A stretch of 64,000 bases of DNA from Liolophura sinensis (lineage: Eukaryota; Mollusca; Polyplacophora; Chitonida; Chitonidae): the NCBI RefSeq assembly GCF_032854445.1, contig NC_088300.1, positions 41,568,458-41,632,457 on the forward strand, given 5' to 3'. Shown piece after piece: positions 1 to 64,000 of the stretch. A program made the translations under genes and the position numbers. The notes under the pieces were generated by a model. It did no database searches and had not been told where the DNA came from. It saw only the letters and a program-made list of their open reading frames with translations. The number at the start of each line of letters is the position of its first letter. Position 1 is the first letter of the stretch.

Positions 1-66
1 GTATAAGTGAAATATTCTTGAGTACGGCGTAAAACACCAATCAAAAAAAAAAAAAAAAAAAAAAAA
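1..66 (+). mobile_element. 3' tail of the common tRNA-derived SINE (cut by window edge)
   Basis: The first bases read as the end of the SINE family found repeatedly in this window (sense reading 'aaatattcttgagtacggcg', then 'taaaacaccaatcaa'), followed by an A-run. Only the 3' end is present because the window starts inside it. It lies in sense relative to the aldo-keto reductase-like gene on the same strand. Confidence 0.85.
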
Positions 67-633
67 TCTTTCACAGTTTGCTTGAAGTTTATTTTTGAAA
101 AGGTAAGAAAAGTGAAAGGGTTGAAATACAGTCATTTTCAGTAACTGTAGACCAGTCATGTCAAATATATTGCAGTTAACATCACTATATCAACACCACA
201 CTATATCTTCTATTACCTAAATCTGGGTAAGCCATGGGGCTAAGGGGCATATCATTTGGCACAATTTAAGCATCTACATGAACAGTTAGAATAAAACACT
301 AACTGAGGTAAATTGAAAAAAAGGCTGAAATTCACCAATTACTTGTGACCATTTGTCAACTGTATGTATCACACTGTTTTTGGTTTTACTCTTTATGCTG
401 GAGTTGTTTCTATTTAATACACTGGTGTATGGAGATCCACAGCAGGAAATCATAGGGTGGATTTAAGAGAGTTGGGGACAAATATACTTGTATGTGAGCT
501 CGCTTTTAAAATATTCGTCCCCTGATTATTATTTGTTGTATTTTGTAGGTGGTCTTAAGGTGGAACATTCAGAGAGGGGTAACAGTAATACCCAAAACTG
601 TACAGCCCGAGAGGATGAAGCAGAATATAGATG

Positions 634-945
634 TATGTAGGATACATACACATAGTATGTAGGACACATGTAGTATGTAGGACACACATAGTATGTAGGA
701 CACACATAGTATGTAGGATACATACACATAGTATGTAGGACACACATAGTATGTAGGATACCCATAGTATGTAGAACACACATAGTATGTAGGATACATG
801 TAGGATACATGTAGGATACACATAGTATGTAGAACACACGTAGTATGTAGGACACACGTAGTATGTAGGACACACGTAGTATGTAGGACACACGTAGTAT
901 GTAGGACACACGTAGTATGTAGGACACGTAGTATGTAGGATACAT
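634..945. repeat. 18-bp minisatellite
   Basis: Head-to-tail copies of a unit close to 'agtatgtaggacacacgt', with variants (cacata, catgtagg). Copies in the right half are the most uniform. Because 18 is a multiple of three, no stops accumulate on the antisense strand, which creates long but meaningless open frames there. Confidence 0.9.
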
Positions 946-1734
946 GCAGTGCAGTATAGTACCATGCAATTTAACTGTAAACAATAACTGATTTGTTGGA
1001 AGCAACAACATGTACCTTGGAAATGCATAAAAGCATAAATCTACCTTCAAGAAAAAGACCTCTAAAAATCAAAGCAGGCATCACTAAACAAACCTCTTAA
1101 AACTATGCACAAATATACTTTCATTTATTTTCTTACATTTTTATGAAAAGAGTTAAGTGCTCACGCTTAAAGAGGTGCTCAAACATTTGAATTCTAAGGT
1201 TGGCTTTATGGACCATACAGTGAGAGGTTAGCATCTCTGACATCACAGGAAATTTATCCCACTCTAATCACGACACTGAATGTTGGAATAACTCTGTTTA
1301 TCTATGAGTAAAAGATTACTGAAATAATGTTCCCAAAAATTCCTTCCTTCCAGTGAACATCAGGAAAACAAGGTCAGAATTCCTAGATACCATTAGTATG
1401 GCTCACAAAGCCCACTACAGTATTCAAATATTTGAATGCCTTTCAACACTCTAAAAAATCTAAAAAAATAAATGAATGTATTTTCATGCATAGTTTATAG
1501 TTTTCTGTATGTTGAACCTTACTTCATATTTTAGCTTTCTTTTACTTTTATATATTATTTACACTTTAATTATAAGCCTAATGATGTGGTTTATGCAGTA
1601 AACGAATCCCCAAAGTCAAAGCTACGCTATTGTTACCTCAGTGTTATACTGTTGCTGTTCCAGGGTGACATTTTGTTTATAAGTATTGCATTCCATTATT
1701 GCATTCATTGTTTAAGCACTTTTGCTATTATCAT

Positions 1735-3575
1735 GTCCACTATACAACCACCCCCATTATCACACCTACAATACACCAACCGCATTATCACTCCCAGAAT
1801 ACACCAACCGCATTATCACATACACAATACAGCCACCCCATTTTTCACATTCACAGTATAGCCACCACATTATTAGATCTACCCCATTACGATGTCCACA
1901 ATACAACCTATCTATTATCTCTTCAGCAGTATTGCCAACCCTGTATCTCATCCACAATAGATCCATTTTAGTATCAAATCCACAATACATCCTCTCTGAT
2001 ATCTCATGCACATCCCTGGCACAGTCACCCCAATATCACATCCACAATAAAGCCACACCAATATCACATCCACAATACAGTCACACCAATATCACATCCC
2101 CAGCAGAGCCATCCCAATATCACATACACAATACAGTCACCCCAATATCACATCCATAATACAGTCACTCCAATATCACATCCATAGCACAATCACCCCA
2201 ATATCACATCCACAATACAGCCACCTCAATATCATATCCATAGCACAGCCACCCCAATATTGCATCCAAAATACAGCCACACGGATATCATGTCCACAAT
2301 ACAGCAATCCCAATATCACATCCACAATACAGACATCTCAATACCACATTCATAGCACAACCATCCCAATATCACCTCTGCAATACAGCCACACCAATAT
2401 CACATCCCTAGCAAAGCCATCCCAATATCACATACATAATACAACCACCCCAATATCATTCACAATACAGTCACACCAATATCACATCCCCAGCACAGCC
2501 ATCCCAATATCACATACACAATAGTCACCCCAAATATCACATCCATAATAGTCACTCCAATACCACATCCATAGCACAATCACCCCAATATCACAGACCA
2601 CAATACAGCCACCTCAATATCATATCCATAGCACAGCCACCCCAATATCGCATCCAAAATACAGCCACACGAATATCACATCCACAATACAGCAATCCCA
2701 ATATCACATCCACAATACAGCCATCTCAGTACCACATTCATAGCACAACCATCCCAATATCACCTCTGCAATACAGCCACACCAATATCACATCCCTAGC
2801 ACAGCCATCCCAATATCACATACATAATACAGCCACCCCAATATCACATCCACAATACAACCACCTCAGTACCACATTCAAAGCACAACCACCCCAATAT
2901 CACATCAGCAATACAGCCAAACTAATATCACTTCCCTAGCACAGCCATCCCACTATCACATACACAGTACAACCACACCAATATCACATCCACAATACAG
3001 CCACCCCAATATCACATCCACAATACAGCCACCTCAATACCACATCCACAATACAACCACTCCAATATCATATCCACAATACAGCAACCCCAAAATCACA
3101 TACACAATACAGCCACCTCAATATCACATCCTTAGCACAGCCAACCAAATATCATATCCACAATACAACCACTACAATATTACATCCACAATACAGCCAC
3201 CTCAGTGTCACATTCACAATACAACTTCTCCAGTATCACAACCACAATACAGCAACCCCAATGTCACATCCACAATACAGGCACCTCAATATCATACCAA
3301 TAGCATAGCCACCCAGATACCATATCCTCAATACAACTACTCCAATATTTCACAATACAGCCACCTCAATATCACATCCTTAGCACAGCCAACCAAATAT
3401 CACATCCACAATACAACCACTCCAATATTACATCTACAATACAGCCACCTCAGTATCACATTCACAATACAACTTCTCCAGTATCACATACACAATATAG
3501 CAACCCCAATGTCACATCCATAATACAGCCACAGCAATATGACATCCATAGCAAACCACCCCAATATGACACAAT
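1735..3575. repeat. 28-bp minisatellite array, about 65 diverged copies
   Basis: The unit is close to 'ccaatatcacatccacaata' followed by 'cagccacc', repeated head to tail for about 1.8 kb. Copies differ by substitutions and small indels. Longer blocks also recur (for example around 2170-2400 and 2560-2790), so segments of several units have been duplicated together. It lies just upstream of the exon at 4493. Confidence 0.93.
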
Positions 3576-4492
3576 ATATCCAAAAATACAACAGAAATGT
3601 TTAGTTTATTAGTGGTTAGTATTCAAGGGCAGAATTAACACTCATGCCCTTATTGTTCAAGGACTCACAGTGGCGTAAGCCAATGTCCACCTGAAAATTT
3701 AGATGGACTTGTTGTGGGATTAGTGAAATTATACCTTAAATTCACCCTTACTGCACTATTATTACCTACTTTGTACATTTTCATGATATTCATCCAGACA
3801 AACTCTTACTCACCAGCTGAAGGGGTTACCCAGGTAACAGTTGCTCGTTTAGTCTGACCACATCATGTATTCCCCCAGACAAAGCCCATAAACTCCTGGA
3901 TGACCCATCCTACAGCATTGTTCAACACATCCAGAAAGACTGATTGACGCTTTGAAATTATCCCATGCATTCTCAATTTGAGCGAGGTTCATGACAATAT
4001 TAATCAAGACAACAAAAGACCAATGCAGGCAAATACATGTACAATATCTTTTGAGGCAATGGGATGAATGAAAGTATGAAGGAAAGGATGAATGAATGAA
4101 TGAATGACCCCACTGGCAAATTCAACCATATTTTCTTTATGAAGACATCAGAAGCAGACATATATCTGGACAAGGATTCTCTCTGATAACATTATGACAT
4201 TATTATAAGATGTCTCAAGATGACACTAGGGTTTACGTTGTTTAAATAATACAAGGGTTCTGTATTACAACATTAGTGTGCCAAGACAACACCAGGACCC
4301 ATCCTGATACATGTAACACAAAGATCCATCCAAACACATGCACTGCAAGGATCCACTGAGACAACACTTAGGTCCTCCTTTCCAATCACTGTATCCAGAA
4401 AACACAAGTGACAACAAATCTCCAGGTAATTTATCCATTGCGGATCTCACACAGCCACACCAATGTTTCCTAATAAGTACTTTCTTATTCAG

Positions 4493-5109
4493 GTATTTGA
4501 CTTCACCCTGGCACCTGAAGATGTGGATGCCATCACAGAAACCTTAGGAAAAAAGAAAGTGCGATTTTACGAGTTCAGTTGGTAAGTGACTTAAAGGGAT
4601 TCAGAAAAGACGCTGATTGACTGACAGTGGAGATAGGGTTTCATGGGATAAGCCTTACAGCTGTGGTCAGGCTGGAATAAGTCTGTCACACCTACAATTC
4701 AGCTGAGACTAGGCACACTCTAGACTTGCCTACATGTATCTCTCACACCAGTCAATCCCAAACGATTCTGTAACCCTTTAATGTAAGTATTTATACATCT
4801 CAAATTTATATCTGAAGCCAGTAACATGTAACACACTTATGTTTGTTTGATATAAAATGTGCTTTACATGAATGTTTGATACAAAATGTGCTTCACATGA
4901 ATATTTGATACAAAATGTGCTTCACATGAACATTTGATACAAAATGTGCTTTACATGACCATTTGATACAAAATGTGCTTTACATGAATGTTTGTTACAA
5001 AATGTGCTTAGAAATACACAGGACAACCATCAAGTTTCTGATGAAAAGTTAATTATTTTCTGTTATTATTTACAGGGCCAAAAACCACCCAGAATATCAG
5101 CTGGAGTAA
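4493..5109 (+). CDS. Aldo-keto reductase-like protein, last two exons (5' part outside window)
   Basis: Two exons join in frame: 4493-4581 (acceptor ttattcag, donor gtaagt) and 5076-5109 (acceptor atttacag, stop TAA). The first starts VFDFTLAPEDVDAI and the joined end reads FYEFSWAKNHPEYQLE. In aldo-keto reductases the segment after strand 8 typically reads 'VFDF.L..ED...I', and a late 'HP.YPF' motif follows, which is why I assign the family. The conserved intron position just before VFDF also fits. The TIM-barrel core and the catalytic Tyr/Lys/His/Asp are not in the window, so substrate and subfamily cannot be given. A poly(A) signal candidate lies at 5451. Only about 40 residues are visible, so the assignment is moderate. 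Confidence 0.6.
4846..5010. repeat. 29-bp tandem repeat, 5-6 copies, in the last intron
   Basis: The unit is close to 'tttgatacaaaatgtgcttc' followed by 'acatgaata'. It ends about 65 bp before the acceptor of the last exon at 5076. Confidence 0.9.
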
Positions 5110-5450
5110 CATTTCAAACCTCACTGGAAGTTGATACAAATTTTAATTTGAAATATGAATACATTGTCATCATTAAATCTGTCAGTCTGTATCTTTCCAA
5201 GATGTCAAGACATATGTCTTGTACATGTAATTTGTTCTCTTTTCTTAATTTACAATTTTATTTATTAAGACATTTAGTGCCTTTTGAGCACTCTTTTTAA
5301 AATATGTCTTATGGATAAAACTCAGTTTCCATTATTCATAATTTACCTGCTACTAGACAGTGTTGGTAAATAGTTACATTTGTATTTGCGCATTTACAAC
5401 TCCACATGAGTGAGAACTGTGAAACATGAAAAATCTGTTAGGAAACAATC

Positions 5451-5456
5451 AATAAA
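5451..5456 (+). terminator. Candidate poly(A) signal AATAAA for the aldo-keto reductase-like gene
   Basis: This is a clear AATAAA downstream of the stop at 5109, giving a 3' UTR near 345 nt. It runs straight into a genomic A-tract, so it could also be the tail of a retroposed repeat. Confidence 0.35.
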
Positions 5457-5842
5457 AAAAAAAAAAACAGGCATGATTTTGAAAATTTCAGTGGAAACCA
5501 GGATTTGACCAGTTGAATCCCAACTGGCACAAGATAACACAGCAGCTGCAGCACGTGTGCACATGGCCAAATTGTTACCATGGGAACTCTGTTTATTTAA
5601 CAGTCAGACAATAATAAACGGCATTCACAATTTAGACTTCTTCCACAGCACCACCAAGCAATATTGGACGGGAGGCAATGCTTACCTTACGTGTAGCTGA
5701 TATATGTAGAACTATTCTGGTATGGTATGAATCATGTTACACTTGAAAACTGATTTCAGCTAAAGTTTCACTTGTAACAATAGTTTCAGAAGCACATCAA
5801 ACCCTTAAAATGATAGCTTTGGTGCCAACACTAACATTTTCT

Positions 5843-6095
5843 GATAATTATTTATTTGATTGGTGTTTTAACCTGCACTCAAGAATATTTTACTTATACG
5901 AAGGCACCAGCCAGCATTTTGGCGGGAGGAAACCAGACAGAGCCTGGGGGAAACCCACCACCATTGCAGGTTTGCTGGCAAACCTTCCCGCGTACGGCTG
6001 GAGAGGAAGCCAGCATGAGCTGCACTTAAACTCGCAGTGACTACACTGGTGAAAGGCTCCTGGGTTGAGCCTACCAGCTTGGCCTCAGAGGCCCC
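5843..6095 (-). mobile_element. SINE, common tRNA-derived family, near full length
   Basis: The tail motif 'gattggtgttttaacctgca' is at the left and the tRNA-like head ('cctcagaggcccc', antisense) is at the right, so the element is on the minus strand. The tRNA-like head is degraded. It is the same family as the copies at 12573, 26745, 46764 and 57332. Confidence 0.88.
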
Positions 6096-6768
6096 AATTT
6101 TATGGTAAGAAAGAGCACAATTTTCACAAAAACTCTCAAATAGCCCTTTAAGGTGTACGAATCATTCAGAATAAATATCACGTGAAACTCAGTATCCCAG
6201 TTCTGATGTATATTAAGTTGGATTCCTAGAAATGTATGTACTTGTGTAAATATGTTGCAGTGATCCTGCACAGCATTGTACGGTATCCTTTGGTTTATTC
6301 CTGTACAAATTTTATGATCTATTTGTTGCTAACAAAGCTTTCGCCAGCTATCAATTGCTTTACTGTAAATATTGTTTATCGATGTTGTGAGAGTCTTTGT
6401 ATTTTTACATTCAGTTTTAAAGGTAATCCAATTTGCATGCACATATGATGTACTGATTACATAAGCCATTCAGACAACTGGTTGCGCATTAAATTGAATA
6501 TCAATTCCATTTTTATGAAAATGTCAGATCTCCTCTTTCACATTGGAAAAGATTTGTAAAAAGATGCTTGTGCTCAAAGTAAAAATTTTTTAACTGTGCA
6601 CTATTTTTGTTGTTGCCTGAGGTACATATACATGTGTTTTTATTACTGCATCCATGTGAGCAATGGGCTTAGAACACCCCCAAAATGCTGCATGGTTCAA
6701 GCACTACGTTTGAAGATAAAAATTTGTCAAAATTTTCAACATTACTGTGTTTGATTCTTCTTTGAAAG

Positions 6769-7075
6769 ACGACAGTGTGGTGTGGTTGGTGAGGTATTAC
6801 TATAAGCATGCGTTTTGAAGACAGTGTGGTGTGGTTGGTAAGGTTTTACTACAATCATGCGGTTTGAAGACGACAGTTTGGTGTGGTTGGTAAGGTTTTA
6901 CCATAATCATGCGTTTTGAAGACAGTGTGGTGTGGTTGGTATGGTTTTACCACAATCACGCGGTTTGAAGACGACAGTGTGGTGTGTTTGGTAAGGTTTT
7001 ACCATAATCATGCGGTTTGAACGACGACAGTGTGGTGTGGTTGGTGAGGTTTTACCACAATCATGCATTTTGAAC
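6769..7075. repeat. Tandem repeat, about 50-bp unit, six copies
   Basis: The unit carries 'acagtgtggtgtggttggt', then 'aaggttttaccacaatcatg' and 'cgttttgaag'. Copies differ by small indels near the 'gacgacagt' start. It is intergenic, with no gene association visible. Confidence 0.88.
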
Positions 7076-8287
7076 CTCTTCTTGTAATCTCTTTCATTAC
7101 ATGTAATATTTTACTCAAGCCTTTTTTACTTTAGTTAATACAACATCCATATCTGTTCTTTACAGAAAATTAAGAACCATTACTTGTACATGTGTAGTAC
7201 ACTCTTTCTGATGTCCCGTTCACATGTGCTGAGCTGCGACACTCCAGCATTTCCAGCAGATTCACATTGGTCCATAATAATCATTGTAATTATCATTCAT
7301 TCAGCACGGAATTTGTAGGTTCCATTGTTCTCACTGTTCCCGGGGCCTTGGTGAGTTGAGCGTCTGTTAAAGATCACGCATGTTCATCGATAACTTCCTA
7401 GGTTTCAATGGTTTACTCTGGTTTTCTCCTCCCATACAACTGACAACCATTGTATGTTAAAAAATCTTGGTGGCATTAAACATCAATCAAATGATATCAC
7501 ACACTGTAAGAGACAAACACAAATGTCTTTTGCATAAAACTTGAACATGTGGTAATGACATTTTTAATGACTTTTATATAAATGATCTTGGAAGTTTGTG
7601 ATCTGGTAGAGTTTACTTTCAGAAAAGGACTGATTTGAAAACGACATGATAAAAATGCCTCTTGCCACACTTTACACACACACTTTAATCATAAAGAGGG
7701 ATTTCCTTAAAATTCATCACAGTCATAAATTCATACGAACATACACCATGAATTACCATGTAACAGTATTGGTATAATCTCCTATATCATTTATAGTGAA
7801 TATCTTTTTTCAGGCAATATACAGAATAAATAAAATCTGTTTAACTTGCTCCAGGGAATAGAAAATTGTGTGAATGACTAGGCTGTAGAAAACATCATCA
7901 CCCTTTTTTTGGAGGTTTGGTTAAAAGGCAAGGAATAAAATTTCTTCTCTCAAAAGTATTGTTCATGGATACATTCAAAGTCGAATATATATGGTGTAGT
8001 GAAATAATGGACATAATGGATAAGAAAAAGCCAGAAACAATGTATATTATTAAAACCATAACCCATAATACATAGTGTGGTAACTACCAGATATATACAG
8101 ATTACAAATATAGAACTCTCAAAATTTATAATTTATGAATAACAGCAGATTTCCTTACGTACTGATTTGGTGTATTATTTATGGAATGTGACAGACACTA
8201 AGTTTTGGGGTCAGGGGCAGAAAACTCTCCGCCAGCAGCCAGCCCACTACTGTGGGTATCGGACCGGAGGGAGGGAGGGTCTCTTCC

Positions 8288-11200
8288 TCACTTTGCAGGT
8301 GGGCTGGGCTTGTCTCCTACGCCCCCTGCTAGCTCGTAAACCTTGACGCTAACTTCATACCCCAGCATATCAGCATCAGCCTGAAAGAGAAAGTGAGAGA
8401 GAGTAAAACAAAGTAAGTGAACACTCATAAAACCACGGTGTTTCCCTGGGGTTTTCCCTGGGACAAGAATAAAAGTAAAACACATGGCGGTTATCAGATT
8501 GAGAAATTAAGGCAATGTTTATTTGGCTCTGTAGTTCAAAATGCTTAGGTATATGTGAATGAAGGAAACATATAGTTCAGCACACATACTGGGTAAAGGA
8601 ATGAACACTTTTCTTTTCTAAGGTACATGTATCTCTTCCTGCAGACAAGTCCTTGACCACAAAAACTGGCTTAATCAGCCAAATCTATTTGAAGAAAATG
8701 TCTGTACCTGTGTCTCAGCCTCAGCATACACTCGGACCACATCCTCTGTTCCTGACGGTCTGATACAGTGAAAGAGAAACATAAAATAAGGTAAATACAT
8801 CTGGTGTTCACTGGAACAAGCACCAGAGAGAGAGAGAGAGAGAGAGAGATGACCTAATACACATGACCTTATATACATGACCTTATATACATGTCAGCAA
8901 TAGGTGCTGTACTATGTTTTATTTTCTCGTGGTAACTTTAACAAAGTTAGGATTTTTTTTCAGTGAATTAATGATTAGGGTTTTATGTTGCATTGTTCAT
9001 ATAAATCCATGCCATGAACGACGAATATCGCCTGCTTATGGATTCCTGCCTTGATTCAATGCTTACCTGACAAAGGAGCGCCCAGAGGGGTACTTCTCTA
9101 CCAGACTGTCCACTGCCTCCTGTAGTCCGGGAGGCGAGTCTGCCTTCCTCTCAGCGTCACTCGTCTTTATCACAGTACGGTCCTTCACCTAGAGCACAGG
9201 AGGAATGCCAGGCATTTATCTGCGTCCCACATCGCCGAATATGTGACTCCCACACACATGTACGTGTTATAAATTTCACAAATAACAACAAAACATTTGT
9301 CTCACACACACACGTACCTCACATAATATCAAACCTCACAATCACATAAGCCCTTTTGGTCAAACATATCCTTCACACAAACCTCACAAAATGTTAGACA
9401 TCCCATTAATCAAATATTTCACTCAAATATATCATATGACTAAACTTACATTCATGAAATAATATAAAACACCTTGATGTGAACTAGATCAGTGATGTCA
9501 TGACTGCAGCTTTAACTTGCATTCATTACAGAGAAGATACTAGCTACCTAACTAGACGTAGGTTTTGAGATTTTAAACTGTAGCCACAAAATATAAACAA
9601 CAGGGCTGACTTACCTTCACTTTGAGCTGTCTGTTTGGTAAGTCTGTGTAAGCTTTATCCCAATCCTCTAGGCTCCAATCTCTTACACATAAAACAATCT
9701 CCACTAGCAACAGATCTGATATCGCATCCCCTACTGTCTGAAAAAGTGCAAACAGCTAATTGTGTGAATCCACTGAGATCTTCTTTTCACAGTCAAAAAA
9801 CTTCACTGTTTCTGACCATAAGAAAATCAAGGGTTCAAAAATTTTGAATGGCATCTAAAATAGTCATGTGTATGAATGAGATCACAATGACCAACAACTT
9901 TATACAGCCCTGTCTTGCACACATACAAGTCATTTATTTATTTGATTGGTGTTTTACACCATACTCAAGAATATTTCACTTATATGGCAGCGACCAGCAA
10001 TATGGTGGGAGGAAACCAGGCGGAGCCCGAAGACAACCCACAACCATCCGCAGGTTGCTGACAGACCTTCCCATGTACAGCCTTAAGTCATTGAGTATAC
10101 ATGCAAGCATCAGCAGAAATACCTACCTGGTTGATGACGTCTATCACAGTGCTGAGATTCCGAGCACCTTTTCTCTCACTCTCTGGTCGACTAAACAGAA
10201 AATTACGCACCACCTGTATATATCAGTAAAATGTACATGCCCAAAAAAAAAAAAAAATGTCACAAGCTGAAAGCTGAAAGTGAACATAAAGCCTGCCATT
10301 AAAGCTGAATTAATTAATACAGTGGTGTTTCAGAGATGTTCTAAAAATATTTAAGAAGTTCTACACTACTTATCAACAAAATACATAGCAAACAATCGCC
10401 TTTCCCTAGCCACTCATTTGGAGATGCCATTTTGCCATGTTAAAATCATCTAGAATGATGCCACAAAACCAAGGAGCTCTCCCGTAATATCGGTATTGAA
10501 TAATGTGACAATGAGAAAATACAAACAAAAACGCCTGATATCCAACCAAAGAGTATCAGCTCTGTTCCGTAATCAGAGGGCTGATGTTTCTTTTAGTTTG
10601 GCGCTCAGTTAGGGCGATGTTTATGGACACAACCATTGTGTTTTAGCCATCCTACTCGCCCTCGTCTTGAATGGGTGTAAGATTTTGGCTTAGCTGGTTG
10701 TACCGACTTCAGGGAGCTTACCGAACGCAGCAGTACCTTCCAATTGATAACAGACTCCTTCATTCAGATTTTGGGAAGATATTTTTGTAAAAAATCTGAC
10801 TTTGCTAACAAAATAATGAGATATTTTTCTACAAGCAATAACTCTCCAGAGGGGGTTTTCTTACCAGCTCACCCTGACAAGTTACTGCAGTATCCTGCCC
10901 AACATATAGTCATTGTGGCCTGGGCAGCAGTTCCCAGTTCCCTTCTCATAAAATGCATCAGTTTAACACTTACACTAACCGAAAAAATACAATATGAGAA
11001 ACCACACTGACAATCGAGAGCTAATAGGTTTTTTGGCGAGACAGCCAATTATCACGTGACGGTTTCAGCACAAGAGATTGGCCAAGTTCATAAGGGCTTC
11101 TACAACATGGCTACCCGCAGTGAATTGTCCCTCAGTGTCATATCCCAATGCTGAACTTCATTTTCTCTGCTTTCGAAACTTCATAGAATTTTTTTACATA

Positions 11201-14200
11201 TTTTTCTGTGATAACTGTGTCCTATATAATTTTTTTCTATGCATATACAGTGGCAGACTTTTTGTTCACCTAATCTTTACAGTATTTGTTTCAGGAATGA
11301 ACTATACAAGACATAAAATTCTTCAACAGATCTAATAATCTAATTATCTAATCTAATAATCTACTTATATTTTTAATTGGTGTGCTCATGAATTGTTCAC
11401 TGATATAACATGAATTGTTCACTGATATATCATGAATTGTTCACTGATATAACATGAATTGTTCACTGATATAACAGCGGTCTGGTTTATGAATAGCCTG
11501 TTTAGAAAAATTCTTCACCAGCGTACCTTTCATCAGAAGCAGCCTTTTTCACCTGATTCATGGCGTCATCACTAAACACTACCTGAAAATGAGAAATGTA
11601 AGCTTGATAGACACACAAGATTTCACTACACCTACAGAATATGCCCAGTATCACCAAAATTTACCAACATAATGCATTCATTTTACATCATCATACACAC
11701 TACGGAAACTACAAGTTATCCAGGGTGACATGTTCAGTATTAATCTTACCATGCCATGTCCGTTTGCCTCGAAATACAACCAACATCATACTCTAAAGCT
11801 TTGCAGTGCAAATGTTTGACTCCTGTAGGAACACAGGCAACAGGAATTTTAATCTTACCGTGCCATGTCCGTTTGCCTCGAAATACACCCCAACATCGTA
11901 CTCTAAAGCTTTGTGGTGTAAATGTTTGACTCCTGTAGGAACACAGGCAACAGGAATTTTCTGAAACATCAACACAGATACTTGTCTTTGGAATGATTTT
12001 AAAGCTAGAACACATGGGGAATTTTTATCTTATTGACATTTATGCTATTTCATTATTTATTTATAGTTAACGGGTTTTGTTTTACATTCCACAGTGAGGA
12101 ATATTCCACTATGTAAGAGCGGTCAGATGTATGAGTGCAGGAAAACCACCACCCTTTGGCAGGTACCTTATTAACCTCCTTACATGACGAATCTATATTA
12201 AGATATTAAGTCAGACTTTCAACAGTCTGCTTTACAAGGCTCAAAACATGACCACATGCCCTGGTCATGTGGAAATTAGAAAGTGGTCCTATTTCACTTA
12301 TTTTAAAAAGTCAGGGATACGTTTATCCTATAAACCATGCTTGAAACCTTGTTAACAGCTTCATCCAAGAATCAAGGAAGGTTTGTGACATGAAATCTTT
12401 CTCTGCTGACAATTCTTTATGTGGATGAACTATCACAAGCCAGATTTGTGATTTTTCAGACACAGGCCCCAATGTGACTGCAGCTTCAAATCAAACTCCA
12501 GCTAGTCTTCAAATTGGGAGGTTTGTCAAGTACACAGCAAGATGCGGTGTTTGTTTCTAATAAATGTCACAATTTATTTATTTATTTATTTGATTGGTGT
12601 TTTACACCGTACTCAAGCATATTTCACTTATACGACGGCGGCCAGCATTATGGCGGCAGGAAACCAGGCAGAGCCCCGGGGGAAACCCACGACCCATCCG
12701 CAGGTTGCAGACCTTCCCATGTACGGCCGGAGAGGAAGCCAGCATGAGCTCGACTTAAACTCACAGCGACCGCATTGGTGAGAGACTCCTGGGTCATTAC
12801 GCTGAGCTAGCGCGCTAACCAACTGAGCCACGGAGGCCCCTTAAATGTTACAAGGATAAAGACGTAAATCCATGACAACAAAACAATGCAGGTCTAATGA
12901 GCTTACCAGCTGTTGTCTGATGTACTTGGTTGAGCTGCCATTAGCGTAGGCAGTTTGAACCAGGCCCAGTTTCAGCTTGAGGCCACTCTGTGTTACCAGG
13001 TTTGTCAAATACCCAGCCACCTGAGGGGAAAGAACAAGATTATTTGGTTTACATATATACATGTATATATGACAGAATATGCCTAGGTATTTAAGGCAGT
13101 ACCAACCTTACATCTACACATGAAGCAATTTAAATCACAGCATATTTATTCCAATAAAAAGGAGTTTTACCATGACTGAATCCTAAATTATCACCAGTGT
13201 AAATATTTAAATAAAACTTACCAATGTTGCTATTTTATCACCATCAAGGAGATGAAATTTTCCATCTGTATAGAAAAAAGTTGCAAACAATGAATAATAA
13301 TTAAGAACGTTTAATACAGTTAATAACAACTCTGAAAAGAAATATGTATTGGAAGAAAAAATGTGAAGTCACCTTGAAGTACTATTCATGTATTTTTAAG
13401 ACGTGTTTATTGCTTTTTTGTGACACTTATGAATATTCTGGTTTCATGCAGAAGTTGTGGCTCATTCAAATAAACGTTCATCATTTCATAATCAGACACT
13501 CCAGCCTGCACATGTAGCCTTTATTCAAACTAAGCCACAGAAAAACATTTAAATTACTTGTTTGTACTGAAAAATTACGCAAATATAATATATTTAAGTT
13601 AAATGAAGTCAAGAGAAGATGCTTATGATCAGTTACCTTTGTCAAAGAAGTAGAAGACAATTCTATCAGCATCTCCATCAAAAGACACCAGTTTTACCCC
13701 AGCATCTGCGTTACAGCCTGTTACAGAGAAAACATGGCCTGTGTTAGCATGCCTAATCACTCTCACATCAATCACATGCCTTTGATGGTCAGTGGATACA
13801 TGTATGTAACTAGGCAAAGATGGATAAAGTCCCGATTTATTAAACATTTATTAAGAAATAAGACAAAATTATGACCAAATATGGTATTTCTTACCAATTG
13901 GCCCCTTCTGTTGAACTTTAACATAGTCTGCTCCACACTGATTAGAAAAAAAGAAGTATGGGAAACACATTAATTGAATCGTCATAGTTCAGTAGCAATA
14001 AGAAGTAACTGATCTTCTATCTTGCTTTCCTTGGCAAAATATTGTACAAGAAGTTTTCTTACATATATTAAATTAGAATAATTATGTCCTCTTCACCTGC
14101 TAGTGAGTTGAAAACTGATTTTAAAAAGCCAGCCTCAATGCTGAAATATCTATAGTGCCGCCTCAATGAAATGCAATGCTGAGGACACCAGAAATGACAC

Positions 14201-17200
14201 CACACAGTACACTGACACCGTCTCATGACTTCTAAAGCATGCTCAGTGCAAAGTGAAGTACTAAGAATTACAAAAACTGACACTTTAAAGCCTTAGGCTG
14301 CACCAGGGCCTTGATCTCATGCTTACGAGGAAAACATCCTAAGAACATGTTCAAGAGCATTTTTCTAGATACATGAGAGTTAATATACCTGTAGATTTAG
14401 CTTGCCACTTGATCCATCGTTGTATACTGTTATCTTTAATGTCTCCCCAATGTATTTCTGCATCTCTTTAAGCTTCACAGCCCCCACACCATTGGCAGCA
14501 TCCACTACAGTGACAGGGGAGTACTTGGTCCCTAGAGGAAGCCTGTATACAAAATGTAACCCACAACAGCTCAGGACTACAGGCATGGAGAATTTTCTGG
14601 AGGATCTCTTCTAGCCCCAACGGAATTAAAAAGCAGCAACTAGTCTTAATAAAAGTAGTTCATATTATATATAAAACCCATATATCAAGACCTGAAGTGC
14701 AAAACATTACCTTCTAGTTGTTTACTAGGAATATCACGAAAAAAAAAAAAAATGAAGACAAAACCAGGCGTCATAACCAGGTTATTGTAACTATTTACAA
14801 CAACTTTTGGTCAGCAGGCTGGGGATATGCACATCTTTATACTTGAGGAATGAAGGCTAGTGGACTAGCTGTTAAAATACTATGAGATTGTCCTTAACCC
14901 TTCATTATATCAGTTTCAAACCTACACATACATGTACTAAGAGACTGTTAAGAGTCAAATATAGTACTGTACACGAAATATTGCTTTGTAGGCACAAATT
15001 ACGAATGTAGTCACAAAAAGTGATGCATATCTCATGAGGATGAAATATGCACAAACTACAATGGCAGTCTATTTTCAAACATCTGGTGATCCTATTATCA
15101 AAATAAACTCATTAACACTTGAAGTCACAGCAGCTCTTGATACAACTCACGTTTTTATGGAGCAGTTTAAATGCTGAGGAGAGTTTCTGGTAATAGCCTT
15201 CCTCTGTATCAGTTCCGTATGAGCCTTCGGTGTTTTTACATGTAACCATGTAATGCAGCTGTGGTGTTGTCAAAAGGCCTGCAACATGATTAGTTTGTTC
15301 ATCTACTGTGTTTGCTACCAGGTCTTAGTTATAGGTTATAGAAAGAATGCAAGATGACGTGGACGAGTTCTATTTTTGTGTGGCGGACAAATATTCCACA
15401 TCAGCCTGTATTCATTCTATATTATTTATTATACACTGAACATCGATCAATTCAACCAGGGAGCAATATTTGGTAGCTAAAAATGAAATTTTCACACAAA
15501 AAATGAAGGCAGCAAAACTTGTAATATTTTTATGAATGGCACAAAAATTTGTACAGGACAGAAAAGATATGGTGTCACTGTATGACGCCATGGTGACATC
15601 ACTTTTGTCATGACCATGTGTAATAGGAGTTACATGGGGCATGTTTGCCACAATCTTGAATGATAGGCAAATGTGGAAGGTGTGTAATAATGTAAATTTT
15701 TTTTTTCCACATAACTATTGGCACTTGTTGGTTACAAATGGTATCACTTATGACATTTGGCAAGTGATAAACACCACCATATCTGCATATAAGGCAAAAT
15801 TATTATTCAAATTTTATAAAACGTTGTGTACGTTAGAGTCTTGTAGTATTTATTAGCAGGTTGCAGATCCATATCAAGTCATGTCCTCAACAAGACGTAA
15901 ATTTTATGCATAATGTTTAAAAGCAAGAAAAAAAAAACAGAAAAGTTAAAATACAATTTCCCTTAATTTCTTCAATGTACACTTCCTCAATAAACAAATT
16001 ACCATAGTCCTTTGCATTTGTCTTCAGAGCTGAAACACCATCCATGACAGCCTGAGATAATGATGAGCTACTAGGTCTGAAACAGGGTGGGGTGAAAATG
16101 ATTAACTCTACATGTAATTGTGTGAACAATGTGACGCCATTTTGGCTATAATGGCAGCTTAAAGGCTAGAGTGAGCAGATCTCTTCCTTTGTATTTCAAT
16201 ATTGTTTTCTTCTGGTATACAAATAGTATCAAAGGAATTATTTTTGTGGTATCTTTCAGTAAGTTACAGCGGAATTCTATTCTAAGTCTAAAGTCGTGAT
16301 AATCAATACTAACAATCAGGATATATTCAGACAATAAACAAACATTATAAACACTTACCGGGTATCCTTTGCCACATATATATATCCTTCCACAGACATG
16401 TCAATGTTTTCCTTTTGTATAAGAGTCCGTAGAGACTCTGCCAAGCCATCATCCCTGTTATAATACATCATATAAAACATATATATAACACATCACAGAC
16501 ATCTTATGTACTACCAGTATAACTATCTGACTTTATAAAGTCAATGAATTAGACATGAATGTTTCAGGTTATTATTACAAATATGTTTGCTGGGGAAAAC
16601 CAGATCAACCCTCCAAAAAACAGCCCTACATTGAAATCTTTATTGGGTTTTGATAATTTTAAAAATTTATCTCTCAATGTTAATTTCTTTAAAATCTCAA
16701 CCTTTTCCATCAACAAGAATAATACAAGCAAGAATTCCTTACCATACAAATGATATTGTTCCAGATAGGGTTGGGTTATGCAAAACACAGAATGTTTAAA
16801 GGATGGACTCAGCAAGCATTTCAAATTAATCTATTCAAGAAGATCTCAAAAAATCTGCCTATTTAACAGCAAAAGATTCCACTCAGCATAAAATTATGCT
16901 ACAATTCCTATCAAGGAATGAGAAAACCAATCATGGACCAAACTTACGGTACATTAGCAATGTGAGTGGCATGTACTTCCCAAGAGGCCTCTAACATTTC
17001 CCCATGGGGGTCTATCAGTTTGACTCCATTATCTTCCTCTGGGTTGTGAGAAGCTGTGATCATCACACCAATGGTGGCTGAAGAAAACAAATACACCAAG
17101 ACTGAGTTTAACTTAATTCATGTGTTTTAATAATGTTTTTACTTTTAATCACATTTCAAATTGGACATACAATCTTTTGTGTTCCATACAGGTAAAATAC

Positions 17201-20200
17201 CATCAATAATAAATTACATTATGTATTTGTTGTCAGTATGCGCTCAACCGAAATATACATATATCACACATATGTAAATGTGTATCCAGGGTTCAACATC
17301 AGAATACTGGTACTTTAATGGGCTACAGAATCCATTCTGATTGGTTGGTGTGAGAGATAGGCATTTCCAGGCTGTATAATAATAATATCTTTATTTATCA
17401 AAGGTAGCTCGGTCAAGCTATAATGAAACTGTTCTTCACCAAGGCCTTCACAGACAAAACAATATATAGGAAGCATGTACTTCAGAGTCCCAGCAAAATA
17501 TACATCAATATACATAAAACAATATAAAGCATCGTGTAGGTTGAAAAGCGACGGTTCATACATTCATACATACAAAAACCAACAACACAACCAATAGTGC
17601 TGTCCCCACAACTGTCCCAACCAGCAAGAGAATTAGGGTAGTGGGAGACGGCCCACTGTTTGGTCTGAATAATGCACATGTGTGCAAGAGTGTTACAGGG
17701 ACTGAGCCTTACGAAAAGGTTTTCTATCATAACACATCTAAGTATAAAACATAAAAAAATAAAAAACATAAAAAAATAGAAAAACAAGAACATATCTCTT
17801 TAGGTTTTGACATATCAAATTTAGATTCCGAACAAGTAAAGTTAAGAGAGATGGGATATTATCTAGATGGTTGATACAGTGAAAGCATACATGCATACAT
17901 GTACATTTCAGTTGTTGTCTGAAGATAACTAATTTTAAGCAGCATGACTGAAAGCTTGATATGGAAGGGGTTTCTTTTACGTGTATTGGGAGGCAGTTCC
18001 ATAGTTTGATGCCGACATGTAAGACTTCCTGTCATGCCTAAGCTGTGCCTATATGTGTAAAATTTTCTGTCATGCCTAAGCTGACATTTAGGTACTGGTA
18101 TGGCAGATTTATTAAAGCATGACCAAGGCAGCAGAATTTGACCCATGAAATCAGTCAGCCAGTCAGCATGGATTCTGTATCCCTTTACTGTGTCAAGCTG
18201 GCGTGTTTAGTGACCACAGCGTGACACGTCTTTCAATGGCCAAAGCTTTACATGCCAAGAGACCAGTTACATGTATCACCTCACCTTTCCTTTCTTTTGA
18301 CCGCAGGACTGCCAGCAATCCCATTCTGTACATAACATGGTCAAGATTCTCAGCTCTGCAATGAAGCAAAACAAACAGTTGTAAACAGAGTGAAAGATTG
18401 ACGCCAGGCACAAAGCATTCTGTACATGACTGTGTCCATAGGTTTGACCTAAACATCACAGTTACACAGCCTAGCGTCACTATTATCCAAATTCCTCAAT
18501 CTTTTTGCCTATAAAACAAAGCGTTAATTTCAGTGAGATTTACACACCTTTTTAATTTGTTTTCAGAGACAAAACTACATTGTACAGGTTAACAAATTTC
18601 AGGATTTCACAAAAAGTATAATTTTATCAATCTACACCCAATAATGTTCTCAGAATATGCAGGAATGAACACCATGCAAACATGCAAAAAGGTTGAAGAG
18701 TTTCAGAAATTATTACACACTCTCTAAAGAGCTTTTTGCCCCTGCAATACTGGTGAAGTATATAACTATTCTCGTATTCATTCATTCATTCTCTGAACAG
18801 CTTCAGTCAAAAAACTAACCTATCATCCCCCTCCCGTCTCTAACTGTATCACGACCCCTAGATCAAAACTTACTCAAGAATCAACCTGCCAGTCAAAACT
18901 CACGATAAGCTTAAGTAAATATTAGACTCTGGTTTGTTATTTACACTTCCTGCTCAATATTGATGCATGGAGGTCCTTATCTGACATCAGCATGTACATG
19001 TACATCCTCCGATAGGTGGGCAGGTATAACACAGACGTCAGACATGTGAACACAGGCCAGATACAGGTTGATCATACATGTAAGAGTAACAGAAGTATAT
19101 ATATTTAACACATATTTATACAATACTGTAATTCTTCAACCTTTTAGCATGTTTGCAAGGTGTTTATTCAAGCATATTCTGCAGGCATTATTCCACTCAG
19201 ACTAATAAAATTATACTTTTGACGAAGCCCTGAGGCTGGCAACTCAATTTATGTAGTTTTATTTCCAAAATCACATTAAAAAGGTGCATGAATCACACTG
19301 ACAGTTCCTCTTTCACATGTGAAAAGGTATCTTCTGACTGCTTAAACTGGACTAAGTACAAAAAAACTACAATTTCACTTTATACACAGGTGTACCAGTA
19401 TAAGAAAAAATGTTTCTTTTGGGACATTTTGTAATTCAATTATTTTCGTATTTACATGTTCTCATTTAATCAAACGGGCATCACTCTCTATGTTAAATTA
19501 ACCAGACAAACCATGTCATTTCGAAAAATATATTCAATTAAAGTTCATTACCTCTACCAATGGAGGTTTTCATAATCTTTTCTCAGTGCAGTGTGGATTT
19601 ACACCTAGCCATAGATGTGTGGCCAGATGACTTATACAATTATACCATAACCTTCCAAGGCCACAATTAAGGACTTGTGGGATATATTAGACAGGTAAAG
19701 CAGTGTTACTATAGGTATAGTCAGTGATTAAACAGTAAAAAGAGAAAAGCGGTAACATCTCATAAACAATGTCACAAATAATAAACACAAATGGGGCTGT
19801 TGGAATGCTGTGAATTTTCTGAAAATTTACATATCAAGTCTTGCATATTCCATAACACACAGTAGTTATGACGGGGTATATATTCTGAACCCAAAGTACC
19901 TTGTTTCATTGTAGAAATGTATGCAGCTGACTGGTTCATTGGCAATTCTAAGAGGTTAACCCCACATGGCTATTTCAACTCTTCTCTTTATACTGGGCTG
20001 GTGGGGTATCATAGTCTCAGTGGCAGCATGGTATATTCTCTCAATAAAGGCACACCAGCCCCATATTCACATACGCATGCACCACCCAGACCCTTAACTG
20101 TGGTGAAGACGAAATGACTGCTGCTTTAGCAAAGAGTGTAAGGTGAATTTGGTCTCCTATGGCTTAGCCCCGAAAGACTCCTAAGCGATGTTGAGCAGCT

Positions 20201-20862
20201 AGGCGCATGTCCTGCTTCAAAGTGGGGCAGTGGAAGCCTTCGTAGCTATAATAAATCTATTAAATGGTGGCGGTGCAGTGGGTGCAGAAAGCAGACCTTT
20301 AGGTTGGTGTCTTTCATTTGTGCGAGACTTGTTCTATAACAAAGATAATCAGTCTGGACCTTCATTGTACAAAATTAACATTGTGTGCGTCGAGACTCCA
20401 ATGACGCTGGGCCAGTATAAATAAAAGAGATGCAGTCTTTCAGACTTGTCGCTATGTTACGCCAACCCAGTATAACACAGAGGAGTTCATATAGCTTAAA
20501 TATATTTAAATGAAAATAGCCCAAAATCATTATTTTTCAGATTTCTTTCTTGCTCCATTTTACTGAACACTGTTAAAGCTAAATTTATTATTCGATTAAG
20601 GTGGACATTGCGTGTGGATACCCGACAAGCCACATCAGACGTCTGGTGCATAAGACAACTTTCTTTTTCCAATACTGGCACAAGCCGACGTGGACAGGCG
20701 AGTCTTGGCCTTTCATACAAGCATTCATTTACGAACTATACCTCATCGCAGATAATACTACCTGGTTCGAAATCCTGCTGTTCCATACTGGATAACTTTG
20801 TCCACTTTTCGTGGATGTTTCTCTTGGGCAATCTTTTGAGCAAGATCCGTGATCGACTCCAT
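8288..20862 (-). CDS. PGM3: Phosphoacetylglucosamine mutase, 18 coding exons, complete
   Basis: The enzyme converts GlcNAc-6-P to GlcNAc-1-P on the way to UDP-GlcNAc in the cytosol. Coding exons in transcript order: 20862-20762, 18355-18285, 17077-16948, 16454-16359, 16076-16003, 15278-15151, 14542-14389, 13937-13895, 13717-13637, 13265-13222, 13020-12907, 11960-11859, 11582-11527, 10190-10127, 9737-9615, 9188-9067, 8759-8708, 8380-8288. The product is about 548 aa; human PGM3 is 542. Visible motifs: QYGTAGFRT near the start; phosphoserine loop [11 protein letters not shown] (Ser about 67); Mg loop DGDADR (about 279-284); sugar loop EANGHGT (about 373); phosphate-binding [10 protein letters not shown] (about 501). 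The start ATG has a good Kozak context and an in-frame stop upstream. All junctions keep phase except 15151/14542, where the exact splice is unresolved. A partial second copy of the 11859-11960 exon follows it. Confidence 0.96.
8823..8850. repeat. GA dinucleotide microsatellite
   Basis: About 13 uninterrupted GA units in the PGM3 intron next to the exon at 8708-8759. On the transcribed strand it is a CT tract about 64 bp upstream of that exon's acceptor, so it may add to the polypyrimidine context. Confidence 0.9.
9928..10083 (-). mobile_element. SINE, common family, truncated copy in a PGM3 intron
   Basis: The left (3') half is present from the ATTT tail run through 'ccatccgcaggttgctgaca'. 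The tRNA-like head is missing. A possible short direct repeat (aagtcatt) flanks it. It ends only 43 bp from the PGM3 exon at 10127-10190 and is in sense with the gene. Confidence 0.85.
11387..11474. repeat. 22-bp tandem repeat, four near-perfect copies
   Basis: The unit 'catgaattgttcactgatat' plus 'aa' is repeated four times, ending about 50 bp from the PGM3 exon at 11527-11582. The high identity suggests recent expansion. Confidence 0.93.
11742..11960 (-). repeat. PGM3: Head-to-tail duplication of a PGM3 exon with its donor site
   Basis: Two adjacent copies of a 109/110-bp unit. Each holds the whole sugar-loop exon plus 8 bases of intron (gtaagatt). The upstream copy (11859-11960) has the acceptor and intact codons. 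The downstream copy (11750-11850) abuts the first copy's donor, has no acceptor, and has lost one base in the segment coding for GVYFEANG. Identity between copies is about 93-95% by eye. Confidence 0.95.
11750..11850 (-). pseudogene. Frameshifted second copy of the PGM3 sugar-loop exon
   Basis: It reads [20 protein letters not shown] as in the parental exon. A one-base deletion then turns the EANGHG sugar loop into an unrelated frame. It keeps a usable donor (gtaagatta) but lacks an acceptor. It can only be included if the first donor at 11858 is skipped. That would add 109 nt, shift the frame and stop before the phosphate-binding domain. Confidence 0.85.
12573..12841 (-). mobile_element. SINE, common family, full length with target-site duplication
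   Basis: It runs from the ATTT tail through the body to the tRNA-like head 'gctcagttggttagcgcgct' (read on the minus strand). Direct repeats 'taaatgtcacaa' (12561-12572) and 'taaatgttacaa' (12842-12853) bound it, differing by one base. It sits in the PGM3 intron 65 bp from the exon at 12907 and is in sense with the gene. Confidence 0.95.
17370..18180 (-). mobile_element. Possible decayed non-LTR retroelement end in a PGM3 intron
   Basis: Read on the minus strand it ends in an ATT-rich microsatellite tail near 17376-17392. A stretch near 17990 reads '[17 protein letters not shown]', which faintly resembles the C-terminus of CR1/L2-type reverse transcriptases ('LP..IR......FK..L'). No RT catalytic motif is visible. 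This is a weak call. Confidence 0.25.
18565..18705 (-). mobile_element. MITE-like element, partial copy (inverted)
   Basis: The reverse complement matches the left half of the elements at 19124 and 55334. That half runs from 'cttcaacctttttgcatgtt' through 'gcatattctg' to 'aaaattatactttt'. It is diverged, and its far end is not clear. Confidence 0.7.
19124..19330 (+). mobile_element. MITE-like element, near-complete copy
   Basis: It starts 'tactgtaattcttcaacctt' and runs to 'cacatgtgaaaaggt', where the right terminal inverted repeat is cut short. It aligns along its length with the copy at 55334-55549, which keeps both ends. No coding capacity. It lies in PGM3 intron 1. Confidence 0.8.
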
Positions 20863-22658
20863 GCCGCTGTGGTGCAAACCAACCTCCGCGCACTTTACCA
20901 CACTAAATACGACTTCTTACGCAGAAGAGTTCTCAGCAGCAGACGACGCAGCCCTCTTCCGTGTTCAGTCAGTATTGATCCTGTATTCAATTGTCGCCTG
21001 AATTCGTAACTCCAGCTTGACAGATTTCGGCTTGCTTTCAGCATTATTTCGGTTACTTCACAGCGCCTACTTTTAGCTCTACGGTTTCAATATTTTTTAA
21101 TCATAATGTAATCCGTGCATTCCTACAATACTCCTCCAATTTTTGGGACACCTATTCTGCTCTTCCCAGCAAAAGCACGCGTCATTGCCACAGAAAGAGT
21201 TCTCTTTTCTCACTCAGTCACAGCATCTAAACATGTACATACCTTTACTTGAAAAAACAAACAAAAAGAGTAAGAAATGTCATTTTTCGATCAGCACTAC
21301 AAATACCCGTCCTAAAATTAGAATTGCGGTACGTCTCTCACCTACTACCATTGTGCACAAATACCCTGGACTGAAAGGTCCACTCGTCTGTCATGGATCT
21401 TAAAAATATGTATCCTGCATCAGCTGTCAATGAGTGTACTGGGAAGCACTGTATAGAAGACCATCTTTATGCTTTTCACTATGCCCTTCATACTTGGTAA
21501 GTTAATCAAGCCTTTAATGACTTATCTCTTGTTGAGATCATATTCATCGAACGTCTAAAGACTTATGTCCGAAATTCAATCACAGCTTTAATTAAAATAT
21601 TTTGTTATACGAGGTTTGAAACTTGTGCAATGATTTTTGAATACAGAAAAATGCACCAATCACTATTTTGAGTTCTTTTCGGTGCCAAGTTTTGTCTTAC
21701 AATGCATTTGCAGTTTTTTACTTCAGTTCATGATAAGTATAAGCCTGGATCTATCACTCAGGTGTAAAATTACGAAGACCAAGCACATCCCATTTGCGTC
21801 ACGAGGTTTGATGCATTTAAAGATGAGGAAAGACAAACAAAACATCCTGTATGAGTGTGGCAAAACATGCTATAATCCTGTATGTTTATTTCACAAATTA
21901 TATACATGACCTAGGCTTAATAGCCTTTTACTCCATATAACATGGGTAAAATGTCCCATAACACGTAACAAATTATCATCAGTTTTCAGTTTACGTAATT
22001 TCGACAGAAATTTACTACCAAAACATGCAAAACAATTATTATTTTAGAAGACATAGTTAACATTTACATTCCATAAAAATTAAATGATGTGACTTCTAAA
22101 TGGATGCTATTTCAGTCCTAGCATACATGATCACCATGAAACTGGATCCACTGGGTCACTGTTGTGACATGCTCAGGCATAGAGACAAAACAGATCACTT
22201 AACAAAAAAACACAGTTGGTAAAATTATGCCACTGCTTCCATTATGATTGTCCATAAATTCAGTAGTACATGAAGTTTTTCAAATTTTCTCTCCACAAAT
22301 TAGGATGACATTGGTTCTGTTATGACAGGTAGTAGAAGGTTAAAGGTTTCCTTCAATCTTCTCTTTCCATCATCGTCACAAATCTCTCAGCATATCAACC
22401 GAAGACAGTCCAAAACTTGACATGCCCTATAATGAATATATTTCCATTAAGTAAGTGTCTGTTACAGGCCAATCATTTTAGATTTCACAATGAAAACTCC
22501 TACCATGCAATAGAGCTCTGCATGATGGAACAGTGAATTTTGCTAGGAACTGATACACATGTATTTTTCTAAAAATGTCTCAGACTTTCTTCTGGATGAC
22601 CTCTCTACGATGTACATGTAGTCTGAAATCACCATACAACTGTCCCAGGTTCTCTCTT
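20863..22658. other. Spacer between PGM3 promoter and MCMBP 3' end
   Basis: About 1.8 kb between two minus-strand genes. It must hold the PGM3 promoter and 5' UTR at the left and the MCMBP 3' UTR at the right. No TATA box or unambiguous poly(A) signal stands out. The open frames on the plus strand at 20608-21009 and 21143-21403 show no domain and the first overlaps PGM3 exon 1 antisense, so I do not call them. Confidence 0.55.
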
Positions 22659-24819
22659 CTATGATGATCGTTGCTGTGCACCCGCTGTTGTGGGTAATTG
22701 TGCCACCCGCTGTTTTCTTATCACTTCCATGGCCTTTGCTTTGTTCCACATCTCCATGTTAGCACTACTTAATCCAAAACTCAGAGACAACAACCTGAAA
22801 AATACATGACAAAATAGGTAACTCTGTCCAACTTTCCATCCACCATATCTGATAATAAAATAAAAACTAGCAGAGAAATAATACAAAGCAATGTTATGCA
22901 ATAATGAACTGGTGAGCCTGATTAAATTAGAAACAGATCAGATGACCTGAGCAATTCATTCCCTTTCCAGTCTGCATGTTTCCAAGAATATAAGGATACA
23001 ATACGACACTTCGAAAGTGCAACAAATCTGTTAATGATTCAGTAATTCTGGAGATATCACACAGTCATTAACTAATGCAATGCCAAAATACCAACAAACC
23101 AATGGACCAAAAAAACAGGTCTTAAGTGCAAAGCCTACAAGCTTGAAAACAAATTGGTAACAATGGACCTCATAGTTCTAGCAGAAGTACAGTTTGCACT
23201 TTCCAGCACAGTTGAGCAAAGACATGATGCAGTTCCTTACCTGACCAAGTTCAGCAACGCGTGAAAATCATCAACTGTCATACTCTTAGGGTCATCTTTT
23301 CTGATGTCTACAAAGTCATCCTGGATTTTCTGTACAATATAAAATACAATTATCTAAATTATTAGTTAAATTAGTTAAATTTCAAAAAATATGACGGCAA
23401 TGAAGTTGTGTTTTCAACATATATATGCAATGAACTGGCATGCACTTAGGTGACACATAACATGTCAGCCAATATAACAGTTAATATCTCTGGGTAATAC
23501 CTTTTGTATATCCTCGCCCATGTTATAATCTGTATATTTCATAACAGTGATGTACACTCGTAGCTTGTGCAGGTTCTCTGGTGTCAGAACACTGTCCAGC
23601 TCTGTGTAGTATGTCCTCATATCCTCTGGTAAAGTCATAGGGCACAAGGGAATATGACAGTCACTCTGCGAATCAAATGCACACTGTATGAACAGAAAGG
23701 CTGTGAGATCTCTTGAAACATGTTTAGAGTCCTTCATTTTCAATTCTGTATTTTCTGTAACAGGCTGCTGAGGTAACAGTAAATGTGAGAAATCAACTGT
23801 GATGAATGCCAAATGAATGACGGCTGTCATTTGAATGAGTGAGTGAGTGCTTGGGGTTTAACGTCGTACTCAACAATTTTTCAGTCATATGACGACGAAG
23901 GAATCATTAGGGTGCATGCACGTGTAATGTGCCTCCTTGTTGCAGGACGGATTTCCACCGCTCTTTTATTTAGTGCTGCATCACTGAGACGACTTACCGA
24001 AGGCAAGTAAGCCGCCCCGCCCGAGCCATTATACTGATACGGGTCAACCAGTCGTTGCACTATCCCCTTCATGCTGAACGCCAAGCGAGGAAGTTACAAC
24101 TTCCTCTTTTAAAGTCTTAGGTGTGACTCGACCAAGGATTGATCCTGGATCTACCGGTCCCGAAGCGGACGCTCTACCAACTGTGCTATCCGGGCCGGTC
24201 GGCTGTCATTTGAAGTCAGTTGTTCACATTGGTATACTGTATTTAATACTCAGGAAACAGTTGTATGAAGACACAATATCAACGAAGTGCATGTAACATC
24301 AACAATCTGGCAAATACATTTTTTAAAAAAGTCTAGTTCTTTAAATTAGGATGCAAGCATAACTCACAGGTAGTAACGATTTCCCCTCAGACAAGGTAAG
24401 CACAGGTACACTGGCGGGGAAGTCCTGTTTGTGATAACAGAAATCATACTCTACTTTCTGCCACACAATCAGGTTACCAAGGGCTGTGACGTTCTGTACA
24501 CCTGGAAATAGAATCAATTTACAGATGAATAAGTGTAAATAAAGCATTTAATTCCAGCCTATGAATGTCTTTTTTTTTTTTAACAAAACCTATGGTGATG
24601 AAGTCAATTTCTCCTGTGTCGAATAATCCTGAATATATATATATATATATATATACTATAGAAGAGACATGACAAACTCAACTTGTTGATTTAGCTCACT
24701 AGTTTCATAGTATCGTGAAGGATCTTCAGAGCTTTTTTTATTTCAACGTATCTTGCAACAGCTATATATACATGCAGGTTCTTTTATTTCTCTGGTTTGA
24801 GCTTTATTCACCAAAAATT

Positions 24820-24870
<51 letters not shown>

Positions 24871-27800
24871 TATTTGATCAAGGGTTTAACACTGTTCTCG
24901 CGGAAATCTTTCTTTATTCAAGGTTCGTAAACACGTTACTATACAGCATCAGAGCTTGTTTTGCTTAGACAATCAAGTATATACCAGGCCTAGCTAATTG
25001 GCCTGCAGAGAATCCAGGTCTCGATGATTTGGCCCAGGTATTAGGTCAGGAGGTTTGACAGGTCAAACCCGCTGCCCTACACTATGATATATAAGTGGAG
25101 ATTTGGATACTGTAGAACAAAGCATTGATTATACCCGGCCGGAGAGGAAGCCAACATGAGCTGGACTTGAACTCCCAGCGACCGCATGATGGTATTTGAG
25201 GTGACAAAAGCACTAGGATCGCCTGTCGTAATTAGTTATTTGCCTGTAAAGATTTGGCCATTTAAGACACAGAATACCTGTACTTACCTGTGTTGTCTAG
25301 ATGTCCTGCTTCCAGACAAGTTTCATCCACCATCAGGTGTGTGTCGGCACTCAGCTGTAGCATGCCACTCTTCACACGGTTAGCAGAGTAATCCTTCTCC
25401 GGGGAGAACTTGGCCTGGTTCATGACGGACAGGGTCATAGGTAACTGATGAGACTGAAAAACAACATGAACAAGTGTTCACTTCCATGGATGAGTATTAC
25501 AATACATCATTCATTTTATTCATTTCATTTGTGTTTAAAGGGATACAGAATCAAAGCTGACTGGTTGACAGTGGACTCTGGGTTTCCTGGGTTCAACAAT
25601 GCAGCCTTGGTTCACTTTAACGCGCCATGCTTAAAATTCAGCACTGCGTGGTGGTGGTGTGTGTTACCCACACACGAAAATCAAATCTATTTATATGATA
25701 TATATAAGGAAAATGGCTATCTAGTTACCATGACAACTGCAAAAATGGACAAATGTGAGTTGTGACACATCGTTATCTGTGTATCTACCAAAAATTAAAA
25801 CTGTAGAAAACTGTTGGAGTTATAACACATCGTCATCTGTGTATGTATCCACCAAAAATAGCTAAAACAATACGCTCCGCCTAATGGCGGATGCGTATGA
25901 AAAAGGGGCTAAGGTACCCCAGAGGGAAACTAAGGACATGTTTGGTGTGTTAGTTTGGGTAATTAAGAGGAAAATTTTGCATGTTCTACACCAAGATAAT
26001 GAGCTAATTAAGGGTATAGCATGTTTAGCTGGTGTATAATCTTTGATGAGTTCTGTATATTTACTGTGACGGTTTGCTTATTGCAGACTTGAACAAATGT
26101 CACATATATGTATACCGATGCCCTAAAATATTCGTGACAGGAGCAATCTTGAATTCATCGCGTTCGACAGCTGTTCTAGACCTGCAGGGATCATGAGATG
26201 ATGCAGATTTTCAAGTTGTCATGCTGTAATTTTAATAAAGGGGTGCTTGTTCACGAATTTCTCACTGTAAGTGGTCTTGGGATTCCACATCCGCTTTCTT
26301 CGTTCACACCACCACCAGGCATTTCATGGCCAGCCACTTTGCCATGCAAAAGCATGCTGACAATGGTTGACACAGAAAGACAGAATAAACAGGTCACCAT
26401 TTGGAAACCCTTTGCGTGCGACACTTAAGCTATATTAACTCTCAACTTGGGGGTTTCCTACTAAATCCTCGCTGTAATGTGAATGCTAAAATAGTGGATA
26501 GGTATTTTCTACATGTTTGGCATACAAAATATGTCAAAATTGTACAAGTAGGCAGGTCTGGGCTATGTATGGGCAGGACTTAAACAAAAACTGAGGTGAT
26601 CCAATATGATATAAAAGACTGAAATGTTCATTGTAAAGCAATACAGAAGTAAAGATGATGTAAGAAACAATCATTTATGTGTATGAAATTATAAACATTT
26701 ACATGGTACAAGATCATCTTTGTGATCACCTGAGCTCAATTTGATTTGATTTATTTATTTGATTGGTGTTTTACACCGTACTCAAGAGTATTTCACTTAT
26801 ACGACAGCGGCCAGCATTATGGTGGGAGGAAACCGGGCACAGCCCCGGGGAATCCCACGACCATCCGCAGGTTGCTGGCAGACCTTCCCTCGTACGGCCG
26901 GAGAGGAAGCCAGCATGAGCTGGTCTTGAACTCACAGCGACTGCATTGGTGAGAGACTCCATTGCGCTGCGCTAGCACGCTAACCGACTGAGTCACGGAG
27001 GCCCTGAGCTCAATTTGAGGTCATGTTTATTTTGAGAATGAATGTCTGAATATTTTGACCCCTTGATCTAACCACAATTTGACATCTGTGACTCAGTTTC
27101 AAGTTTTCTCCTATCTTCCCACGTTTATTTGGTCAGAAAAGGGTGTCTTACAGACACTGAAACGCCCCCTGGCTAAACCTATAACAACCAATTTAGAGCG
27201 TGAATCAACACCCCTTGTATCCCAATAAGGATCAACAGACAAATATCAACCAACTATCCACAACCTGCTGTTTTCCAATGATTTGCTTACAGAATATAAC
27301 GCAGCATCTAGGTGTTCTTCTATTGACTAGGGTCTTCTTAGGGAAATGGAGACTACTTCTCATGTGTCTTACTCCGGTGCCCATACAGCTTTTGCTTTGA
27401 ACCCTTCCCTTCTACACTTTAAATCACATCGAAATCCTCACCACTGACCTTAGTGACTAGATTAGACAGTAGGTGATAAAACAGCTTTGGGTAAGCTCTC
27501 TGTTCCTTAGGAACTCCTGATAAATTGATGCTAAATTTACCAAGAGGCATCACATCTGCTCTGGCATACCTACAAAAGTAACAAATTGGTCTTCTTTATT
27601 ACTCTGATTTCTCAAACTTTTCACACATGAAAGAACAACTTAGAGTACAATTTATGCACGTTTTTAATTTGATTTTAATGACAGAACTATACTGCTTGAA
27701 TAAACCCCTTGTAAATATGCAGAAAGTTTGAAGAATTACAGTTATCATTGTACAACATAATTACACATGAACAGTATCTTGTGCAACCGGTTAACATCTC

Positions 27801-30800
27801 CAAGGTTTCGCATTACCTCTGCCCAAAATACTGCAAGTTGCGCCAAAATTCATCACATAAAAGAATGTGAATGTTTTGTTTATTTTAATGAAATTTATTT
27901 AACATAACAATACAGTGTAACATGAATTATTTTACAGGTTCATTATGCATAGAGACGTTAATCTGGCTGAAAATATGAGGAAAATGAATTAAGAGCATTC
28001 TTAAGTCCTGATTTCTATTTCAATCCTAAACTTTTATGTGGAGAAGATAATGTCAGATGTCTTACACTGATGCCAGGAGGTGACACAGCATGTACTCTGC
28101 AGCTAAGGCGTCTCCCAGTAAGGCATGCTGTAAGACAGACAGGAGTTGAGATCTCAATGCTGCAGCTTTTGATATCACATCATCCTTCACTGAAAACAGA
28201 GAAAGCTCGCAATTCATACATGTATTCCGCATTATTGCAAGAATACACAAAAAATATTCTCTTTTTATCAAAACTCGTTATTTAACTTTGATCGCCTGTA
28301 GGAGACGCACGAATGCAAAACTTCAATACTGAAGTCATGAAGTTGATATGCACACTGCAATTCAATAACGGAATATCCCCCTTGTGTTAATGTTCTGCAC
28401 ATATGTGCAGAACTTGAGCTCAATACATGCAGTACTTTTTAAAATACCACCACCCATGACATTTTGTTTAACACTGCTTCCCTGTTATTTGACGCCAATG
28501 CAAATGCTCAGGGCATGACATGAGCTAACAAACAACAAAAAAACTTGTCTACAACAATATCTATACAGTACTCAAAAAGTTACTTAACATTTGACATTTT
28601 TTAAATAATATGTGCTTTTGTGAAATTCTATGATACTATTTCACCAGAGTTTCTTACACGAAGGTCAACTTCCCAGTAATCTCTGATGAATATATCACAC
28701 TTTACTTGCTACTTCTTTTCAATGGAAAAATTCACGAACAGATTATCTTTTCGGATACAACATCACTATGCATAGCCCGACTCACAACTCACATTTTTGC
28801 TTATCTTCTGCATGGTCTTCTATCAATGGGTTGTTGTGTTGCAGCCTTTTGGTGAGTATAACATGAAGCCTGGGTACAAGTGAGGGGGGAGGAGCATGAG
28901 CTGCTCTCTCTTCTGTTGACATCTCAGCTACAGCTACCATTTCAGTCTCATCGCTGAAACAGACGGACAAATTAACCTGTTAAAGAATTCATTCATATTT
29001 TGTTTTCTTTCATTCATTTTATTCACCAAAGAGTAAATTATGAATGGGTAAAAGAATCAATACCCAAGCTTTCAAGCCAAATTACGAATACTTCCGCTGC
29101 ATGTACATCACAACAAGACATTTTGAACCTTGTCATGTCGTTATAATCTAAAGACCGATCCATGCTGACAAAATAAGGTAAATATCATGAAGCAGCATGA
29201 AGTTAACATCAAAACTACGGCCACAAAGCACGGAAACACTACACAGTGTAAAACAGGGGTAGAAACGATACAATAATTAATCCACATCCGTATTCTGGGA
29301 ATCTACAGAACTACACAGATGCAATGCCGTAAAAATTATATCTTGCAGTATCTTTGATCTCCGAAACAATTCAGTAATAATATGAGTTCAAACTCAAAAG
29401 TTATCCTAAAAATGTCTGCCAACATACTGAATTTTCACGACACTAGCTCATGTAACTGTTAAGACACAAATCATTTCTATATACAACTTTTCTGTCACCA
29501 GGTCAGTAAATAGCCTGCTATCAAGAAGTGTTACCTGTTGTCAAAGTATGCTAAGGCGGGTTCCACAGACAAAATTCCAAAAAACTCTACACAGTCATTC
29601 ACCTTAAAGGTCTCCTCATTGTCATAAACCTGAAACAACATTTATGTGGAATATCATATTTTCACAAGAAAAAAAAAAGACAGCAGACCCAATGGGACAT
29701 TGTTTTGAGATTCATCTCAAACTTGTCTAGTTTGAGGTGGCATGTATTTATAAAAATAGGTGCAAATTCAACAAAGAGCAACCAAAAATAGTTCACAGGC
29801 ATTTTAACACATACCAGTTGTATTTATTTTTCCCATATTGCTATACATGTAGGTGATATCAGAAACCCTCAATTAAAACTCACCTTAACAAGACATGCTG
29901 GGCCAGTTTCTCCTTTTAGTGGGAAGTTCAGATCTATGCCACCTGCAACTGATGACCCTATAACAGAATTATTGATTGGTGTTTTACGCTCTACGTAAGA
30001 ATATTTCACTTATATGGCGGCGGCCAGGAAGGGAGGAAATCTGGTTCGGCGGGAGGAAATCTGGTTCGACAGGAGGAAACCTGGTTCAGGGAAACCCAAG
30101 GCCAACAACAGAATTAACACATGCACATCTGCATTTAATTAAAACTAAGACCACCACTACAAACCTTTATTCCACTCATAAGGCCACTATTAAAAATATG
30201 TTTGTTGGGCATAACCTGATTCTGACCCTCCAAGAGAAAGGAGCTCTTGGGAGGATTTTCACATGAGCTGTTTTATTAAGTAATTTCCAGTAGTTTTAAG
30301 TCCACTATTTTCATTAGCCAGCATAAAAAGTTAAGAATTTCCCACTGACTGAACCTATATTTTCAGACAGAAATTTTTAACTAAGGTGCCACAGTCTGCC
30401 TTGAAAAGTGTAAAATGAAGACAATAAATTCAAATATTATATAGCCTCTCGAGATGTCAACAATCTTCTTCTTCACAGAGTAGCCACAAAGTACATACCT
30501 GCCTGTTGGGTCGTCCTTGTTCGCTTAGCATCACTGGAGTCGTTCTGCTCCGTGTCCATTGTTCCAGCAGTGTTTTCAGGTAAAGGTGAAGACGTTTCCA
30601 TATTTGCTGCTCCATTGCCACAGGTGTTCCCTTTCTCCACTTCTCTGCTCCGCTTACAGTGATTGGTTGAGTGTGAGGGGGATGCAGAGACTTTGGTCTG
30701 ACCAGATTCTGAGTATGATTGGACAGAGTTAAGGAGACAACATAGACAACTATTTCCAGATTAAAAAATCAACACAAACTTGAGAAACATGAAATACACG

Positions 30801-33800
30801 ACAGTCTTAACTGTTTATAAGGGGGCCTCAATGACTAGCATGCCAGCGAGGCACAGTGAACCAGGATAGGGATATTGCAATTTTACCATAAAAAGATCTG
30901 AAGGTCAAACTGCTAAATACTGTATGTAACAAAAATGTAATACTGATAAGGAATAAAGTGGACTTGAACCAGAGATCTAGTGTGCGTTAGTTTTCCAAAA
31001 AAAAAGAAGAAAAAAATAAATTCGCCACGTACTGTGGACTAGCATAGAGACTAGGAGGCTTTGATCTTCTGTTGATAGAGGAGGACAAAAGACAAAAAGA
31101 ATACATGTTGAGAAGCTGTTGACCCTTCCCACAGTAAACTGCAGTCAATGGTTTCATGCAGTGTAGCATAAAGCTACTGTGTTATTTACATAAGACGCTT
31201 TTATCAAATTTTTGTTGGTATTTTGGTCATAACATGAAAACAATACAAAGTACAAAAATAATTCTTGCAGATCTGTATGTCAAGGAGCACCAGAGAGTGT
31301 GTTTGTTAAATGATTTTAAGCAGTTTTAAAAATGGACCTATTTTTTGAGACAAGTTCATTGGTCAGTTTTGGCCTTATTTGCATATCAAACTCAAATTTT
31401 TTACAATGTAGGTAGGGCATTCCACCAAAAACTGTAGACGAAAAGTTCATCTTGATATGTTTAGCCATTTTGGAGAAGATTTTTTTAGCGTATCAATAAA
31501 ATTTAAAATGGTCGCTAAATCATGTGACTGGTAAAAACAACATGATGTTCCTTATTAAGACTCCAAAGTTTGGTTTTTCTACCTTTACCAGTTTTGAAGA
31601 TATTGCAATTTTCCGACTTGACCAAGAATAATAATAATCCAAACAATTTCAAGAGGTGTCCCTCTAGGATACTAGCGTGGACCCTTAATGAATTCCTTTA
31701 TAAGCATTTTTCAACACAAAACCTATTTCAGTTATGGATTGGGAGAAGGAACAAGGAAAGGATATAGTTTTAACCCATTCTGACTCCCCAGGGATGGGTA
31801 TACAGTACAAAGTCTGTCTGTCCAGGGTCACTGTCTGAGGGCTCGCCAACCGCAATACCTGCTTAGGCTGAAGTGACATGCAAAAGAACAAAACAAACTG
31901 TTGACCGAAGGAAACACAGCTTATAATTCCTTGTGTAAAAGACTTTTCTTGGAGATGGTAAACTTCACTTTCTGGACAACATTCAAATGTCAAAACAGGA
32001 CACAGTCCTACTGTACTCACTGAAAGGTGTTGGGTGACCTTTGCTGACATTAATTTACTTGTCTTCACAATGCTCCAGAGCCACAAATGACAAATCATTA
32101 CTTTAGCAACTTACAGTTCACAAACGTTAACCTCCTCAGTTTTCTCCATCATTCGTCTACTCTATTAGAAATAATTTTTTGAGAGACTTTTTTTCAGATA
32201 CGCATTTTATATTAAATGTATTCCAAAACAGTCGCCTAGCATTTTTTACAGGACACACGACACAGCAGGACTACCTCTAGCGATAAAAAGAGTTCAATAT
32301 CTCCCCTATTTACTTATGATATATATTGTTTGTTTTTGTACTGAGCTAACATCATTCAGTGGTAACAGCAGATGGCAGGCTTACCCCACACTGAGCAATG
32401 TCTCCATATTTACCACACTTTAGACTGGTTTTCCCAGACTCTAGGTCTGCCACTTCATACACACCCAGGTAAAACTCTGGGTCAAACATGTCTTGTACCA
32501 TGCATCTGAACCGGACAACACTGTTAGCTCTTAGCTCATGGAGAGGGCTGTCATTCAGGCTAGGTACCTGGAACATGTCAACACAATAATGTCAAGAACA
32601 ACTGTATAAAAAAAAAAGTTACCTAGCAACGCAACTCACTACAAAACAGTACGTCTAATTCAAACATCCTTTTAATTAAATAATTTCAAATTTTAACCAG
32701 GAAAACAAATTTTAAAAGTTAATAAATTGCTCTCTTTTTAAAATGTTTCAATTGAAGTTATTTATCCATTCATTCACTGAGCCAGCACTGTCAGTTACGA
32801 GCAATTCAGGGCCTCTTCAGGAAATTTTCTGGCACACCTATCTAAATTAACTGCAGTTAGCAGAAGGAAATATTCAATAGGATGACAAAAAGATGAAGGC
32901 TATAACAAAATACACTTGTGATAGAGATGAAAAAAAAAAATGCTTGTTAACATCTTAGTGAAAGTCAGACTTTGATTATCGATACAGATATGGCATACCA
33001 AGACACTGAAAAATGCTTTAAATTTACAAGAACCAAAATGAAAAACCACCTTTATGTATATGTTTGATTCTTGTGCCCAGCCACAACTTACATTTCTTGC
33101 CTTGCAACATACCACTAATTTGATTATTGAACTGGACTGAGACAAAATATCAAATTCAGTCAAGTTGCTTCATTTGAACTTCGGCCCACATACATACCCA
33201 AGATACAGCTTTGCCTGATTTCAGTCTCTCAGTAAAATAATCACTGACATATTGAGAATACTGGTTGCCATGTTTCTCTGAAAAACAGAGGTACAATATT
33301 TATACTCAAGAAGTCTCAAGTCAAGAACTGAACTGATTGCAATTCTCAGAATATATCAGCTAAGGAATGTCTGAGAGTGGGTGTTTAACGAAAACAGGCA
33401 TCGACTCAAACAAGACTGGCTAGACCACTGAACTGTTGATATTCTGAAGTGTGATGAATAATTTTCTGTGTTCATATTGGTGAAACTTTCACTTCAATCC
33501 AGACATATACATTTACATCCCAAGATGTTAACTTGGCCCTTCATGCCACTTTCCGTTGCTGAAACTTGCAGGCCTGATCTTAAACCATCAGATCACTCCA
33601 ATCTGCCTTCCTTGAAGAAGTCCAAGAGCTTATAAGCATAATTTACACTTCTGAAATGCCTAACACACATTTACATTAAAAATAGGCCTACCAAATAAGT
33701 ATTAAAAATTAAGATACACATTTCATGTTGATAGGCCTAATCATTTGCAAATTGAGTATGGGGGATAGCTCTGTTTGGGTTAAACTGTGCAAAATGTACT

Positions 33801-35349
33801 ATACTCTTACCTGAAAAGCTATCATGGAGGACAAGTGGAAAAACTGTTTATTCCAAACTAAAATCCATGTTAGCTTGAGAAGAATAGTTCTTTCTCAAAT
33901 AAAAATGCTTCCTTACACCTACAGCATGTTTCATTTCTGCATGGCTTATAGTTTAAGATAAACTGTTTTCTCCGATTAGCCTTGGCCAGTACTCTTAAGA
34001 CATAGGCCTGCAATCCTCTGCCAATCTGGACAAGTACTGTACTGCCAGAAAAAATATATTTATCTGGATCAATGTAGTCCTATATAATATGACAATTTTA
34101 AACAATGACAATGCCAAATACAATATTTTTAATGCATGTTTCCATATGACTGATATTACCACATGTACTTTCGAATCAGGAAAATGTGATTTACATTTTG
34201 GCACAGGGTGCATTCATTATGTGGCACACCTAGTCCATCTCCATGAACTCTGCGTGCTATTTAAAATTCTGACATTCATTGTAACACGGAGTCCATCGCC
34301 GACTCTCAAACAATTCGCTGCACATCTGCACACTCCAACTCGCTGGAGCCGATCTCAATGAGGTTCGTGCTCACGGCACCCAAACTTACCCGCACTAAAA
34401 ATAGAAGATATTGTTTTACACCTTTTTAACTGAATTAAGAAGGTTGAATTTGTCCTTGCTGACGGCAACTGAAATACAATAGTTTTCTTGATGATTTCAA
34501 TGCCAAAACTCATATGCATTATAAATCCAGAAGTAGGTCACATGAGACTTCAAAAAGACACTCGATTCCGCTACAGTTCTAGCACTCAATGTGATCAGCA
34601 TGCAGCCAGTTATTTATTTCCATAGGCGCAGATGGTAAATTGTGGGGATAGAATTAGACATTCTACCATATAAAATTACACATAAATGAGCAGAGGAGGT
34701 GAGTTAGACTGCGATAACTTAGGAGACGGGAGTTTGATATTTTTTGAGAGGCGTTGACAGACTCAGTGTTACGATGAATGTCAGAATATTAAGACAACTC
34801 ACTGAATCAATCTAGATGGACTAGTGGTGCACCCCTAACCACGTACATCTTTCAAAATGACGTTTCCTTTTCTGACATCTGTTGTATGATTTCAGCTCAC
34901 AGCCCTGGTAGGTCATTCTGCTATATGTTTTGAAATTATCAATTTACAAACCACCCAACAATAATCTGTCTATGACACCTGAAAGATGGATTAATAAACT
35001 GATAAAGAAATTGAATTAAACATTTTTCTTGTCCTGTACGTCAAACAACCTCACAGACAAGAAAACATTACTTTCAACTCCTTATTCCATCTGTAGACAT
35101 TTAACTCTACGTTAAATTGGTGTGGATGCTGGCCGCAGGATTTTTCAACATCCATATAGGCCTAATATAGCCAATGGTCTGCTACGTAGCCGAAGTGGTG
35201 CATGCAAAAAAGACATAAACATTACAACCAGATCACAGCCAGAAATTCACGAAGCTTAAAGACACACTGTGGTTTCCATATATGCCATTACCATATAAAT
35301 TTTGGATAATATCCAACGGGCTATTCAACCAATCTTCTAATCCAGGCAT
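22659..35349 (-). CDS. MCMBP: Mini-chromosome maintenance complex-binding protein, 15 coding exons, complete
   Basis: MCMBP binds MCM3-7 and helps assemble and unload the replicative helicase in the nucleus. Coding exons in transcript order: 35349-35292, 33277-33198, 32567-32385, 31867-31766, 30712-30499, 29957-29884, 29629-29535, 28953-28793, 28189-28066, 27569-27449, 25453-25288, 24501-24368, 23665-23501, 23329-23241, 22794-22659. All phases match. The product is 633 aa against 642 in human. Family signatures: start [22 protein letters not shown] then [91 protein letters not shown]. The part around residues 145-210 (KRSREVEKG and Ser/Thr-rich) looks disordered, as in the family. Intron 4 looks U12-type. 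Confidence 0.97.
23836..24199 (-). mobile_element. Second tRNA-derived SINE family, full length with 15-bp target-site duplication
   Basis: Bounded by identical direct repeats 'cggctgtcatttgaa' at 23821-23835 and 24200-24214. On the minus strand it begins with a tRNA-like head (gcccggatagcacagttggt, then agagcg...) and ends in 'ggtttaacgtcgtactcaac' reversed. Its sequence differs from the common SINE. The perfect duplication indicates a recent insertion into the MCMBP intron, in sense. Confidence 0.93.
24632..24865. repeat. Two AT dinucleotide microsatellites
   Basis: Runs of (AT)n at about 24634-24655 and about 24829-24866, 170 bp apart, in the MCMBP intron. They can pair with each other as well as with themselves. 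Confidence 0.9.
25137..25188 (-). mobile_element. SINE fragment, head-proximal part of the common family
   Basis: It contains 'cggccggagaggaagccaac' and the antisense box B region (cttgaactcccagcgaccgc). Tail and far head are missing. It lies in an MCMBP intron, in sense. Confidence 0.8.
26745..27003 (-). mobile_element. SINE, common family, full length with 15-bp target-site duplication
   Basis: Perfect direct repeats 'ctgagctcaatttga' flank it at 26730-26744 and 27004-27018. The tail is at the left ('tttgatttatttatttgatt') and the tRNA-like head at the right (gagtcacggaggccc). It is in sense with MCMBP. Confidence 0.96.
27650..27743 (-). mobile_element. MITE-like element, truncated copy
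   Basis: The reverse complement reads 'ctgtaattcttcaaactttc' then 'gcatatttacaaggggtttattcaagca', matching the left half of the copies at 19124 and 55334. It lies in an MCMBP intron. Confidence 0.7.
29970..30107 (-). mobile_element. SINE, common family, 3' half with internal duplication
   Basis: It starts with the tail motif 'attggtgttttacgctctac' and continues through 'cacttatatggcggcggcca'. The 'ggcgggaggaaatctggttc' part then occurs about three times in a row, so the body was locally duplicated. The head is missing. It begins 12 bp from the MCMBP exon at 29884-29957, inside the intron next to its acceptor. Confidence 0.85.
30713..31765 (-). other. MCMBP: Candidate U12-type AT-AC intron in MCMBP
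   Basis: On the minus strand the intron begins ATATCCTTTCC directly after the codons for WVKT. It ends ...AATCATAC before TCAGAATCTGG. A perfect U12 branch element TCCTTAAC lies about 15 nt before the AC (30728-30735). Only the AT-AC boundaries keep frame: WVKT then SESGQTK, followed by a KRS stretch that lines up with vertebrate MCMBP. Using the nearby AG instead would break the frame after this donor. Confidence 0.85.
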
Positions 35350-35426
35350 TTTCTCGACTGACTCCGAAATACAACACACACTTCTTCGACTATCACCACA
35401 CACAATTAACTCGCGTGGACTTCACA

Positions 35427-35438
35427 TTTGGCGGGAAA
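35427..35438. promoter_or_regulatory. Consensus E2F site
   Basis: TTTGGCGGGAAA matches the E2F/DP consensus (TTTSSCGC-type core with flanking AAA). It is 78 bp upstream of the MCMBP start codon. Vertebrate replication genes, including the MCM family, are commonly E2F targets, so S-phase regulation of MCMBP is a reasonable inference. Confidence 0.7.
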
Positions 35439-35600
35439 TGTGCTCTCGTGCCATCGAGATTTATCTATTGACGGTTGTTATTTGTAAATGTCTTTGAAAT
35501 AATTAATAAAAGAACTCAATAGATTTTATTTTGACATTAACGGTTTATAAAGTTTGTTCATTGTTTCATCAATAAAATGTTTGAGCCGCGTCGTGACGCT

Positions 35601-35609
35601 ACTTCCGGC
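35601..35609 (-). promoter_or_regulatory. ETS/GABP-type site
   Basis: The minus strand reads GCCGGAAGT, 27 bp before the SEC23IP start codon. A TGACG half-CRE lies just upstream at 35593-35597. Both are common in TATA-less bidirectional housekeeping promoters. Confidence 0.5.
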
Positions 35610-35635
35610 ACAACACTCGACGTGGAGAAGTGAAA

Positions 35636-38600
35636 ATGTCAGACAGGGGAAAGAAAGATCAGACGCCTCCTCCGTTGCTGCTGATGCCAGCAAGTGGAGG
35701 GCTCACTCTAAATGCATCAGCTCCAAACGTTTTGATGCCGGTTGTACAAGCGGAGGCATCGCTATTTGAGCCAGGTAAACTCTTGAAAGAGAAAGCAGCG
35801 ACCTCACTGAAGCCGGCAACAAGTCGTAAATGACGTGTAAAATATTAGGCTTATACTACACGTGTGTAGTCTGACAGATGCCTCTCCCCGCCACAGGCGT
35901 TAGTCTGTTAATATTTCAGAAATTTCGCTGACCTATTCTACCTGCTGTTTACTACCTGTGATATGTTGAGTGAATAATGAAAGCCAAACGGAATCATGTA
36001 AACATGTAGTGTAGTGCTCATGTAGGCCGGCCCCTCTTGTGCATTTAAAGGGCACACTGATACAGCACAGCCTGATCCTACCTGATGTTATAGGTCTTAC
36101 GAGAGTTCCGCATGGTGGTGCTTGCACATAAGTCAAAAGTTGGGGGAATAACGTTGGTGGTTTACAGATGGCAAATGCTTCGTATGATCGAAACGAACTG
36201 TTGACACATTAGTCACAGCTTCGAGTTGCCATCCAGCACACCAGAATCGCTAAGCCCTCAGTTCAGCTATTTTTCTTCTGATTAATGGAAATACTGGAAA
36301 TACTTTACTCTATGGTTATTAAAAAAACAACTAAGAATAACTGTAATTTCAAAGACAGCTTATGCTGCTGAATGCTTCAAATGCATAATAATAAGGTATA
36401 TGTTGAATTCTGTGCCAGTATCTGTCTGCATTGCTTGGACAAGAGTTACCTTACTTCTTGACTTATGCGGCATTTACATTTAGAAACATCAAACTGAAAG
36501 AATGTTTACATTCTTTCTGAGATGTAAAACAAGTTGTGTATGCATATAAATATTTTCAAGCTGCTTGATTGCTAGCAGGTGGCAGGGTAGGGTTTATCAG
36601 ATACTCAGCTTTTCTGATTTGTATCACTTGAATTTTAAAGGCTTGTGAGGTGGGCAAGGGGTGGGTGGGGTGTGCAAACATTTCTTTTTGCCTTTTTTAA
36701 TGAATTTAGTAATAATATATGTTTCATGAATTTTCATTTTTCCACAGAAGATGAAGGAGAAGTGGATAGTTTCCTGGGACAGTCCCCTCCTATGCAACAG
36801 TCAACAGGCCAACCCTCAACATATAATTATTTCCAGCAGTCAGCTGGTAATGACCCATTTGCTCAGGTGGGGCAATCAGCAGACCCCTTCAAACACCCAG
36901 CATCAGTATCTACTCACTCCTTTACTGAACAGCCAGCCACTGGATCAGCACAGATACCTGTCACAGGGACAGGTAAAGTTTGACTATTGCTTGAATTAGC
37001 GTTTTCTTTGTTGTTTGACTATTGCTTGAATTAGCGTTTTCTTTGTTGTGTCCCTGTTGTGAATGAAAAAATCAGCAGAACATGGCATGTCTTACAAGCA
37101 AAAAGGTAGTTTGGAGAAAGTTGTAGAAATGTGAACTGAAGCAGAATAGTATCAAGGTCAGGAGCAGAGAAATCTGAACCAAATAAGCCTGACATTATAT
37201 TCACACTTCAAAATTTTCAACCTGTATTCAAGAAAAGGATTAGGAAGAAGGTATCCTGCTTATCACATTTTTGTCAGGTTAGATTTAATGTTTTTTTTTT
37301 TGAGGTATATGTAAGACAGACACTGTATGTAAAATATTTGTACCCTTAATATTTTGTACTGTAATTATGGATAGTAGAAACATCCAGATATATCAGCATC
37401 AGCACAAAAATGTGTACATCTACTAGCAACAAACATTGCCATGAATATCTTCAAACATGTTTGTTTTCATTACCCAGGGGGTCCTCCTAGTGTACCTGGT
37501 CCTCCAACTACAGGTATGCATATGTTTTTTACTAGAAAGGTTTATATTAATTTGGGCTTGTTCACATTCTGACGTATTCCTATCACAAGTATGTGTGAAG
37601 GAATATGAATTCAGTGTTAAAGGAAGCTGTTCAGTTAATGGTGATGAAATAATATATAAATATATGATATTTTGTAAAAAAGGAAATTTGTATGGATTGA
37701 AATGTGTTCCAAGTTGCTCTGGACAGTACACTCATTTTAGTTCAGTTTAGTTTTAGCATCTCTTGTCAGTGATGGAAATAGTTCATTTATGACCACTGAG
37801 ATTACAGGATGCATTAAACTTAACTAATGTATGGTGTTGATTTTAAAAACAGATGGTGGTATATCATTTGTAGGAAGAGATACACGGAGCAGTAAGGCTT
37901 GAAGAGTGGAATTTTAATGCAAAAAAGGAGGGAAAATCTTCAAGCGACGTGTGTTTTATGATATCTACAGAATATTGTTTCTTTCAGGTTCTGGGACAAA
38001 TATGTATCGTCAACAGGGCCAGAAACTAAGATATGCTCAACCTCCGCCTGGCACGTATGCCAGTACACAGCAAAGTTTTCAGTCACCCCCAGGCCCCGGC
38101 CAGTACTTCCAGCCTCAGATGGGGCCTCCGTCAGCAATGGGGCCACCCACTGCGGTAGTACCACCCACTTCCATAGGCCCTGGTTCATTTGGCGCTTCAG
38201 CTCCTCCCCCATTGGGCACTGAGCTTCCCCCGCCACGCCGAGAGTCTGGCACTGGCTCAGGCATGTACCACCCAGTCCAACATCACTGGTGCTACAGCAA
38301 ACAAGTGGAGAATAAGGAAATCTGGTTTCCCTTCACTCTGATGGACTCTATACGACTTGAAGAAGCCTTTCAGTCACGTAAATATATTTACTTAAAGTAA
38401 CCGGACTACCCTAAATGACCAAAAATTTCATCCATGACTTAGTTGCTCATTCTCCCAGATTCTGGGAGTTTTATTGAATTTACAGAGGTGCTTTGAGAGA
38501 TTTTTGGAAGGTAAGATAATGTCCTCCTCATGTCTGGTGACATTTATTTGCCTCCAAAATGCTTATTTGTGGTCATATTTTTAGGTCATTTTGGGTAAGT

Positions 38601-41600
38601 GACATTTATTTGCCTCCAAAATGCTCATTTGTGGTCATATTTTTAGGTCATTTTGGGTAAGTGCTGTGATGTAGGTTGTCCTGTTTTTGCCAGTTGTCTG
38701 TTTTTTTGTTTTTTTTTCCCATGTTGAAACAGTCAAGTTTTACAAAAATAAGTGTTGTAGTGGGTTGATAGTCATATTAGATTCTGTCTGCAATTCCCAT
38801 TTAGTACATCTCTGGGCAGGTGGAACTAACTTTTTGGTTTAAATGTAGTTCAGTATGAGCCAAAAACTTTGGAGTTAAGATTACTGTACAATGTACATGT
38901 ATGTGCTTAAAATTCCATCACATTTTCTCGTTTTTGAAAGGTTGGAAGGTTATTCGTGGTCAGTGTAAAAGATGTGAGAGCTTGGGATGTCAGGAGAAAG
39001 TATATTTTGCCTATTAAATTAGCTGTTTTCAAGGTTGGTCACTTGATATTTGTAAATGGTAATATTTTGTTTAAAAATAATAAATTCCAGTTTTTGTTTA
39101 AATTATTATGTTCTGGAGGAGTGATTTCTGGAGTTTTCATTTCTTAGTAAAGAAGCTCTGGCTGACCTTTACGTTGCATCTCTTTTTAGAACAAGACAAT
39201 ATTGTGGCCACTGACGGAGGTCGTTATGATGTAAACTTAGCCACGCGTCAGAGGATGGCTATATACTGGGAGGAACTGCCAACAGCTGTGATGCGATGTT
39301 CCTGGTTCTACAAGAGAGAGGGAGACAGCAAATATGTGCCCTACTCAGAAGAGTTTGCAGGAAGACTTGAGGTGAATTTCTGGTGACAAATCCAAAATAG
39401 GCAAACTGTACATCTGTGCCTTGGAGCCTCTGTGGAAGAGGTGGTTAGCACTGCATCACTGCGCAATGGCCCAGAAGCCTCTTACCAATGCTGTCGCTAT
39501 GAGTTCAAGTCAAGCTCATGCTGGCTCCCTCTCTAGCCGTATGTTGTAAGGACTGACAGCAACCTGCCAGTGGTCATGGGTTTCCCCCAGGCTCCTTTTC
39601 CTCCCACCATAATGCAGGCCGCCAACGTGTCAGTGAAATATTCTTGAGTATGTTGTAGATCTATGCCTGGAACAACAACACACCAGAGAAACTTACATGC
39701 AGTTGCGTTGGCATACACAAGTTATTTATCCATAATTTGGAAATGTTTTGAGGTGGTCACTTGCTGGCTTAGAGGTGGTATGGCTCTGGCATCAGGGGTT
39801 CACAGAAGTTCATGTTTATGAACCGAACCACAGAATTGTTTTCTTTTTGAGGAGCTAAATGGGCTTAAAATTACAGTCAAATTAGTGAAAACGCTGACAA
39901 ATATATGCATTGCACTTAGAATTGGCTTTCACTGAAAGTATTGACAAGAACTGATGAAGAACATCTCCCCAGTTACTTCACGATTTATTTAAATATGCAT
40001 TGTTTAAACTTTGAAGGTAAGTGAATGACTTCCTTGGAAATTAATTGCTCCAACGAAAATCGGCTCACTCAGTTGTCGAGCATTAACTTAATCTCTTGTA
40101 TCCCTGATTGCTTATGAGTTGGTCAAATGCACTGGAGAATAATTACTTTACTTTTGTTTCTTCTTGACCCAAATGAATCAAAGTGTATGCTGAAAATTGT
40201 CAGTTTGGCCAAAGTGAAATGGAAATTGGGCCAATGAGAATAAAAATGGTGTTGGCTATGTGTGCTAAACAAAGCTACCTGTGAGACTTCTCGATTGTAC
40301 ATTTCACAAATTGATCATACTAAAACTTCTCTCAACAGCAGTTGAGTCCATTTCTACAAATGTTGTTGATAATGTTCAGCTAGAATATTGAGTTAGGTTA
40401 ATATCGCCAGAAAGTTATGTTGTGAAAGATGCCTCAAGAGAAAGGTATATTATGAAAGATGCTTCAAAATGAGGTGGATACATAACCAGTGTTTTGCAAC
40501 ATCACAACATGTAAACAATGACAGCTGTGATTCAAGGGCTGCCTTCCAAAACAAATTCAATTTTTGACCTTGTAAAGATTTAGTTTTTGACACCCAGATT
40601 GAGCATAGTTATTTTGGTCGACATTGAATTTATTTCTGCCACTAAATTCAGTTGTAAAGTTTAAAAACTCAGTTTTACAATGGAATACCAGTTTATAAAA
40701 TCAACATGTTGTTATATGTCAGTGTAATGATACTGTATTGTAATGATACTCTATTTGGTCAGTGTAATGATTTTGTTGTTGTGGTATGATCTATCCAGGA
40801 GGAGTATAAAAACGCTCTCATGAACAATGTATGGCATAAGAGGCTGGAGTTCCCTGATGGAGAGACAATAGTGATGCACAACCCCAATGTGATAGTACAC
40901 TTCCAGCCATCCTCCCAACCTGATGAGTGGGGCAATGTTCAGGTAAATGTGAGTGTTTTTTTTGCACTGAATGCTACTGCCTCTAAGCTTGGAATTTCAT
41001 ATGCGATCACATGCTGAACGGTCACATGCTGAACTAATAAATTTGATGCAGTTTCATGCAAAAACAATTGTGTAGTAGTTTTGATTATTCATTTTGGTTC
41101 ATGGGATCACATGAATAATTATGTTGTTGGGTTATATGGGTTACTTGCCATAATAACAACTATCCATCATACAACCTAAAGGTTTTCCATTTTCGGCATT
41201 TATCAGGGTGGATTATTGTTTATTTGCTTAATATGCAAGGGCCTGTGCACTTTATATCTGTACAACATATGTTGCCATAGTAGTTAAAGGCTTACTTAGC
41301 TAAGTTAGCTTCATGAAATCGGCCCCTGCTCTGTAGTAGATGCTTTTGATCATGTTTTTTCGTCTTAATCTATAAATCAACATAACTATGTTGACTATAT
41401 AGCTGTATAATACATAAGACTTGTATCACCTATGAAGAGTGCCTATTGCAATCAGAAAGTGAGGTGTTAAAAGTGTTCATGGTCTTAAGTTTAAGTGGTG
41501 AAATTAAAATGTCGCAATTCCAAACTTATGCGCTCCATTTTATTTACCTTACATAATGTTTGCGTAATGTGCTAGACGAGTAAGGTAAGAATATTTCCAT

Positions 41601-44600
41601 GTGGTCTTCAATCTCTGCTGTAATAAATTCTGCTGTGTCAAAGCAGGAATATCCAGTTTCATGTTCATGTGTGCAGTGCTTACTGAAACTGGTTCTGTAC
41701 ATTTGGAATGTGTATATTAAAGGGGAAATCACTCCTGCTGAAAAGTTTGGCCAGCTTGCATGATACATGTACAGGGATGAGAATTTTCAGCTGATCAGCT
41801 AATTTTATGGGATATGAGGATTTCAAAAGTATCAAAATTTTGACCAAATTGGACCAAAGTATTCATTTGACTAATGGGGGTCAGCTACATGTAATAAAAG
41901 AAATTTCAGCTGATATTCATGGTACAGATTCTCTTCCCCGAGATGTACATGTACATCTATTCCCCATTGCTGTCAGCTTTTACATATTTACTCTCCCAAA
42001 TTATTCCGCCCAACGTCTTATCTTTGCTCTGTTTATTTCCACTCAGAGTGTGTACACTTTGCCGGTGAGTCAAGTCTGGGCTACACTGTAGTGCTGGTGT
42101 TGTGCAATGGCTGAGATCAGTATCAGTTATGTTATTTCAGTTTCTAAAGCTTGGTGTAATCTTCCGTTCTTTTCATTGTCAGGTCACAAATTTGTTCTGT
42201 GTTCTTTTTGCCTCTTCACGGAAAATGGGACTGTGCATCGTTTTAATTTGTTGATATGGATAAACTATTAGGTGCATTGTATGAAAGAAATATCTGTGAA
42301 CAATGCACCTAAATGCACACTCATTTTCTGACATTAGATAATTTTGAATTTGGAAAGAATTGACCATTACTGGTATATGATCTCTGTTGGAGTGCTGATC
42401 TAAATATGACCAGTACCTTTGGTGTTGGCCAATGCTTCAAATGCTTTTGCATGTAGCTTTGGTAAAACAAATAAGTTGAATAAGTTTACAAATTATTAAA
42501 TATAAATCATGACTACATGCGGCTGGTTGTTAAAATGTTGTGTATTTTAGTACTTTTGCTTGTTTATTATAGAATATGTTTAGATTGTTAACAGTCTAGA
42601 TAAATTTGATAAAACATTAAAGAAACAGTTTGACCATCAAATGTTAATTAAGAAATAACAAGTTTCTTAATTTTGAAACAGTATTGTCAAAGTGGCATTA
42701 AACCATAATCATTCATTCATTCTTAATTTTGAAGGTATTTTATAACTGTTTTACCATGAGCTTTCCTGCAAGCTTAGTGAAGCCAATCTTATGCAACTGT
42801 GCCTGCTTGTATCGTTACCTAAAGATGCCCTACTTTGGCTTGCTTGACATTTTATTTTAGACTGATATTTAATTCACAATACAAAAAAAAACCCTTTTGC
42901 ATGCTGTAAAGATAAGTAGAAAATATTAATGATTTTTTTTTTTTTGTGTTAAATTTTCATATTTCTTTTCCAGCCTGATATTATTGTTTTTGTTACTTTG
43001 TTCATTAAAGTGAAGTGCCATTAAGCAATAAAATGCTTGTTATTACACTATTATTGGTATTCATAATGTTTGTGTAGTATGTTGATTTCCATCAACAGAT
43101 GACAGTTGCACAACACTGAGCAGCATGCACCATACACATGCACTTGCGGATTAGATGCTTTTTAACTCTAGAGGCATGCAGCGCATTGCCGACAAAACAT
43201 TTACCTGATTATATTGGTACACAGGGCCATCACCTAACCCGTACTCACTGTGTGCTGGTTGTACATGTGACGCCTAGCCTGAACTCTGTTCTCCTTACTT
43301 CTAGGGCGACCAGATGAGGCCACGAGTTGTGAAGAGAGGGGTGGATGATTTTGCTACAATACAGGATGGTAGGCTTTTTAGGACTCCCCGTATGTGGTGC
43401 AATCATTCATTGCGCCAGAACCATATACAAGCATAAAATATTGATAGATTCAGCAAGTGGTTCATTTAACTCGATATTGGCAAGAAAATAATTATACCGT
43501 CTTTAGGCAGTAGCTGTGAACCAGCAGAGAAATTTAATATTTCAAAACTGGACGACATTATAAGAGGAAAGACAACTGTACGTGTGTGTGGGTAAAGTAT
43601 CCCCAGTAATGTTTAGAAAGCATACCTTCTGATTTTTTTGATGTTATACAGCCAGTGTATTAGGAAGCAAAAAAACATTCATCAAGAAAATTTAAGCTGC
43701 AGCCATGTTGTCTGTTTTAACCAATCAGGCACAAGTTTTTTCTTTAAGCTGAGACTGCACCTGTTTCCTCTTTGGTGTCATGCAAACTTAATTTTGCCTT
43801 TCTGCCACATAGACTGACTAGCACAGAGTTTGAGTGACTTGTTTTTCTGGTTTCTCTAATATTGTGTATTCCAATACCTTGTAAGAATTCCACATTAGAA
43901 GTAGATTTATGGAGTTCCATGTACCAAGCTATTTATGTTTCCACCCATCATCCAAAATACCCTATTTCTTCTAAAATTTGGGACACCTGGTCTTCTTATT
44001 TTAGCCAATATATATGTAATTCTAGCAGGAATATTGAGTTCCTTTTTTCTTGCATGGTTAGACCAATTAATGAACAACATAACCATATCTTTACTTTTCC
44101 AAAAAGGCTGGTAAAGAAATGTAACACCAGTAATATTCGTCCCAAATTTTGTTAGAATTAGGGTAACTAAAGTTTTAATTTCTGCTGTCTTTTCTTTTAA
44201 TTAGAATTTACCAAATAAACATTTACCAAATCCCTGAAGCTGTAACTAATTATACTTGTGTCTGTTTACCTGATACAGGTGAACCTCCCACGATTGATCA
44301 TCTGGTGTTTGTGGTACATGGTATAGGCCCTGGCTGTGATATGAGGTTCAGGAGTATTGTTGAATGTGGTAGGTACATGTATGTTTAGTGCTTTACCTGA
44401 TACAGGTGAGCCATCCACGATTGATCACCAGGTGTTCATGATACATGATGTAGGCCCTGGCTGTGATATGAGGTTCAGGAGTATTGTTGAATGTGGTAGG
44501 TACATGTATGTTTAGTGCTTTACCTGATATAGGTGAGCCTCCCACGATTGATCACCGGGTGTTTATGATACATGATATATGCGCTTGGCTGTGATATGAG

Positions 44601-47600
44601 GTTCAGGAGTATTGTTGAATGTGGTAGGTACATGTATGTTTAGTGCTTTACCTGATATAGATGAGCCTCCCATGATTGATCACCGGGTGTTTATGATACA
44701 TGATATATGCGCTTGGCTGTGATATGAGGTTCAGGAGTATTGTTGAATGTGGTAGGTACATGTATGTTTAGTGCTTTACCTGATATAGGTGAGCCCCCAC
44801 AATTGATCACCGGGTGTTCATGATACATGATGTATGCCCTGGCTGTGATATGAGGTTGAGGAGTATTGTTGAATGTGGTAGATACATGTATGTTTAGTGC
44901 TTTACCTGATACAGGTGAGCCACCACGATTGATCACCAGGTGTTCATGATACATGATGTATGCCCTGGCTGTGATATGAGGTTGAGGAGTATTGTTGAAT
45001 GTGGTAGATACATGTATGTTTAGTGCTTTACCTGATACAGGTGAGCCATCCACGATTGATCACCAGGTGTTTGTGGTACATGATGTAGGCCTTGGCTGTG
45101 ATATGAGGTTGAGGAGTATTGTTGAATGTGGTAGATACATGTATGTTTAGTGCTTTACCTGATACAGGTGAGCCATCCACGATTGATCACCAGGTGTTCA
45201 TGATACATGATGTATGCCCTGGCTGTGATATGAGGTTGAGGAGTATTGTTGAATGTGGTAGATACATGTATGTTTAGTGCTTTACCTGATACAGGTGAGC
45301 CATCCACGATTGATCACCAGGTGTTTGTGGTACATGATGTAGGCCTTGGCTGTGACATGAGGTTCAGGAGTATTGTTGAATGTGGTAGATACATGTATGT
45401 TTAGTGCTTTACCTGATACAGGTGAGCCTCCCACAATTGATCACCAGGTGTTTGTGGTACATGTTGTAGGCCTTGGCTGTGATATGAGGTTCAGGAGTAT
45501 TGTTAAATGTGTTATTACTGGTACGTGGATTCAGGTACTTGTACATGGATCCTGCAGCTGTCAGTAACATGACAGTAGAACAGAGAAAAGCTGTTATGTA
45601 AGATTTCGCAAATTGAGCTGTAGAAGTAAAAAGCAAAGCTGTAGCTCTTGCTTATTGTTGTGTGTTTATTAAATTTGTGGACCTGTAGGGAACTGAATGC
45701 CGATGGTTCGCTTTAAATTCTCAGCACATGCAGTTTATGATTATCTTACTACTGTTATTACATGTATATTTTTCTCCCAGAATAAGAGTTCATATGTATC
45801 TGTTTCAATCTTAGGTTTATGATACAATCTGTTTAAGATCGCTCAGATCAAGACAGTTTCAAAATTAACTAAGGTCACACCACAACAAACTAGAAGAGAT
45901 TTGCTACATTTTGTTTTTGTTTTCACTTTATCTGTAGATAATTTAGCATTTGTTTGATATAAACTTGGTCAGTTGGAGCACAACCACGACTGTTATTTTC
46001 AGGTTTCCTCTGACCGCATGTATTGCATTGTTTCAGTTGATGACTTCAGAGCACTCTCTCTAACACTGCTCACCACACACTTTGCTCAGTACATGAGTGA
46101 AGGTAGGATTGGCCGGGTGGAGTTCCTACCTGTTCATTGGCACAAAGCTCTACATGGTGATGCCACAGGAGTTGACCAGTACGTCTCTACTCTCATCAAT
46201 ATATCAGGAATGTACACAGCTGTGCAGGAAAATAATTAAATACTGGAGATTGATTTACAAATATAAGGCAGTATTCAGTGCAGTATGATGGGATAAAGGA
46301 ATAGAAAGAGCCCTTAATTTTATTGTATATCCGCATAGCTGAATTTAAGTGAATAATGAAAGAATGTTTTGAAGGTTTGTGAAGATGGGTTTCAGTGCCC
46401 TAAATTGAGACCTTAAAACACCTATAATATTGTGTCCGAATACTCCGGTTTAACTTATATTTTGTCTTTAAGTGAAGATTTTGCTGTAAAAAAAGCACAT
46501 CTGTAAGTCATGTTTTTGAATGTATTTTTCTCTACAGAAGGCTGAAAGCTATAACCCTTCCAAGTACGGGTAAATTGAGGCACTTTGTGAATGACACCTT
46601 ACTCGACATACTCTTCTACACCAGCCCCACATACTGCCAGGTAGGTAATGTCAATCAAACTGTCATAAAACTGGAGGTTTCAGTGCTGCAAAATTGGCAA
46701 GTTTCTTTTTGCTTCACACCATTCCATCAAGATCACTAGATGATTTTTTCTTCTTTATTCAAGGGACCTACGTGGCTCAGTTGGTTAGCGCGCTTACCAA
46801 TGCGGTCGCTGTGAGTTCAAGTCCAGCTCATGCTGGCTTAATCTCCGGTCGTACGTGGGAAGGTCTGTCAGCAACCTGTGGATGGTTGTGGGTTTCCACC
46901 GGGTCCTGCCCTGTTTCCTCCCACCATAATGCTGGCCGCCGTCGTATAAGTGAAATATTCTTAGTACGGCGTAAAACACCAATCAAATAAATAAATAAAT
47001 AAATCTTTATTCAAGACAAGCTCCAGCTGGATGCACCAGTTGTGTTCATCAAATTTCTATCAGGATCTGATTGTTTCTCACAAGCCAATTATATTACTTG
47101 TAATATGTACCATTACCTTTCAGTTTTAGCGGAAAACTTCAGATTGGTATGCTTTAATAACTTTTTAAAAAACTTTACAGGGTAGGGGAGGTGACAGAAT
47201 GAATGGAGCACATTTTAGTTCTATGATGTAATTAGATTATTTATAAGAGGCACTCATTCTAATTGTTTGATGTGTGCATGTTGTGTTTTCAGACAATTTC
47301 TGATACTGTTGGCAAGGAGATGAACCGTCTATTGCTACTTTTTCGAGAGAGGAATCCAACCTTCAAGGGGACTGTGTCAGTGTCTGGCCACAGCCTGGGT
47401 ATGTATATTGCTTACTCTGTGATGACACACATTGTGAGTATTGTCTGCAAAGAAAGAGTGGATGTAGAGAAGATACAAATTGTGAAACAAAATTCAATGT
47501 CTTTGATCTAAAACATTTCCCAAGTATAAAATATTTACTAAATTGTTTGTCTCAAAATAACTTTTTTTGACTTGATTGCAACACCAGTTAATCATATAAA

Positions 47601-50600
47601 AACCATTTTCATGTTGAAAATTAGGTACTCGTCAGCCTATTAATCGCTGAAAAATGCTGTTTGTTGTGATATACAGGAGTACAAAGTGGGGAACTATTAA
47701 ATTTTTTTTTTCTCTTCTGACATGTAGAAAAGGTTTATTTCATGGCCATTTACTGAAATTTGTAAGTGTGTCTATGCTTAGGCCTGATTGGTTGGCTACT
47801 CTTAAATGAATTTGGTTGATTCGCCATCGAGAATCCTGTACTTTGTTGAGGATTGAGGGAAATCGTACCATAAATGCTTGTTTAAAGTGCCACTTCTAAA
47901 GAATCTAAGTTGAATAATAGTAGTTAACACCTACAAGTGAAAAGTCCTCGAAAAAAAACATGTTCAGCAGTTTCTCTAACGTTTTCTGGATATGAAGACC
48001 AATCAGGCTTACATGACATGGAGTAAGGCGGTTATGCTGGAAGGATGTGTGAGCATGTGAAAGTATCCATCATTCGTGGTTGTACAGCAGCAGTGGGTGT
48101 AGCCAAGTATTGCATTAAGTCACACCAAGCAAATTTGGAAATGACAAAAAACTTATGTTATTGTACTGTCCATCGAAACTGAAGACAGCGGTTTTAATTT
48201 TTTCAGAATTTAGGATAGCCATTCAGACTATCTCAGTTTTTATCGTTTATCGTTATCGTTGTTTGTTGCAGGTTCTTGTATTCTGTTTGACCTGCTTCAG
48301 CATCAGAAGGATGAGAAAGCTACACTGTTACCAGAACCCATTCCTCCCCCTCAGGATGTGCCGAAAACAGATTCTACTACAGAGGTCAGTGTTCACAATT
48401 ATTTATACCAGGATTCAGCATCTTCTGGTGCATCCAGTTTACCTCATCTCATGTTCTTAAGGTCTTTCTCTGGCTATTTCTTGAGCACAAAGGGATTTAA
48501 TGGCTTTAGTTATCAATTTAAAAAGCATAAACTTGATTGAATAACATTGTGAAATAAATGATATTATCAATGCGTACACTTTAACACTTCACATTTAGCC
48601 TTAACACATGCTGTATGGATTGGTACACCCTGTATCCTTGCTCTGTTATCAAGTTTATTGTTGATAAATTCACTGTTTCTTTGTTGGGTGAAAAAAATGT
48701 AATCTTTGTTTAAGGGGAAGTATAGAACACCATGTTTTGTGCCTTGCTGGATGTTTTGCCCACTTTCATACATTGTGGTATAAGCTTAGAAAAAGTTAGT
48801 CCTTGATTTATACGTACTATATTTGTGTTGATATTCACAGGTGGCAGCTCAGAGTTTTGATGAGCCTTTAGAACCTGAGATGACATTAGAGGAGCTGTTA
48901 GAGAAAGTGGGATTACAGGATAAATTTCAACTATTCCAGGATGAACAAATTGACATGGAATCATTGGTAAATTCAAATTTTAAAACATTGCTCACATCTT
49001 ACATTAGAAAAGTTACTCTCTTTCTTCTATACATGGACTTTACAGCGAACAATTTGTGCACGCCAATCAAGTAAGTCAATAAATAAATGATATTAAAAAA
49101 TAATATATACTGATTGCTGAGTGAAGACGTTTTCATGTTTCTTAACTATTATAGTACTAAATTTCTCACTCCCCTTTCCTGATGAATTTTTCTCACCTTC
49201 AATTTATATCAAAAGCATTTTATAGGAAAGTTTTAAACAAGATGAAATTGAGTGTGTGTTCTTTTGTTCTGTAGGTCATGTGTAGTGACTCAGATCTGAA
49301 AGACTTGGGCTTACCTATGGGCCCCAGGAAAAAACTCACTGGTATTCTGAGAGAAGAACAACAGAAAAAGGTAGGTGAAGTAAGGTTGGGATAAGATTTC
49401 TGTGCTTTGTGCTGATCAGTAAATTAGTTAAAATTTGGCTGTTCAGCGTCCAAACAGATTCATACAGGGTAGGTGTATTTATTTGGCTGAAAGACTGCAA
49501 GAGATATAGATAGTTAGTCTTCGGTAACACGGTACATCACATATTTCTGTTGGAAATATATACATGGGTGTGTATTTGGATGCTGTTAAGCTGTGTCTAA
49601 CCTCAAAGCTCAAACCCTGGTCATATTACTGCTTATTAAGTATGGGTAGTTGTGATTCTTTTTTTGCATAAGATTTGCTAGAGATTATGACATTCTAACT
49701 GTAAGTTATGTTTGAAACAACCTTTTAGAAGCTACTTATGAACTGAGCCTACCATTGCCTGATTATTGTTCACAGGCATGGCGGAAGGAAGTGGCAGAGA
49801 GGAAGCTGGCTGAGGAGAAAAGGAGACAGGAGGAGGAGGAGGCCAGAAGGAAAGCGCAAGAGGAGGCTTTTGCTCAGCAACAGTCTTCTGAGGATCAGTT
49901 ACTAGAGAGGTGAGCACAATGGTACAGAAGTGGTAATCAGATCCTTGAGAATTAGACAAAATGGTACAGAAGTTGTAATCTGACAATTTTCATTCTACTA
50001 GTGATCAAGTATTTGAGAGATAGTACAGTAGTACAGAAGTGAAGCAAATCGACCATTTCTGCGGAAGTGCAAAAATTTGAATTCTAAAACAGTGAACAGT
50101 AACTGCTGCTAATGAAATTAAGCCAGGTGTTCTCCACCAACAATCAAAACAGCATATTCTTTGGCAAAATGTCATTTTCTGAAAATGGGTCTGACTTATT
50201 TATTTCCAGTCCTGAGACCTTTCTATCGTTACGTGTAGTATGTGCATGAAAAAAATAAATAAATGAAATCATGAAATTTTTTGTCTATATTTTTCAGCAC
50301 ATCACGAACATCAAGTGTCTCAGTGGAGTATCTCTATGGCACCGCGGGCACTGGCCAGCCATTTGTGTTATATCCTAAACTGTCTTTCTCACCAGCAGCA
50401 TTCTTTGCCTTGGGATCTCCCATTGGAGTGTTTCTAGCTATACGAGGCATAGCTGAAATTGGAGAGGAATTTAGACTGCCAACTTGCCCAAGATTGTTAA
50501 ATATATTTCATCCTGTAAGTGAGAGATTTATATGTTTTCTGTGATTTCTTGGTTAAAATAAATTCAGACAAATGTTGTGAGTTTCTTTGTAATTTTTCAT

Positions 50601-53600
50601 CTTTGAAGTGAAAAATTTTGTTTGTAATTACAAAGGAATGTTTAGCCTGGCACTAATAGCAACAATATACAAGATAAAAATTGAAGTTTTTTTAAAACTA
50701 TCTATATTTTTAGTGTTCTGCCATTCAGAAAGTGGGTGGAGGTTTCTGAATAAATGTGTGGTAGAATATGGAAAGTCTCCTGTTTAATCTCAGTAAACCT
50801 CTCTCTTGTTTTTTTCATGGCCGTCGTTACAGTTTGATCCTGTGGTGAGTGTCTTGTTTTATTCTGTCGTCGTAGTTTATTGTAATTTTAGTGCTGGAGG
50901 AGTTGTTATGTCTTCACTCTTTCACAAAGTATGTGAAATCTCTATTTAAGGTTCATCCCAAGTTATTACAACCTGCATGGCATTTTTTTCTTTCTCACAT
51001 GTACAGTTTGCTTGGAAATGTAGCACTTTTTTGTTGATATTGGTAATTGTAAATCCTGAAGATGCTTCCAATCACTTTTCAGACTCAAGTTGTTGATCCA
51101 TTGATTTTTCAGGCCTACAGATTAGAGCCTCTGGTAAACCCTTCCTCCTCTACAGTTAAGCCAGTGCTGATGCCTCATCACAAAGGCAGAAAGAGACTTC
51201 ACCTGGGTTAGTGCAGACAGAAATGCTGCCCTGCTTGTCCTAGATTAGATAGTTACAGTTTACAAACAAGTGTGTTATTGAATTGTTGAAAATCCTCAAG
51301 AAAAATTTGAGTAAATTCAACCACTATCAAAGTGCATGGTAAAGCGTTGGAGGAATATCAGGTTATTTTATCATTTCTGTGAAGTTCATATTTGTTTTAT
51401 TTTACATTTGATTGGTGTTTTACACCGTGTTTGCATGTGTGTATCCCTATCTCTACATTAAATTTCCATCTTCAAACTCGTATGAGTTGTATTTTCAAAA
51501 AAGCATCTACAGTTGTATTTGATCAAATTTTTGGCAGATTTAGTATGGTGCCTTACTTCTGGCACGCCAGGTTTCCTCCACCCTAATAAATAACTACTGT
51601 ATCTCACCTAAAGTTTGGTATGTACCTATGCACTGTCAAAGGCACATAAAGGGTCTTAATATAATGCTTTTGATGCCAACATCTATTTTTTTCTGATAAG
51701 AAATTAATCAAACTTCACAAAAAATGCGTAGGTGGCACTGTCAGGTGGATGAATCAATCAGAATCATCAAAATGTTTCAACTTTAGGTGAATTACAGTGT
51801 ATTATGATAAAAGTTATCCCGCACTAATGATGTGGTTAAACCTCAAGATGAGTTTCGTTAGTTTTGACGATAAAACATTAAGCGGCCATTTCTGCTTCTG
51901 TTACCTTTTTCAGAACTTCGTGAAAGTTTGACTCGAGTCGGAGCTGACCTAAAGCAGCGTATTGTGGAGAGCGTGAAGAGCACCTGGCACACCATCCACG
52001 AGTTTGCAATGGCCCATCGTGGTGCTGAGAAGAACGTTGAGGAAGAGGTGGACAATGTGCTGAAGGAAATGGCCAAGGCTGAGGAGGAAAAGGCAGAGAC
52101 GGCTTGTAAGATGTGGCCAATGTCCGTCTACACTTGCAGTATTTGTTACTAATCTAGGGGTTACCATATTGCCCTGAGGATGAAATTTCGTAGTTAGTAT
52201 ACATGTAGTGAAAACTTGAAGACCAATATCAAGGAAAAAACACAGATGTGTGATCAGTTATGTTTTAATCGATTGACTGTGTATATATGGTCTATGTTAT
52301 AATCCATGTGTGGTATGATGGCCACTCAACTTCTGCTTTACTGAACAATATGCTTAGGAGTTGCCATTTTGCTGCACATGTGTCTTGCTCAATCTGTAGT
52401 GCCACACCACGTTGACTTTATTTGAGTTATAATATACATGGCCAATTAATGAAAGTTGTTCATACATGTATGTGATGAATACTATTTGAAGTACACATTT
52501 TCCTCTCAGTGCTCTTCATTTTTGTAAATTTGTGTTATCTCCGGTTGGCTACATCTGTAATACATTCATGATTCTACAAACAGGTGTATAGATTAAAATC
52601 AAACTTTGAGCTTAAAACTAGTGTGCTAAAGATGTACTTTGTTCTTCTTGCTCTGTTTGCAGCTATAGCTTCCAGCCATGATGAAGACATCAGTATGGGA
52701 GTTTTAAACGAGGGCAAGAGAATTGACTATGTCCTACAGGAGAAGCCCATTGAGAGTTTTAATGATTACCTATTTGCCCTTGCAAGTCATGCGTGCTATT
52801 GGTGAGCAAGATACTCATTCAGTGAATAAAACCCATAGTAAAATTATTCTTCTATGGAAGCTTGCTAATTAGGGGTTCATGGCTGGCAGCCCTATTGTAA
52901 TTGTTTGGATTACTCATTATTATTACGGTTATTATTATTCCTCGGGATTTTGTCGTTGAGTTGCAGAAAAATTCGTAAGACATAAAAAGCTGAAATTTTA
53001 AGACATGAGAGGCCTAGGCCTATACCTGTGCGCCATAACTTTTGGTGACGATGGGTCACGTGACGTGGTGGCCATATTGGATTTTGTCCAAAAACCCGAC
53101 CCTTCTTTAAAAAACATCTTCTGGAGAACAGCTGGACCAATTTGCTTAAAATTTTACTGAATGTTGTCCATTGGTGTACCATTTTAGCTTGCAAAGCTCA
53201 ATTTAGTTAAATCTTTTTTAAATTTTTTTTGTAAATGATGCATTTTTAGTGTGTTTACAGTGTAAATATGCAAATTAGGATACTTTTGAAAAAAATTTGA
53301 TACCATATATCCCATAGAGAGCCCAATAAAGTTTGAGAAAGAAATTAGAATCCAGTCGCTATCTTGAAAAAGGCAAAATATGAACATGTAATAAAAATTT
53401 CTGATTTCAGTGAGCAAGGAATTTAGTCACAAGTTATTTAGCATGCTGAACATGAATATGTGCTTCGCTTATTCCTAGGTGAAATAGTTTTCTGTATAAT
53501 GAAGGAAAACCATCCCCAGATGTGCCCCATTTAAATAACATGGGCCATGTTAAAGGTATTATTTATCTGTTTTTGTGAGTGTTTGATCAATTGACTTGAT

Positions 53601-55207
53601 ATTTTGCAGTGAAATTCCCCCATACCTGAAGTTGTGCAATGGCCCATTCCGGTTTTTCCTTGTCACATGGTTTGGCAGCCATATTGCATTTTATATGAAA
53701 TCGTTTTAAATATCTTCTCAAGACCCACTGTTTGGGTTGGCCTGAAATTCAATATGCAGGTAGCTCATTGGTAGTGACAATAAGTTTTTTTGAAAAAATT
53801 TTTGACTTTCGTCACGACTATTTTTTAAATTTCAATTTTTGTATTTTTTGTCCATCTTTGTAACTTTTGAGATTTAGTGCTAAAACTAAATTTAGTTACG
53901 CAAATTTAATGACCCGTAATTCGAGAACTATGGGAGCTACAGATGTGAAACTTGCACCAAATTACAGCCCAAGACATGTTCTTTCTGCAGAATGGAGACG
54001 GATTTGAGCTATGATCAATAGTTTTCTTGCTAAATTTATGTAAACGAAGTAACCAATTCGAGAGATACAAATTGGAGCCCATTGATTTAACCTAGAGACA
54101 TATATCGAGCATATGTTCTTTTGAACAATAAATGTTGATATAAACTTTTTGCATGGCCAGTCAGTGTAGGTTTTGCATGTATTTCCAAGATTTTGCTTTG
54201 TTTTACACAAACCGTGCTTTCTTTGCTCTATGCTAACCAGGCCTTGGTGATTGACAGATATCTACATATATACTGGTCCAAGTGTTCGCTCTTTGACAAG
54301 GGCTGAGCTATTAGAAAAAAAAAAGTTATTTGTAAAGAAAAGGCATGTGGAAATTTTAAGTGACAATTGTGACTGCCTTTTGGACTTAGTTACATATATA
54401 ATAGAGGGGATGGAAGGGGAGATGCTGTCAAAATTTTCCTCAAGTTGACCTAATTACTGAAGGATTTCAACACTGTCTCCCGGCTGTGTGGTATGATGCA
54501 GATGTGTCTCAGGCAGTTCAACGGCAAAGATGAATGACATCAGGAAATTGATGTTAGGCAGATCTCTCCAGACTTGTATCGGTCCTGCCGGTCAGTCATG
54601 TCAGAGTTCGATCCCAGCTTACTGAATTTGTCATGTGATTAAAATTTTCTGAATTTTAATATATTAAGTACGCGGCTTGGCGTAGTTTGATGTTCTGATC
54701 ACGAATCTGGTCTGTTTTCTCTGATGCACAGTTTTGTCGCGAATTGCGATTCGGGTTGTGTGATGCAACCTTGCAGCAGTTTTGTAAGATAAGCCCCTGA
54801 TACTCAGTTAGGTTTTGTGATTTTCTCAGACACCACTTTAACCTCAATGAGGAAGTACTTATAAATGAAAAATAATTAATTTTTTTATTTTCTGTTTTCA
54901 CAGGGAATCTGAAGACACAGTGCTAATGGTTCTGAAGGAGATCTACGCGCCCTATGGTATCAGCCCATTCATGCCCGGCCCTGATGGCAACAAAGGGCAG
55001 CTTGTACCACCTCCACCCACAAGTTTTCCTCGCCCGCAAACAGGACCACCTCCCCCAATGCTGAGCCAGGTTCAACCACCCATGACCCAGGTCAACAGTG
55101 GCTTCTCTCAGCCACCAATGCAACCATCACGGGGGCCTCCCCATCCCCAGAACGCTACAGTAGGCCCACCACCTACTAGTGGCTTCGTGAGGACAAAACC
55201 ACAATAA
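35636..55207 (+). CDS. SEC23IP: SEC23-interacting protein (p125-like, DDHD family), 21 coding exons, complete
   Basis: SEC23IP scaffolds COPII coats at ER exit sites. Coding exons: 35636-35774, 36748-36972, 37478-37513, 37988-38377, 39190-39371, 40799-40942, 43305-43368, 44279-44368, 46037-46178, 46538-46640, 47293-47398, 48272-48384, 48841-48966, 49275-49370, 49776-49909, 50298-50514, 50833-50844, 51113-51206, 51914-52105, 52663-52801, 54904-55207. All phases agree; 1015 aa against 1000 in human. Layout: acidic [12 protein letters not shown] (about 47-58); Pro/Gln/Gly-rich region to about 230; WWE-like region with HWCYSK and DGGRYDV (about 235-330); VVHGIG (about 404); lipase motif GHSLG (Ser about 539); SAM domain 579-650; charged helix 653-697; DDHD domain with [25 protein letters not shown] and [15 protein letters not shown] (about 715-930). 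A Pro-rich tail of about 70 aa ends it, unlike human. The ATG at 35636 has A at -3. One exon sits at the head of a ten-copy array. Confidence 0.97.
36976..37047. repeat. 36-bp direct duplication beside a SEC23IP donor
   Basis: The segment 'gtttgactattgcttgaatt' plus 'agcgttttctttgttg' occurs twice in a row, immediately after the donor of exon 2 (36973). Confidence 0.9.
38538..38661. repeat. 62-bp tandem duplication in SEC23IP intron 4
   Basis: Two nearly identical copies of 'gtgacatttatttgcctcca' ... 'ggtcattttgggtaa' lie head to tail, differing at about one base (gcttatttg against gctcatttg). Confidence 0.9.
39424..39652 (+). mobile_element. SINE, common family, diverged full-length copy
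   Basis: It runs from the tRNA-like head (gcctctgtggaagaggtggt) through 'gagttcaagtcaagctcatg' and 'cctcccaccataatg' to 'gtgaaatattcttgagta'. The tail is eroded. It is in SEC23IP intron 5, in sense. Confidence 0.85.
44279..45511 (+). repeat. SEC23IP: Ten-copy tandem array of a SEC23IP exon, 127-bp period
   Basis: Exon-like units start at 44279, 44406, 44533, 44661, 44789, 44915, 45041, 45168, 45295 and 45422. Each has about 90 nt of coding-like sequence followed by about 37 nt holding a donor-like gtaggt/gtagat and an acceptor (tacctgatacag). Unit 1 is the conserved exon ([20 protein letters not shown]). Units 2, 7, 8, 9 and 10 are also open in the same frame. Units 3 and 4 have a one-base insertion and units 5 and 6 a one-base deletion. 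Unit 4 opens 'atgagcc' and unit 10 has lost its donor. Extra units change the HGIG motif to HD or HV. Confidence 0.96.
46764..47003 (+). mobile_element. SINE, common family, full length with target-site duplication
   Basis: This is the best-preserved copy. Box A-like 'gtggctcagttggttagcgc' follows the 5' end, and box B-like 'gagttcaagtcc' is at 46813-46824. The body ends in 'gtaaaacaccaatcaa' plus (ataa)n. Direct repeats 'tctttattcaag' lie at 46752-46763 and 47004-47015. It is in SEC23IP intron 10, in sense. The paired A and B boxes show a tRNA origin and RNA polymerase III transcription potential. Confidence 0.96.
50833..50844 (+). CDS. SEC23IP: 12-nt microexon of SEC23IP encoding FDPV
   Basis: Acceptor cgttacag precedes TTTGATCCTGTG and donor gtgagt follows. 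It joins the exon ending ...NIFHP (50514) to the one starting AYRLEP (51113), in frame and with no residue lost against the conserved HP-x-DPVAYRLEP of the family. Skipping it would remove four residues without a frameshift, including an Asp that belongs to the conserved DDHD signature. Confidence 0.93.
51405..51436 (-). mobile_element. SINE tail fragment
   Basis: 'catttgattggtgttttaca' then 'ccgt' is the 3' end of the common SINE. The rest is absent. It is the only copy in antisense to its host gene (SEC23IP). Confidence 0.7.
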
Positions 55208-55333
55208 TGGATCTAACTACACTGGGAACCCTATTGAAAACCGTGGACTGGAAAGATAGCAGAATAGATGAGAGTGGACTGGAAAGATAGCAGAATAGAT
55301 GAGAGATGAATGACATGAACAGCTTGTTAGGCC

Positions 55334-55549
55334 TATTGTAATTCTTCAACCTGTTTGCATGATTGAAAAGTGTTTATGGAAGTATATTTTGAAGGCATTA
55401 TTCTGTGTATACTGATAAAATTATTCTTTTTGTGAAGCCCTCAAATTGGCCAATCCAGCCAATGTATTTTGTCCCCAAAAATGTACATAAATTACACTGA
55501 AAAGTTGCTATTTCATACATGTATGTGAAAAGGTTGAGGAATTAGAGTA
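55334..55549 (+). mobile_element. MITE-like element with both terminal inverted repeats
   Basis: It is 216 bp. The left end is 'tattgtaattcttcaacctg'. The reverse complement of the right end is 'tactctaattcctcaacctt'. The two ends match at about 17 of 20 positions. A TA is present at both borders, as expected of a Tc1/mariner-type target. No coding capacity. It lies 127 bp after the SEC23IP stop, probably inside the 3' UTR. Confidence 0.85.
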
Positions 55550-55818
55550 TAACAATGAGCATCTTGTATCCTGTCAGTCACATGGCTGTTGAAATTGGCC
55601 ACTCAGCTACCTCGACTAATTCCATTTATATCATTTTTTGTCAACATTTCAAATGTTGCATCTCTACAAAGATTTGTAAATCAGTTTTACATATCCTTAT
55701 GACTAATATCCCAGTAATTTACAAACAAGCGTTTTGTTGAAACTACACTTTGTGAAACTAGGCAGTGGTATAAAAGAATGACGAGATTCTAAAGATGCTA
55801 TAATGAGGTAGTGTCATG

Positions 55819-55961
55819 ATGAGGCAAATGTGACTCCTTGGAAAATGATGAGGCAAATGTGACTCCTTGGGAAATGATGAGGCAAATGTGACTCCTTGGG
55901 AAATGATGAGGCAAATGTGACTCCTTGGGAAATGATGAGACAAATGTGACTCCTTGGAAAA
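55819..55961. repeat. 29-bp minisatellite, five copies
   Basis: Unit 'gatgaggcaaatgtgactcc' plus 'ttgggaaat', near-perfect, beyond the SEC23IP stop codon. Confidence 0.93.
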
Positions 55962-57331
55962 GCAGTGCGTTTTTATTAAAAGCAGAATGAGAACTTGCAG
56001 TAAGATAATCATGAGTATGCGGTTATCAATTCATTAATAAGAACACAGGGAGTGATTTGAAATTCTTACAATTCTCTGAAAGTTTTTTTAAAATACAATG
56101 CTGTTTCTTATGTAGAAAAATTCTTACGTGTTTACCAACTTGTGTTAAAGACATTGAGTGTAAAAACGTTATGGCAAACTATTCCAAAATTGTATTGTAC
56201 TGTTTGCCAAGTTGTCCACTTTTATGGACTATATAACAATTTTAGCAAAAAATTACACAAATTGTGTACTTATTTTATCTGTTCATATGGAGAAAAATTT
56301 ATGGTCAAATGCCGTACTTTTTCTCCGCATTAATGACTCAGTTTGAAGCTGAACTGGCCATTATTCTCGTGTAGTGCATGAGTACTAATTTATCACCTTG
56401 CCCACAAAACCTGCGTGCAAAGTCAGCAATAGACTTCACAGATTAGGCCCGAGTTACTCCTGGCGGGAAAGGTGCCCCATTGACTGTTTTGTCTGTGCAA
56501 TTTTCCATCTGTACATATTATGTAGACCTGTAGATAGTTATATTTTTCTCTAAGTCCATAGATGCTCTCCACTTTTTGTTACAAATTTGTTACAGTGTAT
56601 AGCATATGTATCACATTTTTGTTACCTTATTTATTGCTGAAAGAGTGCATTGAAAAGATCAAACCTGTCCCGGTGTCAAGATATCATTCCGGATGATCAT
56701 TTACCATTTGTTACATCTTGCATAATGATATACACAATAGTTGGTATTATGGTGACCTTCATGTTTTTGTTAAATGTTCACTATTGACACCTGTCGCTGG
56801 CACATTTTGCTCAGTCCACTTCGCGCAGAGTTTATGTCCATTTCATTGACACTGAATTCATGCTCTCTGAACATCTTGTGCCTTCATGTTAAGCCTAGCC
56901 TAAATCACAGTTACATCGAGTCAGAAGCAGTCGTAAATTGTTCCAGGAGCCAGTCGGTGCCTATCAGCAACTGCTCAGCGACAACTACGAATGTGACATA
57001 AGCGCTCTTGCATCTGTTGGCAACTGGTTACCAATAGTAGAACATGTTCCACTTTTAGCAATCAGTTGGAACTAGTTCTGATTATTTTGGCATGTACATA
57101 GATGCAAGTAACATAAGTGCTCTTGCAGTTGCGTAATGACAGCATCTGTACAAGTAGCCTATCAGATAGCATATATAAGCTTTTAGTGTGCCATTTTGGC
57201 CATTGATGTGGCAGCCATGTGGCCTAAACTGGCTATTGACAGAAAACTGGCATGGTGGTATGAGTGCCCTTACCTATACAATCAACTACATGTAGCTCCG
57301 GTCAGTTTCGCGGAGTCACCAAGGTATGCAG

Positions 57332-57597
57332 TCTGTGGCTCATTTTGTTAGTGTGCTAGCCCAGCGTAATAACCCAGGAGTCTCTCACCAATGTGGTCGC
57401 TGTGAGTACAAGTCTAGCTCATGCTGGATTCCTCTCTGGCCGTACATAGGAAGGTCTGGCAGCAACCTGCGAATGGTCGTGGGTTTTCCCCCTGGCTCTA
57501 CCCGGTTTCCTCCCACCATCATGCTGGTCGCCGTCATATAAGTGAAATATTCTTGAGTACGGCGTAAAACACTAATCAAATAAATAAATAAATATTG
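57332..57597 (+). mobile_element. SINE, common family, full length
   Basis: The head reads 'gtctgtggctcattttgtta', then an extra segment found in long copies ('aataacccaggagtctctca'), box B region 'gtgagtacaagtctag', body, and a (aaat)n tail. No clear target-site duplication. Intergenic. Confidence 0.93.
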
Positions 57598-58811
57598 CAG
57601 TGAGACATATGCTAGGCTGTTAATCTTATGAAAACAATTGGCATTGACATTGAGCAGCAAATGTGTTGAGAATAAACTAATTATACCCAGTAATGGCTAT
57701 GTTCGGTTATTCTGTTTCATCAGTGTTGCAAACTGCTGGCTAAAGTGCTGACATTTTTTAGTCCTTTGTCTTGATTTCTGTTAGTGGACTTCAGTCTTTG
57801 TAAGCAATTTTACAATAGATGCCATAGTAGTACATGAAGCCTGAAAAGAGCAGTCTTATCTTGTCGTTCCGGTGATCATCTCTAGAATATCACCCTATCA
57901 CCAACTGACCTGCAGGATCAAGGTGAAGGTTAGAGTGGTAACAGGAAAGACCTATTTGTAGTCGCTCTTTGGATATGACCAGTTCGTACAGTAATAAGTA
58001 TGAACGTGCAATGTTGTTTACCAGGGCTGAGAAAACCATTAACCTTTATAACAGAAAAGTTTTGTACCTTACTCTGAAAATGAAGTCAGCAGTGATATGG
58101 TTCCCTTGTACAGTACATGTACAGTGCCCCAGGGGTTTATAGCAAACCAATGCATGGCAGTAATAGCATTGTATGGATGTAAATTAACTTGTACTGTATT
58201 TTATTGTACCATGGAGATTTTTTTTTCAACAGTCACAAACTGAGAATGCAGAACTGAGCAAGCTGTGAAACACTTCTGAGGCGATTATTTTGAAACAATA
58301 GCCCTGACTCGTTGTTTCTTCAGTATTATTTCATTGAACGTTGTTGTTTTTCATCTTGCCAAGTCTTCTCATCCAGTGAAAACTGTCAGACAGATTAATT
58401 AGCTATCAAGTTTATGGATAACCATATTTTTATTTGTTATATGTTTTCACAGATCGTTGGCATTGCCCAGCTGGAAGCCGATGCTTCTGTTACTCTGACA
58501 TCTGTCGCGTAGAACACAAGGCATAGCCAGTATGCTGGTCAATTTGCTTGTATATTAGATTTTGTCTGTCACTGACCTTCAGTTATTTACAATAAGGTTA
58601 ATTTTCAGGTCGTTGATGGAAGGAATTGTTTAAATGTAAGGTACTGGCACTGTATATTTCGAAATAAAAAATCAGTGGACTAAGGTGTAAAATATGAAAA
58701 TAAAATGAACGATATTTGGATAAAAAGTCTGGTGTTTGGGGTTAGTGTAAAAGCCGTGTTGCCTTTAATGAGTTATCAGAAAATTATGGCATTGGATAAT
58801 TACTTACCTTA

Positions 58812-58970
58812 CAAAGCAGTCGCTAGGACCCAGGAACCTCTCGGCAATGGGAATCACTTTGAGTCCAGTCCAGCTCAAGCTGGCTTCTTCTCGTGGGTAA
58901 GTCTGCCAGGAACTTACAGATGGTCGTGGGTTTCCAGAGTTCAGCGTAAATCAAATCAAATCAAATCAAA
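58812..58970 (+). mobile_element. SINE, common family, degenerate and internally deleted
   Basis: It keeps 'gagtccagtccagctcaagc', 'gatggtcgtgggtttcc' and a short 'gcgtaaatcaaatcaaatca' tail. The 'cctcccaccataatg' section is deleted. Confidence 0.75.
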
Positions 58971-59204
58971 ATGCTACTGCTGTGACTTCCATGGCAACAC
59001 ATAGTGAAGAGATGCATCACTGCTTGACGTAGGGAAACCGGCTCCAGAACATGAAGCATCAAGTCAAACCTACACCACTGAAACTGAGCTGTGACCCTCT
59101 AATAATATTCTTGGATATCATTTGATACACTACAAACTACCTGTATAGATATAAAATCTTCACCATAACAAAAAATAATTTTGAGCTCTCAGACTCTACT
59201 TTCA

Positions 59205-60390
59205 AAAAGCAATAACTTGAGAAGTAATTCACAGAATGATACCAAAAGAAGCACATGGTGGTGTATATCCATCTTCCCTGTGTATTCTTTACTAGTATTC
59301 ATCCGCAAAGTGAGGTGAGGAGTTGAATGGACAAAAAAGATCTCAGGCGTTTTTGTGAAGACAAGATTCCATCCTGAAATGACCGTAACTTGGATAAATA
59401 ATTCAGAGAATGCTACAGAAAAGGCATGTGCACTCTATGGCCTTAATGTCATTCCCAATACATCTGCAATGTTTAAGGAAATGCATTGAGTGTCATACTG
59501 ATAGGAACCGGCACATACAGATTTATTATTCCCAACACTTATCTTCATCTTGAAAGTTATAAGGCAATCTGTGGAGGAGTTAAATGCGTTGACAAAAGCA
59601 TATACGCATCTGGTAACCTATATATCACCGCCAGCACAGGCGGTTCCTTTGACAAGCTTTCATTATCTCCAGATTCTTCAAGAAACCCCGGCAACTTAGA
59701 AAATGACTCAAGGAATGCTACCAAAAACCACATGCACGTCTATGCATATCATTTCAAAACCGTTGCTGCTAAAGTTTCGGCAATTACGTTGGAAGCACCT
59801 ATATATGGACTACTGGTTACATCCCCAGAGGATCTGCTTTTCCATCTGTATAACAGTAAATAGTCAAATTTGCTTGTAAGGGACAGCTGTAGTCCTTCAT
59901 GTACAGCTTACTTAGGATTGCTTAAGTGTTATGGTAATTTTTTTTAAACATCTTTTTTGATTGCATTTCATGAATTATTTTCCAAGTATGGACAAATGAA
60001 ATATATGGGCTGTTAAAAGATGATAGGCCAATATACCTGTAGCTTTGTGAAGAACGGAACCCCTCGATAGGCCTATATATAGGCTACAATGTATATAGCC
60101 CTAGTCAGCTTTCGACAGATTCCCCTGAAAGTGTGAAAATTTTGTAAATAAAACGTGTGCTTTTTGGACAGCATTCCTTGAATTATTTCCATATGTTATC
60201 AGCATTGGAAGACACAAACTGGACTTCGCAAAACTTACTGAGAGCTTCTCAACGCATACAACCACTTTATTGACATGTAGCTGTATCAACTTTAACATAC
60301 TTTCCTGAAATTGTTGAGGATGGTGGATAGACATGCACATGTGCTTTTTTTCGTAGCATTTTCTGACTTAATTTCCAAGTTATCACTGTA
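59205..60390. repeat. Cluster of inverted copies of a roughly 50-bp module
   Basis: A module of the form 'aacttgg..ataattcag..' 'gaatgctaccaaaaagcacatg' appears at about 59213-59257, 59387-59432 and 59694-59737 on the plus strand. It appears again at about 59963-59990, 60153-60199 and 60330-60386 on the minus strand. Spacing within each arm is about 175-305 bp. The two arms are inverted around a centre near 59850, so the region could fold back as a large imperfect hairpin. Confidence 0.75.
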
Positions 60391-60660
60391 TGAAGACGGA
60401 AAATAGGAGTTAGTTAATAACAGGTTACATACACCCGTTAGGTTTATAGCTGATAGGCCTAATTGTAGTTCAATGAATTATACGGCCAGGGTGATATCTG
60501 GTACTTGTTTGGTTAGTGATGTTATAATATTTCTGACGGCGGAAAACTCTTATCGGCGAGTTGACCTAGTTTTCTGATTGTAATCATTGTTTGTTTTCTG
60601 CCATTTTAAATAATGCTGATATGTAGCCTATATTAGGCAGATGTCCATATATCTAAAATG

Positions 60661-60897
60661 ATGGCTCATTTGGTTAGCGTACCAGGTTCCTCTCACCAAT
60701 GCTGTCCCTGTGAGTTCAAGTCCAGCTCATACTGGCTTCCTCTCAGGCCGTGCATGGTTTATCTCCCAGCAACCTGGTCGTGGGTTTTCTCCGATTTCCT
60801 CCCACCATAATGCTAGCCGCCATCGTACATTTTTTTTCATCGTATATTTTTTTAGTAAGGCATAAAAACACACATCTAATAAATAAATAAATAAAAT
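60661..60897 (+). mobile_element. SINE, common family, moderately diverged
   Basis: 'tggctcatttggttagcgta' head, box B region 'gtgagttcaagtccagctca', body to 'cctcccaccataatgctagc' and a (aata)n tail. A T-rich insertion interrupts the segment before the tail. Confidence 0.9.
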
Positions 60898-61701
60898 GAT
60901 GATAAAATATAATAGGGCTAAAACTACTTATATATACGTCACCTATATAGATTATGTATAATATACTTATAACATATGTAGATCAATACCATGCAGTTGT
61001 CATTAGAAGAAATACAGATATTTAGGCCTATTGTTTCACAATGGGTGGCTTCAACGTACGGTATAGTGTATAATTTTTCATTAAATTTAAATTCGGGTGA
61101 AAATGAACTGAGATAATTTAATTTATATTTATGGTAAGATTTCTTTGCTTGAATAACTATTGTTCGCCTACGTGCCTACGTTTACGTGTAGAGATACCGG
61201 ATGCCGCCTACATACAAGTAATCCACACCCAAACACTTAACTTATTACCGGCATAGGTCCAGGCCTATCCAAACTTTCAACTTTGATAATCTTACATAGG
61301 CCTAGGCCTATCCAAACTTTCAACTTTGATAATCTTAATTTTTTTTTTTTTTTGTCGTGTGTTTTTTCTTTCATTTCAGAGAAAAATGGCAGAGTAATCC
61401 TGTCTGACATATTTTCACTTGGAGGTTTGAAGTACTTAATTCACACAGCGGGTGTTAAAATGGTGAACTGTCAAACTTTTTGGGTGGGGAGGGGGTGAGT
61501 GTTTGCTTGTCGTCTCGCGGTTACCAGGTGCTTGCCTACATCATATCCCAGCATGCCTAGCGACAAGTTCATGCCCAACTCTTTGTTGTTCGAGTTGGCT
61601 GCTCAGTAATCAGAATGAATTTGTAGTGCAGGGAAGGGCTGCTTTGTTCAACGGCCTCTTTAATTATTTTTTTCTACTAGTTTGGACTCATTAGAACGAC
61701 C

Positions 61702-62114
61702 ATGGCCAGTGCGGGAGGCTCGGGAAAAAGTGAATTTCATGTGGGGGGAAAGTACAGGCTGGTGCGAAAGATAGGCAGCGGGTCTTTCGGAGACATTTAT
61801 CTTGGTGTAAACATCGCCAATGGGGAGGTCAGTATGGAGGATTCCTGTACACTCGGGGCCTCTCACCCACAGAAAATCGAAATGATTCACTGCCTTCCAC
61901 AATTCTACCTCTCAACTCACTGTGTGTTTTGTCGAAAGTCTCAACGAGTGCTGTTGTTGTTGTTGTTGCCCTTCACAAGCTATTTATGATATGCGTTATT
62001 TTAACAGGAAGTCGCTGTGAAATTAGAGTCCCAAAAAGCCAGACACCCTCAGCTGGAGTACGAGAGCAAGTTGTACAAAATATTACAAGGAGGTGTTGGT
62101 ATTCCACATACACG
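61702..62114 (+). CDS. CSNK1A1: Casein kinase I alpha, first two coding exons (3' part outside window)
   Basis: CK1 alpha is a Ser/Thr kinase that primes beta-catenin in the Wnt destruction complex and acts in Hedgehog and circadian signalling. Exon 1 is 61702-61827 ([20 protein letters not shown], then [22 protein letters not shown]; donor gtcagt). Exon 2 is 62008-62114 ([20 protein letters not shown], then [16 protein letters not shown]; donor gtaagt, ending two bases into a codon). The Gly-rich loop GSGSFG (25-30) and the ATP-binding Lys (47, in VAVKLE) are present. The sequence is almost identical to vertebrate CK1 alpha, and KYKILQGG-type wording separates it from delta/epsilon. The start has a strong Kozak context (gaccATGG). 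The remaining exons, including HRD and the activation loop, lie beyond 64000. Confidence 0.96.
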
Positions 62115-64000
62115 GTAAGTGTTGGGATTAAGGATGTCGGTTTATTCACACGCAAAGTTAATGGTACTGCATTTTCAGTTTTATCAATATATATGTACAA
62201 CTGCTATAGACTGTAAATGGAGGTGTGACATTAGAGTAATAGAAACAGCAAACAACATGGATTTTCTGTCATCTCTGTCAGCTGTCAACCCAAAGCCAAT
62301 GCCTGTAATTAGTATTAATTAGGTCTGTAAAATAATTGATATGTATTATTTACAGAGCTTTTCAGGTGGCACATGCTACAGATATATGCCTGTATATGTA
62401 TCATCAGCCATAGTTCACTTGAAGTTGTTTTACTTAGTGAATGCCACATGGGCTTCACAGTTTAATATTCACAATAAATCAAAGACATCTGTCAAAAAAG
62501 AAAAAAAGGCCAAAAAAAAAAAAGTGAAGTCATTCATCAGAACTGTGATTTATATTGACAATGAGGAGATTGAACCTATAGGTCATATATAGTGTTCCAT
62601 TAAGTAGGTCTGTCAATTACATAGGCCATCGGTTCTCGTTGTGAGTCCATAAGTGCACTAGTAAGGTGACTAGACCTTCCCATACCTAAAAGCATTTAAC
62701 TATTAATTGGAGTGTACAATACATACATGTATCTAAAATATAGCCATATATTATACCACATTCACAAGGACAATAAGAAACAAAACATTGCTGCCAAACT
62801 CTTGACTTTACACTTTAACTATTAAGCACAGGAACATTGCTGACTTGAATTAAGTCATCATTGCCTGTGGCTAAAGAGTAAAAGTACAGAGTCAACTCAC
62901 AGAAAAATGCACAGTCTAGTTGGCCTTGTATGGGTAATTTTCTGAAAAAACTTATGGAAATAAATTTGAGTAAATATTGTAACATTTGGTATACTGTTTG
63001 AAATGAAATAAAGCAGAGGGTTATTGTTACACATTAACTTTGTTCTGTGCAAGTATGACTGAAATCTGAAATGTCCAAAGAAAAAAAAGAGAGAGAGAGA
63101 GAAATGTGTAAGCTTAAGATTTGATTGCTAAAAGAAAACTGTAACCATAGATACATGTTCTGTTATTGTGTACACTGCACTGAAGAAATAGCAAGGTCAT
63201 CAGTCAAAAGATTTGATTTTCATTCTGAGAGACATAATCGATGGAAGAGGCACATATAGGTAGAAGTATATATATATTAGCAGAAGAAGGATGTGGCATA
63301 TTGTATGTGTTGTTAGTCAGTTGAGTGGCAGGCTTGCGCATGCAGTCTTAAAGCTGTTGCACCAATGTATGACTACGAAGCATGACTGTCAGTGACATGC
63401 ACTAATCTGTAGTCGGGAACTTCTGACACAGTTGCTTAAAGGAAAAGGGAGTGTTGTGTTGGCCATGAATCAATAGGCTTGCATTGCTGACTGTACATGC
63501 AGTGGTGAAAATGTAATCTCACTGCAGGACTGACATGTGCACTGCAGCAGATGAGGCTCTACATATACAGTGTTACATGTTGTTATATCTCCTTTTAAAC
63601 CTCAACCATACTGAGATGCGTTTATAAGTTACTAGACAAAAATTATCTCCATTATGACAGCATGATAACTAAAAGATAGCTTATGGGAAACATTCATGAT
63701 TGAATGCATATACATGTATATATACATGATCTACAGTGAAACATCTGATTTGTTGTCAGATGTACACCTCATTTTGTATGAAATGAAAAAAGAAAATTTT
63801 TTTTTTGTAACTTTTGGTTGATACTGTAGTTGACCTAAAATTTTGTCCATGACTGAGACTAAGGTACACATTTTGTCTATGTTCTAGCAATCTTAGCAAA
63901 GTAGTTTGATGGGGCTATGAAATGAAGGATGATAATGTAAGTTTCAGCAGCAGGATTAATATTTTTTGATCTTTATTTGCCCCTAAATGGCACTTTTTAG
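62115..64000. other. CSNK1A1 intron 2, incomplete
   Basis: No further CK1 exon (the next should begin with the residues after HTR, W-Y-G-type) is seen before the window ends. The stretch is AT-rich with a short GA run near 63090-63101 and ATGTATATACATG-type palindromic motifs near 63713-63728. A Lys-rich open frame at 62341-62592 is taken as intronic noise. Confidence 0.7.

Follow-up and report, generated by a model that had tools for sequence, protein, structure and literature searches.

A tandem array of ten exon-bearing units in a SEC23IP-like gene of a chiton, most likely an ordinary repeat that captured an exon

A SEC23IP-like gene of a chiton carries a real tandem array of ten units, in each of which one and the same exon of the gene is present. 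We consider it highly probable that a minisatellite-type expansion captured this exon, with unit 1 as the working exon and units 2-10 as unselected pseudoexons. The process behind it was most likely an ordinary repeat process, unit 1 appearing to be the sole unit in use, and the extra nine copies most likely are decaying, unused exon copies and not a new set of interchangeable exons. The original prediction had favoured a splice-competent array of mutually exclusive exons and had named a minisatellite with a captured exon as its alternative; it is the alternative that fits best.

In the window, the whole stretch of 64,000 nucleotides that was analysed, TRF places the array at 44265-45511, with a period of 127, 9.8 copies and 94% matches. 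The array consists of ten head-to-tail units of 126-128 bp each, the last one truncated, and the alignment of the ten units shows one copy of the SEC23IP-like exon in every unit. A unit is made up of TTTACCTGATACAG or a near copy of it, followed by a copy of the 90-nt phase-1 exon and by 23 nt starting with the donor; this donor-led tail is missing behind unit 10. The exon copies have a length of 90 nt in units 1, 2 and 7-10, of 91 nt in units 3 and 4, and of 89 nt in units 5 and 6, and the spacer between neighbouring copies is 37 nt in nine of nine gaps. The positions of the array, of the exon copies and of the two flanking exons in the window are as follows.

43305-43368, + strand: preceding exon of the gene, donor at 43369, chained by frame, phase and GT-AG
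44265-45511, + strand: tandem array, 9.8 x 127 bp, from TRF and alignment
44279-44368, + strand: unit 1, conserved 30-codon exon, branch-point-like AACTAAT 29 nt upstream
44406-44495, + strand: unit 2, open, IHDVG, donor like that of unit 1
44533-44623, + strand: unit 3, +1 frameshift
44661-44751, + strand: unit 4, +1 frameshift, insertion common to units 3 and 4
44789-44877, + strand: unit 5, -1 frameshift
44915-45003, + strand: unit 6, -1 frameshift, deletion aligned at the place of the deletion in unit 5
45041-45130, + strand: unit 7, open, VHDVG, donor GTAGAT
45168-45257, + strand: unit 8, open, IHDVC, donor GTAGAT
45295-45384, + strand: unit 9, open, VHDVG, donor GTAGAT
45422-45520, + strand: unit 10, open, VHVVG, usual donor absent, in-phase GTACGT at 45521
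46037-46178, + strand: next exon of the gene, chained by frame, phase and GT-AG

An AG acceptor is present in all ten units and a GTAG donor in nine, reading GTAGGT in units 1-4 and GTAGAT in units 5-9. Unit 10 is without a GT at the usual place; the in-phase GTACGT at 45521, with a donor score of 8.6, would give a 99-nt exon. This GT, 9 nt downstream of the usual place, had gone unmentioned in the original prediction. Much of the predicted anatomy holds, namely a SEC23IP exon with an acceptor in each unit and a donor-like GT in nine of ten, and the phase symmetry of the 90-nt exon, which in unit 1 comprises 30 codons and joins the next exon in phase. The ten head-to-tail units were likewise found, while their supposed uniform size of 127 bp and the repeat start at 44279 have to be corrected to 126-128 bp and 44265. 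A DNA search of the 609 Mb genome (one assembly) returned a single match, the window itself, and a protein query made up of unit 1 and the following exon hit nine places, all inside the SEC23IP-like gene that carries the array. No solved structure matched the segment at E up to 1.

We take the gene to be SEC23IP from its sequence and domain order. Its exons were chained by frame, phase and GT-AG from ~35.6 to 55 kb, the 20 exon cores leaving 19 gaps, of which 18 were chained as introns and the last gave none; 17 introns were used for the comparison of splice sites, the doubtful intron 3 being left out. Pfam DDHD matches lie in three pieces near 50.4, 51.1 and 52.7 kb, of which that near 51.1 kb is below the family cut-off, and GHSLG and the ordered exon chain are present in the gene, SAM and WWE having been read by eye only. 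Unit 1 joins in phase to VDDFRALSL of the next exon and is the only one among the ten units that keeps HGIG. In all nine of units 2-10 the glycine codon after the histidine is changed, the open ones reading HDV or HVV, and the predicted alterations of VVHGIG to IHDV, VHDV and VHVV were all seen. The oxyanion hole of alpha/beta hydrolases is described as usually having a part located after strand beta 3 (PMC11878206). The HG of the DDHD family would correspond to this position. A second genomic place with HGIG is INHLVFVIHGIG at L012; another DDHD match follows 9.5 kb downstream of it on the same contig, and the two probably belong to one paralogous gene. At the DDHD locus on C10 (L013), no HGIG was found within the 9.9 kb fetched.

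The reading frame is not kept across the extra units. As had been predicted, units 3-6 (four of nine) are frameshifted by one base, which traces to two one-base indels, and the other five (units 2 and 7-10) are open, none of them containing a stop. The open frames in half of the extra copies had been put forward as a reason to test their use, but little can be made of these five frames, as chance alone (10 random substitutions, kappa of 4 assumed) leaves ~92% of exon copies open. The 18 substituted exon columns are distributed 6/5/7 over codon positions 1/2/3. In units 2-10, a hand count from the alignment columns, with each site taken once and the frameshifted units in their original frame, gave 12 nonsynonymous vs 4-5 synonymous changes, where the neutral nonsynonymous share is 0.73-0.80 (kappa of 1-8 assumed; P 0.36-1.0). 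Variability is not lower in the exon (18/90 columns) than in the spacer (2/37 columns; P 0.058). For unit 1 vs the open units, a dN/dS of 0.32-0.55 over 3-4 synonymous changes was obtained, which is what constraint on unit 1 alone would give. Among the open extra units, the comparison that the original prediction had proposed, dN/dS is 0.26-1.06 and once undefined, at small numbers. The pattern of change in units 2-10 fits neutrality, as do the site counts; the numbers are small, so that weak selection is compatible with it as well. Variable sites crowd into exon bases 1-52 (15/52 vs 5/75; Fisher P 0.001, scan P 0.021), perhaps as a result of patchy conversion.

The introns of the gene are 308-2362 nt long (17 introns), and the 37-nt spacer of the array is far below this range; human introns as short as 43 nt have been reported to be spliced (PMC4463651). 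From introns of ~37 nt, the choice between units had been predicted to be mutually exclusive by default. This argument fails: a gap of 37 nt would keep adjacent units from being joined, but between units 1 and 3 the distance is 164 nt. Of human clusters, 9% have been reported to show potential steric interference (PMC5740500).

Unit 1 alone adjoins the non-repeated upstream intron, of which the repeat carries just 14 nt. With branch-point and first-pass splice weights made by hand from the consensus, the best AG-free branch-point-like site of unit 1 is AACTAAT at -29, whose score of 7.1 lies above 6.7, the 90th percentile found for 662 intronic AG controls. The corresponding site of units 2-10, TGTTTAG at -18, has a score of 4.7, equal to the 75th percentile of these controls, below 14 of the 17 mapped acceptors and above three. 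A missing branch point as the decisive argument against units 2-10 was dropped, 4.7 being within the range of the mapped sites. The mapped acceptor at 48214, which has no AG-free branch-point-like site, may be misplaced. Donor scores are 8.5-9.3 for units 2-9 vs 4.4-11.6 for the 17 mapped donors of the gene, a partly circular comparison, as the scores were built from these same donors, that of unit 1 included. Judged by the splice-site scores, use of the extra units is possible. A limited search for docking pairing, based on duplex energy in 60-nt windows, gave no signal. For the spacer of unit 1 vs 45512-46036, 2/60 mononucleotide shuffles were as good as the observed pairing, and dinucleotide shuffles, made for this post-array stretch only, were as good in 57/400 cases with the spacer and in 55/400 with the target shuffled; vs the upstream intron at 43369-44264, 17/60 mononucleotide shuffles reached the same level.

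A mutually exclusive or otherwise alternative exon cluster would require that some of the open units, with 2 or 10 as the likeliest, take the place of unit 1, which would give SEC23IP isoforms without the HGIG glycine. The five open extra units, the phase symmetry of the exon, the AG acceptor in all units, the GT donors of units 2-9 with scores in the mapped range, and the in-phase GT of unit 10 are in line with this. The splice scores of the extra units, the lack of stops in the five open ones and the dN/dS values, both of unit 1 vs the open units and among the open extras, weigh against the reading of units 2-10 as unselected pseudoexons, the small numbers being compatible with weak selection. 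The patterns of codon positions and of nonsynonymous and synonymous changes, however, fit neutrality, four of the nine extra units are frameshifted, and the conserved glycine is lost in all of them; moreover, the spacers are nearly identical, the short gap bars neighbours only, and the limited docking search found no signal after or before the array. We regard such a cluster as improbable, and to the same degree its more specific form, in which units 2 and 10, perhaps also 7-9, would be alternative exons encoding a hydrolase site without the HG glycine, selected by competition between sites in a ten-unit array with 37-nt spacers, young enough for the number of units to differ from one individual to another. 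It is very unlikely that the extra units at times enter transcripts as cassette or poison exons, such as unit 3 joined behind unit 1 via the 164-nt intron. The transcripts would then be non-productive, units 3-6 shifting the frame, and the donors of units 2-9 do score like mapped donors, but units 2-10 lack the upstream intron and the branch-point-like site of unit 1.

The copy number could also be an artefact of assembly, tandem arrays being prone to mis-assembly and 4/45 unit pairs (6/8, 3/4, 7/9 and 2/8) being only 1-3 substitutions apart. Against this, the other 41/45 pairs differ by 4-13 substitutions, and the HiFi assembly is reported with a mean read of 8,347 bp at 14x (PMC11068029), longer than the 1.25-kb array, which makes an artefact extremely unlikely.

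For the capture of the exon by a minisatellite-type expansion, the following route is proposed. A tandem duplication would have taken in the one 90-nt exon together with 14 nt of the upstream intron and 23 nt past the exon, and slippage, unequal exchange and conversion would then have led to growth to about ten units. Unit 1, placed beside the non-repeated upstream intron, would have stayed the working exon and would be spliced to 46037 over the remaining array, as a single 1668-nt intron, with units 2-10 left as pseudoexons without selection. The relations between the units are those of a mosaic. The four-gamete test failed in 17/45 pairs of two-allele sites, or in 11/28 when distinct patterns are counted; with one three-allele site added, conflicts amount to 26/55, nine of which involve that site. 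These conflicts point to exchange between units or to repeated mutation, and a mosaic of this sort would arise by slippage, unequal exchange and conversion, though repeated mutation is compatible with it too. Intragenic minisatellites are a known kind of repeat, and the array resembles them in its period, copy number, mosaic relations and near-identical pairs; it differs from them in that its unit contains a whole exon with both splice sites.

Similar arrays are abundant. A sample of 11 segments, each 10 kb long and placed at round coordinates (110 kb in all), contained six arrays that had three or more copies and a period of 50 or more, among them one of 12.8 x 85 bp; overlapping rows were merged, and two rows of fewer than three copies were not counted. 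Scaled up, this amounts to tens of thousands of arrays per genome, so that some should include an exon. Units 6/8, 3/4 and 7/9 are 1-2 substitutions apart. As the closest pairs differ by ~1-2%, near the heterozygosity of 1.22-1.26% reported for Liolophura japonica (PMC11068029), the copy number of the array may vary between animals. Public RNA-seq from five tissues (digestive gland, foot, gill, gonad and heart) is described for the same species (PMC11068029).

According to the literature, exons are commonly duplicated in tandem, but the copies are not commonly spliced in a mutually exclusive way (PMC9741552); tandem exon duplications are also stated to end often in mutually exclusive splicing (PMC6071210). 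Mutually exclusive clusters such as that of arthropod Dscam (PMC6071210, PMC5740500) share with the chiton array the tandem homologous exons in one gene; in the known clusters, exons are often chosen by docking or selector pairing, whereas the sequence of the chiton array gave no such signal in the limited search, nor did its extra units show signs of being selected. The earthworm wMT-2 locus resembles the array in carrying extra copies of one exon inside a gene, and the duplicated exon 4 copies of this metallothionein are stated to be left out of the final transcript (PMC12783039). Unlike the chiton array with its ten units, the locus is described with two duplications, one of them reversed. 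In the oyster alternative oxidase (AOX), likewise a mollusc gene with a duplicated exon, this exon is alternatively spliced and both transcripts were identified (PMC5589949). The earthworm copies are a precedent for silent exon copies, and oyster AOX is one for their use in a mollusc. Among the matches listed on SEC23IP exons, tandem exon duplication and minisatellite exon duplication, in a search that covered few subscription journals, the array was not named in titles or abstract openings.

With an exon that carries its splice sites and was multiplied ten times, the array offers a clean natural example from which one can learn how the spliceosome deals with decoy exons that are nearly identical, by ignoring or by using them. 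It may resemble a stage that precedes any mutually exclusive cluster. For annotation, it serves as a warning, as gene predictors may call false exons in the array.

Differences between the units of the tandem array in the SEC23IP-like gene are concentrated in exon bases 1-52 (15/52, compared with 5/75 elsewhere; scan P 0.021), and patchy conversion is the only explanation that we offer for this clustering.

44279-44330 in unit 1, and the equivalent part of every unit: exon part with clustered differences

The window also holds a dispersed repeat of ~210 bp, present on either strand, which looks like a SINE. Its five further copies are 81-89% identical to the reference copy, and it was matched in 12 of the 13 other stretches compared.

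46793-46999: reference copy
5845-6050, 12577-12782, 26746-26953, 39481-39650, 57384-57592: five further copies

A minisatellite with a 28-bp period and ~56 copies occupies 2021-3571, within a region of strong GC skew. A neighbouring gene contains reading frames similar to casein kinase I.

61681-62115: casein kinase I-like reading frames, [20 protein letters not shown]

In the genome assembly searched, COX1 was matched seven times on one contig (C99), six times in full and once in part, at intervals of ~15.5 kb; this contig is probably a concatemeric assembly of the mitochondrial genome.
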